A stretch of 64,000 nt of DNA from Deltaproteobacteria bacterium (GTDB lineage Bacteria > Desulfobacterota > Syntrophia > Syntrophales > Smithellaceae), in assembly GCA_022710585.1 (NCBI GenBank), contig JAKLGV010000018.1, forward strand, positions 1 through 64,000, read 5' to 3'. Positions 1 through 64,000 of the stretch are shown one piece after another. The notes under the pieces were generated by a model. The model did not search any database. It had not been told where the DNA came from and saw only the letters and a program-made list of their open reading frames with translations. The position numbers and the translations under genes are program-made. The number at the start of each line of letters is the position of its first letter. Position 1 is the stretch's first letter.

Positions 1-149
1 TAATCCACAAAACTTCAGCTTCTCTGAGAATGCTTTCTTTCAACCGGTAACGCTCAATTCTAATGATAAAAACTGATCATGACAGCTGTAAGAGATTGCC
101 ACGTTTACTGTCGTGAACTCGCAATGACGGCGGAAACCGGATTCCGGCA

Positions 150-1235
150 TTATTTATACCGTGAAAAATCAATGCCTCTCATCCTGCCGCGTTCTTCAAA
201 CCAGGCGTCTTCATTGACGGGAGGCTGCGCTATCTGATCGGCCCCTTTATGCACCAGCCGGATGGCCTCGCTCGGGCAGGTACTTATGCAAAGGCCGCAA
301 CCGATGCATCGATCCTTGATTATCCGATACGTATCGGGTTCTTCTTCTATGGCTCCCACCTGGCACCGTTCGTCCGAGCATATTCCGCAGGAGCTGCATT
401 TTTCCGCATCGATCTCGGCATAATAACTGGAATTGATAACCAGTGAAGCAGGAATGCCCAGCTCATTGATGGATCTCAACACACCGCAGCAGCATTTACA
501 ACAGTTGCAGATATAGAAGCCGCCGCCCTGCACATTATAGGTCAGATGGACAAGCCCCGCTTCTTCCGCCATTTTCATCAGGTCATGCGCCTCCTGTTTT
601 GTAATCAACCGGCCTGTGGGGTACTTGTCAAAAACCCCTGCCACGGGAGCCATCGCCAGACAGACCTGCACCGGCCGGTCGCAGGGGTACCCCAGCAATC
701 CCTTTTCTTTTTTGCAGACACAGTCGTTGACCAGAAAAGACTGATTGGAGTCAATAACATCGGAAACCCTCTCGTAAGATATAACCTCCTGCTGGCCGGA
801 TATTTCTTGCTCAACAGGCAACGTACGCATCAGTTGAGGCGTTTGCGAAAAAAACTGCTGCCCGAAAAACGGGGCGTATTCTTCATTCAGTTGGGCGTAC
901 TCCTTATCTAATTTGTCCAGCTGAAATTCATATATTCCGAAAACCCAGGGCAGCATCCGGAAAACCATGACTTCTCCGAAATCTATGACAAAAAGCTGTC
1001 CGGCTTTCCCCATATCTTTGAGCTGTCTATCCAGTTCTGCCAGAGGGCGGCCTGTTCTTTCGGCCACCTGCTGGGCTGTTTCAAAAGTCAGCCGAAGATC
1101 GCAAAAAAGCTCGGCCTGCTCGGGCGTAAAAATCCTCTTCAGAAGTTTAATCTCCACACCGCTTTCGGTTGCGGGGAAACCATTGGGCAGGGTATCGAGC
1201 ACCCGCGCCAGTTTTTGATATATTTCATCTGCCAT
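150..1235 (-). CDS. Cysteine-rich 2x[4Fe-4S] ferredoxin-like protein
   Basis: A 361-residue soluble protein with two classical 4Fe-4S clusters near the C-terminus: C280/C283/C286/C291 (the last spacing is CxxxxC, slightly irregular) and C310/C313/C316/C320 followed by Pro. Two further Cys groups lie upstream: C172, C174, C185, C192, and a dense patch at C243-C250 (CxCCxCCC). The N-terminal 130 residues look like a winged-helix/docking region without Cys. Probable role is electron transfer or redox sensing in an anaerobe; the partner is unknown and no oxidoreductase lies beside it. The start is supported by AAGGAG about 7 nt upstream of ATG. Fold class is confident, precise function is not. 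Confidence 0.85.
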   Translation of the reverse strand: MADEIYQKLARVLDTLPNGFPATESGVEIKLLKRIFTPEQAELFCDLRLTFETAQQVAERTGRPLAELDRQLKDMGKAGQLFVIDFGEVMVFRMLPWVFGIYEFQLDKLDKEYAQLNEEYAPFFGQQFFSQTPQLMRTLPVEQEISGQQEVISYERVSDVIDSNQSFLVNDCVCKKEKGLLGYPCDRPVQVCLAMAPVAGVFDKYPTGRLITKQEAHDLMKMAEEAGLVHLTYNVQGGGFYICNCCKCCCGVLRSINELGIPASLVINSSYYAEIDAEKCSSCGICSDERCQVGAIEEEPDTYRIIKDRCIGCGLCISTCPSEAIRLVHKGADQIAQPPVNEDAWFEERGRMRGIDFSRYK

Positions 1236-1638
1236 GCTTTTTCTCCTTCCGTTTCTTTACTTTTCCTTTTTCCATGTCTTTGAGCGCCTGATCGCACCAA
1301 CAGAAACTTTAACTATCTTGATTCTGTTTGTAAATGCAATCGATAATCCCACCGATTCAGAAGGTGGATTTTTATTTCTTGCTTCCGGTAAGTGAGTGTC
1401 AGATAATTTTCAAATTCATACACTCTTTCAAACAGTAATCATTAATGTAGGTTTTCTTTACCTTGGACAAATTTCCTTTGATATACCAACTTGGCATAAG
1501 TGCTTAATAACCACAAAATGCCAAGTAGCAAAAAGTGCATCTCGTTTTTATTTTCAAGGACTTTTTCTCTTTTTATTTTTACTAAACCATAGTATTAAAG
1601 TAACAATAATCGGAAAAAACCAAGTTGGTATATTAATT
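1236..1638. other. AT-rich intergenic stretch with inverted repeats
   Basis: About 400 bases without a convincing gene, clearly more AT-rich than the flanking genes. It holds a hairpin-like segment near 1346-1372 followed by Ts, and a set of related inverted repeats (listed separately). An open frame at 1396-1737 has no ribosome site, starts with GTG and runs into the cassette lipoprotein in another frame, so I do not call it a gene. Confidence 0.5.
1481..1633. repeat. Perfect 14-bp inverted repeat with a competing inner hairpin
   Basis: ATATACCAACTTGG at 1481-1494 is the exact reverse complement of 1620-1633. The left arm also overlaps ACTTGGCAT (1489-1497), which pairs perfectly with ATGCCAAGT at 1518-1526. 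The CCAA(C/G)TTGG-like unit therefore occurs three times and two mutually exclusive stems are possible. It ends six bases before the 5' boundary of the proposed gene cassette. It could be a recombination site, an operator set or a small remnant element; no tell-tale target-site duplication was found. Confidence 0.6.
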
Positions 1639-1639
1639 G

Positions 1640-2192
1640 TTAGAGAGCATTACCATGATTCGCAATTTAAAGTTAATTATAATTATTTTTTTGCTGCTTC
1701 CTATTTATGGTTGCGATTACTATATGGTGTCTTTTGAGGACGTTAGCAAGGAGCCACCTTATTCTATAATTGTCAATATGACTTTTAAAACAAAATGTGA
1801 CCTATATATTGATGGGTATAATTTAGATTCAAATCCAGGAAAAACAATCCAAGTATATTCGATAAAATCACCGCCATTGGCAAGAAATAGATATGTACTA
1901 TCAAGAGATAAATTACCGAAAGGAACATTAATCATGCCTATTGCTGTCAAACGATGTACAGATTGCTTCTTGGATCTTAAACCAAGAATAGAAGTTGAAG
2001 TTACATCAGAGGCATTAAAGCAAAAATATAATCTCCCTATATATATCGATGGTTCTACACTCGTTGAGAACTGGGGGCATAATGGCGAAACTTTTCAAGT
2101 CAATACAACAAATTTTGAATAAACTGTTACACTATATAAAATCTCTAACAAGGGCAATACAGCCGATCGCTTCGCTCCGGCTGATTTTTTCG
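1640..2192 (+). mobile_element. Putative integron gene cassette (integrase not in window)
   Basis: The 553-bp unit has the geometry of an integron cassette. A core-like site GTTAGAG (1639-1645) precedes the start codon by 9 bases. One compact gene fills the unit. Twenty bases after its stop comes CTCTAAC (2143-2149), the exact reverse complement of the 5' core, as expected because the excised circle rebuilds attC from both ends. The unit ends at a GTTRRRY core, GTTGAAC (2192-2198). Base composition is markedly AT-rich compared with hrpA next door. No integrase gene or second certain attC is visible here, so it is a solitary or remnant cassette. Outer bases C/G in the first core deviate from the RYYYAAC/GTTRRRY consensus. 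Confidence 0.6.
1655..2122 (+). CDS. Small lipoprotein of unknown function (cassette-borne)
   Basis: A 155-residue protein starting at ATG 1655 (a TTG at 1637 gives six more residues but would overlap the cassette core). Residues 5-19 form a hydrophobic signal segment ending in I-Y-G-C, so Cys20 is a probable lipidation site, although Tyr at -2 is uncommon. The mature part is about 135 residues with a CxxC-like pair (C-T-D-C near residue 102) and no family I recognise. Codon use is AT-rich. It fills a putative integron cassette and stops 20 bases before the attC-like site. Export as a lipoprotein is likely; function unknown. Confidence 0.65.
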   Translation: MIRNLKLIIIIFLLLPIYGCDYYMVSFEDVSKEPPYSIIVNMTFKTKCDLYIDGYNLDSNPGKTIQVYSIKSPPLARNRYVLSRDKLPKGTLIMPIAVKRCTDCFLDLKPRIEVEVTSEALKQKYNLPIYIDGSTLVENWGHNGETFQVNTTNFE

Positions 2193-2198
2193 TTGAAC
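2143..2198 (+). other. attC-like recombination site (59-be)
   Basis: A 56-base imperfect palindrome: R'' CTCTAAC (2143-2149), then AAGGGCAATA, a stem CAGCCG (2160-2165) with CGGCTG (2178-2183) closing a 12-base loop, a T-rich arm, and R' GTTGAAC (2192-2198) that fits GTTRRRY. The CTAACAAGG opening and the length at the short end of the known range are typical for attC sites. R'' and R' are not fully complementary to each other, which is normal for an integrated cassette. Scoring with an attC covariance model would decide it. Confidence 0.6.
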
Positions 2199-2314
2199 CT
2201 TTCTACCAGTAATTCTCAATTATGCCGACTGTCAAATGTTGAGGAGTTGTAGATGAAATCAATTTTCAGCACAATCAGGTTAAGCACTTGACCTTCCGCT
2301 CTATATATCCGGCA

Positions 2315-2343
2315 TTGACAGTAATACTCTCAGTGTGAAATAA
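2315..2343 (+). promoter_or_regulatory. Candidate sigma70 promoter for hrpA
   Basis: TTGACA (2315-2320), 17-base spacer, AAATAA (2338-2343), 33 bases before the hrpA start. The -35 is perfect and the -10 is weak. Position is right for hrpA, but a single match in AT-rich DNA is modest evidence. Confidence 0.35.
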
Positions 2344-2376
2344 AGCCATTAACAAACAATCTTCCGGGGAAAAGAT

Positions 2377-5300
2377 TTGCAAAGCATCAGGAACGATATC
2401 CGGCAAATCAGGCAGGGCCTTGATTCTGTCATGATTGCCGATTATTATAACATTGTCAGTCACCTCAAAAGCATCGAGGGTCATAAAGCCGGGGACGAAA
2501 AATCCGTTTTCAGAAAATTAGGCTATCTGAAAAGAATCGCCGGGATTTCCAGCACACGCTATCGAAGCAGAAAACAAAATACTCCCGCGGTTCAGTTTTC
2601 GCAAAACCTACCGATCATCGCCAAAAAGAGAGAGATTATTGAAAGCGTCCAAAAAAATCAGGTCACGATTATTACCGGCGAAACGGGTTCGGGAAAGACA
2701 ACCCAAATTCCCAAGATGTGCATTGCCGCAGGCCTCGGCCTGCGGGGCCTGATCGGCCTCACTCAGCCCAGGCGCATCGCGGCGATCAGCATTGCCCAGC
2801 GCATTGCCTCGGAGCTGGGCGAGGAATGCGGCCAATCCGTTGCTTACAAAATCCGTTTTGAAGAGAAAAGCTCGGCTGAACCTTTCATTAAAGTCATGAC
2901 CGATGGCATCCTGCTGACGGAAACGGTCAAAGACAGGGATTTGCTGGCCTACGATACATTGATTGTCGATGAAGCCCACGAACGTAGCCTGAACATCGAT
3001 TTCATTTTGGGCTATTTGCGAACGCTGCTTGTCCGGAGAAAAGATTTAAAGGTCATTATCACCTCGGCCACCATTGACACGGAAAAATTTTCCGAGGCTT
3101 TCAACAAAGCTCCGGTCATCAAGGTTTCCGGCCGGATGTATCCGGTGGAGGTTCGCTATCGGCCGCTTGATCCGGAGAAAGAAGAAAAAGGAGAAACAAC
3201 CTATGTCGATGAAGTTGTCGCCTGTGTGGAGGCTCTGCAGCGCGAACGCCGTTATGAAGATATCTTGATTTTTATGCCGACTGAGCAGGACATTCGGGAA
3301 ACTTGTAATCTGTTATCTAAAAAATGTTCCGGTCTTGTTCTGCCGCTGTACGCGCGACTTTCCGGCTCCCAGCAGAGACTTATCTTTACCGCCGCCGAAC
3401 AGCAGAAAATCATTGTGGCCACCAATATCGCGGAAACTTCGCTGACAATTCCCGGCATCAAATATGTGATTGACGCCGGACTGGCACGAATTCTGGAATA
3501 CAATCCCCGCAGCCAAACAACCGGCCTGCCGATCAAACCGATTTCCGCCAGCAGTGCCGAGCAGAGAAAAGGACGCTGCGGCCGTGTGCAAAACGGTATT
3601 TGTATCCGGCTCTATTCGCAGGAGGAGTTTTCCCAAAAGCCTCTTTACACGCCGCCGGAAATCATGCGCTCCAATCTGGCCGGTGTCATCTTGCGCATGC
3701 TGGAGCTTAATCTCGGCGCGGTCACATCCTTTCCGTTTATTGACAAGCCGCAACCCAAAAGTATCCGCGACGGCCTGGATATTCTGCGAGATCTGGGAGC
3801 GCTGGTCAAAGATGACAGCGAAGAAGAAACAAATCTTTATAAGCTGACGGAGACCGGTTGGAAGATGGCCGAGTTTCCGCTTGATCCCCGCGCATCCCGG
3901 ATGCTGATTGAAGCGCAGAAGGGAAACTGCGTCAACGAAATCGCTGTCATTGCCGCCGCCTTGAGCATTCAGGACCCGCGTGAGCGACCGTACGAAAAAG
4001 CCGATGAAGCATCCAAAGCCCATGCCCAGTTTGCGCATCCGGAGTCGGACTTTTTAACCTATCTCAATATCTGGAACCGCTATCATGGCTCATTGGAGAA
4101 TCTGCCAACGCAAAGCAAGCAAAGAAAATTCTGCCGCGACCATTTCCTCTCCTACAAGCGAATGATCGAATGGCGGGACATCTATCATCAGATCATGGAC
4201 ATTATCGACGGCAAGAACAAAACGGCAAAACCGAAGAAACACCACAAAATTGAAATCAATCAGGAGATTTCCGACCGGATTCACCGCTGCGTTTTGAGCG
4301 GGTATCTTTCCAACATCGCCCGAAAGAAAGAGAAAAATTTTTACAACGCAGCCAAGAGCAGAGAAGTGATGATCTATCCCGGCTCCGGCCTGTTCAATAA
4401 AGCGGGGCAATGGATTGTGGCGGCGGAAATCAGCCTGACCTCGCGGGTGTTTGCCCGTAATGTCGCCAACATCAACAGCGAGTGGCTGGAGAAACTGGGC
4501 GGCGATAACTGCCGCTATTCTTATGCCGCTGCCCACTGGGAGAAAAACCGCGGGCAGGTGGTTGCCCTGGAAAAGGTAACGCTTTTCGGATTGACCATTG
4601 TGGAAAGCCGTCCCGTCGCTTATGAAAGAATCAATGCGGAAGAAGCGAAGTCGATCTTCATCCGCGAAGCGCTGGTTACCGGAGAAGTTGCCCGCCGGAT
4701 TCCTTTCCTGGAGCACAATCTATCTCTGTACGACCGCGTCCAAACCATGGAAGAAAAGCTGCGCCGGCGTGGGATCGTCGCCAACGAAGAAACGATTGCC
4801 GAACTTTACGAACAAAGACTACCGGTGCTTTCCGATATCCGGTCCCTGCTCAGTCTCATCAGGGAAAGAGGCAGTGATGAATTTTTACGCTTCCGTGAAG
4901 AGGACTTGATTGCCTATGAACCGGATGAAGAAGAAATATCCCGGTTTCCCGATCAGATAAAATTGAAAGATGCGTCTTTGCGCTGCACCTATAATTTTGA
5001 GCCCGGCAAGCGTGATGATGGTGTAACGGTCAAGGTTCCGCTGGGATTGGTCTCCAGCGCCGCCAGGGAAAACATCGACCGCCATCTGCCTTCATTGCTG
5101 AAGGAAAAGGCCGTACACTTATTAAAGACTCTGCCCAAATCCTTGCGCCAGAGAATTCCATCGCCTGCCCAGGCGGCACAATTATTGATGGAAGACGAAT
5201 CCTATCTAAACAAATCTCTACCGCAGGCCTTGAGTGAACTGCTACGCGATCATTACAAGATAACGGTACCCCGCGATTCCTGGGCTTTAGAAAAGCTGCC

Positions 5301-6387
5301 GGACTACCTGAACATCCGCTACAGCGTGATTGATGAAAAAGGAAAGGAGATCGGGGACAGTCGGGATATCAGTCTGCTGCAAAAAGAACTTGCTGAAACA
5401 GTCAGCACGTCGGCTTTGGATAAAATCAGAGGCGAATGGGAAAAGGAAGGAATTACCACATGGGATTTTGGAGACTTGTCCCAACAGATTCCTCTGAAGG
5501 GAACTCACGGTTTGATCGGCTACGCCTATCCGGCACTCACGGTAAGCGATGATGCTATTGACCTCCGGCTCTTCTCCGATGAAAGACAAAGCACATTCAA
5601 TCATTCGCAGGGTGTTGCGGCGCTCTACGAAATTCACTTTGTCGACAAAGTGAAACAACTGAACAAAAATGTTATTTTAAAACCCGCTCTGAAAGCTGTT
5701 GTGGAAAATATCGGCAAGCCCAAACAACTGGAGCAATCCATCGTCAATCGGGTGAAGAAGGATTTGTTTTTCAAACCATGGCGAAGGCGGGAAGAGTATA
5801 TCGCGCATGCCGATTATCTGAATTCCAAAATTCTGCCTTACGGCCAGCAGGTGCTGACGGCGATAGAACCGGTCTTGAAAGCCTTTGACGATACTTACAC
5901 CGTTATCAGCAAACTGATAAAGAAAAATAGAGGCAACAATCCTGTTTTGAATTTTCTGAAAGAAATCCGGACAGAACTGCACAGTCTTATGCCTGTTGAT
6001 TTTCCAGAGCTTTATACCTTTGAACGGATGAAGGAACTGCCGCGCTATTGCAAGGCTCTTGCTCTGCGCGCCGAGCGGGGTAGCCTCAACCTTTCCGCGG
6101 CGCAAAAGAAAACGCAGGAAGTTTTAATTTATTCCAAACAGCTGCAAGAAATGATTGTACCGGAGGCAAAAGATACCGTGCTGCCACAGATTGGAATTTG
6201 CGAAATCACTCGTTTTAAAGAGGATATTTCATTAGATTGTCCGGAAGAAAAGAAAACCATGATCGAAGAATGCTTCTGGATGGTTGAGGAATACAAGGTC
6301 TCCCTATTCGCGCAGGAACTCAAAACGCCCTATCCCGTTTCACCCAAGAAGTTGAATCAGTTGATGGAAGAGATTGAAAAACTTTAA
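2377..6387 (+). CDS. hrpA: ATP-dependent RNA helicase HrpA (DEAH box)
   Basis: A 1336-residue DEAH-box helicase, about the size of E. coli HrpA (1300). Visible motifs: Walker A GETGSGKTT (101-109), QPRR (130-133), DEAH (198-201), SAT (230-232), the TNIAETSLT motif and QRKGRCGR of helicase domain 2, followed by the helicase-associated and OB regions and the long DUF3418 C-terminus ending in WMVEEYKVSLFAQ...TPYP, as in HrpA. The family unwinds RNA and has been linked to mRNA processing and rescue of stalled ribosomes. Start chosen at TTG 2377, with GGGGAAAAG just upstream; no better ATG exists before the conserved part. It stands alone on the plus strand, converging with the efflux operon. Confidence 0.95.
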   Translation: MQSIRNDIRQIRQGLDSVMIADYYNIVSHLKSIEGHKAGDEKSVFRKLGYLKRIAGISSTRYRSRKQNTPAVQFSQNLPIIAKKREIIESVQKNQVTIITGETGSGKTTQIPKMCIAAGLGLRGLIGLTQPRRIAAISIAQRIASELGEECGQSVAYKIRFEEKSSAEPFIKVMTDGILLTETVKDRDLLAYDTLIVDEAHERSLNIDFILGYLRTLLVRRKDLKVIITSATIDTEKFSEAFNKAPVIKVSGRMYPVEVRYRPLDPEKEEKGETTYVDEVVACVEALQRERRYEDILIFMPTEQDIRETCNLLSKKCSGLVLPLYARLSGSQQRLIFTAAEQQKIIVATNIAETSLTIPGIKYVIDAGLARILEYNPRSQTTGLPIKPISASSAEQRKGRCGRVQNGICIRLYSQEEFSQKPLYTPPEIMRSNLAGVILRMLELNLGAVTSFPFIDKPQPKSIRDGLDILRDLGALVKDDSEEETNLYKLTETGWKMAEFPLDPRASRMLIEAQKGNCVNEIAVIAAALSIQDPRERPYEKADEASKAHAQFAHPESDFLTYLNIWNRYHGSLENLPTQSKQRKFCRDHFLSYKRMIEWRDIYHQIMDIIDGKNKTAKPKKHHKIEINQEISDRIHRCVLSGYLSNIARKKEKNFYNAAKSREVMIYPGSGLFNKAGQWIVAAEISLTSRVFARNVANINSEWLEKLGGDNCRYSYAAAHWEKNRGQVVALEKVTLFGLTIVESRPVAYERINAEEAKSIFIREALVTGEVARRIPFLEHNLSLYDRVQTMEEKLRRRGIVANEETIAELYEQRLPVLSDIRSLLSLIRERGSDEFLRFREEDLIAYEPDEEEISRFPDQIKLKDASLRCTYNFEPGKRDDGVTVKVPLGLVSSAARENIDRHLPSLLKEKAVHLLKTLPKSLRQRIPSPAQAAQLLMEDESYLNKSLPQALSELLRDHYKITVPRDSWALEKLPDYLNIRYSVIDEKGKEIGDSRDISLLQKELAETVSTSALDKIRGEWEKEGITTWDFGDLSQQIPLKGTHGLIGYAYPALTVSDDAIDLRLFSDERQSTFNHSQGVAALYEIHFVDKVKQLNKNVILKPALKAVVENIGKPKQLEQSIVNRVKKDLFFKPWRRREEYIAHADYLNSKILPYGQQVLTAIEPVLKAFDDTYTVISKLIKKNRGNNPVLNFLKEIRTELHSLMPVDFPELYTFERMKELPRYCKALALRAERGSLNLSAAQKKTQEVLIYSKQLQEMIVPEAKDTVLPQIGICEITRFKEDISLDCPEEKKTMIEECFWMVEEYKVSLFAQELKTPYPVSPKKLNQLMEEIEKL

Positions 6388-6409
6388 ATGATTTTGACAC
6401 TATCTGTAT

Positions 6410-7336
6410 CTATTTTTTGCATTCATAAATTTCGATGGTCACATGAGCCAGTTCATGAACTTTCGCCAGGCGCTTTTTATAGTCTTCGATGGAACAATTT
6501 TTTGACGTTACCAGAGACACGATACAGGCATATTTGTTTTGAGCGACTTTCCAGACATGCAGATCACTGATGACGGAATCGCCGTCCGATTCAATTTCCT
6601 GCTTGATTTCATCGGTGATTGGATTATCCATTTCACGTTGCAGTAAAATACCGCCGGTTTCTTTTAATAACATGGATGACCAGTGGAGAATTAATCCCGC
6701 GCCGACGATGCCCATGAGCGGATCGAGCCAGACAAAATCAAAATATTTGGCGCCGAGCAGTGCGGCGATGGCCAGCACGGACGTTAATGCGTCGGCCACC
6801 ACATGCAGATAGGCTGATTTCAAATTCAGGTCTTCGTGGTGATGCGATTCTTCATGATGGTGATCGTGACTGTGAGCATGGCCGCCCCTGTTGAGGATTA
6901 TGGCGCAAACAACATTTACCGTCAAACCGATGACAGCAACAAACAGCGCCTGATTATAATAAATACTCAGGGGATGAATCAGTCTTTTGACGGAGGAAAA
7001 AATCATGATCAGGCCGACAAGCCCCAGCACAATGGCGCTCGTGTAAGCGCCCAGAATTTCAATCTTCCATGTGCCGAAAGTAAAACTGCGATCCTTCGCA
7101 TATTTCCTGGCCATAACATAGGCCAGCAGAGATATTCCCAGGGCGAAGGCATGCGTGCCCATGTGCCAGCCGTCAGCCAGAAGCGCCATTGACTGGGAAA
7201 GCCAGCCGAACAGGATTTCCGCAATCATGGTGACAAAGGTAATCACCACAACAATGAACGTACTTTTTTCAACGGATTTCTTATCGACGTTGAAGAGGTG
7301 ATGATGTTCCCACAATTCTATTTGTTCGTTATGCAT
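6410..7336 (-). CDS. dmeF: Cation diffusion facilitator, DmeF-type metal exporter
   Basis: A 308-residue CDF protein of the inner membrane that exports divalent metals in exchange for protons. N-terminal ELWEHHHLF and DGWHMGTH match the DmeF (Co2+/Ni2+) branch. Metal site: D55 and H58/H62 in TM2, H178 and D182 (HVVAD) in TM5. A His-rich cytoplasmic loop with many His residues lies at 153-167 between TM4 and TM5. Six membrane segments, then a short cytoplasmic domain. The ATG begins 2 bases after the stop of the RND-outer membrane fusion gene, so it is the last gene of the marR operon and probably translationally coupled; no own ribosome site is clear. Actual metal is inferred. Confidence 0.88.
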   Translation of the reverse strand: MHNEQIELWEHHHLFNVDKKSVEKSTFIVVVITFVTMIAEILFGWLSQSMALLADGWHMGTHAFALGISLLAYVMARKYAKDRSFTFGTWKIEILGAYTSAIVLGLVGLIMIFSSVKRLIHPLSIYYNQALFVAVIGLTVNVVCAIILNRGGHAHSHDHHHEESHHHEDLNLKSAYLHVVADALTSVLAIAALLGAKYFDFVWLDPLMGIVGAGLILHWSSMLLKETGGILLQREMDNPITDEIKQEIESDGDSVISDLHVWKVAQNKYACIVSLVTSKNCSIEDYKKRLAKVHELAHVTIEIYECKK

Positions 7337-7338
7337 TT

Positions 7339-10300
7339 TTAATCATTATACTGGCCGGTCAATATCTTCAGATCGGTCAAAGCCATTCTGTAGTTCAAGT
7401 GCGCCGCGTAAAGGTCCGATTGAGATTTGGCCAATGCCGCCTCGGCGGTGAGTACATCCGCTTCGAGATTTAATCCGGCCTGGTGCCGGTCGGTTTGAAT
7501 CCTGAAATCTTCCTGGCGGAAATTCAAAACCTTGTTCGCGACGCTGATCAGTTCAGCAGTTTGATTGAGTTTGCGGTGAGCTTTTTCGATGTCGGTCTGG
7601 ACCTGCTCCTGCGTATTGGCCAAGTTTACTTCAGCCTGTTTTTTCAGCAAGAGACGCTGCTTCATAATGAAAGTATTGGAGAAAATATCCTTGAGATCCC
7701 ACTTCATTAATAAACCAATGAAGGTATTATTTTCCGGATAGAGTGTTACGCCGTCCTGATATGTATAGCCGCCCATAACGCCCAAATCGGGCAGATAGCT
7801 GTATTGACTGGCTCTGACGGCATATCCCGCTTTCTCTTGACGCAGCGCGGCCATTCGGATGTCGCTGTTGCGGTTCTGTGCCTCCAGAATACTTCCTTCC
7901 AGTGTCTCGGCACCGTCCGGCTTTTCATCCAATGAAACCGGATCCAGCACGACCGCTGTCGCGGGCGGCAGGCCGGTCAGGCGTTTTAAATCGGCGGTAT
8001 AATCTTCAACCTGGATGTTTATTTTGAGAAGATTCTGCTCTTCATCGGCTACATTGGCGCGCAATCCTAATTCATTGGAGCGGGTGGCCTTGCCGGCCAT
8101 GACGGCGCTTTCCACATCGTAGAGTTTTTTTCCGGCCAGCGATAACTTGATTTGAGCTTCTTCTTTCTGCTTCTGCAGAATCAACAGGCCAAAATAAATT
8201 TTCTCCGCGGTCTGCCGGATCTGCAGGGTTGCCTTCGTCTTTTCAGTTCTGGCAATTTGCAGATCGGTTTTGGATACATCCACGCCGGCCTTGATTTTTG
8301 GAATTTGCGAAATCGGCTGATATAAAAGTGCGCCGGCGCCAACAAAATCATGATTGCCCAACTCGAAGGCTTTGTCCGTCGGCGGCATAGGGATGCCCAT
8401 CTCACCCAGCGGCAATTCTCCGAAAGCGCCTCGCGAAACCTCCAGAGCGGGCACATTCTCATTATACAGATAAGCGCCGCCCAGGATAACCGACGGGAAA
8501 TATTTCACCCTGTCTTCATTGACTTTCTGCTGTTTTTCATCCACCTGCAATTGCTTGATATTCAGCAAACGGTTGTTTTGAACCGCCAGATCGATGACTT
8601 TGTTCAGGTTCAGCCTTTCCGGATTTTCCTGCGCGCCGGCGCCGGGTGAAAACAAAAAAAGCGCAACGAGAACCAGCGAAATGACAGTTTCCGGTTTCAT
8701 CACTTTTACTGTTTTATCGGATTCTTCGTCAAGCCACGGTTGCTTGTCGGATGGCTTGATGACCTGCGCATACAGAACCGGCACCAATACTAAGGATATG
8801 AACATGGAAAACATGATGCCCACGGCGATCACGCTGGCCAGCGGACTCCACATCGGCGAGCCGGAAATAATCATCGGGATGACGCCGATGGCCGCGGCGC
8901 TGGCTGTCAGAAAAATTGGGCGCAATCGTCTTTTCCCCGCTTCCAGAGCGGCGGTGGGGATGGAAGCGCCGGTGCGCAACAGTTCGTTGGCATGGTCGAT
9001 CAAAATGATGGCATTTCTGACGACGAGACCGGACAGACTGATGACGCCGACGAAGGCCGTGAACCCGAAAGTATTACAGGTAATCAATATCCCCAGTATC
9101 GCTCCGAAGACGCTCAAGGGGATCGTCAGCATAACGATGGATGTTTCCTTCAGATTACGGAACTGGAACAGCAGCACAAGGAAGATCAGGAGCAGACTGA
9201 TGACAAACGCCAGATACATTTGCTGGAATGTTTCGACCCGGTTATCATACTCGCCCCCATACTTGATGCTGTAGCCTGCCGGCAATTGAAGCCGGGACAG
9301 GTCAGGCTTTATTTTTTTCAGAATTTGAGAGGCCAGGTAGCCTTCGGCCGGTTCGCAAAGAATGGTTAAGGTTCTCAGGCCGTTCAGGTGCATAATCCGG
9401 CCCGTGTGCCACTCGGGTTCCAGCGTTGCAATTTGACGCAGCGGCACCGCGGCGCCGGTAACCGGTGACGTCAGATACATGTTTTGCAGATCGTCGAAAT
9501 TACGCCGGCTTTGTTCATCCAGGCGAAGAAGGATGTCCACCGGTGTATTGCCTTCATAAAGAGTGGACACCGGTGCGCCGGTGAATCCCGCATAGATGGA
9601 TCGGGAAATACTGGAGGTGGAGAAGCCCAGACGTTCGGCATCTTCTTTCAACCCGATGGCGACGCCGTAATAATCTTCTTTGAAATCAGAACGGATAAAA
9701 GCAGCCATACCCGTCTTTGCAATCATCTCTTTAACGCGCCCGCCGATGGTTTTCAGGGTCGTAATGTCGTCGCCGACAATTCTGATTTCCACCGACGTCA
9801 CCTGAGCTTTTCCCTGCATCAGGAGTTTCGCCTGTACGTTTCCTTCCGGGATCTCACGCGCGGCTTTGGCGTTTAATTCGAGATGTAACTGTTTCGCTTC
9901 TTCTTCGTTGTTTGTGTTGACCAGTAATTGCGCGAAATTTTCCACCGGCGGCTCAGGCGAAAAATTATAATAAAAGCGGGGCGCGCTGGCGCCGATGAAG
10001 GTTGCGTAAGAAGTGACTCTTCTGTCCTTCTGAATCATGCTTTGAACTTTTAAAATGGTCTGTTCGGTTTTCTCCAGTTTCGTGCCCGTGGGCATCCAGA
10101 GATCGACCACAAACTGATTCCGTTCGGCGGCCGGGAAAAATTTCTGCGGGACAATCTGGTACAGGCCAACGGCCAGAACAAGCGTGGACAGGCAGCCGAC
10201 AATCGTTATCGTGGAATGGGCCATGCACCAGGTGATGGTTTTGTCGTAACCCCGCTGCATCAACGAAAGCAGCGAAAACTTATTTTTACCTTTTGACGAT

Positions 10301-11802
10301 CCGGAAGAAGGATCATGGAGCCCTTTTTTGATAAAGGTGAAACATAAAATCGGCGTTAAAAACATAGCCACCATAAAGGAGGACGAAAGCGCAATCGTGA
10401 CCGTCAGCGGCAGGGCAATGATGAATTCACGGACCATGCCGGTTAAAATCACCAGCGGCAGGAAGGCGGCGATAATGGTCAGGGTCGCCGTCAGGATGGG
10501 TACAACAAGTTCGGTAGCGCTCTTCCAGGCGGCGGTTTGCCGGTCAACGCCCTTGTCCAGAAGTTCCACGTAATTGTCCGCAACGACGATAGCGTCATCC
10601 ACGACCATGCCCAATACGACAATTAAAGATGCCAGAGAAACCTGATGCAGCTCAATGCCGATGGCATGCATGACAGCGAACGTCACCGCAACCGTCATGG
10701 GAATGGCCGTGGCCGCAACAGCGGCAACGCGGAAAGGCAGCAGCAGGACGATAATGACGATCACCGCAATAATGGCCATCAGGAACTCATGCAGGAACTG
10801 GCTGACATTTTTATCGACGATTTTGGGCTGATTGACAATCGTCGTCAATTTGACGCCGGCGGGCAGCAATTTCTCTGTTTCCGCCAGCTTCTTGTCCACC
10901 TCTTTGCCGAAGGCGACAACGTTATTGCTTTCATGCATTTGAACAGCCAGCAGCAGGGTATTGCGTCCGTTAACCATGATCTTGGAGGATGGTTCCTGAT
11001 ACGCTCTTTGAATATGGGCCACATCCTTCAGGCGGACCACCTGACCGGTTCTGGCGATGCCGATGATCTGGTCGGCAATTTCCGCTTCGGTTTTATAATA
11101 GCCGTCACTGTAAAGGGTAATTTTGTTGTCCGGTGTTTTGACGTTACCGGCGGGACCGATGGCGTTTTGCGACTGCAAAACCTGAGCGACTTTCGCGAAG
11201 GGAATGCCGTACTGAGACAATCTGGCGCTGTCAGATGTGATGACAATCTGTTCTTTCTGCTCGCCGATTCGTTTGATTTTGGAAACCGCCGGAATGGTTT
11301 TGAGTCTGTCTTCCAGCTTCCGGGCATAATCTCTCATCTGAGCGTAATCGGGATGATCCATTTCCACAGCGATCAGCAGCGCTTCCGTATCGCCGAATTC
11401 GTAATTCACAAAAGGACCCTGCACGTCCGGCGGCAGCCCAACGGCTTTCAGAACAAGCATCTGATGATTCAGCTTGCTCCAGAAGACGTCTACATTTTCC
11501 ACATTGTCATTGATCCATACATTGATGATGACAACACCGTCACGCGTTGTGGAAGTCGTTTTGTCTTTTTTGACTTCTTCGTACTGAAAAAGATATTGCT
11601 CCAGTTTTTTGGTGACCTGCTCTTCCACCTGCAATGAATTGGCGCCGGGGTAGTAGGCAATCACCTGGCCGATCCGGACATGGATTTTGGCGTCTTCGCG
11701 CCGCGGCATAAACATCAAAGAATAGATGCCGACCAGAAACGTGAGCACCAGGACGGAAATCGTTACCTGCGGATATTTGAGGGATTTTCTGACAAAATTC
11801 AT
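7339..11802 (-). CDS. RND efflux pump fused to a TolC-like outer-membrane factor
   Basis: One 1487-residue frame holds two proteins. Residues 1-1034 are a complete HAE1/AcrB-type RND permease: N-terminal TM, two large periplasmic loops, the proton-relay pair D-D in VVDDAIVVADN (TM4), and TM12 ending near residue 1015. Residues 1035-1487 are an outer-membrane efflux protein (TolC/OEP family, long coiled-coil helices). The junction carries a normal-looking signal peptide beginning Met1035, with positive residues, a hydrophobic run and an AGA-Q cleavage site. Since TM12 leaves the C-terminus in the cytoplasm, this segment has the right orientation to export the OMF part. Internal initiation at ATG 8700 is the alternative. 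It sits between the adaptor gene and dmeF in the same operon. No stop or frameshift separates the halves. Confidence 0.9.
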   Translation of the reverse strand: MNFVRKSLKYPQVTISVLVLTFLVGIYSLMFMPRREDAKIHVRIGQVIAYYPGANSLQVEEQVTKKLEQYLFQYEEVKKDKTTSTTRDGVVIINVWINDNVENVDVFWSKLNHQMLVLKAVGLPPDVQGPFVNYEFGDTEALLIAVEMDHPDYAQMRDYARKLEDRLKTIPAVSKIKRIGEQKEQIVITSDSARLSQYGIPFAKVAQVLQSQNAIGPAGNVKTPDNKITLYSDGYYKTEAEIADQIIGIARTGQVVRLKDVAHIQRAYQEPSSKIMVNGRNTLLLAVQMHESNNVVAFGKEVDKKLAETEKLLPAGVKLTTIVNQPKIVDKNVSQFLHEFLMAIIAVIVIIVLLLPFRVAAVAATAIPMTVAVTFAVMHAIGIELHQVSLASLIVVLGMVVDDAIVVADNYVELLDKGVDRQTAAWKSATELVVPILTATLTIIAAFLPLVILTGMVREFIIALPLTVTIALSSSFMVAMFLTPILCFTFIKKGLHDPSSGSSKGKNKFSLLSLMQRGYDKTITWCMAHSTITIVGCLSTLVLAVGLYQIVPQKFFPAAERNQFVVDLWMPTGTKLEKTEQTILKVQSMIQKDRRVTSYATFIGASAPRFYYNFSPEPPVENFAQLLVNTNNEEEAKQLHLELNAKAAREIPEGNVQAKLLMQGKAQVTSVEIRIVGDDITTLKTIGGRVKEMIAKTGMAAFIRSDFKEDYYGVAIGLKEDAERLGFSTSSISRSIYAGFTGAPVSTLYEGNTPVDILLRLDEQSRRNFDDLQNMYLTSPVTGAAVPLRQIATLEPEWHTGRIMHLNGLRTLTILCEPAEGYLASQILKKIKPDLSRLQLPAGYSIKYGGEYDNRVETFQQMYLAFVISLLLIFLVLLFQFRNLKETSIVMLTIPLSVFGAILGILITCNTFGFTAFVGVISLSGLVVRNAIILIDHANELLRTGASIPTAALEAGKRRLRPIFLTASAAAIGVIPMIISGSPMWSPLASVIAVGIMFSMFISLVLVPVLYAQVIKPSDKQPWLDEESDKTVKVMKPETVISLVLVALFLFSPGAGAQENPERLNLNKVIDLAVQNNRLLNIKQLQVDEKQQKVNEDRVKYFPSVILGGAYLYNENVPALEVSRGAFGELPLGEMGIPMPPTDKAFELGNHDFVGAGALLYQPISQIPKIKAGVDVSKTDLQIARTEKTKATLQIRQTAEKIYFGLLILQKQKEEAQIKLSLAGKKLYDVESAVMAGKATRSNELGLRANVADEEQNLLKINIQVEDYTADLKRLTGLPPATAVVLDPVSLDEKPDGAETLEGSILEAQNRNSDIRMAALRQEKAGYAVRASQYSYLPDLGVMGGYTYQDGVTLYPENNTFIGLLMKWDLKDIFSNTFIMKQRLLLKKQAEVNLANTQEQVQTDIEKAHRKLNQTAELISVANKVLNFRQEDFRIQTDRHQAGLNLEADVLTAEAALAKSQSDLYAAHLNYRMALTDLKILTGQYND

Positions 11803-11807
11803 AGCGC

Positions 11808-12833
11808 TTACTTAATGACGATGGAAGACCCGTCGGTTAATTTATGTTGCCCGCCCACAACGATGATTTCGTCGGGACTGATGCCGGAGGTAATCTCAAT
11901 ATTGTTTCCCGCAATTTGTCCCAGGGACACTTTACGCTTGAAAGCCTGTGATTTCTGCTGATCCGCAACAAAAACATAGGCGGAATTGTCCAGATCACGT
12001 AGTACCGCTTCACCGGGAACGGCCAAAATTTCGGTTGGCTTGCTGGTAGTGATTTTAACTTCGGCGGTCATTCCCGGACGTATTTTCAAGTCCGGATTTT
12101 TCAATGCGATCCTGACCGTGAAAGATCGCGTTGTCGGTTCGGAAACAGAACCGACCTCGATGACCCTGCCGGTCACGTTTGAATCAATCGCGGAAATGAA
12201 AACTTTGGCTTCACTGTCGATTTTGACCAGATGCAGATCCGTTTCCGGCACGGAAGCATTTACCTTCACGGTATCAATATCAGAGACAACGAACAGGGGC
12301 ATACCGGTGCCGATAATTTCACCGACCTCCGCGCCCTTTTTGAGCAGCACGCCTTTAAAGGGGGCATAAATTTTCGTGTCGAGCAGATTTTTATTTTGAA
12401 CATTTTGCTGGGCCCGGGCGGCTTTCAGTGTGTTGGATATTTTTGAAAAATCGCTCTCCGATAAGCTTTTTCTCTGATGCATGAGGCTCAGCCTGTTGAA
12501 TTCGTCCTGCGCCTGCGCGAGATTGGCATCGGCCGCGTCTTTGGCGATCCGGTAATTTTCCGGATCCAGACTGGCCAGGAGCTGCCCGGCGCCGATGGTG
12601 GCGCCTTCTTCGCCCGCAATATAATTTATTTTGCCGGCCACCAGGAAACCCAGACGCGCTGTTTTGCTGCCTTCAATATTGCCGCTCGCCGTGATTTCCC
12701 TGTTCACGGCAATTTTTTCCACTTTTTGTGTGATGACAGAAATCGGATCAAGGGCTTTCTTATTCGACGGTTCCCCCGTGCAGCCATTTATGAAGCAAGC
12801 GGCAAACAACAATAATAAAAATAATTTTTTCAT
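11808..12833 (-). CDS. RND periplasmic adaptor (membrane fusion) lipoprotein
   Basis: A 341-residue adaptor of the AcrA/MdtA family that links the inner-membrane RND pump with the outer-membrane channel. Signal peptide with lipobox F-I-N-G-C (Cys18), then barrel-sandwich half motifs, a short alpha-hairpin (about residues 85-145), the second lipoyl half, and beta-barrel and membrane-proximal domains. Start at 12833 is chosen because GGAGGG lies 7 bases upstream and the signal peptide begins there; an in-frame ATG at 12899 would add a hydrophilic 22-residue leader. Five bases separate it from the pump gene. Substrate unknown. Confidence 0.9.
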   Translation of the reverse strand: MKKLFLLLLFAACFINGCTGEPSNKKALDPISVITQKVEKIAVNREITASGNIEGSKTARLGFLVAGKINYIAGEEGATIGAGQLLASLDPENYRIAKDAADANLAQAQDEFNRLSLMHQRKSLSESDFSKISNTLKAARAQQNVQNKNLLDTKIYAPFKGVLLKKGAEVGEIIGTGMPLFVVSDIDTVKVNASVPETDLHLVKIDSEAKVFISAIDSNVTGRVIEVGSVSEPTTRSFTVRIALKNPDLKIRPGMTAEVKITTSKPTEILAVPGEAVLRDLDNSAYVFVADQQKSQAFKRKVSLGQIAGNNIEITSGISPDEIIVVGGQHKLTDGSSIVIK

Positions 12834-12905
12834 GGTCTGGTTCCCTCCCGGTTTGGCGCTACGCGTCATGTCATCATTCGGATATTCGTTCTGCATCATG
12901 CCTCG

Positions 12906-13364
12906 TCAGTCATCTTGCTCCATGAGATTGGCTTCAATCCGGCGTAAAATCGACTGAAACTTTTTAATATCCTGGTTCGTCAATCCTTTATGTATCTTCT
13001 TACGTTCCTGCTGGATGAGCGGCAGTCTGGATTCGCAAAACGCCCTGCCTCTGGCGGATATGAAGATCAAAAAACTTCGGCGGTCATTCGGGTCGGCGGT
13101 TCTCCGGACATAAGCGATCTTTTCCAGCTTATCAATCAGGCGGGTAATGTTGGGATGGTCGTTGAGGATTCTATCCGCCAGCTCTCTTTGCGTCTGGCCG
13201 TCTTTCATATACAGCCGCAGCAAGATATAAAACTGTTCCGGCGTCAATTGCGCTTCATCGATTTTTAATTTCTGCTGCAGATAATGCCTTAACAATCTTC
13301 CCGACCGGTAGACCTGATAAGTGATTGTCTGATCCAGCTCAGCAATTAATGTGTCTTTCATCAT
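12906..13364 (-). CDS. MarR-family transcriptional regulator
   Basis: A 152-residue winged-helix protein with the MarR pattern: dimerisation helices at both ends, helix-turn-helix around TQRELADRI and LNDHPNITRLIDKLE, and the wing VRRTADPNDRRSFLI (the DxRS/R signature). It is the first gene of the efflux operon and is very likely the local repressor: a perfect 14-bp palindrome overlaps the start of its own promoter. Ligand unknown. Confidence 0.92.
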   Translation of the reverse strand: MMKDTLIAELDQTITYQVYRSGRLLRHYLQQKLKIDEAQLTPEQFYILLRLYMKDGQTQRELADRILNDHPNITRLIDKLEKIAYVRRTADPNDRRSFLIFISARGRAFCESRLPLIQQERKKIHKGLTNQDIKKFQSILRRIEANLMEQDD

Positions 13365-13385
13365 TTTATTATTTGGGTGTTAGTA

Positions 13386-13434
13386 GTTGCCTTGGCAACG
13401 ATTATCAATATAAATATATTCCGCAGAAGGTCAA
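13386..13434 (-). promoter_or_regulatory. marR operon promoter with palindromic operator
   Basis: Read on the minus strand: -35 TTGACC (13429-13434), 16-base spacer, -10 TATATT (13407-13412), then the perfect palindrome GTTGCCTTGGCAAC (13386-13399) 7 bases downstream, covering the expected start of transcription. MarR proteins bind such short palindromes, so autorepression of marR and the pump genes is the simple reading. Confidence 0.6.
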
Positions 13435-13458
13435 GCAATTAATGCAGGCCGGTTCCAA

Positions 13459-13806
13459 TTACTCATCGCACGTGCACTCCGGTTCGTCCGGGATTCCCTC
13501 CATGTCCGAGAGTTTATATCCGCAGAAAGGACAGGCCTCGTCAATATCGGCTTCTTCGTCCGGTTCCCGCATGGTCATCCCGCAGCGGGGACACACACCG
13601 ATTTCGATGCATTTCGGACACAGCGTAAACCGGGTTTTGAATCCGGGAGAGACTTCTGATCCCGCAGGCGAGGGATCATACTGATCCCATTGGCCGCCCC
13701 ACCCGTTGCATGTCCGGCAATAGGCGGGATAATTATAGATATATCGTGCCTTGGACCGCTCCCAGATATCCATATTCAGGTTGCATTCCAGCGTATGCTT
13801 GATCAT
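13459..13806 (-). CDS. Small multi-zinc-ribbon protein, function unknown
   Basis: A 115-residue acidic protein with ten or more Cys arranged in CxxC pairs: C-R-T-C near residue 30, C-P-K-C near 63, C-P-R-C near 72, C-P-F-C near 94, and a final C-T-C. This indicates two or more rubredoxin/zinc-ribbon knuckles. There is also a Trp-rich segment (GWGGQWDQYDP). No family recognised. It lies 94 bp beyond the marR start, transcribed the same way but upstream of the marR promoter, so it is probably separate. Confidence 0.6.
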   Translation of the reverse strand: MIKHTLECNLNMDIWERSKARYIYNYPAYCRTCNGWGGQWDQYDPSPAGSEVSPGFKTRFTLCPKCIEIGVCPRCGMTMREPDEEADIDEACPFCGYKLSDMEGIPDEPECTCDE

Positions 13807-13821
13807 ATTACTCAGCTTTGC

Positions 13822-13851
13822 TTGATTTTATTTGGTGCCCCCGGCGCGAGT
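13822..13851. repeat. Degenerate direct copy of the tRNA-Arg 3' end (attR/attL-like)
   Basis: Thirty bases match 16919-16947 with one mismatch and one 1-base indel, in the same orientation. The match covers the last 19 bases of the tRNA gene including CCA plus about 10 bases of 3' flank, and stops there. Such a duplication is the usual scar of an element integrated at a tRNA 3' end. Confidence 0.6.
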
Positions 13852-13947
13852 AGGGAATTTCAGCAAAGAATTCTTGATAGGCATACCCATCTGATCTTTA
13901 TTTATCCAAGGACGGACTTGAGTTTCCGGTCATATAAAAAGGACAAT

Positions 13948-14574
13948 TCAAGCCTGTTTCAAGACAATCCCTTCGATGATGTTTGATACGGTGTCGCACG
14001 TATCAATCGCTTCTTCAATACGCTCGAATATTTCCTTCCATTTAAGCAACTCGATGGCATCCTTTTCTTTTATAAAGAGATTTTTGATGGTGTTTCTCAT
14101 GACAGTGTCGCCGGCGTTTTCCAGGGTGTGGATTTCCACGCAGCCATCCAGAATTCTTTGGCTGTTTTTCATATCGTGTAAATTGAAAATAATCTCTTTG
14201 CCTTTTTGAATCGTTTGAAGAAGAATTTTCACCTGTTCGATAATTTCTGCATTGTATTTTGTAACCTTGTACATGCATATACAGAGGCCTGTTGATTCAA
14301 TGGCGTCCATAATGCTGTCCATCTTGTTAAGCAGCGCGTAAAGATCTTCACGGTCTATGGGAGTCAAAAAGGTCTTATGCAATTTTGCATATGTGGTATG
14401 GGTAATGACATCTGCCTCATGTTCAAGTTCTTTGAGCCGGTTTGCTTTCGCGTCTGAATAATCGAGATGTTCGGCCATTTGAAGAAGGAACCTGCCCCCT
14501 TCTTCAACTTTGTTGGCCAGATCTTCCAAGTATTTAAAAAAATTTTCTTCTTTCGGAAACAGACGCATGCGCAA
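13948..14574 (-). CDS. DUF47/PhoU-like protein
   Basis: A 208-residue all-helical protein of the DUF47 family (PhoU-like, Pfam PhoU_div). Visible features: N-terminal LFPKEENFFKYLEDLA, helix motifs ELEHEADVITH and LLNKMDSIMDAIE with conserved acidic metal-binding residues, and WKEIFERIEEAIDTCDTVSNIIEGIVLK at the C-terminus. Members usually sit beside a PiT phosphate permease and are thought to regulate phosphate uptake. Here no permease is adjacent, which is unusual. It lies inside the tRNA-flanked interval. Confidence 0.85.
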   Translation of the reverse strand: MRMRLFPKEENFFKYLEDLANKVEEGGRFLLQMAEHLDYSDAKANRLKELEHEADVITHTTYAKLHKTFLTPIDREDLYALLNKMDSIMDAIESTGLCICMYKVTKYNAEIIEQVKILLQTIQKGKEIIFNLHDMKNSQRILDGCVEIHTLENAGDTVMRNTIKNLFIKEKDAIELLKWKEIFERIEEAIDTCDTVSNIIEGIVLKQA

Positions 14575-14999
14575 ATTTTCCTTTTTTGCCCGCAGAGAGA
14601 TTCTCTCATTCTACATTGAGATCTTTATTTTACGGTGATTCAGGTTGATGTGTGTTTTTCTTCCCTTATGATTTTTAGTAGTGCCGTATTGCTGATGGCA
14701 TTATTGTTTGTACTCTTGCACTATTCCCGGAATCAGTCAATGATTGTCTGGGGGAAGTATTCTCAGATAATCCCTGCTATTAAACATGAATACCTGTACA
14801 GATTGGGCCAGTGATCGCGATAGTTATTGACCCCCCTTCCTTTCTACTTCAGAAATTTCGGCAGGAAAATCAGGTTAATAGCAGTTCAATTTGTTGGATC
14901 GACTATGCTTGATTTGAATTACCGCCTGACATGCACGCACCTGGCTCGTTGCCAACCGGGGGATCGCAAGGACCAAAGGGTACCGATGAAGCGTCAGTT
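14575..14999. other. 425-bp intergenic region
   Basis: Moderately AT-rich. It contains only a doubtful 48-residue frame (14668-14814, listed separately) and no clear promoter or terminator. It separates two genes that are both transcribed leftward. Confidence 0.5.
14668..14814 (+). CDS. Doubtful small membrane protein or gene remnant
   Basis: A 48-residue frame from ATG to TGA with a hydrophobic helix (about residues 3-17, rich in Leu/Val/Ala) followed by a polar tail ending YLYRLGQ. There is no ribosome site: the bases before ATG are pyrimidine-rich. It may be chance or a fragment of a lost gene inside the tRNA-flanked interval. Confidence 0.18.
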   Translation: MIFSSAVLLMALLFVLLHYSRNQSMIVWGKYSQIIPAIKHEYLYRLGQ

Positions 15000-16721
15000 T
15001 TATTTGGCCATCTTATTACTGATGAAGAGTTGCCGGAGTTTGTTTTTGTAATTGCTTGCGCGGTATGCTTTTAACCACCGGTTCACAATGGCACCCGCGT
15101 AGGTTCTAATAAACAGATTTCGCCATCTCCTTTTTATATCTTTCCAGGCATTCGCCAGCGGGACCTTAAAAATTGCGCGCAGGCTCCAATCCCCATACAG
15201 CAATTTTCCTGTCTGTTTCTTTTCCAGTAAATTACTTATAAAGCGCCGGACATAAAACTCGACAAACATGATGGGAAAGCCGATGGTGGCTATATAAGCC
15301 CAGTTTAGCCAATTGCCATAATTCAAATTTCTTCTAATGAAACCGCCAAGATACTTTTTTTTCATCAGTAAGGCCGGCATGTTTTGTAATGCAAATGCAT
15401 CCAGCCCATCCGGCCGGGGGTCGTAACAGAGAAAAAGTCCATCATACTTGTCCCATCCGACAACCGAAAGAGGCAGGAGTCGGCCTTCTCTCTCCAATCT
15501 TGCTCTAAGTTCGGAACCCGGAAGTGGAACGGCGTTAAGGACCTGGATGGTGTCGATGCCTGATTCTTTGAAAAACTCTTTATAATATTTAGCCCGCTGT
15601 CGGAGGGTGAATAAAGATTTCTCCTGCGCGTTTTTGTGCAGAGGATAACCGAAAATGAACATGCCATGCAGATAAAAATAGTTGGAAAGTTTTTTGGAAC
15701 GGGCAATTAATTTTTCCGCTGTGACGCCTTTGCGCATGGCCCGGAGTTCTTCGTTAATCGGACTTTCATAACCAATGGCCAGCATGCTGACACCGGCCTG
15801 GCACATCGCTTCGAGCAATTCGTCGTTTTCCGCCACTTCAGAGCGCACCTGAACGACTAAATCGATTTTTTCCCGGAATTGTCTTTTATAGTCGCTGATT
15901 TTCCGGCACAGTTCAATGGCTTCAGACGGATTCTGGGCAAAATTATCGTCGGTAAAAAAGAATGCTTTGTATCCCAAATCTGCATATTTGATGATCTGTC
16001 GCAAAGTTGTGGCAACCGATATTGATTTATATTTTCCATATTGCTTGTTGACGACACAGAATTCACAATTCCAGTTACAGCCCCGGCCACGGTTGATGGG
16101 AACAAAGCTCCATCTCTTTTTCAAGTACTTCACAAGAGTTAAATCGGGATCGGCTAATTCATTCAAATCAACAAGAGGGGGACGTGCACCGGTAAAAACA
16201 TATGTTCCGGCTTCGTCCAGGAAACTGATTCCCTTGACCTGAGCCAATGATGACCGGTTCAGGAAAACGCCTCTGTCGGCCAGCAATACGTTCAGCAGTT
16301 CCGCGAAAACTTCTTCCCCCTCCCCATGGACGACAATGTCAATACCGGATTGCAGCGCTTCCTGCGGCAGGGCATCGACATGGCTGCCGCCGGCAATCGT
16401 TATGGCGCCAAAATCCCTGTATTGCCGGACGACCGAAAACATGCGGGGAATTGAATTGCTCATACCGCCGTAAAACAATGCCAGCTGTGCGGGTTGCCTG
16501 GCCTGTAAAAAAGTATGATCCGGCAGGCCCGCGGAATCCTGAGGCCCCTTATAATTATTTTCATCAATAGCGTAGATTTCTTTAACCCGGCGATGATACT
16601 TGATTTGACTCATCACGGACAAAATCCCAACTGGCGGCATTTTTATCCTGGCGTAGATGTTTTGCTGCGAATTTTTCGGGTACTGCGGAATAATACCGAT
16701 AATGGTCAAATCTCTTTCCAT
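15000..16721 (-). CDS. B12-binding-type radical SAM protein
   Basis: A 573-residue protein. Residues about 1-145 resemble a cobalamin-binding (Rossmann) domain as in BchE/MiaB-like enzymes, with GGSHVDALPQ and HGEGEE, but without an obvious DxHxxG cobalamin ligand motif. The radical SAM CxxxCxxC cluster motif is C215/C219/C222. The C-terminal 120 residues are rich in basic and aromatic residues with one hydrophobic stretch (about 470-495), suggesting membrane association. Substrate unknown; lipid or hopanoid-like methylation or ring chemistry is a family-based guess. Composition is somewhat lower in GC than neighbours and it lies between tRNA-Arg and the duplicated tRNA end. Confidence 0.85.
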   Translation of the reverse strand: MERDLTIIGIIPQYPKNSQQNIYARIKMPPVGILSVMSQIKYHRRVKEIYAIDENNYKGPQDSAGLPDHTFLQARQPAQLALFYGGMSNSIPRMFSVVRQYRDFGAITIAGGSHVDALPQEALQSGIDIVVHGEGEEVFAELLNVLLADRGVFLNRSSLAQVKGISFLDEAGTYVFTGARPPLVDLNELADPDLTLVKYLKKRWSFVPINRGRGCNWNCEFCVVNKQYGKYKSISVATTLRQIIKYADLGYKAFFFTDDNFAQNPSEAIELCRKISDYKRQFREKIDLVVQVRSEVAENDELLEAMCQAGVSMLAIGYESPINEELRAMRKGVTAEKLIARSKKLSNYFYLHGMFIFGYPLHKNAQEKSLFTLRQRAKYYKEFFKESGIDTIQVLNAVPLPGSELRARLEREGRLLPLSVVGWDKYDGLFLCYDPRPDGLDAFALQNMPALLMKKKYLGGFIRRNLNYGNWLNWAYIATIGFPIMFVEFYVRRFISNLLEKKQTGKLLYGDWSLRAIFKVPLANAWKDIKRRWRNLFIRTYAGAIVNRWLKAYRASNYKNKLRQLFISNKMAK

Positions 16722-16918
16722 GATTAAAATTCCTCACAATTAATTCTTAATCTGAAAAGGTTTGCTGGAAGGTAACTACTTTGCGGAAAATGCTTCTCTT
16801 TGGACAGAAGAGTAATTCTCAAGACCATAAAAGTCAATACAAACTTGAACTGATAAAAATTCCGTCTGGAAAATTTTGGAACCCTTAACATGTTTAAAAA
16901 AATTGGATTTGTAAGCCA

Positions 16919-16947
16919 TTGATTTATTTGGTGCCCCTGGCGCGAGT
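16919..16947. repeat. tRNA-side copy of the direct repeat (att-like)
   Basis: The 29-base partner of 13822-13851; it comprises the 3' 19 bases of tRNA-Arg and 10 bases of flank. Confidence 0.55.
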
Positions 16948-17005
16948 CGAACGCGCGGCACACGGATTAGGAATCCGTTGCTCTATCCTACTGAGCTACA
17001 GGGGC
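16929..17005 (-). tRNA. tRNA-Arg (anticodon CCT)
   Basis: A 77-base cloverleaf read on the minus strand: acceptor GCCCCTG pairs with CAGGGGC, D-arm GCTC/GAGC, anticodon stem ACGGA/TCCGT with loop TTCCTAA (anticodon CCT, reading AGG), five-base variable region, T-arm GCGCG with TTCGACT loop, and an encoded CCA (16929-16931). All stems are intact. Confidence 0.96.
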
Positions 17006-17211
17006 TTTGGGTTTCCTGTGGTAGCCAGAATTTAATTGAAAAAACCATATATTATTTTAATAAAAAAAGACACACAAATCATCGTATTTGACGCCATTGT
17101 CGTATGTCGAATCCATAGAGTCAAAATAAATCAGTTACCGTTGATGGTTATTTAAATATTTTACCTTGTAAAACTTCATCAATTTGGTATTTTCAACACA
17201 GGAGGTATTGA

Positions 17212-17421
17212 ATGAAAAAGTTTAATATCATCGAACCGGATAAATGTGATCATTGTCATCATAAAATTTTAAACGAATTTTTTGATACGGAATACAATGG
17301 CGTGAAAGAACCGATTAAAGTCTGCCCTGATTGTTTCAAAAAGGGGAAATGTAATAATACGATACATTATAAAAACATTGATGGATTCTGGTACAAGATG
17401 AGCAATGTGAAGAAAAAATAG
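17212..17421 (+). CDS. Small zinc-ribbon protein
   Basis: A 69-residue protein with a CDHC pair (residues 13-16) and CPDC pair (residues 43-46), plus a further Cys at 52; this is a probable zinc-binding treble-clef or ribbon. Excellent ribosome site AGGAGG seven bases before ATG. No family recognised. It stands alone downstream of tRNA-Arg in AT-rich DNA. Confidence 0.6.
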   Translation: MKKFNIIEPDKCDHCHHKILNEFFDTEYNGVKEPIKVCPDCFKKGKCNNTIHYKNIDGFWYKMSNVKKK

Positions 17422-17439
17422 AATCCAACAGACAGACTT

Positions 17440-17841
17440 CTACGAAACAGAATTCAACAATATCACTTTCACCCCTTTTTTCTTATACAAACAAAGATGG
17501 GGATCAACTGTATAAATGATCGTAGCGTTATATTGCATAAAGCCGGAGAGGATCAAAGCGTTGGACATATGAAGGCCTAGGCCGTGAGATAAATGAGCAG
17601 CTGTCATCAATATCTCCGCATTGTCGAGCCAGACAATAATACAAATATTCTTTATAGCGTCCAGCAAAGTATCAACGGAATAGTCGTCGATTGAACCTTT
17701 CAGAGCGAGTTTTTTCAACTCGTACAAAGAAATGCAGGAGACAATAGAGTCTTCGCCTTCCAGGATTTCGTTCCATATTTCTGCGGTTAGCTTGTTGCCT
17801 TTGATAAGCTCGATAAAAAAACCGGTATCAATACCTATCAT
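17440..17841 (-). CDS. PIN-domain protein, VapC-like toxin
   Basis: A 133-residue PIN fold: D5 in GIDTGFF, E41 in SLYEL, the third acidic position replaced by Asn (N94 in HMSNALIL, normally SDALI), and D113 in TVDPHL. PIN toxins cut RNA with these acidic residues holding Mg2+; the Asn could weaken or abolish activity. It overlaps the antitoxin gene by 14 bp, the classic antitoxin-first arrangement. Confidence 0.8.
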   Translation of the reverse strand: MIGIDTGFFIELIKGNKLTAEIWNEILEGEDSIVSCISLYELKKLALKGSIDDYSVDTLLDAIKNICIIVWLDNAEILMTAAHLSHGLGLHMSNALILSGFMQYNATIIYTVDPHLCLYKKKGVKVILLNSVS

Positions 17842-18064
17842 GCGACTTGGCCCTCATGGTCTCTATTTCTTTATGAATGTTTTTGGAAACACGCGCTTTG
17901 CCGATAAGACCTAAAACCTTTTTTCCGCTTTCCTTTTTCTTTTTCAGAAGAATATAATTCTGGACAGCATCTGTTATTACCGAGGATACAGATTTCTTTT
18001 CATTGTATGCGAAGGTTTTAACGACCCGTCCAATGTTGTCCGGAATATTTGCTGTGATTCTCAT
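17828..18064 (-). CDS. Ribbon-helix-helix-type antitoxin
   Basis: A 78-residue protein with an N-terminal RHH-like DNA-binding pattern (MRITANIPDNIGRVVKTFAYNE, then a helix pair SVSSVITDAVQNYI) and a basic C-terminal tail that would cover the toxin. AAGGAGATGG lies before the ATG. First gene of the toxin-antitoxin pair; it probably represses its own promoter. Confidence 0.75.
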   Translation of the reverse strand: MRITANIPDNIGRVVKTFAYNEKKSVSSVITDAVQNYILLKKKKESGKKVLGLIGKARVSKNIHKEIETMRAKSHDRY

Positions 18065-18184
18065 TTTACCATCTCCTTGAAATAGTTATGCCTTTATGTT
18101 ATGCACATTCTATCAAAAGATCAACAAATCTTTATGGAGCGACAAGATAAATGTGAGATCAACATCTATTGTCGCAATTACATT

Positions 18185-19636
18185 TTAATTTTGTTTCGGC
18201 TCGAATTGGTTTTTTGCCGACCAGAAAGACGGCAGATGGCGCAGCAAATACATCAGGCTTTTGCGATGTTCCCAGATGCGCCCGCGGAATCTGCCGCGCC
18301 ACGCCTTGTCGGAGTAAAAGCGCTTCACATGTTCGTTGTAGAGTTGATCAAGTTTTTCTTTGGAAGCGATTCCCTTGGGGACAAAAACAAAATTCAGGCA
18401 GTTCATCAGCCGCCAGTCTTCATGAAAAGTTCCTTCGTGTTTAATGGTTGCCCAGAGTGGCGCTCCGGGAAAGGGTGTAAATTTCGCCATGTTCATGTCG
18501 TCCAATCCCAGTGAGATGATAAAATCCGACGTCCGCCGGATGGATGCTTCCGTTTCGCCGGGCAGACCCATCATAAACAGCCCTTTGACGCGCAAACCGG
18601 ATTTCTGAATTCTTTGCACGGTGTCGCGCACCTCGTCAAGCGATACACCCGATTTGTGCCGGGCCAGCATATCCGGATCGGCCGATTCAATACCAAGAGA
18701 AACCATCAGACATCCGGCATCCTTGAGAAGCTTGAGCAAATCATCATCGGTGTAGCCCACGCGCACGGCACAGTTGAAATGAATGCCGAGAGGATGACGG
18801 TTAAGCTTTTCGCAAAGATCGACAATGCGCTGACGGTTGGCGGTAAACAGGTCATCATAGATATTGATATGCCTTACGCCGAATTTCTCCCGCAGATATT
18901 TCATGTGCTCATAAATGTAAGCGGCGGAATTATAGCGAAAACCTTTTTTAAAAACGGAACGGTCGCAATAGGAGCATTGATACATGCAGCCGCGCGAGGT
19001 GATCATCGTCGCGCCCGGTGTGTTGATATAGCTGAACAGTGGCAAATGGTAATCGCGGGGAAATCCTTTGAGCTTCTCATAAGCCGGAAACGGTAGGCTG
19101 TCCAGATCGGCTATTTTCGGACGCGGTTCGTTGGCGATGATTTCTCCCTTGTTGTCCCAGATCAGGCCTTTGATGGCAGCGGGCTCAAGGCAGGCGGCAA
19201 GCTCGGCGATGGTTTCTTCACCCTCTCCGGCAACCAGAAAATCAAACGCCGGATAATCTTTCAGAAGTTTATCTTCCAGCGCGGAAACATGAACGCCTCC
19301 GCAAACGGTTATCACATCGGGTGATTGTTTTTTAATTGATTGAGCAAGATCCGCGGCATCGGGAAAAGATGATGTTGTCGCCGAAAAGCCGACCATCTGC
19401 GGCTGATGGGCAAGAATTGCTCCGGTTTGTTTCTGCAAATCCAACGGTGCGTCCGGTCCTAGGCAATCATAAACAAAAACATCGTGGCCTTGTTTGATGA
19501 GATAGGCGGCGATGGAAAGCAGTCCCTGCGGCACCATCCGGTTGGCAATGTCGGTGATGTCGCGCTTACCGGGAAACCAGTTGAATCCGCGCGGGTGAAC
19601 CAGAACGACGCGCTTTTGTTGACGGGAAGTGGCCAT
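18185..19636 (-). CDS. B12-binding-domain radical SAM enzyme (lipid cluster)
   Basis: A 483-residue protein with an N-terminal cobalamin-binding-like domain (about 1-150, with VCGGVHVSAL and AGEGEETIAEL) and a radical SAM barrel with C217/C221/C224 (CxxxCxxC in RGCMYQCSYC). The family includes methyltransferases and cyclases acting on unactivated carbons (BchE, HpnP, P-methylases). The start lies 2 bases after the stop of the ketosynthase-like gene, so it is translationally coupled to the ACP/ketosynthase genes. A role in tailoring the acyl chain is inferred from this position. Confidence 0.88.
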   Translation of the reverse strand: MATSRQQKRVVLVHPRGFNWFPGKRDITDIANRMVPQGLLSIAAYLIKQGHDVFVYDCLGPDAPLDLQKQTGAILAHQPQMVGFSATTSSFPDAADLAQSIKKQSPDVITVCGGVHVSALEDKLLKDYPAFDFLVAGEGEETIAELAACLEPAAIKGLIWDNKGEIIANEPRPKIADLDSLPFPAYEKLKGFPRDYHLPLFSYINTPGATMITSRGCMYQCSYCDRSVFKKGFRYNSAAYIYEHMKYLREKFGVRHINIYDDLFTANRQRIVDLCEKLNRHPLGIHFNCAVRVGYTDDDLLKLLKDAGCLMVSLGIESADPDMLARHKSGVSLDEVRDTVQRIQKSGLRVKGLFMMGLPGETEASIRRTSDFIISLGLDDMNMAKFTPFPGAPLWATIKHEGTFHEDWRLMNCLNFVFVPKGIASKEKLDQLYNEHVKRFYSDKAWRGRFRGRIWEHRKSLMYLLRHLPSFWSAKNQFEPKQN

Positions 19637-19638
19637 AT

Positions 19639-20634
19639 TTATTTTGTTGAACCCAGAATAAGGGCCTGTCTGCCGGATATCTGGACGTTGTAATGCGCAA
19701 AAAGAGCGGACGGTTTTTCACGCAGGACGTGCGCTATCCCGAAGGCGGCGGCTGTGGAATGAATACCGCAGCATGGAAGATAATCATAAATGTTCCATCC
19801 TTTTTGTTCCCATAAATTGAAGTCGGTTTTTTTCACGCGGAATCCCGGTAAAAGAATACGGCTTCTCCCTCCGACGGCCTTCTCCCGCGGCACGCTGCCG
19901 GATAAACTGTTATTCAATTTTAAAATATCTTCCGGAATAATAATTTTCTCACCGGAATCTACGGCCAGAATCTTACCGATATTTTTGTTCTCATCCCGGC
20001 CCAGCAGCAGCCAGGAGCTGCCTTCGCCCATCGGAAGCTCACGGGAATTCTTGCAGCACAGATTCACCCTTTCGCGGTATTCTTCGACCGTCGGCGTAAA
20101 AATATCACAGCCGCCGACCAGCGCCAGCTCGATCTGACCGCTATCCAGATAGGTTTGCGCCAGCCAGAGCGCCGACTCGAAGGATAATTCTTCCTGGGAA
20201 ACGGTCAAAACGGTTCCCGTGACGTCACAGATGCGCGCCAGAACGAACGCGGCGGCGTTGCTGACTGAATTGGCGAATTGATTGGGGCTGGGAAATCCCC
20301 CGCCGTGTTTGAACACCTCGGTGATAAAAGGCAGTATTTCATCGACATTGCCCAATCCCGTCGCCAGAAAGATGCCTGTCTTTTTTCCCTTCAGATAGTC
20401 GAGCGACACCTGCTGCAGACAGGACAGACCACCGCACGCCACCATCTTGATGAATCGGCCGGCGCGTCGCATTGGCTGTCCCATAACTTCATGGACCAGC
20501 GCATCGGCATTCAGCGGCAGTTCGCTTTCCTCCCAGAGCGCGTCCCGATTGGGCATCAGCGAGGGGCCGATGTAGCTTGCCGCAATGACAGGCACGGGCG
20601 TTTGTGATTCGTTTTGTTTGTTATCTGAGTTCAT
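19639..20634 (-). CDS. Ketosynthase homologue lacking active-site Cys (CLF-like)
   Basis: A 331-residue thiolase-fold protein, about 60-80 residues shorter than a normal KAS-II. The nucleophile motif is changed: where TACSSS is expected it reads SQEELS, with Glu149 in the Cys position. The first catalytic His region (HGTGT) is absent and the region around GIHSTAAAFG may represent the last His motif. This is the pattern of chain-length factors, which pair with an active ketosynthase and set chain length. It lies directly downstream of the intact ketosynthase, 168 bp apart, and upstream of the radical SAM gene. Confidence 0.78.
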   Translation of the reverse strand: MNSDNKQNESQTPVPVIAASYIGPSLMPNRDALWEESELPLNADALVHEVMGQPMRRAGRFIKMVACGGLSCLQQVSLDYLKGKKTGIFLATGLGNVDEILPFITEVFKHGGGFPSPNQFANSVSNAAAFVLARICDVTGTVLTVSQEELSFESALWLAQTYLDSGQIELALVGGCDIFTPTVEEYRERVNLCCKNSRELPMGEGSSWLLLGRDENKNIGKILAVDSGEKIIIPEDILKLNNSLSGSVPREKAVGGRSRILLPGFRVKKTDFNLWEQKGWNIYDYLPCCGIHSTAAAFGIAHVLREKPSALFAHYNVQISGRQALILGSTK

Positions 20635-20771
20635 AATTTTTTATTTTCCAAAATCACAACTGAATAATTTGTGGATGATCAATTTACCTCTTTATTAAAA
20701 CTGTGCTTTCCGTGAGCATCAACAAATCCCCCTCTGTCCCCCTGATATGGGGAGGGGGGGAAGATCGTTAT

Positions 20772-20794
20772 TCCCTCCTTTTCTAAAGGAGGGA
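20772..20794. repeat. Intercistronic hairpin, 10-bp perfect stem
   Basis: TCCCTCCTTT (20772-20781), loop TCT, AAAGGAGGGA (20785-20794), 9 bases after the ketosynthase stop. On the plus strand it is followed by a T-run, but the genes here run on the minus strand, where it is preceded by As, so it would not act as a standard terminator for them. A C/G-rich imperfect palindrome (about 20728-20760) follows. Together they look like a REP-type intergenic element or an mRNA-processing hairpin. Confidence 0.5.
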
Positions 20795-20802
20795 GAATTT
20801 TT

Positions 20803-21963
20803 TCACTCCTTGATAATCAAATAACTTGTGCACGTCCCGCCAAAGCCGAAAAATGTAAACAAGTAAGCACCGTCCCGCGCTGCGACATTGACCTGAGACG
20901 GAGCGAATCCGATTTCGGGATCGATTTCCGTAAAGCCGAAACTGCGCGGAATCAATCCTTCTTCGCAGCAGGAAAGCCAGACGGCTGTTTCCACCGCCCC
21001 CGCCGCGCCCAGCGTATGTCCCACAGCGCCTTTAAGAGAAACGACGGGTGGAAGTTTCTCACCGAATAGTTTCGCCAGACCGCGTCCTTCAGAAAGATCG
21101 TTATCTCTCGTTCCCGTACCGTGCGCCTTGATCGCCGCGACATCCGCAGCGGAGATCCGGGCTGACGTCAACGTTTGCTCAACAACATTGCTGACGGTGA
21201 CTCCGTCCAGACCGGCAGACGTCATGCTCTTTATATCATTGTATAGATAGCCCCCGGTGAATCTGTATTTCGATGAAAAAGAATTTTTCGTCTCCAGAAC
21301 CACAACAGCGGCGCCTTCACCGATTTGCATGCCGGCGCGTGTCGCGCAAAACGGCCGGCACTGATCGTAGTCGAAAAGCAGCAGGCTGGCAAATCCATGC
21401 AGCGTCATATTCAGAAGCGGCTCAAATCCGACAATAATGGCGCGCCGGGATTTTTTTCTTGTTAAAAGATCGGCGGCAACGACCAGGGCGTGCGAACTCG
21501 AAACACAGGCCATGCTCAAGGTCAGCGACAGCCCGCGGATGCCGTATTGACTGGCAATGAAATCCGCCACTTCACCGGGCCCCCGGTTGCGGCATGATAT
21601 GGCCGGCGATTCCTTGCCGGGATTGCCGGCAACCGCTTCGGTGAATTCATACTCATTGCGGATGAAGAGACCGCCTGTCGTCCCCACAATTAAACATGAT
21701 TCGGCGATTTCTTCCGCGGAAAGACTGCCTCTACGGAACGCTTCCTGAAGAGCGCTCTCCAACATGGCCGTCGATTTTTCCAGAGGATTGCCCCGGGGGG
21801 AAACTTCAAACGCCTTGAAATCCCTGCTGGTCAAATGAGAAGACACGCCGGCCGTCGCGGGCGAAACGTTTCCGGCAATCAGTCGGCGCGCCGATTCGTC
21901 AGCGCTCCAGCCCAGCGTTGTCACCGCGCCCCAGCCGCGCACATAAATGTCTCCGTGGTTCAT
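20803..21963 (-). CDS. Beta-ketoacyl synthase (active, KAS-II type)
   Basis: A 386-residue condensing enzyme with the full triad: C153 (MACVSSS), H281 (AHGTGT) and H316 (GHTLGAAGA). It should elongate an ACP-bound acyl chain by decarboxylative condensation with malonyl-ACP. The ATG overlaps the ACP stop by 4 bp, so it is coupled to the carrier protein. It is not beside fabD/G/Z, which argues for a dedicated secondary pathway rather than housekeeping fatty-acid synthesis. Confidence 0.9.
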   Translation of the reverse strand: MNHGDIYVRGWGAVTTLGWSADESARRLIAGNVSPATAGVSSHLTSRDFKAFEVSPRGNPLEKSTAMLESALQEAFRRGSLSAEEIAESCLIVGTTGGLFIRNEYEFTEAVAGNPGKESPAISCRNRGPGEVADFIASQYGIRGLSLTLSMACVSSSHALVVAADLLTRKKSRRAIIVGFEPLLNMTLHGFASLLLFDYDQCRPFCATRAGMQIGEGAAVVVLETKNSFSSKYRFTGGYLYNDIKSMTSAGLDGVTVSNVVEQTLTSARISAADVAAIKAHGTGTRDNDLSEGRGLAKLFGEKLPPVVSLKGAVGHTLGAAGAVETAVWLSCCEEGLIPRSFGFTEIDPEIGFAPSQVNVAARDGAYLFTFFGFGGTCTSYLIIKE

Positions 21964-22271
21964 CTTTTAACCTTTGGCGCTTCAATAATGAAGTCGGCCA
22001 GCGAGTCGAACGACTTCATGGCCTTGGCCGCCGTCGAAGCGTTCTTTAATTCCACACCGAATTCGTATCGTATTTCCATGGCGATTTCCATGGCATCAAG
22101 ACTATCCAGGATCAGAGGACCGGGCCCGCCGATAAAAGGCACATCGGTGGGTACCTCTTCGGGCTTGACATCGGTAATTTCGCACGCCCTGATAATCAGT
22201 TCCTTGAGCTTGAAAATCAGCTCCTCCTTCGAAGATACATTCAACTCCTTCAACTTCTGGTTTACATCCAT
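21960..22271 (-). CDS. Acyl carrier protein
   Basis: A 103-residue ACP with the phosphopantetheine Ser57 in LDSLDAMEIAM. The N-terminus is about 20 residues longer than FabD-type ACPs, and FIGGPGPL precedes the Ser motif. Start set at 22271 where AGGAG lies 8 bases upstream; longer frames would extend into the permease. Its first 10 bases overlap the end of the ABC permease gene and its stop overlaps the ketosynthase start. It presumably carries the growing chain for the ketosynthase pair and donates it to the BtrH-like protein. Confidence 0.9.
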   Translation of the reverse strand: MDVNQKLKELNVSSKEELIFKLKELIIRACEITDVKPEEVPTDVPFIGGPGPLILDSLDAMEIAMEIRYEFGVELKNASTAAKAMKSFDSLADFIIEAPKVKR

Positions 22272-23383
22272 TTGACTCTCCTTCCCGCTATCAAGAAACA
22301 AGCCAGCGCGAAAAACAGCAAGACGGCCAGTTTCGGCAAGATGATATTAAGGTTTGCGTTGCGCAGAAAAACATCCAGGTAAGACTGATGCGCCCAGTAT
22401 ATCGGCGATATCATCGCCAGTTTCTGCATCAGGGGTGACATAACAAAGTGCGGCACCATGATGCCGCCCAGCACACCCATCAGAATCGCGCCGGATGCCG
22501 CGAGCGTTGACGTCTGCTCCAGCGTTTTAGCCAGCGTCGCGATCAGGACACCGAAGCCGGTGGTGGCTGCCGCCACAACCAGGGTGACCGGAATCAAATG
22601 CCAGGGGTGGGTTCCCGTTTGAAAAGGGGTGCCGATAAGGGAAGGCGCGATAAAAACGCCGACGAACAGCATCAACACAAACTGGATGATATTGATGATG
22701 TAATAAGGAATGATTTTACCAAGGGCGATGGCGTTGGGGCTTACCGCGTATGTAAAAAGACGCTGCAGGGTGCCGTCATTTTTTTCCTTCAGAAAACCGA
22801 TGGACATGGGGATGGCGATGAAAAACATCGCGAATATCGCGTAGGCCGGAACCGTTAGCTGAAGAGGGTTGGGAACAATCATGTCTTTCCTTGTTTTCTC
22901 TGTGATCAGGCCGGCAACCACGGCATCGATGTTTTCGATACCCATGACGACTTCGACGGTCAGGCTGGCCATCAGCGACCGGACGGCTACCTTGTACCCT
23001 GTGTCAAAGACGGGGTCGAAATAAATTTCGACAGGGCTGGTTCCTGTTTCAAAGCCCCCGGGAATCACCACCAGCACCTGTGCTTTGCCCTGTTCAAAAA
23101 TACGGTCTTTATCCACACCGGGAGGCAGCTCAACCCGTTTAATCAATTTATTTGACGTTATTTTTTGCTCCAGCAGGTTCGCTTTCGGCGTTTTGCTTTC
23201 GTTCTCGATCATCGTGGAAATTTGCTTTTCATAGATTTTGTCCGCGTAGACTCCCTTAAACGCCAGCGTCATGAAAAAGATCAGGGCCAGCGGCATTAAA
23301 AACAGAAGCAGAATCGTCTGCTTATCTCGCAGCATGATGTGCATTTCTTTTTTAACGATTTCGGACAACTGCCTTTTAATCAT
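22262..23383 (-). CDS. ABC-2 type permease (lipid cluster exporter)
   Basis: A 373-residue inner-membrane protein with one N-terminal TM (about 23-45), a large extracytoplasmic loop, and five to six TM segments from about 175 onward, the YhhJ/ABC2 layout. It overlaps the ATPase gene by 8 bp and the ACP gene by 10 bp, so it forms an exporter with the ATPase and is built together with the biosynthetic enzymes. It ends in RRVKWM, leaving the C-terminus cytoplasmic. Cargo is unknown; the product of the cluster is the natural candidate. Confidence 0.88.
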   Translation of the reverse strand: MIKRQLSEIVKKEMHIMLRDKQTILLLFLMPLALIFFMTLAFKGVYADKIYEKQISTMIENESKTPKANLLEQKITSNKLIKRVELPPGVDKDRIFEQGKAQVLVVIPGGFETGTSPVEIYFDPVFDTGYKVAVRSLMASLTVEVVMGIENIDAVVAGLITEKTRKDMIVPNPLQLTVPAYAIFAMFFIAIPMSIGFLKEKNDGTLQRLFTYAVSPNAIALGKIIPYYIINIIQFVLMLFVGVFIAPSLIGTPFQTGTHPWHLIPVTLVVAAATTGFGVLIATLAKTLEQTSTLAASGAILMGVLGGIMVPHFVMSPLMQKLAMISPIYWAHQSYLDVFLRNANLNIILPKLAVLLFFALACFLIAGRRVKWM

Positions 23384-24116
23384 CGCGCAATCCTCTCCCT
23401 GTCTTCTCCAAGAAGAATTTTTCCAGATTGTCTATCGCGGCCATCGGTCCGTCAAAAATAATTTCACCCTTGTCCAGCAGCGTCACGCTCGAGCACAGGC
23501 GCGCGGCCTCTTCCATCATATGTGTGGATAACAAAATCGTCATCCCCGATGCATTAAGATGGCTCAGCGTTTCGTAAATATGATTGCGGGTTTGCGGATC
23601 GACGCCCACCGTTGGTTCATCCAGGAGCAATAGTTTAGGCGAATGCAGCAGCGCCACGGCGAGATTGAGGCGTCGTTGCATCCCGCCTGAATACGTGGAA
23701 ACAAGTTTTTGGGCGTGATCGGTAAGGCCGGTCTGAGCCAGCACGGCATCTGATCTTGCCGCTATTTGGTCCTTGGAAAGATTCGCCATCACACCGAAGA
23801 AGTGCAGATTTTCTAGGGCGGTGAGAGACATGTAAAGCGCAATGGCCTGGGGCGCGCAACCGATGGATATCAAGGCCTTGTTATCAGGCATCTTGTTTCC
23901 CAGCACAAAAACGTCGCCCGCATACCCTCTTAAAACCCCGGTGATAATTTTCATCAGCGTGGTTTTGCCGGCGCCATTGGGCCCCAAAAGCGCATGAATT
24001 TTTCCCTGCTCGATGGACATGGAGAAATGATGCAGAGCATACCCGATTCCTCCTGCCGATTGGTCAGCAGATGAATGATAAGAAAAAGATATTTGGGAAA
24101 TTTCCAGAGCCTTCAT
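23376..24116 (-). CDS. ABC transporter ATPase (lipid cluster exporter)
   Basis: A 246-residue nucleotide-binding subunit: Walker A GPNGAGKTT, Q-loop in CAPQAIALY, signature YSGGMQRR, Walker B LLLLDEPT, H-loop STH. CcmA/DrrA type, typical partner of ABC-2 permeases. The ATG overlaps the BtrH-like stop by 4 bp and the gene overlaps the permease by 8 bp. Confidence 0.92.
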   Translation of the reverse strand: MKALEISQISFSYHSSADQSAGGIGYALHHFSMSIEQGKIHALLGPNGAGKTTLMKIITGVLRGYAGDVFVLGNKMPDNKALISIGCAPQAIALYMSLTALENLHFFGVMANLSKDQIAARSDAVLAQTGLTDHAQKLVSTYSGGMQRRLNLAVALLHSPKLLLLDEPTVGVDPQTRNHIYETLSHLNASGMTILLSTHMMEEAARLCSSVTLLDKGEIIFDGPMAAIDNLEKFFLEKTGRGLRDD

Positions 24117-25168
24117 GATTTCAGTGTAGCAACAGTATCCCGAAGATTTTTAAAAAGTTCCTCTTCCCGTCCCGCGCAGATCAGCATCAATCCACCCGCT
24201 TTGTCAAAGGTTTCTTCACGTTTTGATTTACGCTGTTTGATGATACGTGACGAGACCACGGCAAATTCACGCCAGATGTCGCCTATGGCCGTCATTTCAT
24301 CGGATAATTCACGGAGCACTTTAGATCCGAATAATTCCCCCGCTTCCTGTAGAAAAGCCGCGAACATATAGCGGAAGCCCGCGCCTCCCGTGCCCATTTC
24401 TTCCTGCATGCGCAGTATATGAGCGAGTTGCCGGCAGGCTTCAATATAACCCAGCTTTCCCGGCCATTGAATAACTTTCCGGGCAACATAACGCATACCC
24501 TTGATGCCGAAAAGCGGTATGGGGATTTTAAGCATCTGATTGCAGGAATCCGTCATGCCGGTGATGCAGGCCTTGCGAATGTCGGGATTGGACGGAATGA
24601 ATAATGGATAATACATCAGGCCGCGTGGTTCCAAGGGTCCTTTTGCAAAACGCGCCCTCTCCATCTCGAAAGCCGAGCAGTCTGTCGTGTATTCCAGCAA
24701 GGCCGGATCGCTGATGCGAAAACCGTTTTCATTTTCATATAAAACGATAAAATTATGTCCGTTAAAATTAAAGCGGTAACGTCTGGGAAAGAAGGAAAGC
24801 CAGTACACATTGGTGGTCACCCCGACAATCTGACCGGTCCGAATAACGCGGCGCAGTTCATCCATGCCTTTTTGAGGGCTGCGAAAACGCTTTCTAAAAA
24901 TCTTTGCGTCCAGTCTTTTGGCGGCTTTTTTAAAAACCAGTCCCGGAATCGACCTGAACGTGGTTATCGGCAATCCCGTCCATTTGATAAACGGCAGATG
25001 GCCGAAGAAAATACCACTGCCGATACCGAAAATCATCGGCTCGGAGATATCAAGCCCTTTATCGCGGAATAAGGCCGATGAGACGCCCGTTTCACAATGC
25101 GCTGCTGTACCATGGATATACTTTCTGCCATTGGCTAAAGTTTCTTCAGTCACGAATTCTTCCGTCAT
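24113..25168 (-). CDS. BtrH-like acyl-ACP acyltransferase
   Basis: A 351-residue protein with the BtrH N-terminal domain and the DUF4872-like C-terminal region. The likely nucleophile is Cys25 in AAHCETG, near the start as in BtrH; the GIGSGIFFGHLPF segment and VGVTTNVYWLSFFP (a conserved loop before a possible His/Asp of a papain-like fold) follow. Butirosin BtrH transfers an acyl group from ACP to an aminoglycoside amine. With an ACP four genes downstream, transfer of an ACP-bound chain to an amine or hydroxyl acceptor is the natural inference; the acceptor is unknown. Start preceded by AAAGG. Confidence 0.8.
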   Translation of the reverse strand: MTEEFVTEETLANGRKYIHGTAAHCETGVSSALFRDKGLDISEPMIFGIGSGIFFGHLPFIKWTGLPITTFRSIPGLVFKKAAKRLDAKIFRKRFRSPQKGMDELRRVIRTGQIVGVTTNVYWLSFFPRRYRFNFNGHNFIVLYENENGFRISDPALLEYTTDCSAFEMERARFAKGPLEPRGLMYYPLFIPSNPDIRKACITGMTDSCNQMLKIPIPLFGIKGMRYVARKVIQWPGKLGYIEACRQLAHILRMQEEMGTGGAGFRYMFAAFLQEAGELFGSKVLRELSDEMTAIGDIWREFAVVSSRIIKQRKSKREETFDKAGGLMLICAGREEELFKNLRDTVATLKS

Positions 25169-25176
25169 GAAGGGGA

Positions 25177-25593
25177 TTACCTTTCTTTTGGTTTTTGAGG
25201 CACGGTTTTTAATTCTTCTTTTGTAATCGCGAGAGCTGAAGCGTAGGCCTCCAGTAGAGAGGGTTTGAGGCGGGCAAATATTTCCGGACGTAAATGCCGC
25301 TTGACGCGGAAGGCGGCAATCCCCGCCGTCTTTCCCAGCAATTGAGGGATCATCTGCCGCAGTTCCATATAATAAGCGAGCGGACTTTTCTTGCCGGCAA
25401 GAACCTCTTTTCTGGTTTCTTCCAGTTTGTTTAGATATTCACTATAGGCAAGACCGTTGATTAATTCATCCACATCCCAGCCCTTGCTGGGCACCATAAC
25501 ATATTTTCCCTGTTCATCAAGGGCGTAATTTCCTTTTTTTATTCCCTGAGAATAATCGAATACATCATCCTGGGGGACATCATTCACTTTCAT
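25177..25593 (-). CDS. Uncharacterised protein of the lipid cluster
   Basis: A 138-residue soluble protein, no signal or membrane segment, no recognised family. N-terminal half is acidic with tyrosines (FDYSQGIKKGNYALDEQGKY), the C-terminal half is basic and helical. AGGAGTAATCC precedes the ATG. It ends 8 bases before the BtrH-like start and so is probably part of the same pathway, perhaps a small accessory or chaperone subunit. Confidence 0.6.
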   Translation of the reverse strand: MKVNDVPQDDVFDYSQGIKKGNYALDEQGKYVMVPSKGWDVDELINGLAYSEYLNKLEETRKEVLAGKKSPLAYYMELRQMIPQLLGKTAGIAAFRVKRHLRPEIFARLKPSLLEAYASALAITKEELKTVPQKPKER

Positions 25594-25700
25594 GGATTAC
25601 TCCTGCCTCATTTGATTATCAATTTGTGTTTTCTTATACTAAAATCGGCAAAGCTCAAAGTAAAAAGTAATGAGACCTGATTTCCCGAACAGAACTTCAT

Positions 25701-26579
25701 TTAATTGATTTTTTTGCCTAAAAACGGCTCGAAATGATGCCATTCGAAGGGATGACGGCGGGCGAAATCCGCCAGATCATTCGCATAGGTCTGCGCGGAA
25801 TCCTGCACCGCTTTTTTTCTGTCCGCGCGTGTGGCGGCAACCACCCGACGACCCGGCGAAACTTTAATATGATATTTACCGATTTTTTCCTGATAGACAA
25901 AAAATGTCATCAATGGCGCGCCGGTCATCAGCGCGAACAAGTGCGGTGTGTCCGGGAATCTGACTTCGTGTCCCAGGAAATCAACCGTGACAAAAGACTG
26001 TTCCCCCCAGAGGCGGTCGCCGGTCATCGAGACAATGCCGCCTTCACGCAGAAAATTGATTCCCTCGATCAAAGCAAAGGGCGATTTTTCATCCTCTGTG
26101 GTCACCATCACTTTGATGCCGCTTTGCGCGAGAATCTGTTTTTGAATATGCTCAATCTGCTCCTTGTGCTTGGCGCCCAGATAAAGCATGATCGGCAGGC
26201 CTTTTTTATTGAGTGTCTGCGCGGCCAGCTCCCAGTTGCCGATGTGCGACATCAGCAGAACAGCCCCCGTCTTTTTCTGCACCGCCTCCTCCAGATATTC
26301 CCAGCCTTGCTTGATATATTCAATATCCGATTCATCGAAGCGGATAAAACGGTGGATGTAAACGTCGGTGAATTTGTGATACTGACGCCACGCGCACCAC
26401 AGGTGAAAGAAAAATCCGTGCTGTGGAAACAGTGTACGGTAGAACTCGAAACTGTTGGCCACGCGCACCGGAAACAGAAAAAAATAACCCGTCGCGATAA
26501 ACCAGGAGAAGATGCGGAAAAACCACAACCCCAGCCCCCTGGTTAGATAAAGCAATATTTTATAAGGTAATTTATTCAT
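25701..26579 (-). CDS. LpxL/HtrB-type lysophospholipid acyltransferase
   Basis: A 292-residue membrane-anchored acyltransferase of the LPLAT/lipid A late acyltransferase family. One TM at about 20-40; catalytic HxxxxE as H112-E117 in SHIGNWE. LpxL homologues move an acyl chain from ACP to a lipid acceptor on the inner leaflet. In aryl-polyene-type clusters such an enzyme attaches the polyketide chain to a lipid; a similar role is inferred here. Gap of 107 bp to the next gene downstream. Confidence 0.85.
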   Translation of the reverse strand: MNKLPYKILLYLTRGLGLWFFRIFSWFIATGYFFLFPVRVANSFEFYRTLFPQHGFFFHLWCAWRQYHKFTDVYIHRFIRFDESDIEYIKQGWEYLEEAVQKKTGAVLLMSHIGNWELAAQTLNKKGLPIMLYLGAKHKEQIEHIQKQILAQSGIKVMVTTEDEKSPFALIEGINFLREGGIVSMTGDRLWGEQSFVTVDFLGHEVRFPDTPHLFALMTGAPLMTFFVYQEKIGKYHIKVSPGRRVVAATRADRKKAVQDSAQTYANDLADFARRHPFEWHHFEPFLGKKIN

Positions 26580-26654
26580 ACATCTTTGTCTCGAAAGCGG
26601 GAAGCCAGTTTTATTTCAACACGAGCCAAGCAAAGCCTTGCCCTTTTTTAATTT

Positions 26655-27815
26655 TTAATGATGAAACCCGACCCAGTTGCCATCCCATCGTGCATTGAGA
26701 ACCAATGGATCGTCTGATTTATACCAGTAATCTTCTATGAAGGGGTCGAATTCAACTTTTTGAATGAAACATATATCGGGATGACTGCTGTCCATCGCCA
26801 CGCAATCGCATTGGTTTCCCTTGTGATTCTGATCATTCGGATCCATAAAGTACAGCACCTTCCCGGCATCATCATATCCGATCACCAGGATATAATGGCC
26901 GGAAGAAGGAACCCCGAGGACAGGCGATCGCCAGAGGTGCACCAGCACGGGAGCGCCGCTATTTAAAAAAGGAACGATTCGACTTAGAAAAATATTTCGT
27001 TTTTGTTCAGAAATGTCATCTCCCGTTCCGGTGAGGTCTTCGTCGGAATTATCCGTCATTACTTTGCCATATAACGCATGGCTACCGGACTCATCCAGAA
27101 GGCCTTCAGCGGCGGGCACCAGCGAGGAGAGGCGGATGCCCGGCATGCTATTGAACTGATCATCGATATATTCAAGATATGTCGCTATTTGTGATGTTGC
27201 TGACAGTTCATGGGGATAATAAATTTGATCCGTGAGTTTCGACGGACAATCTTTGTCAACAATTCCGGTTTTGATATTTTTTAGATGATCGCCGTAATAT
27301 TTCATGGTCATGTAAAAACATGTTGCCGCGCACAATCCTGCTTCCTGCGAGACATAGTAGGAGGACGGATTTTTCTTGATGGTCTCGTACGGATGCTGTC
27401 GAACTATGTTTTCGGTGATAACGACCAGGGAAAGGTCCTGTGTGTCGGAGCCCGCGGCGTCTTTGACCCCAACGGTAACCTGAAATACCCCCGGAGCCAC
27501 CGATGTGGTACCGGCAATACGGCCGGAAGAGGAAAGGGTGAGGCCCGTGGGCAAAGATCCTTTCGTGATGGAGAATATTTTCGTGCCGTCGCCGCCGGTA
27601 ACGCTGATCTGCTGGCTGTATGCGTGACCAACCAGACAGGAAGGCAATGACGTCGTGGTAATCCTGGGCGACGAGTCAGAAGGAGCACCGGATGAATCAG
27701 ACCCGGATGAACCGGAGCAATCGGTGAGTAAAATACCCATCAACAACAAGGCAATGCCGCAACATACGCCAAAACTTTTTTTCATTTTCTTATCCAGCCC
27801 TCTGATCTTCTTCAT
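26655..27815 (-). CDS. C39-like peptidase with Ig-like domain, secreted
   Basis: A 386-residue exported protein. Signal segment about 12-32 ends at L-T-D-C (Cys33); Asp at -1 makes lipidation uncertain. A Ser/Gly-rich linker, a putative Ig (He_PIG-like) domain at about 50-132 (SLPTGLTLSSSGRIAGTTS), then a papain-fold domain with Cys161 (EAGLCAATC), His306 (SSGHYILVIGY) and Asp324 (MDPND), as in the C39 peptidase-like family. It would act in the periplasm or at the outer membrane. It interrupts the biosynthetic cluster by position but is transcribed in the same direction; GGAG lies 8 bases before the start used. Cleavage substrate unknown. Confidence 0.78.
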   Translation of the reverse strand: MKKIRGLDKKMKKSFGVCCGIALLLMGILLTDCSGSSGSDSSGAPSDSSPRITTTSLPSCLVGHAYSQQISVTGGDGTKIFSITKGSLPTGLTLSSSGRIAGTTSVAPGVFQVTVGVKDAAGSDTQDLSLVVITENIVRQHPYETIKKNPSSYYVSQEAGLCAATCFYMTMKYYGDHLKNIKTGIVDKDCPSKLTDQIYYPHELSATSQIATYLEYIDDQFNSMPGIRLSSLVPAAEGLLDESGSHALYGKVMTDNSDEDLTGTGDDISEQKRNIFLSRIVPFLNSGAPVLVHLWRSPVLGVPSSGHYILVIGYDDAGKVLYFMDPNDQNHKGNQCDCVAMDSSHPDICFIQKVEFDPFIEDYWYKSDDPLVLNARWDGNWVGFHH

Positions 27816-27915
27816 CGCATTTCTCCATTGATCCGGTCATTTCTGGAACAAGACAGCATTCTTCATGATTTGTTTATCCGTCAAGACTCCTGCTTTGGAT
27901 AATGCATATACCAGA

Positions 27916-30900
27916 TTAAAGTTTCCTGCCAAGAAACCATTTTTCTTCTATACCTTTCATGTCGGAGGCGAAGACTTGGACGACGAAGCCCGCTTGCTTC
28001 ATGAAATCAGCAACTTCTATCTCTGAGCGAAACCGGTTGGGGATGCCGGTTATTTTTAATCGGATTTCCTCTATCCGGCGCTTCCAGGGATTGGGCTTGT
28101 CTGATGGGACGGTTGCCCGCACAATGAATGTTCCGTCATCGGAAAGTTTTTCGAAAATCCGCTGGAAAACAATTCGGACGTCCTTGTCGCTGACATAATG
28201 CAGCATGTCCAGCATGAGAACATGATCGACTTGACCTTCAACCTGCGGTAGGTCGGGCGCGCGTCCGACTTCCACGCTGCCGCGATTGCCGATGACACGC
28301 GAAGCGATCAGCACGCGTTCTTCATCCGGCTCGATGCCGAATACCTGAGCCTGCGGATAAATTTCCAGCAGCCAGGTAGCCGGCACGCCGAAGCCGCAGC
28401 CGATGTCAATCATCCTGCGGGGATTTTTAACATACTTGTCCAGTTCCTTGAACATCGGATCCATCATCATTTTCATCCGGGCAAAAACACGCGGATAAGC
28501 CGGCAGATGGCGGTAGCGCAGAACTGTCCGGCGCAGATGTCCTTTTGAACCGATATCAAATGGACCTGTTGGATATTGAACCGGCGCAAAGATCTTTTCC
28601 ATCAGTACCGGCAGGATAAAGAAAACACCGATCAGGGAATAAGTGATTCCTAAAGAAGAAACCACGCCGATGCTCTTTAACAGAGCGTGATCAGCCAGCG
28701 CCAGAACGCCGAAGCCGATCAAGGTGGTCAGCGCCGCCAGGAATATCGCGAGTTTGATCGTGTGCATGGCCGGACGCTTTTCATCGAAGTGACGCTGGTA
28801 ATGGCAAATGTAATAAACCGCATAATCATCTCCCATGCCCATGATGATGATCCAGAGCATGATACCGGGAATATCCAGCGGATGGCCGATGATTTTCATG
28901 GTGCCCAGCGTTGCAAATAGCGCGAAGACAATCGGCGCCAGCACGGCAAGCGTTAACTGCCAGTCCAGAAAATATATAAAGGTGACAAGCACCAGTCCGA
29001 TGCTGACGATGATTGCGATTTCCAGAAAAAGATTTTTCAGAAAATCGCCCAGCCGCTTGTTGAATAAATCGGCGTCGAATATTTTGGCCAGACCGCTTCG
29101 GGAAATCCGTCCGAAGAAATCTTCCGCACTGTAATTTTTCCCGGTGGACAGCAGACTCAATTGCGTGTAGCCGGCGGGGCTTTTTGCAATGCCCAGCATT
29201 TCAAAGTGCTTTTCCGGAATGTCGAAGAGGGCCGTACTTTCCCGATTCACAATGCTCCAGAAAGGATCAAAGGCATCGGGCGCAAAACCGTTTTCCCGGG
29301 CCGCCGCGTCCAGATCACGCTTGAAAGCAGTCAGACGGTCTTTAGTCCAGAAAGCGTTCCAGGCGGCAAAATGCTTTTGCGCCGTTTCCGGTGATGGAAA
29401 CAGAACCGTCGGCAGAAAAGGAGTAGATAATTTTTCATCCCGCACATCAGCGGCCAGCCAGCCGGCCAGTTGATCATTTTTTTTCCGGAGCTGTGTCATA
29501 TCGGATGCTTCCAGAAAAACATAGCATCGGCCGGAGAAATTGCCCCACACGTCCTGCATTTTTCTGTCGGCGCTTTTGGTTGCTTCGCTCATGGAATTCA
29601 TCGAATTCATATCCACATTGAAAACCGGCTTGGCAAAAAAGAGCATCGCCAAACCGAAAATAATCGCAGCAATCAATTTCCACTTCGCGGGAGCTGCAAA
29701 TTCTTTGACGGCATTGAGCAGCCATGGGTTGCCCGGTTTTGTCGCCGGCGGCATGGCTGGGAATATCTTTGGAAACACAAGATGGACAAACAGCAAGGCG
29801 AAGGCGACGCCCAGGGCCGAAAAGACGCCGATTTGCGCCAGAATCTTGAAATCGCTGATGAGCAGAAGCAGAAACGAGCCCACCGTGGTCAGAACGGCCA
29901 GAAACTCCGCCGACCACACTTCCCGCGCCACATCTTTTCCGTAAGTGGCATGGTGCTGATCCAGAAAAAGCAGGTAGGCGATGCCCAGGTCAACGGTAAA
30001 GGCCATAATCGCGCTGCCGAAACCGACAGCGATGATCGACATGGATTTGAATAAAAAAGAACAGACAAAAAGAGCGGCAATCGCGCCGACAGACGAAGGC
30101 AGCAGCGCCAGCAGACCGATGAGCGGACGGGGAAAGGCGACAATGAGCAAGAGAGCGATGCCCAGGGTGGTGAAGGTCACGGCCATCTGCATATCGTTCT
30201 TTGCGATGGTTTCGTTATCCAGAGCCACGCGGTAAGCGCCTGTTGCTGTGAGTTTATATTGATCACCATTTACGGCCAGATCTCTCCGGCAATCTTCCAG
30301 AAGTTTTTCGATTTTTGCCGCCGTTCCCGTATCCGTTCCGGAGCCTTTGATCCGGGCGATGATCAACGCGTATTTGCCGTCCGCGGAAATCAACTGCCCC
30401 TGATAAAACTGCGCCTTGTTGGCCGGAAGCAGCGCGGACATCTGCTTGAGAATGACGCCGGAAAATCCCAGCGGGTCTCTGGAGATCATCTCGGCGCGGC
30501 CGATTCCTTCAAGCTGTTCCAGACTCTGCCGGTTTTGCGCCATTGCTTCTCTGATTTTGTCCGGCGTCAGGAGCGGCGCGATTTCTTGTTCCAGATTATC
30601 AGCGCTTAAAAGCGCGGGCAGGTTGTTGTTGACATGCGCTACAAGTTCGGGAAAAGTCTGCGCGTCATCCCCAATGCCGACTCTGGAGAAAAGACCGCTT
30701 TGACCGAGCTTATCTGAAATTTTCGCCGCCGTGTTGACTAGCCGGTCGCGATCCGGAAATGTCTGTTCAAGATTAATGAATACCTTATCCTGAACGGGCA
30801 GATGCTTGACAATGAGGCGCGCGTCGGCGAGGACCGGATCCTTGTGCGGCATGGATTCCAGAATATCCGTTTCGATTTTAAGATTTTTGGATTCCCAGAA

Positions 30901-30972
30901 AGACAGTCCCGCCACGATCATCGCGACGATGAAAATAATGGACCATCTTATTTGATATCTGCTGAATAACAT
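27916..30972 (-). CDS. MMPL-family RND exporter fused to a SAM methyltransferase
   Basis: 1018 residues. Residues 1-about 790 are an MMPL/HpnN-like lipid exporter: TM1 (about 12-30), a periplasmic loop, six TMs with the D-containing TM4 motif (GFGSAIMAFTVDLGIAY), a second loop and a second TM set (MGMGDDYAVYYICHY). Residues about 850-1018 are a class I methyltransferase: motif I DIGCGFG (856-862), acidic GIEPDEE, and LDMLHYVSD. MMPL proteins and a separate methyltransferase both occur in aryl-polyene clusters; here they are one chain, with the methyltransferase cytoplasmic. It is the first gene of the lipid cluster (GGAGCG before the ATG). Confidence 0.88.
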   Translation of the reverse strand: MLFSRYQIRWSIIFIVAMIVAGLSFWESKNLKIETDILESMPHKDPVLADARLIVKHLPVQDKVFINLEQTFPDRDRLVNTAAKISDKLGQSGLFSRVGIGDDAQTFPELVAHVNNNLPALLSADNLEQEIAPLLTPDKIREAMAQNRQSLEQLEGIGRAEMISRDPLGFSGVILKQMSALLPANKAQFYQGQLISADGKYALIIARIKGSGTDTGTAAKIEKLLEDCRRDLAVNGDQYKLTATGAYRVALDNETIAKNDMQMAVTFTTLGIALLLIVAFPRPLIGLLALLPSSVGAIAALFVCSFLFKSMSIIAVGFGSAIMAFTVDLGIAYLLFLDQHHATYGKDVAREVWSAEFLAVLTTVGSFLLLLISDFKILAQIGVFSALGVAFALLFVHLVFPKIFPAMPPATKPGNPWLLNAVKEFAAPAKWKLIAAIIFGLAMLFFAKPVFNVDMNSMNSMSEATKSADRKMQDVWGNFSGRCYVFLEASDMTQLRKKNDQLAGWLAADVRDEKLSTPFLPTVLFPSPETAQKHFAAWNAFWTKDRLTAFKRDLDAAARENGFAPDAFDPFWSIVNRESTALFDIPEKHFEMLGIAKSPAGYTQLSLLSTGKNYSAEDFFGRISRSGLAKIFDADLFNKRLGDFLKNLFLEIAIIVSIGLVLVTFIYFLDWQLTLAVLAPIVFALFATLGTMKIIGHPLDIPGIMLWIIIMGMGDDYAVYYICHYQRHFDEKRPAMHTIKLAIFLAALTTLIGFGVLALADHALLKSIGVVSSLGITYSLIGVFFILPVLMEKIFAPVQYPTGPFDIGSKGHLRRTVLRYRHLPAYPRVFARMKMMMDPMFKELDKYVKNPRRMIDIGCGFGVPATWLLEIYPQAQVFGIEPDEERVLIASRVIGNRGSVEVGRAPDLPQVEGQVDHVLMLDMLHYVSDKDVRIVFQRIFEKLSDDGTFIVRATVPSDKPNPWKRRIEEIRLKITGIPNRFRSEIEVADFMKQAGFVVQVFASDMKGIEEKWFLGRKL

Positions 30973-31035
30973 GAACGCTCCGATTTTAAGCCATACCGTG
31001 CTGCTGACTTTTTTTGGTTTTTCTACAAATCATTA

Positions 31036-32223
31036 TCATGCTCTCTCGGGATTCAAAACAGGTGCTTTCTGCCTTTTCAAAATAAAAAAACCGATGGTTC
31101 CCGCAAAAAATGATCCGACCAGAATGCTGATTTTCGAACTCTGAATAATTTCATTATTACTAAACGCCAGTAATGTTATAAAAATGGACATGGTAAATCC
31201 GATGCCGCCCAAAAAGCCTGCGCCGATGATGTGTCCCAAAAACAAATCAGAAGGTAATTTTGACAATCCAAGTTTTATGGCCAATACGCTGAACAAAACA
31301 ATCCCCAGCGGCTTGCCGAGCAGCAAGCCGGCCATGATGCCCAGGCTGTTGGATGTGCTCAAATTTTCAATCAGGTTTCCTCCCAGCACAACACCGGTAT
31401 TGGCCAGCGCAAAAAGCGGCATAATGATAAAGGCAACCGGTTTATGCAAAAAATGCTGCAGCTTGTAAGATGGTGATTTTTCATCGCCTCCGGCAAACGG
31501 AACGGCAAAGGCCAGGAGCACGCCCGCAATGGTGGCGTGAACACCGGATTTGAGCATGCAGTACCACATGATGAATCCCGGGATGAGATAAAAGAGCAGC
31601 CGATGCACATGCAGGCGATTCAAAACCAGCATGCCTGCGAATATCGCCGATGCCAGCACAAGGTATAAAAGCGAGAAATCGCGCGAATAGAAAAGCGCGA
31701 TCACAACAATTGAGCCCAGATCATCGATAATTGCCAGTGCGGCAAGAAATATTTTCAGCGACAAGGGAACTTTGCTGCCCAATAGCGCGAGCACGCCAAG
31801 CGCAAACGCAATATCCGTAGCCATCGGAATACCCATGCCGGCCTGTGTTTCCGTTCCGTGATTGAGCATAAAGTGGATCAGCGCCGGCACGGCCATGCCT
31901 CCCAGAGCGGCACAGAAGGGTAATGTTGCGTTTTGCAGATTGGAAAGCTCCCCGATATAAAGTTCCCTTTCAATCTCCAGTCCGATCAGCAGGAAGAAGA
32001 TGACCATCAATCCTTCATTGATCACATGTTCCAGACTGAAGCGGAGGGAAAGCAGATTGCCAATCTCAAACCCGATTTTTGTGTGCCAGAACTCCAAGTA
32101 AGCATTTCCCAAAAAAGAATTGGCCATGACCAGGGAAATCATCATACAGAAAATTAAAATGATGCCCGAAGCCTGTTCGGTTTCAAAAAATTCTATAAAT
32201 AGTTTTGTCAATCTGTTGATCAT
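31036..32223 (-). CDS. nhaA: Na+/H+ antiporter NhaA
   Basis: A 395-residue, 12-TM antiporter that expels Na+ in exchange for protons. Family marks are clear: ATDIAFALGVLALLG, and AIIDDLGSIVVIALFY with the two Asp residues equivalent to D163/D164 of E. coli NhaA. N-terminal helix LTKLFIEFFETEQASGIILI is typical. It is divergent from the potassium transporter gene across 274 bp, which suggests joint ion homeostasis. Confidence 0.95.
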   Translation of the reverse strand: MINRLTKLFIEFFETEQASGIILIFCMMISLVMANSFLGNAYLEFWHTKIGFEIGNLLSLRFSLEHVINEGLMVIFFLLIGLEIERELYIGELSNLQNATLPFCAALGGMAVPALIHFMLNHGTETQAGMGIPMATDIAFALGVLALLGSKVPLSLKIFLAALAIIDDLGSIVVIALFYSRDFSLLYLVLASAIFAGMLVLNRLHVHRLLFYLIPGFIMWYCMLKSGVHATIAGVLLAFAVPFAGGDEKSPSYKLQHFLHKPVAFIIMPLFALANTGVVLGGNLIENLSTSNSLGIMAGLLLGKPLGIVLFSVLAIKLGLSKLPSDLFLGHIIGAGFLGGIGFTMSIFITLLAFSNNEIIQSSKISILVGSFFAGTIGFFILKRQKAPVLNPERA

Positions 32224-32497
32224 GAATCGTTAATCGTTGATACCGATGAGCAAAATTTTCGTCTTTTGATTTTTACCGACCCTGTTCCAGGACAGGCCAT
32301 GAACTTTTACGATTCTTAAAATGCTTAAAAGCTTAATGATATTTTGCATCGCAAGAGGTTTTTATAAAACATATTTCCGGAAGGCTGGCAAGAAAAAAGC
32401 CCTTTCCATGAAGACAAATGCGCCTGATGAAATCGCTTGCAATCGCCCATCAAGAGGAGTAGAAGCCCCTCTTATTGTTCCGGTATGAATATCGACA

Positions 32498-34480
32498 ATG
32501 AATAATAAAAATAACACTTGCCACCAATCCGCTTTTGAGCGCTTCAGACGCACATGCATCGGCGAACCGCGCAACATTAACGAACCTTCTCTTTTTCATA
32601 AAATTTCTTTGATTCCGATTCTGGCGTGGATTGGTCTGGGCGCCGACGGTCTGTCATCATCCTCTTACGGCCCTGAAGAAGCTTTTAAAGCCCTTGGGCC
32701 GCACACTTATCTGGCTATTTTTATCGCTATTGCCACCGCGTTTACCATTTTCATTATAGCCTATGCCTATTCCCGGATTATCGAGCGCTTTCCCCACGGC
32801 GGCGGCGGCTACATGGTGTCAACTCACACGATCAGCAGCGGAGCCGGCGTGGTGTCGGGTTCCGCGCTATTGGTCGACTACATTCTGACCATTACAGTTT
32901 CTTTGGCTGCCTGCGGAGACGCCATTTTCAGTTACCTTCCCGCATCAGTTCTGCCTTATAAACTTCCCTTCGTCATGGGACTGATCGTTCTGCTTGTTTT
33001 CTTAAATCTCCGGGGCATAAAAGAATCTGTTACGTTTCTTGCGCCTATTTTTGTAACTTTTGTAATCACCCACATCCTTCTGATCGGTTATGGATTATTT
33101 ACCCATGCCGGTGAATTCGGGACGGTTGCGCAGCGATATCAGGGAAACATCAACGCTGATTTATCCACCATCGGATTCCTAGGGATTCTGGCGATTTTTT
33201 TACGCGCCTTTTCCATGGGCGGCGGCACCTATACCGGAATTGAGGCCGTATCCACATCCATGCACGTCATGCGGGAACCGAAGGTACAGACCGGAAAACG
33301 CACCATGCTTTATCTGGCGGTGTCTCTGGCTGTTACGGCATCCGGCCTGCTTCTGTGTTACTCGCTGTTTGACATCAAACCGGTAACCGGACGAACACTC
33401 AATGCCATCCTGGCGGATTTGACGTTTAGCGGCTGGTACCTGGGAGGAGCGTTGGCCTTTATTACCATTCTTTCCGAAGGAGCTCTCCTGATCGTCGGCG
33501 CTCAGTCGGGCTTTGCCGGCGGGCCCAGCATCATGGCCAACATGGCGAAGGATTCCTGGCTGCCCCGCCGTTTTTCGGCGCTCTCGGAACGCCTCACCAT
33601 GCAAAACGGCGTCCTGCTCATGGGAGCGGCGTCTCTGACAGTGTTGTTATATACCAAAGGTTCTGTCACAGCGCTCGTCGTCATGTATTCAATCAACGTT
33701 TTTCTGGATTTTACACTTTCTCAGTTCGGCATGGCGAAATTTTTCTTCCAGAACAGAGATAAAGATAAGGCCTGGGCAAGCCATATCGTTATTCATATTA
33801 TCGGATTGACGCTCTGTTTGACGATTCTATTGGTGACCATTTATGAAAAGTTCGGCGAAGGAGGCTGGGTGACTCTGGTGATTACATCCGCCCTGATCGG
33901 ATTATGTTATCTGATTAGAAGCCACTACCTGAAAGTTCGCAAGGGCGTGCGACAACTGGAGGAAATTCTTTCGTCAATCCCGTCCGGAAAGGTGCCCAAC
34001 GAAGAACCGTTGAATCCGAATGAGCGGACAGCCATTCTTCTGGTCAGCGGTTATAATGGATTCGGTTTGCATTCCTGGCTCTCCGTTTTCCGGGAATTTC
34101 CCAAACTCTACCGCAATTTTATTTTTGTATCCGTGGCGGAAATTGATTCCGGCGCCTTCAAGGGGATCTCAGAAATCGAAGCGCTCAAATCCTCCATCAC
34201 GGAGCAACTTTTAAAGTACGTTGAAATAGCCCGTTCCTACGGATATGCCGCCGACTACCGGATGGATGTCGGGACCGATGTTGTCGAAACGGCCACCCAC
34301 CTTTGTCAGGAAATCGTTCAGGAGTTTCCCAAATCATCCGTTTTCACGGGGAAACTGGTTTTCCGTCAGGAAAATGCTTTTCAGAGGATTCTGCACAATG
34401 AAACGGCTTTCGCTGTCCAAAGACGCCTGCAGTGGGAAGGCATCACCACCGTTATTCTGCCGGTGCGGGTGAATATCTAG
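32498..34480 (+). CDS. KimA/YdaO-like APC-superfamily potassium transporter
   Basis: A 660-residue APC protein with about 12 TMs (to residue about 470) and a C-terminal UspA-like cytoplasmic domain (about 505-660, ending RILHNETAFAVQRRLQWEGITTVILPVRV). Several blocks match KimA: FPHGGGGYMVS, GSALLVDYILTITVSLAACGDAI, LNLRGIKES, and LHN.(T/S)AF in the tail. KimA imports K+ with protons and is controlled by c-di-AMP in Firmicutes. Potassium as substrate is inferred from similarity; an amino-acid permease is the alternative. No strong ribosome site before ATG. Confidence 0.82.
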   Translation: MNNKNNTCHQSAFERFRRTCIGEPRNINEPSLFHKISLIPILAWIGLGADGLSSSSYGPEEAFKALGPHTYLAIFIAIATAFTIFIIAYAYSRIIERFPHGGGGYMVSTHTISSGAGVVSGSALLVDYILTITVSLAACGDAIFSYLPASVLPYKLPFVMGLIVLLVFLNLRGIKESVTFLAPIFVTFVITHILLIGYGLFTHAGEFGTVAQRYQGNINADLSTIGFLGILAIFLRAFSMGGGTYTGIEAVSTSMHVMREPKVQTGKRTMLYLAVSLAVTASGLLLCYSLFDIKPVTGRTLNAILADLTFSGWYLGGALAFITILSEGALLIVGAQSGFAGGPSIMANMAKDSWLPRRFSALSERLTMQNGVLLMGAASLTVLLYTKGSVTALVVMYSINVFLDFTLSQFGMAKFFFQNRDKDKAWASHIVIHIIGLTLCLTILLVTIYEKFGEGGWVTLVITSALIGLCYLIRSHYLKVRKGVRQLEEILSSIPSGKVPNEEPLNPNERTAILLVSGYNGFGLHSWLSVFREFPKLYRNFIFVSVAEIDSGAFKGISEIEALKSSITEQLLKYVEIARSYGYAADYRMDVGTDVVETATHLCQEIVQEFPKSSVFTGKLVFRQENAFQRILHNETAFAVQRRLQWEGITTVILPVRVNI

Positions 34481-34556
34481 TCGTCTCCCAAAAAATTATC
34501 ATGATTTGACTTTTTCAGTGACGACTCAACACAACCGTTTCCGGCAGGCCCATATT

Positions 34557-35480
34557 TCATAAAAATTTGTTTAACCGGGTAAACGGTTTAAAGCTGAATT
34601 CATCCGTAAGGAGATAATGAACAGGGTAACACCCCGATGTCTGCTTCGCCTGGCGCGAGGTGATAGCACATGATACATAGCGGACAGCGGGCTGATGAAA
34701 TGCGTAATGTATACAGGTATCCATCTGTTGATAAAAAATTCCAGATCGAATAAACTCGTTGTCGATGATGTTCTGACACATGATCACGGTATTGCCTCTC
34801 TTTAAAAAAGTGGCAAGACCCACAGCGTGTCCATCTTTTTCATAAACATGGACACGCACAGGAAGAAAAAGGATTAAAAAATATTCCCTGATCATTAAAT
34901 ACTGTCCGTACAGAAGTTCATGGCCGCTGTTTTTTCTGAAAGTGGAATTGCGTATCAGTTTAAAATATTGATAAGAGAAAAGAAATTTAAAGAATACCGA
35001 GTGATCGGGGATCATTTTCTCGCTGATATCACAGGATCGATACGTCTTGATCTTTTTTTTAAATTGCCATCGTACCCTTGAATCGCGATAGGAGGAGCGA
35101 TAGTCTTCGTGATCTCTATATGGTGTAATATCAAGCCCATACCAGTAGTCATCGTAATCGGAAAAACAGGAGATCCATAATCCGATATGTACGTAGTATA
35201 GCTTATAGACAAAACTCTGGATGATCACCGCCGCCCTGTTTTTCAAGTCCCATAGGGCGCCGACAGCAGCATCGCCGGGCAAAGACAGCATTATAAAATA
35301 TAATGGTGTGTACAGAACTAATTTCACAATGATCATCAGCGGGAACATGATATAGCTGAATGGAATGAATATCGTATAAGTAAGCAGCGCCATGAAATAG
35401 TGCATCGGCTTTTTGTTGTGCGGATACAGCTGCATCACGGTTTGATCCGTATCAATGGAGACATGCGCGTCTTTATTCAT
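34557..35480 (-). CDS. Uncharacterised membrane protein
   Basis: A 307-residue protein with two close hydrophobic segments at about 28-48 and 52-70 and possibly one near 205-215; the rest is soluble and rich in Tyr, Arg and Asp (DYDDYWYGLDITPYRDHEDYRSSYRDSR). The C-terminal 110 residues (from YEKDGHAVGLATFLKRGNTVIMCQNIID) have a GNAT-like rhythm but no certain acetyl-CoA motif. No family recognised. It is transcribed alone, convergent with the potassium transporter. Confidence 0.6.
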   Translation of the reverse strand: MNKDAHVSIDTDQTVMQLYPHNKKPMHYFMALLTYTIFIPFSYIMFPLMIIVKLVLYTPLYFIMLSLPGDAAVGALWDLKNRAAVIIQSFVYKLYYVHIGLWISCFSDYDDYWYGLDITPYRDHEDYRSSYRDSRVRWQFKKKIKTYRSCDISEKMIPDHSVFFKFLFSYQYFKLIRNSTFRKNSGHELLYGQYLMIREYFLILFLPVRVHVYEKDGHAVGLATFLKRGNTVIMCQNIIDNEFIRSGIFYQQMDTCIHYAFHQPAVRYVSCAITSRQAKQTSGCYPVHYLLTDEFSFKPFTRLNKFL

Positions 35481-35590
35481 AAGTATAAATTCAATGACCA
35501 GAGAGGAATCGCGGATTATTGGTCAAGCATGACACTTTTTTCTTTTTGCATGGATGTCTATCTCGAAGCTTACAGCGCCATGGAGATAGG

Positions 35591-36130
35591 TTATTTAACA
35601 ATTTTAAAAAGCTCTTTGGCTTTGGGGTCGGCGGCGGTTCGCAGCAGTTCAAACAAAACCATTTCTGTAGAGGTGATGAGCGCGCCGGCGCTTTTCATCG
35701 CGTCGATGCCGATTTGACGGTTTTCGGGCGCGCGCGACGACACCGCGTCGGCAGCCAGATAAACATTATAGCCGTTGTCAACGAGATCAAGGGCGGTCTG
35801 GTAAACGCAAACGTGGGTTTCGATGCCCAGCAGGACGACGTGTCGGCGGCTGAGGGATTCCAGTTTTTCTCTGAAATTATTTTCATCCCAGCAGCTGAAA
35901 GAATTCTTGGCGATGGGATTGAAGCTTTCAATTTCATCCGCTATTTGCGGCAATGTTCTCCCCAGCTTTTCCGGAATCTGCTCGGTAACCATGACCGGCA
36001 GATTCAGCGCTTTAAATCCTTTAATGAGTTTGACGGCGTTGGCGAACAGATTCTCCTTGTCGAACATGGCCTGCGCCAGATTCCCCTGAATATCGATGAC
36101 GACTAAAACAGCGGCAGAACGACTGATCAT
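35591..36130 (-). CDS. Isochorismatase-like cysteine hydrolase
   Basis: A 179-residue hydrolase of the isochorismatase/YcaC group. Catalytic-type residues: Asp in VVIDIQGNLA, a central Lys/SFS segment, and Cys in GIETHVCVYQTAL. Start placed at 36130 because GGAG lies 9 bases upstream and homologous sequence begins there; an upstream in-frame start would run into the SDR gene. Last gene of the TetR/acyl-CoA operon. Substrate not predictable; amide or enol-ether hydrolysis are family options. Confidence 0.85.
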   Translation of the reverse strand: MISRSAAVLVVIDIQGNLAQAMFDKENLFANAVKLIKGFKALNLPVMVTEQIPEKLGRTLPQIADEIESFNPIAKNSFSCWDENNFREKLESLSRRHVVLLGIETHVCVYQTALDLVDNGYNVYLAADAVSSRAPENRQIGIDAMKSAGALITSTEMVLFELLRTAADPKAKELFKIVK

Positions 36131-36224
36131 TTTGATTTTCTCCGGGATATTATTTTGTGAGACTCCAAATCCGCAAATATTATGTTGCGGAATTGGTAAG
36201 TCGAACAATCCCGCACAGCCGTGA

Positions 36225-37025
36225 TTACGAACCGTGAATGCCCAGCAGCACGCCGCCGTCAATCACAATTTCCGCTCCCGTCGTATAGCTGGAGGCGCTG
36301 GAGGCCAGATAAAGCGCGGCGCCCGCTATTTCATCCGGCTCGCCGATGCGGCCGGAGGGCAGCATTTTCTCCACCATTTCTTTGACTTTCCGGGCGTCTT
36401 CCGGCGGAAGAAATTCCCAGTTGGATTTCAGCATCTTGGTGGCGATCGGCCCGGGCGCTATGGTGTTGACCTGAATGTTATGACGGATCAGTTCGCTGGC
36501 GAATGCTCTGGTCATCATTCTGATCCCGGCCTTGGAAATGGCGTAAATGCTCAGGCCCGGTTCCGGGTTGTACCCGTCGATGGAGGCGATATTGATGATC
36601 TTGCCGCCGCCCTGCTTGACCATGATGTTGGCGGCCGCCTGGCTGATAAAATACGCGCCTTTGAGGTTAATGTCCATCAGCTTTTCCCAGAGGCGTTCGT
36701 CGCATTCGAGCACCGAGCCTTTGGCGGGACTGGCGCCGGCATTGTTGACGAGAATATCAATCCGACCGTATTTGGCCATTACGGCATCAATCATTTTCTT
36801 GATTTCTTCAGCTTTGCCCAGATGAGCCGGCAGAGGATAGGCTTCGCCACCGAAGGCTTTAATTTCGCTTGCTGTCGCTTCCAGATCCTGCGCCTTGCGG
36901 CTGGTCACAACCACTTTGGCACCCGCTTTGGCAAACGCAAAAGCGATGGACTGACCGATGCCCCGGCCGCCGCCGGTAACGACCGCCACTTTATCTTTTA
37001 ATGAAAACAGGGACATATCAAACAT
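36225..37025 (-). CDS. Short-chain dehydrogenase/reductase (SDR)
   Basis: A 266-residue NAD(P)-dependent oxidoreductase: cofactor motif GGGRGIGQ, NNAGAS, catalytic Ser in NIASIDG and YAISK (YxxxK), and the C-terminal FABG-like ending GAEIVIDGGVLLG. AAGGAG before the ATG. FabG-like enzymes oxidise or reduce hydroxyacyl thioesters or alcohols. It follows the AbfD-type gene by about 100 bp with a hairpin between; a role in hydroxyacyl metabolism is inferred. Confidence 0.9.
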   Translation of the reverse strand: MFDMSLFSLKDKVAVVTGGGRGIGQSIAFAFAKAGAKVVVTSRKAQDLEATASEIKAFGGEAYPLPAHLGKAEEIKKMIDAVMAKYGRIDILVNNAGASPAKGSVLECDERLWEKLMDINLKGAYFISQAAANIMVKQGGGKIINIASIDGYNPEPGLSIYAISKAGIRMMTRAFASELIRHNIQVNTIAPGPIATKMLKSNWEFLPPEDARKVKEMVEKMLPSGRIGEPDEIAGAALYLASSASSYTTGAEIVIDGGVLLGIHGS

Positions 37026-37048
37026 TTAATTTCTCCTTGTCATTGATA

Positions 37049-37077
37049 GTACCCCTTCATCAAGGTTGAAGGGGTAC
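37049..37077 (-). other. Perfect 11-bp-stem hairpin between operon genes
   Basis: GTACCCCTTCA (37049-37059) pairs with TGAAGGGGTAC (37067-37077), loop of 7. Read in the direction of transcription no T-run follows, so it is more likely an mRNA-stability or processing element separating the dehydratase and SDR messages than a terminator. Confidence 0.5.
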
Positions 37078-37129
37078 AATATATTTTTTTATAATATGCT
37101 TTCTCTAAACCCGTCAAATGTTATCTTTT

Positions 37130-38623
37130 TCATTTTCCCGTAATCGCTTTCAGGTCACCGCCGCTCATGCCTGCCAGATACTTGATGAGTTTTTTGCGGG
37201 CCCCGATGTCATACTGGGAGGTGATGGCAATCTGCTCCATGATGGGCGAGCCGCCACCGTGATAGTTGCCGTAATTCATGACACCGGCCATGGAGCCAAT
37301 GGTGTAGTCGCCAAGCGTCATCCAGAATTTAATCTGGTCTTCCACGGGGACTTTGGGATTCCTGTTCAGGTACTTTTCCAGAACCGCTTTCAGGTCAGGA
37401 TGGATCAGGTCGCCTTCGTAGGGGAAGGTGGAGGGGATGCCGCCGGCAATCCGGCAGATCAATTCCTGTTCATGAAAAACAGCCTCACCCGTCAGGCAGC
37501 GGCCCACGTTGCAGTAGATGGAATTGGGAATGTAGCTGCCCGGGCCGTAGGGACAGGGGCCGAGGCCGGGAATGATGACTTCTGGCTTCCCCATACTGGA
37601 GGCCGTGTAGCCCGCGGCGTAGCCGAGCTCGGAAATCTTGATGATCTCCGCCATCATTTCCTTCACGTGGGGGGTCTTCTCGATGCCGTTATATTCCGCC
37701 GCCAGAGCCGCCAGACCGAGAAAAACATCGCCGATGGCGGGCTTGCAGCCTGAATAGCTGTGGCGATGGAAGAGGGCGAACAGCAGCGCGCACATGCCGC
37801 CGTGGTCGTTTTCCCCGCACAGGAACACCCGTTCCCAGGGCACAAAGCAATCTTCAAAAATGATGTAGGAGTCCGAGTAGCCGATGTCAACACCGCGCTT
37901 GATGTGTTTGCGCTTGTACTGGCTGTGGATGGAAACGACCTGTTTGATGCCCTCATAGTCGGAGGGAACGGCAAAGGCCACGGCGTAATCTTTCTCGTCG
38001 GGACCGAGGGCGCGGGTGGGAACCACCAGAATCTCATCGGAAATAGAGGCCTCCGAAATGTGAAGCTTGCAGCCCCGGACAACAATCCCGTCATTTTTTT
38101 TCTCCACGACGTGGACATACATATCCGGATCCGTCTGTTCCTTGGGGCGTTTCAGACGCTCGCCCTTCATGTCCGTCTGGGCGCAGCTTCCCACGAGATC
38201 TTCCTTCTGAAAGCGTTCGAGCCATTTCAGAAAATTCTGGTGATAGGAAGTATTCCCGCTGTTTACCTTGTCCGCCTCGAAGGACGCGGCATTGACGGCG
38301 TTGAGGGCATCAGTGCCCATACAGCGCTGAATGCACATGCCGGCTCTCCGGCACAGGGCCCGGGTCATATCCTGTTTTTTGTGCAGATCCTCTGTGCTTT
38401 GATGGACGTGGCAGAAGCGGTTGATCGTTTCTCCGGTCAGATGTGATTTGGCGGTGCACAGATCCTTTAAATCCGGATCATTCACGGCGTCAAAAGTGAT
38501 TCCCATCACATTGAGCACCGGCGCATGGATTTCGTCGTCGCGGTCAATTTTTTCGCCGTTGTGATAAAGGTTTCTCCGCATCTTGCGGAGTCCTTCAATA
38601 TATTGTTCTCTTGTTCTCATCAT
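37130..38623 (-). CDS. 4-hydroxybutyryl-CoA dehydratase/vinylacetyl-CoA isomerase family
   Basis: A 497-residue flavin and [4Fe-4S] enzyme of the AbfD/HpaB family. All four cluster ligands known from the Clostridium aminobutyricum enzyme (C99, C103, H292, C299) are present with the same spacing: C97 and C101 in MCIQRC, H286 and C293 in HRHSYSGC. This separates it from the cluster-less HpaB monooxygenases. The reaction is dehydration of 4-hydroxybutyryl-CoA to crotonyl-CoA via a ketyl radical, sensitive to oxygen. It sits in an operon with a 3-hydroxyacyl-CoA dehydrogenase, which would take the hydrated crotonyl-CoA onward. The exact acyl-CoA substrate may differ. GAGAGG precedes the ATG. Confidence 0.88.
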   Translation of the reverse strand: MMRTREQYIEGLRKMRRNLYHNGEKIDRDDEIHAPVLNVMGITFDAVNDPDLKDLCTAKSHLTGETINRFCHVHQSTEDLHKKQDMTRALCRRAGMCIQRCMGTDALNAVNAASFEADKVNSGNTSYHQNFLKWLERFQKEDLVGSCAQTDMKGERLKRPKEQTDPDMYVHVVEKKNDGIVVRGCKLHISEASISDEILVVPTRALGPDEKDYAVAFAVPSDYEGIKQVVSIHSQYKRKHIKRGVDIGYSDSYIIFEDCFVPWERVFLCGENDHGGMCALLFALFHRHSYSGCKPAIGDVFLGLAALAAEYNGIEKTPHVKEMMAEIIKISELGYAAGYTASSMGKPEVIIPGLGPCPYGPGSYIPNSIYCNVGRCLTGEAVFHEQELICRIAGGIPSTFPYEGDLIHPDLKAVLEKYLNRNPKVPVEDQIKFWMTLGDYTIGSMAGVMNYGNYHGGGSPIMEQIAITSQYDIGARKKLIKYLAGMSGGDLKAITGK

Positions 38624-38689
38624 GGTACCTCTCTTTTGTTCAAGATAGCTGTTTGTTGTTTTGTCACGGTTTGCCGCGTTTCATTTCCA

Positions 38690-39598
38690 TTATTTAATCC
38701 CTTTTAAAAAATCCGCTGACATGAACGACGGTTTCGGATATTCATAAAATCCTTTTTGCGTCTTTTGTCCAAGTTCCCCTCGGCTAACGTATTTTTTTAC
38801 GAAATCAGCATTGATAATTTTCTGTTTATCGCCCGTTTTTTTCGCCCAGAAATTTTGAATGTGCCATACGGTGTCCAGCCCCACGCCATCCATAAGACCG
38901 AACGGTCCTATCATTGTGCGCATGATTCCCATCCAGGCCCTGTCAATATCCTCGACTGAAGCGATATCCCTTGAGGCAAGCGTTAAAGCATTTTCAAAAA
39001 GACCGGAGAACATGTAATTAAAGACATAACCGGTGCTTTCCTTATGGAGCACGATCGGAGCCAGTCCGGTCTTTTCGGCAAATTCTTTGACCAGCGTCAC
39101 ATATTCCGGAGCCGTTCCGGGATGAGGCATGACATCAACAACGTTGGTCATGCGGATATCGTGGAAATGATAAGCGAGAAATTTTTCCGGCCTTCCGGTG
39201 GCTTGGGCAAACATGGACGGCCGCAGCGTTGATGTGTTGGTCGTGAAGATCGTCCATTCCGGACACAAGGCGTTTAACTGTCCGAAAACTTTTCCCTTCA
39301 AATCCGGGTCTTCCGGCACGGATTCGCTTACGATGTCGGCATCCTTCGCAGCTTCAGCCATCTCCGTGGTAGTTCTGATCCTGCTCAATGCCGCCGTAGC
39401 CTGCTCGTCGGTAATCCGGCCTTCTCGGGTCATTCTGGAAGCGATTCTTTTTAATCTTTCCAGCGCTTTTTCCAGCATTTCTTTCTTTATATCGTAAAGC
39501 ACCACGTTACAATCGTAAAGCGCACATTGAAATCCGATCTGCTGGCCCATGGTGCCGCTGCCCGCAATAAGGACATTTTTAATATCTTCAACTTTCAT
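38690..39598 (-). CDS. 3-hydroxyacyl-CoA dehydrogenase (Hbd/PaaH type)
   Basis: A 302-residue NAD-dependent dehydrogenase: N-terminal Rossmann motif GSGTMGQQIGF, acidic YDIKKE, the catalytic His region FLAYHFHD, then the C-terminal dimer domain (TGYVFNYMFSG). It oxidises 3-hydroxybutyryl-CoA-like substrates to 3-ketoacyl-CoA or runs in reverse. Second gene after tetR, 31 bp away, so cotranscribed. Confidence 0.92.
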   Translation of the reverse strand: MKVEDIKNVLIAGSGTMGQQIGFQCALYDCNVVLYDIKKEMLEKALERLKRIASRMTREGRITDEQATAALSRIRTTTEMAEAAKDADIVSESVPEDPDLKGKVFGQLNALCPEWTIFTTNTSTLRPSMFAQATGRPEKFLAYHFHDIRMTNVVDVMPHPGTAPEYVTLVKEFAEKTGLAPIVLHKESTGYVFNYMFSGLFENALTLASRDIASVEDIDRAWMGIMRTMIGPFGLMDGVGLDTVWHIQNFWAKKTGDKQKIINADFVKKYVSRGELGQKTQKGFYEYPKPSFMSADFLKGIK

Positions 39599-39628
39599 AA
39601 AACATACTCCTTGCCTTAATCTTTTTTA

Positions 39629-40324
39629 TTAAGAGGTTGTGCCCCCGCCTTTTTTCTGCAGAATTTTAGCGAGAGCTCCGGCGTCTTCCAGCTTCAGGTA
39701 AAGCGTTGTTCCGGAATCCGCTTTTTTGGCGCGGATGCCGTCAAAAACGATCTCCAGCAAAGGATCGAGCAGTTCCGCGATACTCGGTTTCCTTTTGGGC
39801 ATTCCCTGCATGTGCCAGTGAATGAACAGGTGTTCGATCGTTCCCATGAACATGGAGCGAACCAAATAGGGATTGGAATCCTTTTTAAACGTGCCGTCGG
39901 CGATGCCTTCCCGGATGCAGTCCAGAAGGACATGAGACGATTTGCGTATCGCGGTGTGGGCGGGCGTCTGGCGGAATCTTTTGTTCGACATCAGTTGCAG
40001 AAGTACCAGCGCGGAGTAGTTGGGATTGGATTGATACAACTGGATATAAAAAAGCAGGATGGCTCTGATCTTTCCTTCAACCCCTTTGATGTAGGGAATG
40101 ACTTTTGCCGACGCCTCGAAGGTGTCTTTGGTGATTCGTTCGGGGATGGCGAAGAGCAGATCTTCTTTGGTGCCGAAATATTCGTAAACGGTGGCGTCGG
40201 AAACGCCCGCTTCTTTGCTGATTTCCGTGATAGTGGCGTTTTGAAAACCTTTTTCGGCAAAGATGCACAGGGCGGCATCCATAATGAGATCTTTTCTGGT
40301 TTTGGGTTTGATTTTGTCCGCCAT
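39629..40324 (-). CDS. TetR-family regulator of acyl-CoA operon
   Basis: A 231-residue TetR protein: N-terminal helix-turn-helix (ITEISKEAGVSDATVYEYFGTKEDLL) and a ligand domain similar to FadR/AcrR types. GGAGG before the ATG. It is the first gene of the operon and has a strong own promoter, so it probably represses itself and the genes behind it until an acyl-CoA binds. The ligand is inferred. Confidence 0.9.
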   Translation of the reverse strand: MADKIKPKTRKDLIMDAALCIFAEKGFQNATITEISKEAGVSDATVYEYFGTKEDLLFAIPERITKDTFEASAKVIPYIKGVEGKIRAILLFYIQLYQSNPNYSALVLLQLMSNKRFRQTPAHTAIRKSSHVLLDCIREGIADGTFKKDSNPYLVRSMFMGTIEHLFIHWHMQGMPKRKPSIAELLDPLLEIVFDGIRAKKADSGTTLYLKLEDAGALAKILQKKGGGTTS

Positions 40325-40351
40325 AATTTATCCTCCGGCATGGGTGATCAC

Positions 40352-40380
40352 AAAATACACGATCATAGTCACACTGTCAA
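40352..40380 (-). promoter_or_regulatory. Promoter of the tetR operon
   Basis: On the minus strand: -35 TTGACA (40375-40380), 17-base spacer, -10 TATTTT (40352-40357), 27 bases before the tetR start. A near-palindromic segment around GATCATAGTCAC lies in the spacer, and CATAGT/ACTATG arms occur at 40364-40369 and further upstream, as candidate operator parts. Promoter fairly clear, operator tentative. Confidence 0.55.
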
Positions 40381-40620
40381 GAGTTATTTAATTCTCCTAG
40401 TCAAACTATGAAAATGAAATAATTATATACAGTATTACACAAATATAAAGACATGGAATCCAAAGATGACTTTGAGAAAAAATAGGTGTGACGAATGCGC
40501 CTGCAGGTTCAAGATTGTCTATTAAAGACTGGACCGGAACGGCTGCGTCATCTTTTAAAGCAGCCGGTTTGCCGTGTCGGCCCGAAAATGCTGAGGAAAT
40601 AAACAAGCAAAAGATTTTGT

Positions 40621-41397
40621 TCAAAACAGGCAGATCGGTGGTTTCATGGGCGGCAGGCTGTCGCCTTCATACAAAACCTTTTCCAGAAAAAGGCCGGAAG
40701 GCGGAGCCGTGAAACGAGCGGGGATGTCCGAATAAGACTGGAGCATTTTTTCAATGTCGCGTCCGGTGAAGTGCCCCCGGGCGACTTCTACCGTGACGCC
40801 GATAATCCGGCGTACCATTTTCCACAGGAAATGGGACCCGGCGATCCGGATGGCAATCAGGTCGTCAAATTCTTTTAACCATAAGCCGTCCACCTGGACC
40901 TTCGTGGATGAGTCCTTGTCCGTTCTTTTATCGGCAAAAGAGGCAAAATCATGAAATCCCTGAAAAACATTAAGCGCCGGCTTCATTTTACCGCAGTCGA
41001 GCTTATCTTTGACCCACCAGACATAGCGTTTGCCGAAAGCCGTTCTCCGGCGGGAAATCAGATAAAGGTAGCTGCGGCTGACGGCGTGATGGCGGGCATG
41101 AAAAAGCAGCGGCGCGTTTTCTATGCTCAGGATGTTGATGTTGGCCGGCAGAAGATCATTGATGCCCACGCGCAGCGTTTCCGGATGAATTTTCCTGGGC
41201 GATTCCATATGAGCGGTCTGAGCCAGCGCATGTACGCCGGCATCGGTTCTGCCGGCGCCTTGGATGTTCACCGGCGCGCCCAGAAATTTCTCCGCCGCGG
41301 TCATCAGCGTATCCTGAACACTGCGGGCGTTTTTCTGCGTCTGCCAGCCGCGGTAATGGGTGCCGTCGTATTCAAGAATCAATTTGTATTTAGTCAT
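40621..41397 (-). CDS. truA: tRNA pseudouridine(38-40) synthase TruA
   Basis: A 258-residue enzyme that isomerises uridines 38-40 of the tRNA anticodon stem. Catalytic Asp in GAGRTDAGVHAL, N-terminal LEYDGTHYRGWQTQ, and the second half motifs IRIAGSHFLWKMVRRIIG. Start at 41397 gives the normal MTKYK beginning; an upstream frame extension reads into the peptidase gene. It overlaps the end of that gene by 8 bp. Confidence 0.95.
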   Translation of the reverse strand: MTKYKLILEYDGTHYRGWQTQKNARSVQDTLMTAAEKFLGAPVNIQGAGRTDAGVHALAQTAHMESPRKIHPETLRVGINDLLPANINILSIENAPLLFHARHHAVSRSYLYLISRRRTAFGKRYVWWVKDKLDCGKMKPALNVFQGFHDFASFADKRTDKDSSTKVQVDGLWLKEFDDLIAIRIAGSHFLWKMVRRIIGVTVEVARGHFTGRDIEKMLQSYSDIPARFTAPPSGLFLEKVLYEGDSLPPMKPPICLF

Positions 41398-42862
41398 GGG
41401 CATGGGAAGCGTCCGCCGCGTTATTGTTGGCACCGGCAACTTCGGCGACGGCTTGCGGAATACTGTTTTGCGCCATCGGTTGAGTTTGTTTTAAAGGTCC
41501 GATAACCGTCATGGCGGAGATCGCGTTCAATAAAATACTTTCCCGCGGTACATCATGGATCTCCGCGCCGGGAGATAACGTCGTGATGACGGCTTTGCCG
41601 ATAATTTTCCGGCCTTCATTCCCGCAAAAATCCAGCGTCCTGACGCCCCAGGCATTGTGGAAAATCAGCGCCCGTCCGTTCTCTTCTCCGATATAGAGCA
41701 TGACATGGCCCTTGCGCCAGAGAAGACTTAAATAGGGAACGCCCTGTTCGATAATGATTTTCTCTTTTTGCTCCGGCGTGTAGTACTGAAGGTTAAAATA
41801 GGTGCCGATCTGCTTCACCTGGTCTTCGGAGTGCCTGGGCAGCCAGATGCCGAAAGGCGCGAAGAAATCTCTGGTCATCGCGGAACAGTCGCGGTTTCCG
41901 TAGAGACCGCCCCAGCCGTAAGGTTCGTCAATCATTTCATCAGCTATCTTCAAAGCATTGGGATAGGTAAAAGATAGAGGTTTGATCTCCACAATCTGAC
42001 GGGAAACGTAGCCGTGTTTGACGATGGCGTTGTTATTTTCATCCGGCACGGCCATAAGAATTTCCAGATTCTCCAGTGTTTCCCGGACTAGGGGAAACAG
42101 TTGGCCGATGGATGTTCTGAGACTGAAAAGACCTTTGTCATCGGAAATAGAGGCTTTATCCTTAATGACGACGGCGTAGCGTCCGGTCTCCCACGCTCCC
42201 ATAAAATCCTGACTGACCGGCGCGTAATCCTCCGCCGGCATCCAGCCGAAAGCAAAGCTGGTTTCCACCAGTGCCCATGTTTTATCGGCGCTGAGGTGAC
42301 AGACGAGAATCGGCGTATTGGCGGTCACGGAGGAAATCTGCAGGTTATCGAAAGGCCAGCCGTCGATATCTCCGCCGGAACGATAAAAATGAGGCCCCTG
42401 CGTGGGAAGCATCCGCAGGTTGGTGCCTCTCATCGTGATCGCCGGTTTGAGGGTATTGGGAAAATTTTCCAGCGCGGCGTTTTGCTGCAGTGTCTTGATC
42501 CACTGCGAAGCATGTTTTTTCTTGTTTTCTCCATAGCCGGGTGAGGCGGCGAATTTTTTAAAAATGAGAGACAGTTTTTCGGCGGAGGAATGAAAAGGCT
42601 GTAGATTATGCCAGACGGAGAAATAAGTTTTATCGTAAGCCTCGTTCATGGCGGACTGCGTTTCCGGCGGAAGAAGAACTTTTTCCGCCGGCGTATTGAT
42701 GACGCGGGCCGTATGGTCCTGGGGGATATCCGTGACATCTTTGACTTCGGCAACTTCGTGATTATCCCGAACAGAATTCTGCGCATTAAAACAACATGAA
42801 ATCAGGATGAGTGGTAAAATAAAAAAGAGATATTTTTTTCGCAACACTCCTCGAATCCTCAT
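41390..42862 (-). CDS. SH3-domain NlpC/P60 cell-wall peptidase, lipoprotein
   Basis: A 490-residue secreted hydrolase. Signal segment 10-22 ends at L-I-S-C (Cys23), so probably lipid-anchored. Middle: an N-terminal NlpC/P60-type region and two SH3b-like domains (about 140-290). Catalytic NlpC/P60 domain with Cys326 (NRDCSAMTRD), His386 (KGHVMLYIG) and His402 (FHNAWG). The family cleaves the D-Glu to diaminopimelate bond in peptidoglycan stems. Downstream truA overlaps its last 8 bases. The C-terminal 60 residues after the catalytic domain are Ala/Asn-rich and low in complexity. Confidence 0.88.
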   Translation of the reverse strand: MRIRGVLRKKYLFFILPLILISCCFNAQNSVRDNHEVAEVKDVTDIPQDHTARVINTPAEKVLLPPETQSAMNEAYDKTYFSVWHNLQPFHSSAEKLSLIFKKFAASPGYGENKKKHASQWIKTLQQNAALENFPNTLKPAITMRGTNLRMLPTQGPHFYRSGGDIDGWPFDNLQISSVTANTPILVCHLSADKTWALVETSFAFGWMPAEDYAPVSQDFMGAWETGRYAVVIKDKASISDDKGLFSLRTSIGQLFPLVRETLENLEILMAVPDENNNAIVKHGYVSRQIVEIKPLSFTYPNALKIADEMIDEPYGWGGLYGNRDCSAMTRDFFAPFGIWLPRHSEDQVKQIGTYFNLQYYTPEQKEKIIIEQGVPYLSLLWRKGHVMLYIGEENGRALIFHNAWGVRTLDFCGNEGRKIIGKAVITTLSPGAEIHDVPRESILLNAISAMTVIGPLKQTQPMAQNSIPQAVAEVAGANNNAADASHAHD

Positions 42863-43075
42863 GAAAAGTTTCCTGACATCCTTTTAAACTATTTATAAAC
42901 TTTTTTCGAATTTTGAGCAAGGTGAAACGGTGAAAAAAATACTGTATTTTATAAATAATTTATGGAATAAGAATTTGAACCCTGCTATAAATGCCGCCAA
43001 GTAAACGAACGGCATGCCGGCGCTGATTTAAAATAAAATATTGTTTCTTTCACGGGAAGAAGAAGGAGATGAAGA

Positions 43076-43624
43076 ATGGATAGTTTTGTGCCCAAGAAAA
43101 TCTTTTTTACAAAGGGAGTGGGTACGCACAAGGATGAACTGCATTCCTTTGAGCGTGCATTGCGTGATGCGGGAATTGAAAAATGCAATCTGGTACAGGT
43201 TTCCAGTATATTTCCGCCGCGCTGCAAAATGATTCCCAAGACGCAGGGACTGAAGGAATTGACGCCCGGCGCCATTACCTACTGTGTTTTAAGCCGCTGC
43301 TGTACCAACGAACCGAAAAGACTGCTGGCGGCTTCGGTGGGCTGCGCGATTCCGTCCGACCGTTCCTCTTACGGTTATATCAGCGAGCATCACGCCTACG
43401 GCCAGAATGAAAAACAGGCCGGGGATTACGCGGAGGATCTGGCCGCCGCTATGCTGGCGTCCACACTGGGTATCGATTTCAATGTGGATGAAAGCTGGGA
43501 TGAGAAAAAAGAAATTTTTAAAATCAGCGGCAAGATCGTGCGCACTCTGAATGTTACCCAATCGGCCATCTGTCGGGATAACAAGTTTACGACCGTGATC
43601 GCCGTTGCTGTATTTATTTTCTAA
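43076..43624 (+). CDS. pdaD: Pyruvoyl-dependent arginine decarboxylase
   Basis: A 182-residue proenzyme that cleaves itself between Ser43 and Ser44 (QVSSIFPP) to make beta and alpha chains with a pyruvoyl cofactor on the alpha chain. It turns arginine into agmatine for polyamine synthesis. The length and the later motifs ([24 protein letters not shown]) fit the archaeal/chlamydial PvlArgDC family. AAGGAG 9 bases before ATG. No agmatine-processing gene lies next to it. Confidence 0.93.
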
Positions 43625-43635
43625 GAAATTTTATC

Positions 43636-43681
43636 CCTGAAGCATGAACAGGGAAAGATAAGGGTCTTGTCCTGCTTCAGG
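43636..43681. repeat. 9-bp inverted repeat downstream of pdaD
   Basis: CCTGAAGCA (43636-43644) pairs with TGCTTCAGG (43673-43681) with a 28-base loop. No T-run follows. Possible weak termination or mRNA-end structure between pdaD and the hydrolase gene. Confidence 0.3.
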
Positions 43682-43711
43682 TGTTTGAATAGGCCGCAAA
43701 AAGATATTCGC

Positions 43712-44578
43712 ATGAGTCATAAGAGAAAAATTCCTGAATTGAAGAATCACGATGTCGGCGGGACGGTGCTGCCTTATCTTTATTATGAAGGCGAAGCGCC
43801 ACAGATTCTTTTTGCCCATGCCACCGGTTTTTTGCCATGGCTCTGGCACCCGATTATTGAAGAACTGACGCCTCACAAAGAGGCTTGGGCGCCCTATATC
43901 TGTAATTACCGCGATTGCGAACCGGAAAGAGGCCTGGGGTGGGACATCATCGCCCGCGATTTAATCAGCTTCTGCAGTTCCCAAAACATCCGGGATAATC
44001 TGGCCGTCGGACATTCGATGGGCGCGACAGTCATCATGATTGCCTCCGCCCTGTTCGGCCTGCAGCCGCGCGGCATGATTCTCATTGAACCGATTTTCCT
44101 GCCGGAAGAATTTTACGAAATCGATATCCAGCTCAAAGACCACCCCCTGGCGTCGCAATCCATCAAAAGAAAAAACAGCTGGAAAGATGAAGAAGCGGCG
44201 CTGGACTATCTGCGGTCGAAATCGCTCTTCGCGGGCTGGGACGAACAGATGCTGCAATTTTATTTAAAATACGGAATGGAAAAACAGGCTGAAGGGGATT
44301 TGAAACTGACCTGCGCTCCCCGCAACGAGGCCGCGTTGTTTATGGGCGGCAAAAGCACCAATCCGTGGCCGCTGCTCAAAAATCTGACCTGCCCGGTTCT
44401 CATTGTAGAAGGAGAAAAAAGCGCCAACAAAACATTTATCGATCTGCCCAAAGCCGTTTCCCTGCTGGCTTGCGGCAGCTACCTTTCGGTGGCGGATGCC
44501 GGGCATTTGATCCCCATGCAAAAACCCAAAGAAATCGCGGCGATCATCAAGGATTTCATGCAAGACGTGTTTAAGTAA
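43712..44578 (+). CDS. Alpha/beta hydrolase
   Basis: A 288-residue alpha/beta-hydrolase fold protein: oxyanion HATGF (35-39), nucleophile Ser102 in GHSMGA, acidic residue in IVEGEKS (about 231-237) and His265 in DAGHLIPMQ. Could be an esterase, lipase or thioesterase; no signal peptide, so cytoplasmic. ATG 43712 chosen over an upstream TTG at 43667, which lies in the inverted repeat. It precedes the mla genes by 78 bp on the same strand. Confidence 0.85.
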   Translation: MSHKRKIPELKNHDVGGTVLPYLYYEGEAPQILFAHATGFLPWLWHPIIEELTPHKEAWAPYICNYRDCEPERGLGWDIIARDLISFCSSQNIRDNLAVGHSMGATVIMIASALFGLQPRGMILIEPIFLPEEFYEIDIQLKDHPLASQSIKRKNSWKDEEAALDYLRSKSLFAGWDEQMLQFYLKYGMEKQAEGDLKLTCAPRNEAALFMGGKSTNPWPLLKNLTCPVLIVEGEKSANKTFIDLPKAVSLLACGSYLSVADAGHLIPMQKPKEIAAIIKDFMQDVFK

Positions 44579-44656
44579 ACGATTGACGAATTTCAAGATA
44601 TATGTAAACTTTCCTCCTGCAGCAATCATAAACAATCAATAAAGGGAAAACGGTCC

Positions 44657-45499
44657 ATGGGTCCGGATGAAAAAAGTCTGAACGGTTCTGAAAACCACGA
44701 AAACGGCATGGCGCTGACCAGGCCTTTTGCGTTGATCGGACGAAAAGTTATCAAAGGGATCAATATCTTGGGTTCGGCGACCATTTTTCTGATGATGGCG
44801 CTGTGGAACACTTTCCGGCCGAAACAGTTTTCCAAAGTCGTTCACCAAGTTTACTATATTGGAGCCACTTCCACGACCATTATCATGCTGGTGAGTTTAT
44901 TTACCGGCATGGTGTTGGGATTGCAGTCCTATCACGCACTGATTCAATTCGGCGCTGTGGGCGGTCTGGGCGCCCTGGTTTCCCTTTCGCTCATCCGTGA
45001 ACTGGGGCCGGTGCTGACGGCGATTATGATTACAGCCCGGGCGGGATCGGCCATCACCGCGGAAATAGGCATTCAGCGCATTTCCGAGCAGATTGACGCT
45101 CTGCAAACTATGCGGGTTGATCCGTTTCGTTATCTGATCAGCCCCCGCATCACGGCTTCGATTATCAGTTACCCGCTGCTGACGGCTGTGTTTGATTTTA
45201 TCGGTATTATCGGCGGCTACATTACCTCTGTCCTGCTTTTGGGATTAAACGCCGGGGTTTATTCCCACAGCATTCTGCGCAATGTCGATATGAAAGACCT
45301 CACGGACGGTTTTATCAAGTCGATTGTTTTCGCGGTGATTGTCGCCACGGTCTGCTGTTATCAGGGATATTTCGTCCATATGCGCGGGGACAGCAAGGGC
45401 GCCAAGGCGGTGGGGATGGCCACAACATCGGCTGTGGTGATTTCCTGTGTGCTGATTCTTGTTTCCGACTACGTGGTCACGTCGCTGCTGATGGTATAA
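44657..45499 (+). CDS. mlaE: MlaE-like phospholipid ABC permease
   Basis: A 280-residue integral membrane protein of the MlaE/YrbE family: GATSTTIIMLVSLFTGMVLGLQS, GLGALVSLSLIRELGPVLTAIMITARAGSAITAEIG (the conserved EQIDAL motif follows) and RVDPFRYLISPR. It forms the membrane channel of the Mla transporter that moves phospholipids between inner and outer membrane. First gene of mlaE-F-D-C-A, three bases before mlaF. Confidence 0.94.
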   Translation: MGPDEKSLNGSENHENGMALTRPFALIGRKVIKGINILGSATIFLMMALWNTFRPKQFSKVVHQVYYIGATSTTIIMLVSLFTGMVLGLQSYHALIQFGAVGGLGALVSLSLIRELGPVLTAIMITARAGSAITAEIGIQRISEQIDALQTMRVDPFRYLISPRITASIISYPLLTAVFDFIGIIGGYITSVLLLGLNAGVYSHSILRNVDMKDLTDGFIKSIVFAVIVATVCCYQGYFVHMRGDSKGAKAVGMATTSAVVISCVLILVSDYVVTSLLMV

Positions 45500-45502
45500 A
45501 AA

Positions 45503-46747
45503 ATGATTGTACCGCTGATTGAATTTAAAGATATCAACAAGAGCTTCGGGACTCATACGGTTCTCCGAGACGTAAATTTGCAGATTTACGAAGGGCAGGT
45601 GACCACGATCATCGGATTGAGCGGATCGGGCAAAAGCGTGTTACTGAAGCATATCATCGGTCTGCTCCAGCCCGACGAAGGGGCTATTCTCTTCCGCGGT
45701 AGACCGTTGAAGGAAATGAGCAAAAGCGAAATCGCTTCTTCCACCCGTCAGATCAGTTACATGTTTCAGGGCAACGCTTTATTCGATTCCATGACGGTTT
45801 ATGACAATATCGCTCTGCCGCTGCGGGAGACAACAAATTTGAGTAAAAAGGAGATTGACCGCCGGGTAATGGCCAGGATTGAACAGACGGAACTGAATGA
45901 GGCGGCACACCGATATCCTTCCGAACTGTCCGGCGGTATGCAAAAACGGGCGGCACTGGCCCGCGCGCTGATTACCGATCCCCGCATTGTTTTGTTTGAT
46001 GAGCCCACCACCGGTCAGGATCCGGTGCGCAAAAACGCGATTTTGAGTATGATTGCCCAGTACCAGAGAAAATTTAATTTTACGGCGGTGATGGTCAGCC
46101 ACGAAATTCCGGATGTCTATTTTATCTCCAACCGGATTCTTGCTCTTTACGACAAGACCATCGTGTTCCAGGGTTCCCCCGAAGAACTGAGCAATTTTGA
46201 TCATCCCTTCAATGATGAAGTCTTACGGAGTCTGGAAGGCCTGCAAAAAGAGCTGACCGGTCTTTATTCCCGGCGGCAGTTTAAAATTCTGCATCATACG
46301 CAGATGCAAAGCCGGAAGTCGGGCGAAAGTTACTGCGTCGCTGTTTTTGATCTGGCGGAACTGAACGCGGTAGTGCCCCATATCGGGTACGATAAGGCGC
46401 AGGAAACCATTCACGCGATGGGACTTTATATTGACCGGCATTTTGGGGCTATCGGCGGTTTTTCCACACGCCGTAAAGCCAGGGAATTCGTTACAGTGCT
46501 TCCTTTTTCCGATATCGCTGAAGCTGAAAAGATTCTGAATGAATTTGTGGATGATTTTCATGAGAATGGGATTCGTGATCTCCGGGCGAATGCTCAAAAG
46601 GATGATGCTTCGGAAAACTGTGTTGAATTTGCCATCCGGGCGGGAATAGCCGAAGGAAAAGCTGACGACGATATCGATTCCATCGTGGATTCAGCCAGAG
46701 CGCAACAAAAAGAAATCGGACGGCTGCAATGCGCCGTCAAGGAGTAA
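45503..46747 (+). CDS. mlaF: MlaF-like ATPase with C-terminal degenerate GGDEF-like domain
   Basis: 414 residues; ordinary MlaF is about 270. Residues 1-255 are the ATPase: Walker A GLSGSGKS (38-45), signature LSGGM (142-146), Walker B IVLFDEPT (162-169), H-loop His200. Residues about 275-410 have the outline of a GGDEF domain: VAVFDLAELNAVVPHIGYDKAQETI, then RKAREFVTVLP where the GGDEF signature becomes KAREF (325-329), and AGIAEGKADDDIDSIVDSARAQQKEIGR, which matches the usual AD..LY.AK..GRN ending. The changed signature rules out normal diguanylate cyclase activity; it may serve as a regulatory or binding module. No mlaB (STAS) gene is in the operon. Confidence 0.88.
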   Translation: MIVPLIEFKDINKSFGTHTVLRDVNLQIYEGQVTTIIGLSGSGKSVLLKHIIGLLQPDEGAILFRGRPLKEMSKSEIASSTRQISYMFQGNALFDSMTVYDNIALPLRETTNLSKKEIDRRVMARIEQTELNEAAHRYPSELSGGMQKRAALARALITDPRIVLFDEPTTGQDPVRKNAILSMIAQYQRKFNFTAVMVSHEIPDVYFISNRILALYDKTIVFQGSPEELSNFDHPFNDEVLRSLEGLQKELTGLYSRRQFKILHHTQMQSRKSGESYCVAVFDLAELNAVVPHIGYDKAQETIHAMGLYIDRHFGAIGGFSTRRKAREFVTVLPFSDIAEAEKILNEFVDDFHENGIRDLRANAQKDDASENCVEFAIRAGIAEGKADDDIDSIVDSARAQQKEIGRLQCAVKE

Positions 46748-46751
46748 ACAT

Positions 46752-47207
46752 ATGAAAAAATATCAGATAGAAACGATCGTCGGCATTTTTGTATGTCTGG
46801 GACTGCTCTGTGTGGGCTATATGACGGTGAAACTCGGCAAAGTGTCTTTTTTTAAGGATGAGTCGTATCGAATTACGGCGAGTTTCATTACCGTTACCGG
46901 TCTGAGGCAGGGCAATCCGGTGGATATGTGGGGTATCGAAATCGGCACGGTAGAAAAAATCGTCATGGATCAGGAAAACCAGAAAGCGGTGGTAAAAATG
47001 AAAATCAAGAAAGGCATCCAGATTTATGATGACGCCATTGCTTCTATTAAAACAGAAGGTCTGATGGGCGACCAGTATATCAGTATTGATCCGGGCGGGT
47101 CGGGCACGCTCATCAAACCCAACGGAACCATCACGGAAACCCAGGCGCCGGTGGACATCATTGCCCTGATCAGCAAATACGCTTTTGGGGAAATTAAAAA
47201 AGAGTAG
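46752..47207 (+). CDS. mlaD: MlaD-like MCE-domain protein
   Basis: A 151-residue inner-membrane-anchored protein: N-terminal TM about 8-26, then one MCE/MlaD domain (TGLRQGNPVDMWGIEIGTVEKI..., DDAIASIKTEGLMGDQYISIDPGGSG). It forms the periplasmic hexamer that receives phospholipid for the MlaEF channel. Only 4 bases after mlaF. Confidence 0.93.
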   Translation: MKKYQIETIVGIFVCLGLLCVGYMTVKLGKVSFFKDESYRITASFITVTGLRQGNPVDMWGIEIGTVEKIVMDQENQKAVVKMKIKKGIQIYDDAIASIKTEGLMGDQYISIDPGGSGTLIKPNGTITETQAPVDIIALISKYAFGEIKKE

Positions 47208-47242
47208 AATGTGGTATAATGAATTTCAAGGAGGATTACAAA

Positions 47243-47839
47243 ATGAAAAAACAACTTACGGGATTGATCATCATATGGGCTCTTCTTATCTTTTCTCTTC
47301 CGGCCTTTGCCGGCGTGGCGCTTGATACGGCGCAGAAAAGCGTTAACGGTGTTCTGGATGTCCTGCGTGATCCCAAGCTCAAACCCGCATCGGCCACCGA
47401 GCTGAAGAAAGAAAAGCTTCGCGTGATTTATAAAAATATGTTCGATGAAGTTGAATTTTCCAAACGGACGCTGACCCGCAACTGGAATACTTTTTCTCCG
47501 GCGCAGCGCACCGAATTTGTCACACTCTTTGAGCAGATTCTGGAAAATTCCTACGCCGATAAAATTCTGAGCTATACCAACGAAAAGGTTGAATTCTACA
47601 AAGAAAACAAACTGTCGGATACGCAGGTGGAGGTGCAGAGTAAAATTATCACATCTTCCAAGGAAATTCCCATTTTTTACCGGATGATACTCAAAGACGG
47701 CAAATGGAAGGTTTATGATGTCGTGATTGAAAACGTCAGTCTCGTTCAGAATTACCGGACGCAGTTCAATGATATTCTGGCCAAGGATAAGCCGGAAAAA
47801 CTATTGGAAACGCTACGCAAGAAGTTAAATAAAAAATAA
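47243..47839 (+). CDS. mlaC: MlaC-like phospholipid shuttle
   Basis: A 198-residue periplasmic protein with a Sec signal peptide (MKK, hydrophobic run, PAFAG). Family pattern: NGVLDVLRDPKLK, RVIYKNMFDEVEFSKRTLTRNWNTFSPAQRTEFVTLFEQILENSYADKI, typical of Tol_Tol/MlaC (Ttg2D). It carries lipids between MlaA and MlaD. Start at ATG 47243 with AAGGAGG six bases before; a longer frame starts in the mlaD end. Confidence 0.94.
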   Translation: MKKQLTGLIIIWALLIFSLPAFAGVALDTAQKSVNGVLDVLRDPKLKPASATELKKEKLRVIYKNMFDEVEFSKRTLTRNWNTFSPAQRTEFVTLFEQILENSYADKILSYTNEKVEFYKENKLSDTQVEVQSKIITSSKEIPIFYRMILKDGKWKVYDVVIENVSLVQNYRTQFNDILAKDKPEKLLETLRKKLNKK

Positions 47840-47889
47840 AAGCGGAGCGCCAGCCGTTCAGGCAATAAACTATATTTCGGGTTTGTTTG

Positions 47890-48843
47890 ATGAAATTTTA
47901 CCTTTCTATGATCGTGTGCGTTTTCGTTTTATGCGCGCAAGGATTGGCTTACGGACAGGAGACAAGTTTCACAGTCGGGCCGCAGGATGAATCGGTGTCA
48001 CAACAGATTGTGTCGTCCGCGAAAGCCACCCCGGACCTGACCTCTGAGGATCAAAGCAAGACAGCCTCAAACAATCCCACGGATGAACTCAGTGAAGACT
48101 ATCATGAAGATGAAATCCTTGAAGAATATGCCGCAAAGATTAAAGAGGAGAAGGTGGAAATCGCCGATCCTCTGGAGCCGCTCAATAGGGTTTTCCATGA
48201 ATTCAACGACAAGCTTTATTTCTGGGCGCTCAAACCGGTAGCCCAGGGATATAAAGCCGTGGTGCCTGAACCGGCGCGTGTCAGCGTAAAGAATTTCTTT
48301 TCCAATCTTGCCTTTCCCGCCCGCTTTTTAAGTTGCCTATTACAGGCGGATTTCAGCGGCGCGGCTACGGAAGCGGGGCGTTTCACGATCAATACCCTCT
48401 GGGGCATCGGCGGCCTAATGGATCCTTCCTCCGGTAAGGAACTGAATCTCCAGAAACAGGATACCGATCTGGGACAAACCCTGGGCGTCTGGGGAGTGGG
48501 GCAGGGGTTCTATATTGTCTGGCCGGTATTTGGACCCTACAGTTTCCGCGATACCGTCATTCTCGCCGGTGATTATTTTATCTATCCCGTCTCGTACATC
48601 AATCCCTGGTACGCGAGTTGGGGCGTGCGCGCCTATGAAGAGGTGAACGCCACCTCTTTAAGGATTGGCGATTATGAAGCGCTCAAAGACGCGGCCATTG
48701 ACCCTTACGTTGCTTTTCGCGACGCCTATGCGCAGTATCGTTTTAAAAAGATCAAGGCCAGAAAAACGAAGCTCACATTATCCGCGCCGGCGGCACAGCA
48801 GGGAAAACCGGCTGATGCGGAATTACTGAATAAGGAGAACTAA
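47890..48843 (+). CDS. mlaA: MlaA/VacJ-like outer-membrane lipid protein
   Basis: A 317-residue protein with a signal peptide (cleavage near AYG-Q), an acidic and low-complexity stretch to about residue 95, then the MlaA domain: DPLEPLNRVFHEFNDKLYFW, VKNFFSNLAFPARF, TLWGIGGLMDPSS, QTLGVWGVGQGFYIVWPVFGPYSFRDT. MlaA extracts phospholipids from the outer leaflet and passes them to MlaC. No canonical lipobox is seen, unlike E. coli MlaA, so it may be soluble or anchored otherwise. It shares the operon with mlaEFDC, whereas in E. coli mlaA is elsewhere. Confidence 0.93.
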   Translation: MKFYLSMIVCVFVLCAQGLAYGQETSFTVGPQDESVSQQIVSSAKATPDLTSEDQSKTASNNPTDELSEDYHEDEILEEYAAKIKEEKVEIADPLEPLNRVFHEFNDKLYFWALKPVAQGYKAVVPEPARVSVKNFFSNLAFPARFLSCLLQADFSGAATEAGRFTINTLWGIGGLMDPSSGKELNLQKQDTDLGQTLGVWGVGQGFYIVWPVFGPYSFRDTVILAGDYFIYPVSYINPWYASWGVRAYEEVNATSLRIGDYEALKDAAIDPYVAFRDAYAQYRFKKIKARKTKLTLSAPAAQQGKPADAELLNKEN

Positions 48844-49644
48844 ATGAAGAAGAAAATTCTTACGATCTATTTTCCGGTTATGTTGCTGATGGTTGTGTCG
48901 GCGCTGGCTATTCCTCCCCGGGCGGACGCGTCAGGCTTGTTCGGCCCTCTGCAAACGGTTTCCCGGGAACAGGGGGGATTGAACACCGCCGTAGGTTATC
49001 TCTATCATGAGGACACATACGAAAACGGTGAAAGCTATCGCGTCAAACAAAATGAAATTTATTCGCAGGCCGCTTACGGAGCGAAGAACATCTGGGAAAT
49101 ATACGGACGCGTCGGCGTGTCGAACATGAAGTTGTCGGGCATTTTCGCGTCGTCGGATCATTTTGTCGAAACCAGCAAAGACGATTTTGAAGCGGACTGG
49201 GAATTTTTCGGCGCCCTGGGAGCCAAAGTATTTTATCCGATCAATGCCGTCTTCGGTGTCGGCGCTTTTATGCAGGGAACATATTATTTCACCGATTTCT
49301 CCGACCATGCCTCCATCACCAGCGGCGGTGTCCCGATCAAAACCGAAATGAAATTTGAAAATCTCTGGGATGCCGATTTCGGTATCGGACTTCAGGCTCA
49401 ACTTCCCTGCGGCGCGAAATTATACGCGGGTCCCTATATCTATTATTCGGAAGCGGATATGTCTTTATCGTCCGACTGGACGGGAACGGAATACACGAAA
49501 AAAGATCATACGGTCAGCAACCAATCCATGGCGGGCGGATTTCTGGGAGCCGATATTCCGCTGATCAGGGGATTCCGCTTGAACGTGGAAGGACAGTTTG
49601 CGGACAGATTTTCCGCCGGTCTTGCCGTCAGCTACACCTATTAA
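48844..49644 (+). CDS. Outer-membrane beta-barrel protein, mla-linked
   Basis: A 266-residue protein with a signal peptide (cleavage after about residue 28, ADA-S) and alternating aromatic/polar strands typical of an 8 to 12-strand barrel, ending in AVSYTY, a BAM-type terminal signature. It begins directly at the end of mlaA, so it is cotranscribed. Possible partner of MlaA, which in E. coli sits with porins. Function unproven. Confidence 0.75.
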   Translation: MKKKILTIYFPVMLLMVVSALAIPPRADASGLFGPLQTVSREQGGLNTAVGYLYHEDTYENGESYRVKQNEIYSQAAYGAKNIWEIYGRVGVSNMKLSGIFASSDHFVETSKDDFEADWEFFGALGAKVFYPINAVFGVGAFMQGTYYFTDFSDHASITSGGVPIKTEMKFENLWDADFGIGLQAQLPCGAKLYAGPYIYYSEADMSLSSDWTGTEYTKKDHTVSNQSMAGGFLGADIPLIRGFRLNVEGQFADRFSAGLAVSYTY

Positions 49645-49705
49645 CCTCCACCTGCTTCTGCATGAACGAACGTGCGGATAAGCTCATCGGTAGGGAGGAT
49701 CCATC

Positions 49706-50413
49706 ATGAAAGAGAACTTTTTTCAGGTTCGGGACCTTACCAAAGTTTACAGGATGGGCGAGGTGGAAGTGCACGCGCTACGCGGCGTGAATATGGAGCT
49801 CTACGCGGGCGAGCTGGTAGTTTTGCTCGGGCCTTCGGGCAGTGGTAAATCCACCCTGCTCAATATTATGGGCGGTCTGGACACGGCCACCGCCGGCATC
49901 GTTGCCTACAGAGGCAAAGAGCTGACCCAAGCGACTGAAAAAGAACTGACCGAGTATCGCCGTTTCCATGTCGGTTTCGTTTTTCAATTTTACAATCTGA
50001 TTTCCAGTCTGACCGCCAGAGAAAATGTCGCCGTCGTTACGGAGATTGCCGCCAATCCGATGTCGCCGGAAAAAGCGCTGGATCTGGTCGGGCTCACCGA
50101 CCGACTGAATCATTTTCCCGCCCAGCTCTCCGGCGGCGAGCAGCAGCGCGTGGCCATTGCCCGCGCCATTTCCAAAAATCCCACGGTGCTTTTATGCGAC
50201 GAGCCGACCGGCGCGCTCGATTCCAAAACGGGCATTCTGGTGCTTCAGGCGCTGGAGCGCATCAATCGCGAACTGGGCACTGCCACGGCCATCATTACTC
50301 ATAATGTCGATATCGCCGGCATGGCCGACCGCGTCATTCATTTAAGCAACGGCAAGATCGCGGAAGTGTCAAAAAACAAAGTCAAGAAATCAGCAAGCGA
50401 ACTGCAGTGGTAA
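49706..50413 (+). CDS. ABC ATPase (LolD/MacB-like)
   Basis: A 235-residue ATPase of the MacB/LolD/FtsE class: Walker [11 protein letters not shown]-loop VFQFYNL, signature LSGGEQQR, Walker [14 protein letters not shown]-loop ITHN. Ribosome site AGGAGG. It is the first of three genes forming a tripartite transporter with the FtsX-type permease 4 bases downstream. Confidence 0.93.
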
Positions 50414-50417
50414 ACCC

Positions 50418-52781
50418 ATGAAGGCTTTGCACCTCAAGCTCTGGCGGGAAATCTGGCGGATGAAAGGCCAGGTGTTCGCCATCTCCATGGTGGTGATGAG
50501 CGGTGTGGCGACTTTTATCCTGTTTATCAGCACCATGCATTCGCTGGATTATACGCGCAGTAAATTTTACCGCGACTATAATTTTGCCGATGTCTTTGTC
50601 AATCTCAAGCGTGCGCCGGATAGTCTCAAGGATAAGATTCAAAATATCCCGGGCGTCAGGCAACTGGAAACACGTGTTTCCGCGCAGGCTAAAATTGATA
50701 TCCAGGGTTTCAGCGAAAATGTGACCGGCAAGATCGTTTCGATTCCCGATGACGGCCATCCTCTTTTAAATCGTCTCTATATCCGGCAGGGACGGCTTCC
50801 CGATCCGTTCAAGGATAATGAGGTTGTCATCAACGAAACCTTTGCCCAGGCGCACGGGTTTAAACTCGGCGATCAACTGGCAGCGGTGATCAACGGCAAA
50901 TGGAAAAGACTGACGATCACCGGCATCGCCCTTTCTCCGGAATTCGTGCTGGTGATGAAAATCGGAGCGATGACGCCGGACTTCAAACGCTTCGGCATTT
51001 TGTGGATGAGCCGCAAGGCCATCAGCAAAGCCTACGATATGGACGGCGCCTTCAACGACGTGGTGCTGAGCCTTTATGCCGGAGTGAAAGAAGGCGATGT
51101 GATCCGGGAACTGGATAATATGCTGGGGCCCTACGGCGGATTCGGCGCTTACGGGCGCAAGAATCAGATGTCGCACCGGCTGCTGAGCGAGGAGATGAAG
51201 CAACTGCGGACGAGTTCCAGGATCTATCCCGTCATCTTTATCTGCGTTGCCGCTTTCCTGCTCAATGTGGTGATGAGCAGAATCATCAATACCCAGCGCG
51301 AACAAATCGCCATCCTCAAGGCGTTCGGTTACAATGATTTTGCCGTGGGCGTGCATTACGCGCAGATGGTTATCATGATCATTGCAGCCGGTGTTGTGGC
51401 CGGCATTGCCGCCGGTATATGGCTGGGGAAAATGATGGGAAATATGTACATGGAATTCTACCGTTTTCCTGTTTTTATTTATACACTGCATCCGGAAGTT
51501 CTCATCGCCGCCGTTTCGGTAAGCGTCCTATCCGCACTGGCCGGGACCATGCATTCGCTCTGGAAGGCGGCCAGACAGCCGCCGGCGGAAGCGATGCGGC
51601 CGGAAGCTCCGGCCAAATACAGGGTGACGCTGATTGAGAAAACGGGCATCGGTCCCTGGCTCACGCAACCCGCCCGGATTATCGCCCGCAATATGGAAAG
51701 AAAACCGATCCGCACTTTTTTATCCATAGTCGGCATTGCGGTTTCCTGCGCGACCATGGTTTCCAGCGGCTTCTTCAAAGACTCCGTTGATTTCATGGTC
51801 AAGGCGCAGTATGTCTTCTCGCAGAAGGAAGACATGACCATCTCTTTCATCGAACCGACGTCTTACCGGGCCCTTTATGAGCTCAAACAAACGCCGGGCA
51901 TCCATGACGCGGAAGCCTTCCGTTCCGTTCCGGTAAAACTCAAATTCGGCCACCGCAGCTACAAAACGGTCATCAATGGCATTGAGCCGGAGGGGCGTCT
52001 GCATCTTGTTCTGGATACAAACTTCCAGAGCATTCCTTTGCCGGAATCCGGAATCCTGCTGACCGATTATCTGGGAAAGATTCTCGGCGTGCAGGTGGGG
52101 GATGTGCTGACCGTTGAAACGCTGGAAGGCGCCAAAGCCATCCGGCAGGTACCGGTGGTGGCGATGGCCAAACAATATCTGGGTGCGATGGGCTATATGA
52201 ATTTAAACGCGCTCAACCGTCTGATGCAGGAAGGGAACGCCATTTCAGGAGCCTATCTGGTTACGGATTCTCCCTATCGCGAAAAACTGTTCCGGTCTTT
52301 TGTGGAAATGCCGCGTGTTGCCGATGTTTTCATCCGGCAAAATGAAATCAACAATATCTACGAAGTGATGGCCAAGAGCATGCTTTACTTTACCTTTATT
52401 GCCATGCTGATGGCGTGCTCCATCGCTTTTGGTGTCGTCTATAACAGCGCGAGAATTTCCCTGTCTGAACGCAGCCGGGAGCTTTCCTCTCTGCGTGTTT
52501 TAGGCTATACACGGGGCGAAATTGCTTATATTCTTTTGGGGGAACTGGCCATCATTACACTTGCGGCGATTCCGCTGGGCTTTTTTATCGGCTACTGGCT
52601 TTGCGCTTATGTCGCAAACGCGCTGGCCTCCGATCTTTTCCGTGTCCCGCTGATTATCGAATTAAAAACTTATACTATCGCGGCGGCTGTTGTGATTTTT
52701 TCGGCGGTTTTTTCGGGATGGATTGTCCGTCGGAAACTTGATCATCTCGATTTGGTGGAAGTTTTGAAGACAAAAGAGTAA
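50418..52781 (+). CDS. FtsX-type (MacB-class) ABC permease
   Basis: A 787-residue permease with two FtsX halves: N-terminal TM at about 16-38, a MacB-type periplasmic core (about 45-245), TM triplet (about 270-375), a second anchor (about 430), a second core (about 455-640), and a final TM triplet (655-775). Such mechanotransmission pumps work with a LolD-like ATPase and a HlyD adaptor to export lipids, peptides or macrolides. The MFP follows 21 bp downstream. Confidence 0.9.
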   Translation: MKALHLKLWREIWRMKGQVFAISMVVMSGVATFILFISTMHSLDYTRSKFYRDYNFADVFVNLKRAPDSLKDKIQNIPGVRQLETRVSAQAKIDIQGFSENVTGKIVSIPDDGHPLLNRLYIRQGRLPDPFKDNEVVINETFAQAHGFKLGDQLAAVINGKWKRLTITGIALSPEFVLVMKIGAMTPDFKRFGILWMSRKAISKAYDMDGAFNDVVLSLYAGVKEGDVIRELDNMLGPYGGFGAYGRKNQMSHRLLSEEMKQLRTSSRIYPVIFICVAAFLLNVVMSRIINTQREQIAILKAFGYNDFAVGVHYAQMVIMIIAAGVVAGIAAGIWLGKMMGNMYMEFYRFPVFIYTLHPEVLIAAVSVSVLSALAGTMHSLWKAARQPPAEAMRPEAPAKYRVTLIEKTGIGPWLTQPARIIARNMERKPIRTFLSIVGIAVSCATMVSSGFFKDSVDFMVKAQYVFSQKEDMTISFIEPTSYRALYELKQTPGIHDAEAFRSVPVKLKFGHRSYKTVINGIEPEGRLHLVLDTNFQSIPLPESGILLTDYLGKILGVQVGDVLTVETLEGAKAIRQVPVVAMAKQYLGAMGYMNLNALNRLMQEGNAISGAYLVTDSPYREKLFRSFVEMPRVADVFIRQNEINNIYEVMAKSMLYFTFIAMLMACSIAFGVVYNSARISLSERSRELSSLRVLGYTRGEIAYILLGELAIITLAAIPLGFFIGYWLCAYVANALASDLFRVPLIIELKTYTIAAAVVIFSAVFSGWIVRRKLDHLDLVEVLKTKE

Positions 52782-52802
52782 TATGCCTCAGAGGAGTTCT
52801 TG

Positions 52803-53999
52803 ATGAACGGGCTGTTGCGCAGAAAAATATTGATCATCAGCGTTATCCTGATCGTGGCTTTCCTGCTGATTTACGGCTTTCTGCCGAAAACCCAGGAGGT
52901 TGATATCGCCGTCGTGAAGCGCAGATCCCTTCAGATCACCATTGAGGAAGAGGGCCGCACACGCCTCAAGGATCGCTATACCCTTTCCGCCCCGACGGCC
53001 GGTTATCTACGGCGCATCCAGTTAAGGGTTGGAGATCCGGTGCAAAAAGGTCAGGTGGTTGCTGTTTTGGAGCCCTTGCAGTCACAGGCCCTTGATCCGC
53101 GAAGCCGCGCCACAGCTCATGCCGCTGTCGCTTCCGCCGAAGCGTCATGGAAAGCCGCGATGGAAAGAGAGCGGGTGGCGAAAGCCGATGCCGCTTATCT
53201 GGAGCAAAGGCTTGTGCGATTGAAAGCCCTTTACAATAAAGGATCCATTGCCAAAGATCAGTTTGATCAGATTCATGCTGAAACGCAAAAGGCAGAATCG
53301 CTGCTGTTGTCCGTCGGCGCGGAAGTCAGCCTGGCCAGGTCTGAACTGGAAAGAGCAAAGATAACCCTGCGGAATTTTTCTTCCGTCCGGGAAAGCGGCA
53401 ATATCGTTGAGGTCAAATCGCCGGTCAACGGCGGCCTGTTCAGGATTTATCGTGAAAGCGAGGGGGCCGTGAATGTCGGCGAACCGCTGATGGATCTCGG
53501 TAATTCACGGGATCTCGAAGTGCGCGTGGAAGTCCTTTCTTCCGACGCAGTCAAAATTCAGAAGGGAACGGACGTGCTGTTCAAACGATGGGGAAAAGAC
53601 GAACCACTGAAGGGAAAAGTGCGCCTCGTCGAGCCCGCCGGATTTACCAAAATATCCAGCCTGGGAGTGGAAGAGCAGAGAGTGCTGGTGATTGCTGATA
53701 TTACGTCGCCGCCGGAACACTGGAGCAGGCTGGGGGATGGTTTCCGGATGGAAGCACATTTTGTTATCTGGCAAGGGCAAAATGTTCTGCAAATTCCGTC
53801 CAGCGCTCTTTTCAGAACGGGCAATCAGTGGTCGGTGTTTGTTGTTGAAAATGGAAAAGCTCGCAAGCGTCTGGTTGAGATCGGCCAGAGAAACGGGTTG
53901 GCAGCGGAAATCATTTCCGGTCTGCAAGAAAACGAAAGTGCCCTCGCTTATCCGGATGATTCCATCAGCGAAGGCACAAAAGTAAAACAGAGAAAATAA
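52803..53999 (+). CDS. HlyD/DevB-type periplasmic adaptor
   Basis: A 398-residue membrane fusion protein with an N-terminal TM (about 8-26), a barrel-sandwich half (APTAGYLRRIQLRVGDPVQKGQVVAVL), a helical hairpin (about 95-180), the second lipoyl half (VKSPVNGGLFRIYRESEGAVNVGEPLMDLG) and a C-terminal beta-barrel region. It links the permease to an outer-membrane channel that is not encoded here. Start at 52803 (ATG); AGAGGAG lies a few bases upstream. Confidence 0.9.
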   Translation: MNGLLRRKILIISVILIVAFLLIYGFLPKTQEVDIAVVKRRSLQITIEEEGRTRLKDRYTLSAPTAGYLRRIQLRVGDPVQKGQVVAVLEPLQSQALDPRSRATAHAAVASAEASWKAAMERERVAKADAAYLEQRLVRLKALYNKGSIAKDQFDQIHAETQKAESLLLSVGAEVSLARSELERAKITLRNFSSVRESGNIVEVKSPVNGGLFRIYRESEGAVNVGEPLMDLGNSRDLEVRVEVLSSDAVKIQKGTDVLFKRWGKDEPLKGKVRLVEPAGFTKISSLGVEEQRVLVIADITSPPEHWSRLGDGFRMEAHFVIWQGQNVLQIPSSALFRTGNQWSVFVVENGKARKRLVEIGQRNGLAAEIISGLQENESALAYPDDSISEGTKVKQRK

Positions 54000-54042
54000 A
54001 ATAATTATTTCACTCTTTTTGAAGGGGAGAAAGGGGGATTTG

Positions 54043-54564
54043 ATGAAAATGTTTATTATCGTGGGGATGCCCGCGGCCGGTAAAAATATTGCCCGCATTT
54101 ATGCGGAATCCAGAGGTCTGGTTTATTACGCGACAGGAGACATTGTTCGAGCGGAAGTAAAAAAACGGGGCGTGGAAACCGACCCCGCAAAAACGGCCAA
54201 AATATCGGATGAGTTACGAGGACAGGACGGCATGGGGGTGACCCGACTGGCGCTGGAAAAAGTTTTGCAATCCGGCACCGAAACAGGTTTTCTGGAAGGC
54301 ATGCGCTCCTGGCCGGAAATTGAACTGATCCGTGCCCGGGCCGAGTGCGTTGTGGTTGCTTTTCTCGCGCCAAAGCAATTGCGTTTCGAACGGATATGCT
54401 CCAGAGGCAGGGCGGACGATTCCCCGCAGGCCTTTGATGAACGGGACCGGCGTGAGATTGACTACGGAACAGCCATTCCCATCGCCCGGGCCGACGCCTA
54501 CATTTTAAATACGGGAACCATGGAAGACGCTATAAAACAACTGGATACCATCGTTCATAGTTAG
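54043..54564 (+). CDS. P-loop kinase of the UPF0200 / archaeal dephospho-CoA kinase type
   Basis: A 173-residue nucleotide kinase-like protein. P-loop GMPAAGKN (8-15), GDIVRAEVKKRG, a helix LRGQDGMGVTRLALEKV, and FLEGMRSWPEIELIRA, which match the UPF0200 layout common in archaea. The conserved Lys is present while the Ser/Thr that normally follows is Asn. Phosphoryl transfer to a nucleoside or CoA precursor is inferred. Start at 54043 with AGGGGG before it. Confidence 0.75.
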   Translation: MKMFIIVGMPAAGKNIARIYAESRGLVYYATGDIVRAEVKKRGVETDPAKTAKISDELRGQDGMGVTRLALEKVLQSGTETGFLEGMRSWPEIELIRARAECVVVAFLAPKQLRFERICSRGRADDSPQAFDERDRREIDYGTAIPIARADAYILNTGTMEDAIKQLDTIVHS

Positions 54565-54604
54565 TTTTAAAAATATTTTATGTTTGCACGGAATAATCGC
54601 GTTT

Positions 54605-56323
54605 ATGGATAAAACCAAAAAAGCACACGTTTCGCAAGTAGCTCCTGCCGGAAACGCAATGTCTTTGAGTAGCTTCAATCATTATGAAAAATGGGCGCCA
54701 CTTTTTTTGATGATCCTGACACTCCTTTTATTGGCGCCATTTGCTGCTAAAGCATTTCATATGGATGATCCCCTGTTCATCTGGGCCGCAAAGAATATAC
54801 AAAATCATCCGGAAAATCCTTATGGATTTTATGTGAACTGGTATTTTAGTCAAATGGGTATGTGGGAGGTTACCAAAAATCCACCATTAACATGTTACTA
54901 TATAGCATTGATTGCATCGATATTTGGATGGGGCGAGGCAGCCTTGCATATCGCATTTCTTATCCCGGCGATTGCCGCTGTCTTGGGCACATATTTCCTC
55001 GCCCGAAGACTTTGTTCAAAGCCTCTGTTGGCCGGTGTGATGGCCTTAGGAATGCCGGTTTTTCTTATCTCCGGCACCACCATTATGTGCGATATGATGA
55101 TGCTTGCCTTCTGGGTATGGGCTGTTGTGCTTTGGATGCGCGGTTTGGAAAACAATGAACATCCGGCCCTTTTTCTTTCGTCTGTCATGATAGCAATGAG
55201 TGCATTAACAAAATATTTCGGCATGAGTCTGCTGTTGCTCCTGCCTTGCTACGCAATTATAAAAAAACGCAAAATAGATCCATTGTTAATTTATCTAGCC
55301 ATACCGGTTATGGTTCTTTTGTGGTATCAATGGAAGACGCAAATGCTATATGGTAGGGGGCTATTACTGGATGCCGGTGATTATGCAACAGAATTCCGCA
55401 AGCATCAGGAAACCGGAAGTCTTATGCAGGGACTTATCGGCACAGCTTTTACAGGCGGATGTTTGGCAATTGTTTTATTTTACCTTTCCTTCTTATGGTC
55501 TAAGAGGGCTCTTTTGATTCAGTTTATTGTTTTAATTGTTCTGATGATCAGTATGGCTTTTTGGCCAGAGATAAAAGGTTTCCCGTTGCACGGTTCTCAT
55601 GGATTCAAATGGTCTTTTATGGTTCAGTTTTGTCTAGCAATCATTGCCGGTGTCAATGTGCTGTTGCTTGCCGCTGTTGTGTTATGGAAACACAAAGCGG
55701 ATGCCGACAGCGTATTATTGTGTTGCTGGATTTTCGGGACATTCTTTTTTGCGGCGTTTGTTAACTGGTGCATCAACGGCAGATCTATTCTCCCCATAGT
55801 TCCCGCTGTGGCAATCCTGTTAGTTAGGAGAATGGATCAGATGAATCTTCTATGCAGAAATTCTCAAATATTATTCTGGCCGGCAGTGCCGGCTATCTGC
55901 CTTGCTCTCTTCACTGTTCATGGAGATTTTGCCTTGGCCGGTTCGGCTCGTCAGGCAGCCGCGCAGATTGATAGCCGGTACGGCCAAGAGCGCGGTCAAT
56001 TATGGTTTCAGGGACACTGGGGATTTCAGTATTATATGGAACTCAAGGGCGGAAAGATTATCGATCGTGGTCAATTACACTTTGTGCCTGGAGATGTTGT
56101 GGTGATTCCTAAAAATAATTCTTTCACATTTTCTTTAGGAGATAATATTGCCGAACATCGAATAGAGTTCGCTGCGTTTCCCGTGCGAGGACTAGTGAAT
56201 ACCATGAATAGGGCGTCGGGAGCCGGATTTTATTCGCACGTGTTTGGACCGCTTCCTTTTGTTTTCGGTCCTGTTCCACTGGAACTCTATGCTATTCTGG
56301 GAATTGACGGGACAAGTCCCTAA
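54605..56323 (+). CDS. ArnT/PMT-like membrane glycosyltransferase (GT-C)
   Basis: A 572-residue polytopic protein (about 10-12 TMs) with the GT-C glycosyltransferase beginning: a loop with HMDDPLF (Asp-Asp type motif after TM1) and repeated TMs, then a soluble periplasmic C-terminal tail. Members move sugars from lipid carriers to lipids or proteins. Substrate unknown. AT-rich relative to the genes before it. An upstream TTG at 54584 would add seven residues; ATG 54605 is used. Confidence 0.78.
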   Translation: MDKTKKAHVSQVAPAGNAMSLSSFNHYEKWAPLFLMILTLLLLAPFAAKAFHMDDPLFIWAAKNIQNHPENPYGFYVNWYFSQMGMWEVTKNPPLTCYYIALIASIFGWGEAALHIAFLIPAIAAVLGTYFLARRLCSKPLLAGVMALGMPVFLISGTTIMCDMMMLAFWVWAVVLWMRGLENNEHPALFLSSVMIAMSALTKYFGMSLLLLLPCYAIIKKRKIDPLLIYLAIPVMVLLWYQWKTQMLYGRGLLLDAGDYATEFRKHQETGSLMQGLIGTAFTGGCLAIVLFYLSFLWSKRALLIQFIVLIVLMISMAFWPEIKGFPLHGSHGFKWSFMVQFCLAIIAGVNVLLLAAVVLWKHKADADSVLLCCWIFGTFFFAAFVNWCINGRSILPIVPAVAILLVRRMDQMNLLCRNSQILFWPAVPAICLALFTVHGDFALAGSARQAAAQIDSRYGQERGQLWFQGHWGFQYYMELKGGKIIDRGQLHFVPGDVVVIPKNNSFTFSLGDNIAEHRIEFAAFPVRGLVNTMNRASGAGFYSHVFGPLPFVFGPVPLELYAILGIDGTSP

Positions 56324-56401
56324 AGTCGTTTCCCGTTGCTTGATGTTTCATGCAGCAGGTTTGCATTCTGCTGTCGATAGTCATTTGGTGATGCCTGGTT
56401 T

Positions 56402-58069
56402 ATGAATAGATATACTTATCTCGTCATATTTTTATTAGTCGTTGTTTCCGCTGGCGCCTTTGGCCGGATAGCGGGCAATGAATTTATTTGTTTTGATGAC
56501 GGCCGGTACATCATCAATAATCATCATGTTCAATCAGGACTTAATCCCAAAAATATTCAATGGGCTTTTACGGCTGTTGTTTCGGGCAACTGGCATCCAT
56601 TGACGATGCTCTCGCACGCGCTGGACTGGCGTCTATTTGGAGCCAATGCCGCCGGCCATCATCTGGTCAGCCTGCTTTTGCATATCGGCGCCGTTCTTTT
56701 TTTATTTCTGTTTTTCCATAAGACAACAGGCAATCTCTGGGCGTCAGCTTTTGTTGCTGCTCTTTTGGCCCTGCATCCCCTGCGGGTGGAGTCCATCGCC
56801 TGGGCTGCCGAACGAAAAGATGTTTTAAGCATGTTTTTTGGTATGGCCTGTCTTTATACCTATGCTTTCTATGTCGAACACGCCAGACCACTCCGCTATG
56901 GTCTTTGTCTGCTGTTATTTACTATGAGTTTGATGAGCAAACCCATGCTGGTCACGCTGCCCTTTGTTTTATTGCTGATCGATTACTGGCCGCTTCGCCG
57001 TTGGCAATCGGCGCCTTCCGCAAATTGCTTCTTGCTCCAGGAAAAGCTTCCGTTTGTTGTTCTGACTGTCATTTCGAGCATCCTGACGCTCTGGGCGCAG
57101 AATAAAGGGGGCCTGGTGATCTCCACAGAAAACATCCCGTTTTTTGTGCGTGTTCTGAATGCGATCATTTCCTATACAGATTATCTTGGCAAACTTTTTT
57201 GGCCCGCGGATCTGGCCATCCATTATCCCTACGCGTTTCCATTCCCGTTATGGAAAATATTACTTTCCTTCCTGATTTTGACAGGCGTTTCTGTTGCCGT
57301 TATAGGCATGAGGAAGAAAATGCCTTTTTTATTCGTCGGCTGGTTCTGGTATCTGGGAACGCTGATTCCTGTCATCGGACTTGTGCAGGTCGCCTCACAG
57401 GCGATGGCCGATCGTTACACGTATTTACCGTCTATCGGCATCGCCGTTATGCTGTCATGGGGAATTCTGTATTTTTTGCCGGGACATAATCGCCGTAAAA
57501 AAGTGTTATTCCCGGCGGCTATCGTCATATTATTGGCACTGTCGGTCATCACCTGGAAACAATGCGGCTACTGGAAAACAAGCATTACACTCTTTGAACG
57601 CGCTCTGCATGTCACAAAAGAGAACTACATGGCCCACGGCGGTTTAGCCATTGCTCTCTTAAATGAAAACAAACCCCTGGAGGCGATTAATCATTTAGAT
57701 CAGTCTATCCGTATCAAACCCATTGATCAATTCTACCGCATGAGAGCCATTGCCTATGAGAAACTGGGCAATGATCAACAGGCCACTGAAAACTACAGCG
57801 CCGCCATCAGCCTGAAACCTTACAATGCAGATGACTATTTCAACAGAGGGCTTGCCTGTATCAAACTGCATCAATACCAGTCGGCATTGGATGACTTTAA
57901 TCAGGTCATTCAACTGCGCAACGATTATACCGATGCCTACAACAGTCGTGCTTATGTCCACCTTATCCAGGGCAACAACCCGTCTGGTTGTGAAGATGCC
58001 CGAAAAGCCTGCGTTATGGGAAACTGTCAAACATTGGAGTGGGCGGCAGGCCAGGGCCATTGCCGCTGA
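56402..58069 (+). CDS. TMTC-like GT-C protein with TPR repeats
   Basis: A 555-residue protein. Residues 1-about 390 are a polytopic GT-C module (FDDGRYIINNHHVQSGL after TM1; NWHPLTMLSHALDWRLFGANAAGHHLVSLLLH and LFALHPLRVESIAWAAERKDVLSMFF are the TMTC-type motifs). Residues about 405-540 carry three to four TPR repeats (AHGGLAIALLNENKPLEAINHLDQSI, YRMRAIAYEKLGNDQQATENYSAAI, DYFNRGLACIKLHQYQSALDDFNQVI). TMTC proteins O-mannosylate proteins in animals; bacterial members are uncharacterised. Adjacent to the other GT-C gene. Confidence 0.85.
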   Translation: MNRYTYLVIFLLVVVSAGAFGRIAGNEFICFDDGRYIINNHHVQSGLNPKNIQWAFTAVVSGNWHPLTMLSHALDWRLFGANAAGHHLVSLLLHIGAVLFLFLFFHKTTGNLWASAFVAALLALHPLRVESIAWAAERKDVLSMFFGMACLYTYAFYVEHARPLRYGLCLLLFTMSLMSKPMLVTLPFVLLLIDYWPLRRWQSAPSANCFLLQEKLPFVVLTVISSILTLWAQNKGGLVISTENIPFFVRVLNAIISYTDYLGKLFWPADLAIHYPYAFPFPLWKILLSFLILTGVSVAVIGMRKKMPFLFVGWFWYLGTLIPVIGLVQVASQAMADRYTYLPSIGIAVMLSWGILYFLPGHNRRKKVLFPAAIVILLALSVITWKQCGYWKTSITLFERALHVTKENYMAHGGLAIALLNENKPLEAINHLDQSIRIKPIDQFYRMRAIAYEKLGNDQQATENYSAAISLKPYNADDYFNRGLACIKLHQYQSALDDFNQVIQLRNDYTDAYNSRAYVHLIQGNNPSGCEDARKACVMGNCQTLEWAAGQGHCR

Positions 58070-58156
58070 TTTTCCGGGTAGATTTCCAGAAGGAAAAATG
58101 ATAGGGATTCACAAAGAAAAGATTGTAATTTTTATTTTCATCTGAAGGGGTTGATT

Positions 58157-58666
58157 ATGTCTGTGCGAATATGGAGTATCTTGTTCATATTGATTCTTTT
58201 GTCCGGCTGCGCCTGCGTCGGGAGCAATTGCGCGACCCGGGACAGTGCCCGGGAGATCGCCCGGGACGGTCGCTTTATCGCCTATGACGATGGGACGGTC
58301 CTGGATACCGGAACCAATCTGATGTGGGCGGCCAAAGATAACGGCAGCGATATCAGCTGGTCAGCAGCCAACTTTTACTGTGAATCTTATCGGGGCGGGC
58401 ATTACGATGATTGGCGTCTGCCCACGCTTGAGGAACTGGAAGCGTTGTACGACGCGGATAAAGACTTTCCGGCAAAATGCAACAACAGCAACAGCATTCA
58501 TATCGCAACGAAGTTAATGGATGTCTCCTGCTTCTATGTCTGGGGATCGAAAACCAGTTCCACAACCAGCGAGTCCGTTATTTTTGATTTCGGCGCCGGC
58601 ATCCAATCGGCATTTGCCGGTCAGATGACCTATTTCCTCCGTGTCATACCGGTTCGATCACCGTAA
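58157..58666 (+). CDS. DUF1566 lipoprotein
   Basis: A 169-residue outer-membrane-type lipoprotein with a perfect lipobox L-S-G-C (Cys18) and the DUF1566 (Lcl) domain: DTGTNLMWAAKDNGSDISWSAANFYC and GHYDDWRLPTLEELEALYD, which resembles a C-type-lectin-like fold. Ribosome site GAAGGGG. A terminator-like hairpin follows. Function unknown. Confidence 0.88.
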   Translation: MSVRIWSILFILILLSGCACVGSNCATRDSAREIARDGRFIAYDDGTVLDTGTNLMWAAKDNGSDISWSAANFYCESYRGGHYDDWRLPTLEELEALYDADKDFPAKCNNSNSIHIATKLMDVSCFYVWGSKTSSTTSESVIFDFGAGIQSAFAGQMTYFLRVIPVRSP

Positions 58667-58713
58667 TTTTTCTCCTTCCGACATCGGGATCTTGTATCCG
58701 CAAAATATATTCA

Positions 58714-59706
58714 TCAAAGAAAGGTCATTTTCTCCAGTGCCGGGAAAATGACTTTTTCTTTCTGCCAGAGAAAACCAATGACGGCAATGTTGATTCTTTG
58801 CAGTTCGTGTTCGTAATGGCTGATATTTTCCTGCGGCAAAACCAGAATTGACTTCGGTTGGACAGCGGCGGCGGATGTTTGCACCAGCAATTGACCGACG
58901 GCGGCCATGACGCTTTTTTCCTTTACATCGGTAACAATTTCAAAAATATGCGAGATTCTGTTTTGCTCCGTATCCACAACGAAAAGCTCGCTCTCCTGAT
59001 CGTTGCCGATTTTGATTTTTCGTTGTTGCAGATGAGCGGCCAGTTCACTGACCACCAAATCGTGATCACAGCCGGAACTTATTTCATCTTCCGGCACAGG
59101 CGTTTCGCTGCCGATTAAATCTTCCCGAAACGTGACTTCGGAGAAATCCATTTCCGTCTGGATGGACTCGGCAGCGGCGACTTTCATCATTTCAATTTTC
59201 TTTACGAATTGAGCCACCTGCAGGGCAAAGCGTTCGGAATTGAGATTGCCTATCACGGCCACTTGGTTGATGTTTCCGCCATCTTCCATCAGCGACCAGA
59301 CACCCCGGTAGCTTTGCTCGAATAGCGATTTTCCCACACCTTTTTTCCCGCCGCCGATTTTGCCGCGGTGAATGACAAAGACATTGCCCCAGGCGTCTTC
59401 GGCAAAGGCGCCGCCGGTTTTTCGATCAATGCCGGCCCAGGGAAAATTAATTTCAGAAGCGATGGACAGGACACTGCCGGTTCCCGGCTTCCCGATACCG
59501 AAGGCATTCCAGTAGCGAACTTCCTTGACGGTTTGAGAAAATTTCCAGATGCCCATCTCTTCAGACCAGAGAACCCTGGCGGGAAAACTTGCTCCCTGAT
59601 GGCCGAGCTTCACTTTGATTTGCTCGCTAATAAAGGACTTGAAATTCCTATTGAATTGTCCGGTATATTTCTTAATGGTCCGCTGATCAGCGATGACTTT
59701 GAGCAT
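58714..59706 (-). CDS. Protein of unknown function
   Basis: A 330-residue soluble protein without signal peptide or membrane segment. Visible pieces: N-terminal LKVIADQRTIKKYTGQFNRNFKSFI, a central Gly/Lys-rich stretch IHRGKIGGGKKGVGKSLFEQ, then a region like a small nuclease or regulator domain (ELFVVDTEQNRISHIFEIVTDVKEKSVMAAVGQLLVQTSAAAVQPKSILVLPQ), which reads like a KAP/nuclease-type core but not safely so. Transcribed alone, converging with the DUF1566 gene and a few dozen bases from the ABC exporter end. Confidence 0.6.
   Translation of the reverse strand: MLKVIADQRTIKKYTGQFNRNFKSFISEQIKVKLGHQGASFPARVLWSEEMGIWKFSQTVKEVRYWNAFGIGKPGTGSVLSIASEINFPWAGIDRKTGGAFAEDAWGNVFVIHRGKIGGGKKGVGKSLFEQSYRGVWSLMEDGGNINQVAVIGNLNSERFALQVAQFVKKIEMMKVAAAESIQTEMDFSEVTFREDLIGSETPVPEDEISSGCDHDLVVSELAAHLQQRKIKIGNDQESELFVVDTEQNRISHIFEIVTDVKEKSVMAAVGQLLVQTSAAAVQPKSILVLPQENISHYEHELQRINIAVIGFLWQKEKVIFPALEKMTFL
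58724..58761 (+). terminator. Intrinsic terminator after the DUF1566 gene
   Basis: GTCATTTTC (58724-58732) pairs with GAAAATGAC (58744-58752), 11-base loop, followed on the plus strand by TTTTTCTTT. It lies 58 bases after the DUF1566 stop and inside the 3' end of the opposing gene. Low GC of the stem makes it moderate. Confidence 0.5.
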
Positions 59707-59761
59707 AATCTATGCCTTTCCCACAGTATCATTGGGGCGATAATATACGAAAATCATTCTA

Positions 59762-60883
59762 TTAATCCAGCCGTTTTTTGGAGCGCGCGATGGCGCCGGT
59801 AAAAACAATCGCCCCCAGGATGGTCAGCGCCAGATACTGCGGCCAGAGCACATCAAATCCAACCCCTTTGAGGAAAATGTTCCTTATGATGACCAGAAAA
59901 AATCTCAGCGGATTAAGATAAGTCAGCCATTGCACCACTTCAGGCATATTCGAGATTGGGAAAACAAATCCGCTGAGCATGAAAAACGGTAGGATGAAAA
60001 AGAAGGCCGTCATCATGGCCTGCTGTTTGGTCGCCGCGATGGTGGAAATAAAAAGCCCGATGCCCAGCGTGCTCAGCATAAAAAGACACGTGGCGATCAA
60101 AAGCAGGAAGAGACTTCCCATAAAAGGTATTTCAAACCAGTAAACGGCGACGGCGGTAACAGCAAACATCTGGAGCAGCGAAAGAATAATGAAGGGAATG
60201 GTTTTGCCGATGATGAACTCATAGGATTTCATTGGCGTGACAATCAGCTGTTCCATGGTGCCGTCTTCTTTTTCCCGGATGATGGCGATAGAGGTCAGGA
60301 TAAATGAGGTCAGCATCACCAGAAAAGCGACGATGCCGGGAACAAAGAAGTAACGGCTGTTGAGGTTGGGATTGTACCAGGTCCTGATGCGTGCATCCAC
60401 CTTGCCGTAGCGCATATTCATCGGATAAAGGGCGCGCAGCGTTTCGCGGTTGAATTTATCCAGAACTGAAGCGGTATATGCCACCCTCATGGAAGCCATG
60501 TTGCTCATCGAACCGTCCACAAGAACCTGGACAGGAGCTGTTTGTCCCGATCTAATAACGGAAGCAAAATCCCGGTCGATCTTGATGCCCATATCGATTT
60601 TCCCCCGGAGCAGCAGTTCAGTCATCTGACGTTCATCGGTCATGTGATGGGTGATGTGGAAAATACGGTTTCCCGTAAAATTATCCAGCAGTCTGCGGCT
60701 CTCCTGTGTTTTGGAAAAATCCAGCGCCGCCATGCGGATATGGGTGATATCGTAATTCACCACGTAACCGAAAATCAGCATTTGAATAAAGGGAAAAATA
60801 AACATGATGGCGCGGTTGCGTCTGTCGCTGAGCAGCTGAATAAATTCCTTGCGCACGAGTTCCCGGATTCTCAACCAGCTCAT
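59762..60883 (-). CDS. ABC-2 permease B of drug exporter
   Basis: A 373-residue YhhJ/YbhR-like permease with N-terminal TM (about 22-40), extracytoplasmic loop with NLNSRYFFVPGIVAFLVM, and the ABC-2 TM bundle. The ATG at 60883 overlaps the stop of the other permease (ATGA), and an upstream in-frame start would run into it. Fifth gene in the exporter operon seen here. Confidence 0.9.
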   Translation of the reverse strand: MSWLRIRELVRKEFIQLLSDRRNRAIMFIFPFIQMLIFGYVVNYDITHIRMAALDFSKTQESRRLLDNFTGNRIFHITHHMTDERQMTELLLRGKIDMGIKIDRDFASVIRSGQTAPVQVLVDGSMSNMASMRVAYTASVLDKFNRETLRALYPMNMRYGKVDARIRTWYNPNLNSRYFFVPGIVAFLVMLTSFILTSIAIIREKEDGTMEQLIVTPMKSYEFIIGKTIPFIILSLLQMFAVTAVAVYWFEIPFMGSLFLLLIATCLFMLSTLGIGLFISTIAATKQQAMMTAFFFILPFFMLSGFVFPISNMPEVVQWLTYLNPLRFFLVIIRNIFLKGVGFDVLWPQYLALTILGAIVFTGAIARSKKRLD

Positions 60884-62013
60884 AGCCCTTCCTTCTTCAA
60901 TAAACGGAAATTGATCATACTGAGGAGAATAAACATCACCAGCAGAACCAGCATGCTCGGCCATAGATAGGCGAACCCGAGATTACGCAGGTAAATGCCC
61001 GACAAAATATCAATGAAATATCGTGCCGGAACAATCAGCGTGATATATTGCAGAATCTCCGGCATATTGACGACGGGAAAGACAAAATCGGAAAGGAGCA
61101 GCGACGGCAGATAGGTCGTCATAATGGCAACCTGATTGGCCATCATTTGCGATTTGGTAAGGCTGGAAATCAACAACCCCAACGATAGAGCGACCATTAA
61201 ATATAGAGAAGAAGAGAGAATCATCAACCAGAAATTCCCTTTCATCACAATGCCGAACAGCAGTTGCCCCAGTAAAATGGAGATCAACACATCTGTCAGT
61301 CCGATAAAGAAATAGGGAATGGCCTTGCCCAGCAGAAATTCCGGCGCCCGGACGGGCATGGATTTGATGGTTTCCATGGTGCCGTTCTCATACTCGCGCG
61401 CTATAACCAGTGAAGTAAGAAGCGCTCCGACGATCATGATAATAATGGCAACGATTCCCGGAATGATGAAATTGCGGCTTTCCAGATCTTCATTGAACCA
61501 GATCCGCACGCGTCCATCCACCGGCGGTTTCAGCTCCGCGCCACCCTGACGGTTTAGAAAACCGGCCAGGATTTTCTGATTATACCTTTCAATAAAGGCG
61601 GTAATATAACCGCGGATGATATTTCCGAAGGTCGGGTCGCTGGCGTCAATAATCACCTGCATTTGGACTTCCCGGTCGGCCGTAATGCTCTTCATGAAAT
61701 CCGGAGGAATAACAATCGCCACCTTCGCCAGGTCATGATCCAGATAATCAACGGCGTCTTTTGTGCGGGGAAGGTTTCCCATGACATTGAAATAAGAAGA
61801 TGCGTCCAGCTTGCGGATAAAATCACGGCTGAATTCCGACTGGTCGTAATCGACAAAGACCGTTTTCACATTATCCACATCCAGGCTCAACGCGTAGCCG
61901 AACAAAATAATCAGTAAAAGCGGAATGGCGAAGGCCAGATAAAGACTCCGGTAATCGCGGATCAGGTGATAGAATTCCTTGCGGATGATGGCCTTGAGTC
62001 TGACGAATTTCAA
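60880..62013 (-). CDS. ABC-2 permease A of drug exporter
   Basis: A 377-residue YbhS/YhhJ-like permease: basic N-terminus, TM at about 20-42, loop with NRQGGAELKPPVDGRVRIWFNEDLESRNFIIPGIVAIIIM, then five TMs. It overlaps the ATPase gene by 4 bp upstream and the second permease by 4 bp downstream, consistent with a heterodimeric permease. Confidence 0.9.
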   Translation of the reverse strand: MKFVRLKAIIRKEFYHLIRDYRSLYLAFAIPLLLIILFGYALSLDVDNVKTVFVDYDQSEFSRDFIRKLDASSYFNVMGNLPRTKDAVDYLDHDLAKVAIVIPPDFMKSITADREVQMQVIIDASDPTFGNIIRGYITAFIERYNQKILAGFLNRQGGAELKPPVDGRVRIWFNEDLESRNFIIPGIVAIIIMIVGALLTSLVIAREYENGTMETIKSMPVRAPEFLLGKAIPYFFIGLTDVLISILLGQLLFGIVMKGNFWLMILSSSLYLMVALSLGLLISSLTKSQMMANQVAIMTTYLPSLLLSDFVFPVVNMPEILQYITLIVPARYFIDILSGIYLRNLGFAYLWPSMLVLLVMFILLSMINFRLLKKEGL

Positions 62014-62765
62014 GTTCCGCTCCTCGTCATCAATTTGATAAAAGCGTCATTTAAATCGGCATCCGGTTGATCCGGACAGGCGTCGGCAATAATCTGAGCG
62101 GGCGAACCGGTTTCCACAATGCGGCCTTCGTTAATCAGGACGATTCTCTCACAAAGCCGCGCTTCATCCATGTAATGCGTGGTGACAAATATTGTCATGC
62201 CGCCCGCCGCCAGTTGCTTGATGAAATTCCAGAAATGACTGCGCGTGACGGGATCAACGCCCGATGTCGGCTCATCCAGAAATAAAATGTCCGGTTTGTG
62301 CAGAAGCGAACAGCCTAGCGCCAGCCGCTGACGCCAGCCCGGCGGCAATTCCCGGGTTTTGCGGTTTCTGGCATCCTGCAGACGCGCCATGTTTAAAACC
62401 CAGTCGATGCGCTCGGACCACTGCTTTTCGGGAACATTATAGACGCCCAGATAAAATCGCAGATTTTCAAAAGGGGTTAAATCTTCATAAAGGGAAAATT
62501 TCTGCGACATATAGCCGATAGACTTTTTGATTTCCTCCGCTTCGGTGACGATGTCATGCCCGGCCACCGTTCCGCCGCCCGATGTCGGCGTGATAATGCC
62601 GCAGAGCATGCGGATGGTGGTGGATTTTCCGGAGCCGTTGGAACCCAGGAATCCGAAGATCTCACCTTTCCTGACGGAAAAAGAAATTTTATCGACGGCA
62701 GTGAACTTGCCGAATTTTTTCTCCAGATGATTGACGGAGATGGAATCAGAGTTGGAAGGTGTCAT
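62010..62765 (-). CDS. ABC ATPase 2 of drug exporter (YbhF-like half)
   Basis: A 251-residue ATPase: Walker A GSNGSGKST, Walker B ILFLDEPTSGVDP, H-loop TTHYMDEA. The signature is LPPGWRQ rather than LSGGQ, as seen in some YbhF-type exporters. The start ATG at 62765 lies 20 bp inside the preceding ATPase gene, which favours coupled translation. Pairs with ATPase 1 as a two-ATPase arrangement in place of the single fused YbhF. Confidence 0.9.
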   Translation of the reverse strand: MTPSNSDSISVNHLEKKFGKFTAVDKISFSVRKGEIFGFLGSNGSGKSTTIRMLCGIITPTSGGGTVAGHDIVTEAEEIKKSIGYMSQKFSLYEDLTPFENLRFYLGVYNVPEKQWSERIDWVLNMARLQDARNRKTRELPPGWRQRLALGCSLLHKPDILFLDEPTSGVDPVTRSHFWNFIKQLAAGGMTIFVTTHYMDEARLCERIVLINEGRIVETGSPAQIIADACPDQPDADLNDAFIKLMTRSGT

Positions 62766-63510
62766 GGGCCAGCGCTCCGTCCGCCTGTTTGATTCGTTCA
62801 ATGATTGCCTCTTCCAGCGAAGGAAAGCCGCCGCGGATGACGGCGGGAGGGGCCAGATCCAGAAGCGTCGCGGCGTGCATCAGCCCCAGACGGTTGCATT
62901 TTTCTCCTTCATCAAGGTAGGCCGTGGAGACGATAATCGTCATCCCTTCTTTTTGCATATTACTCAGGATTTCCCAGAATTCATTGCGCGATACGGGATC
63001 GACGCCGTTGGTCGGTTCATCCAGAATCAGCAGTTGCGGCTCATGAACCAGCACACAGGCCAATCCCAGTTTTTGTTTCATGCCGCCGGAGAGATTGCCG
63101 GCCAGCCGATCGGTGAACGGCAGGAGATTGGAAAATCCCAGATATTTATCCCGCCGCTTTTTTCTTTCCTGCCGCGGGATGTTAAAAATATCCATAAAGA
63201 AATCCATATTTTCGGCAACGGTCAAATCCTGATAGAGGCCAAACCGCTGCGGCATATAGCCGATGATGTCTTTTATTTTCTGTTTGTCGGACGTGACGTT
63301 GAGGCCGCTGATGTAGATTTCTCCCCGCGTCGGCTGAATCATGGTGGCAATCAATCTCAGCAGGGTGGATTTGCCGGCGCCGTCGGAACCTACCAGACCC
63401 AGCACATCTCCTTTGAAGATATGAAAGGAAATATCCTTCACGGCCTCAACGCTTTTAAAGCGCATGACCACATTTCTCACGTCCACCATGATCGGTGATT
63501 TCGTCATCAA
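62746..63510 (-). CDS. ABC ATPase 1 of drug exporter
   Basis: A 254-residue ATPase: Walker A GSDGAGKST, signature LSGGMKQKL, Walker B LLILDEPTNGVDP, H-loop region STAYLDEGEK where His is Tyr, so it may be the less active half of a pair. GGAGATG precedes the start. It follows the HlyD gene by 9 bp. Confidence 0.9.
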   Translation of the reverse strand: MMTKSPIMVDVRNVVMRFKSVEAVKDISFHIFKGDVLGLVGSDGAGKSTLLRLIATMIQPTRGEIYISGLNVTSDKQKIKDIIGYMPQRFGLYQDLTVAENMDFFMDIFNIPRQERKKRRDKYLGFSNLLPFTDRLAGNLSGGMKQKLGLACVLVHEPQLLILDEPTNGVDPVSRNEFWEILSNMQKEGMTIIVSTAYLDEGEKCNRLGLMHAATLLDLAPPAVIRGGFPSLEEAIIERIKQADGALAHDTFQL

Positions 63511-63519
63511 TCATCTCCG

Positions 63520-64000
63520 TTATTTGGCGAGCCAGGCATCGGCGGGCATTCCCGCCTTGAGTTCGAAGTTCGGATTAGCAATGGAGACCTTCACCAGATA
63601 GACCAGCTTCACCCGCTCCTTTTTGGTCTGAATGATTTTCGGCGTAAATTCTCCTTCCGGGGAGATGAAAGCAACATAGCCAGTATAACTTTTTCCGGGG
63701 AAGGTATCGACCTTCACGTCTGCTTTCTGTCCGGGCCGGACTTTGCCGATTTCCGTTTCATCAACGAAGATCGTCAGGTCCACGCGGGAAAGATCCGCAA
63801 CTGTAATCACTTCTCTGCCGGTCGTGACGATTTCACCCGGTTCGATATTGCGGCTGGTGACCGTACCTTTTATTGGCGATTTCAGTTGAGTATAATCAAG
63901 CTGTATGGAGGCCTGATTTAATGAGGCGTTAGAGGCGTTGATTTGCGCGGTTGCCACTTCGATATCCTGTTTAACGGCGTCTATTCTGGTTAAATTACCT
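63520..64000 (-). CDS. HlyD/YbhG-like adaptor, C-terminal part (runs off the window)
   Basis: The frame is open to the right edge, so this is the C-terminal 159 residues of a membrane fusion protein. Visible: the end of the helical hairpin (DIEVATAQINASNASLNQASIQ), the second lipoyl half LDYTQLKSPIKGTVTSRNIEPGEIV, and the barrel region VDLTIFVDETEIGKVRPGQKADVKVDTFPG. It is the first visible gene of the exporter operon. Stop at 63520; the start lies beyond the window. Confidence 0.9.
   Translation of the reverse strand, partial: GNLTRIDAVKQDIEVATAQINASNASLNQASIQLDYTQLKSPIKGTVTSRNIEPGEIVTTGREVITVADLSRVDLTIFVDETEIGKVRPGQKADVKVDTFPGKSYTGYVAFISPEGEFTPKIIQTKKERVKLVYLVKVSIANPNFELKAGMPADAWLAK

Follow-up and report, generated by a model that had tools for sequence, protein, structure and literature searches.

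The window, that is, the whole stretch of 64,000 nucleotides analyzed here (positions 1 to 64,000 of contig JAKLGV010000018.1, assembly GCA_022710585.1, family Smithellaceae), carries on its reverse strand an operon spanning positions 25593 to 18185. In this operon, DarG- and DarH-family genes are followed by genes for an ABC transporter ATPase, an ABC-2 permease, an acyl carrier protein (ACP), a ketosynthase (KS), a CLF-like ketosynthase partner, and a B12-binding radical SAM enzyme. Genes for an LpxL-type acyltransferase and an MMPL–methyltransferase fusion (MMPL-MT) lie just upstream of the operon. We confirmed the gene set and coordinates of the initial annotation, which had omitted the DarG-family gene, a conserved member encoding 138 aa. 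The features are as follows:

18185–19636, minus strand: B12-binding radical SAM enzyme with a CxxxCxxC motif (PF04055, PF02310)
19639–20634, minus strand: CLF-like ketosynthase partner, Cys-less (PF00109, weak, 7e-4; active-site alignment)
20803–21963, minus strand: active beta-ketoacyl-ACP synthase (PF00109/PF02801; C153/H281/H316; ApeO match, E 4.6e-30)
about 21960–22268, minus strand: ACP with a DSL motif (PF00550, 1.4e-4; ApeE match, E 2.7e-11)
22262–23383, minus strand: ABC-2 exporter permease (PF12698, 5e-28)
23376–24116, minus strand: ABC exporter ATPase, DrrA-like (PF00005, 3e-31; TIGR01188, 214 bits, below cut-off)
24113–25168, minus strand: DarH, predicted BtrH-related papain-like cysteine acyltransferase (NF053550; fold; candidate triad Cys25-His138-Asp154)
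25177–25593, minus strand: DarG-family small protein, predicted Cro/CI-type helix-turn-helix (NF053536; structure model; Foldseek)
25701–26579, minus strand: LpxL-type lysophospholipid acyltransferase with an HX4E motif (PF03279, 1.2e-19; ApeJ match)
26655–27815, minus strand: lipoprotein with Ig-like and C39-like peptidase domains (PF05345, PF13529)
27916–30972, minus strand: MMPL-family (RND) exporter fused to a C-terminal SAM methyltransferase (PF03176, PF13649; ApeM match, E 2.4e-21)

Within the operon, the DarH (BtrH-like) and ATPase genes overlap by 4 bp, ATPase and permease by 8 bp, permease and ACP by 7 bp, and ACP and KS by 4 bp, and gaps of 8, 168, and 2 bp separate DarG from DarH, KS from CLF, and CLF from the radical SAM gene, respectively. 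The lipoprotein gene between MMPL-MT and LpxL had no visible counterpart in the family loci of relatives and probably lies outside the conserved system. Upstream of MMPL-MT, positions 31036–32223 encode a protein named by eye as an NhaA-type Na+/H+ antiporter, a homologue of which lies between MMPL and LpxL in one relative (G003); a Na+/H+ antiporter is also among the arcuflavin cluster genes (PMC3949708). Just downstream of the operon, a small gene pair at 17440–18064 resembles, by eye, a VapBC-type PIN toxin–antitoxin, after which comes a tRNA-Arg (16929–17005). A further B12/radical SAM gene (15000–16721, 573 aa) is about 25% identical to that of the operon; in family relatives, it was never seen adjoining the cassette. 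The radical SAM gene of the operon itself accompanies the cassette across the family, where the copies adjoining CLF are 79–89% identical, and two other families of the order have homologues with 62–69% identity close to DarG/DarH.

We found that the gene order DarG–DarH–ATPase–permease–ACP–KS–CLF is that of known dar operons, and DarH exceeded the equivalog cut-off of NCBIfam NF053550 (387 bits; cut-off, 300). The combination of a BtrH-like protein, ABC export, and KS/CLF/ACP, which the initial annotation did not recognize, is therefore not new. The same order occurs in Chitinophaga pinensis and a Pseudomonadota MAG and, apart from some additional genes, in Flavobacterium, and the matching genes in the arcuflavin dar cluster of Azoarcus sp. 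BH72 are named darD, E, F, I, C, J, and K (PMC3949708). The NCBIfam families of DarG and DarH were themselves defined in dialkylresorcinol/flexirubin clusters. In the flexirubin and arcuflavin dar loci compared, DarA and DarB are encoded directly upstream of the cassette; DarA is an aromatase and DarB a ring-forming ketosynthase, and together they make the dialkylresorcinol. In contrast to these operons, the window lacks DarA and DarB, has a radical SAM gene at the 3' end, and has MMPL-MT and LpxL directly upstream, and the window's relatives in the Smithella family differ further by tandem DarG–DarH pairs. The NF005293 profile detected no DarB in the whole genome, DarB is likewise absent from the close relatives G004, G008, G009, and G010 (estimated completeness, 98–100%), and a protein search found no DarA in the genome or anywhere in the Smithella family. 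Two KASIII-like genes were rejected as DarB, one being fab-type (contig C11) and the other OleA-like (contig C9). The absence of DarA and DarB argues against a dialkylresorcinol as acceptor in the source organism.

The structural model of DarH points to its mode of action. The AlphaFold2 model (pLDDT 94) aligned over nearly its whole length with CtaG (Z 24.5, 3.4 Å, 297 residues), a closthioamide synthesis protein that acts as a cysteine acyltransferase on carrier-bound acyl groups, and also with AziU3 (Z 24.8) and CcbD (Z 21.5), the latter having also been solved with a carrier protein domain. Residues Cys25, His138, and Asp154 were invariant across 48 homologues, and a profile alignment placed His138 and Asp154 onto H128 and D144 of CtaG with an identical 16-residue spacing. 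The papain-like fold, C-terminal helical domain, and Cys-His-Asp triad of BtrH/CtaG-type proteins are thus all found in DarH. CtaG (closthioamide), CcbD (celesticetin), and BtrH (butirosin) share the full-length fold (Z 21–25) and the triad with DarH, but sequence identity is only 8–13%, and DarH, unlike them, accompanies a KS/CLF/ACP set and an exporter. A PDB search with the single DarH sequence gave no match, and a plasmid search returned only distant BtrH proteins (Acinetobacter and actinomycetes). BtrH is an ACP:aminoglycoside acyltransferase (PMC10318531). Judging from its modeled structure, DarH may take the acyl group of the operon ACP onto Cys25 and then pass it to an acceptor. Flexirubin consists of a polyene acid esterified with a dialkylresorcinol (PMC3992019), so the natural acceptor of DarH in flexirubin producers would be a resorcinol hydroxyl. 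The CtaG/CcbD-type match offers DarH, a flexirubin-cluster protein, a concrete testable mechanism. DarG scored above the cut-off of the NF053536 subfamily (128 bits; cut-off, 70) and below that of a flexirubin-specific model (115 bits; cut-off, 170). Its structural model (pLDDT 83) matched Cro/CI-type folds in Foldseek (probability 1.00, although the best E value was only 0.011), and the modeled fold suggests that DarG may be a binding partner or regulator.

The order MMPL-MT, LpxL, one to three DarG–DarH pairs, ATPase, permease, ACP, KS, CLF, and radical SAM gene is that of the family as a whole. DarH was present in 50 of 99 related genomes, including most of the family, and its closest homologues among named contigs (86–87% identity) were from Smithella sp. 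and Syntrophaceae MAGs; the MMPL-MT fusion was found in every intact family copy. The initial annotation had proposed conservation elsewhere as a check, and this family-wide synteny strongly favors a dedicated pathway and rules out a chance assembly of unrelated genes. In one relative (G006, L038:11718–14927), genes for a carbamoyltransferase, an alpha/beta hydrolase, and a PEMT-like methyltransferase lie between MMPL-MT and LpxL, which suggests lineage-specific tailoring.

In many relatives, the locus continues upstream with genes for a radical SAM enzyme, an aromatic amino-acid lyase, a 4HBT thioesterase, a FakA/DegV fatty-acid-kinase fusion, and a GT2 glycosyltransferase. The nearest relative (G016) carries both halves in one stretch. 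With the exception of one genome that is 71% complete, all family genomes searched have the lyase; it shares a contig with the cassette, within about 16 kb, in 14 family genomes. In the source genome, the two halves are unlinked: the intact lyase operon is on contig C9 (about 33–38.6 kb), followed at 42–44.6 kb by a second KS/CLF pair that is similar to ApeR/ApeO. The C9 lyase scored 431 bits against a tyrosine-lyase model, 418 against HutH, and 297 against the flexirubin FlxA, all below cut-off; its substrate may be Tyr, Phe, or His. No ApeH-type ligase was seen in the two halves of the source genome. The C9 kinase is a FakA (Dak2)–DegV fusion inside the lyase operon (L193:13679–15400), in which there is no acyl ligase, and this kinase might convert the aryl acid to an activated acyl phosphate. 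Beside the aryl operon, C9 also carries, at about 46–55 kb (L061:6024–14863), genes for a KS, an ACP, an amine-oxidase/desaturase-like protein, OleA- to OleD-like proteins (the OleD-like one being a 3-beta-HSD), and a desaturase-like protein; this cluster, which is conserved in G016, resembles a pathway for long-chain olefins.

We compared the two halves with aryl polyene clusters, for which gene functions have been described in apeA-R of E. coli CFT073 (PMC8253772). The operon KS retained the triad Cys153, His281, and His316 in the active-site alignment, and CLF had Glu, a gap, and Cys or another residue at the aligned catalytic positions, a pattern shared by relatives; a KS with an inactive CLF partner and a dedicated ACP is also an aryl polyene cluster trait. 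The window LpxL aligned with residues 358–545 of E. coli ApeJ (E 8e-15), the C9 GT2 aligned with residues 8–232 of the same protein, and the C9 thioesterase matched ApeK. By sequence, LpxL and GT2 correspond to the C-terminal and N-terminal halves of ApeJ, and MMPL-MT corresponds to ApeM plus a methyltransferase. The matches to ApeJ and ApeM mark LpxL and MMPL, which flank the cassette upstream, as aryl-polyene-type attachment and export genes, and since LpxL and GT2 correspond to one E. coli protein, the window half is tied to the C9 half. Counting the GT2 and thioesterase on C9, the MMPL exporter, glycosyltransferase/acyltransferase, and thioesterase of aryl polyene clusters (ApeM, two-part ApeJ, and ApeK) are all represented.

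Taken gene by gene, the Smithella family cluster has ApeM, ApeJ (split), ApeK, ApeE, ApeO, an inactive KS partner, and a methyltransferase in common with the CFT073 cluster, whereas ApeH ligase, LolA, ketoreductase, and dehydratase are lacking in the loci examined. It has the lyase and FakA/DegV kinase instead, its methyltransferase is fused to MMPL, and the DarG/DarH/ABC cassette is added. No dedicated ketoreductase or dehydratase was found in the family cluster loci, and an ApeI-like dehydratase match in the source genome was marginal (28.6 against 28.5 bits). In G053, from another family of the order, an FlxB-like SDR reductase (305 against 340 bits) and a LolA2-flexirubin-like protein (77 against 125 bits), both under cut-off, are encoded beside the lyase operon. 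The earlier statement that ketoreductase, dehydratase, adenylation, and thioesterase genes are missing holds within the cluster, but the genome does have thioesterase and aryl-starter genes in another place. The aryl-polyene-like logic that the initial annotation had proposed is borne out by the ape gene matches, and its scheme of a chain built on ACP, transferred by the BtrH-like protein to an acceptor, and exported is supported by the dar gene order, the CtaG/CcbD fold, and the same ape matches.

DarH sequences of the family fell into three clades (names coined here), and the source genome carries clade II only. Clade I, which is the remainder of the family tree rather than one clean branch, was represented in 20 of 20 DarB-bearing family genomes of the tree, and all 8 genomes without clade I DarH lacked DarB (p = 0.0004 over the family and 0.015 within the genus), although the latter genomes may stem from one loss. 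This pattern hints at different acceptors for the different types of DarH. The immediate neighbor of DarB was DarA in 62 loci and a B12-type radical SAM gene in 14, never both; as the DarA loci are mostly from Bacteroidota, these counts are not independent. Such radical SAM genes beside DarB occurred in relatives' loci L167–L175, L177–L180, and L118 (e.g., L167:10035–11363), and in anaerobes the encoded enzyme may stand in for the DarA aromatase.

Based on these results, we consider it likely that the window genes encode one half of a lipid pathway of the aryl-polyene/flexirubin type in Syntrophaceae (Smithella group), with DarH transferring the chain to something other than a dialkylresorcinol. 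The DarG–DarH–ABC–ACP–KS–CLF module is known; its anaerobic version, free of DarA and DarB and accompanied by a B12 radical SAM enzyme, is new. In the proposed scheme, the aromatic lyase would make an aryl-acrylic acid, and KS/CLF pairs with ACP would extend a chain, relying on reducing and dehydrating enzymes encoded at other sites of the genome. The cassette KS/CLF may build either the aryl chain or a second acyl chain. DarH Cys25 would accept the acyl group from ACP and hand it over to an acceptor with a hydroxyl or amine. Anchoring to a lipid would fall to GT2 and the LpxL-type enzyme and tailoring to the radical SAM enzyme and methyltransferase, after which the ABC and MMPL exporters would carry the product to the envelope.

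Alternatively, the cassette could build an ordinary non-aryl acyl chain, attached by DarH to an amine or hydroxyl, with the lyase operon belonging to a separate neighboring pathway. The two halves are indeed on different contigs in the source genome, C. pinensis has no lyase within 10 kb on either side of its dar cassette, and the aryl chain could be built by the other KS/CLF pair, the ApeR/ApeO-like one on C9. We nevertheless regard this explanation as unlikely, because the halves adjoin in 14 family genomes and LpxL and GT2 correspond to the single E. coli protein ApeJ. A true dialkylresorcinol/flexirubin pathway, with the resorcinol formed by an unrecognized enzyme such as the radical SAM enzyme plus another ketosynthase, would fit a cassette that equals a dar operon minus DarA and DarB, and in relatives a B12 radical SAM gene does take the place of DarA beside DarB. 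However, the source genome and G004, G008, G009, and G010 all lack DarB, and the DarB-bearing family genomes in the tree all have the clade I DarH that is absent here, which makes this pathway quite improbable. Finally, the split of the operon across contigs and the lipoprotein gene intervening between MMPL-MT and LpxL might be taken as signs of a degenerate remnant that no longer works in the source genome, but we give this little credence, as all genes are intact, the catalytic residues and overlapping gene structure are kept, and the C9 half is likewise intact.

Beyond the preferred reading of an aryl-polyene/flexirubin-type pathway with a non-resorcinol acceptor, we tentatively suggest, with somewhat less than even confidence, that the dar-type cassette is a portable module for loading, extension, transfer, and export that is separable from resorcinol synthesis, with DarH esterifying or amidating a non-resorcinol acceptor with an aryl-derived chain tailored by the B12 radical SAM enzyme. 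Pigment lipids of the aryl polyene and flexirubin types are widespread and known chiefly from aerobic and facultative bacteria. In E. coli, aryl polyenes guard against oxidative stress (PMC8253772). A search for literature on aryl polyenes together with Smithella, with most subscription journals outside its coverage, found nothing relevant. If the portable-module reading is true, the product would represent an aryl lipid class so far undescribed from strict anaerobes. A version that lacks the resorcinol enzymes and is shared across a family of methanogenic syntrophs would separate the function of the DarG–DarH–ABC–KS/CLF module from resorcinol chemistry, and its B12 radical SAM enzymes would suggest tailoring reactions of an anaerobic kind.
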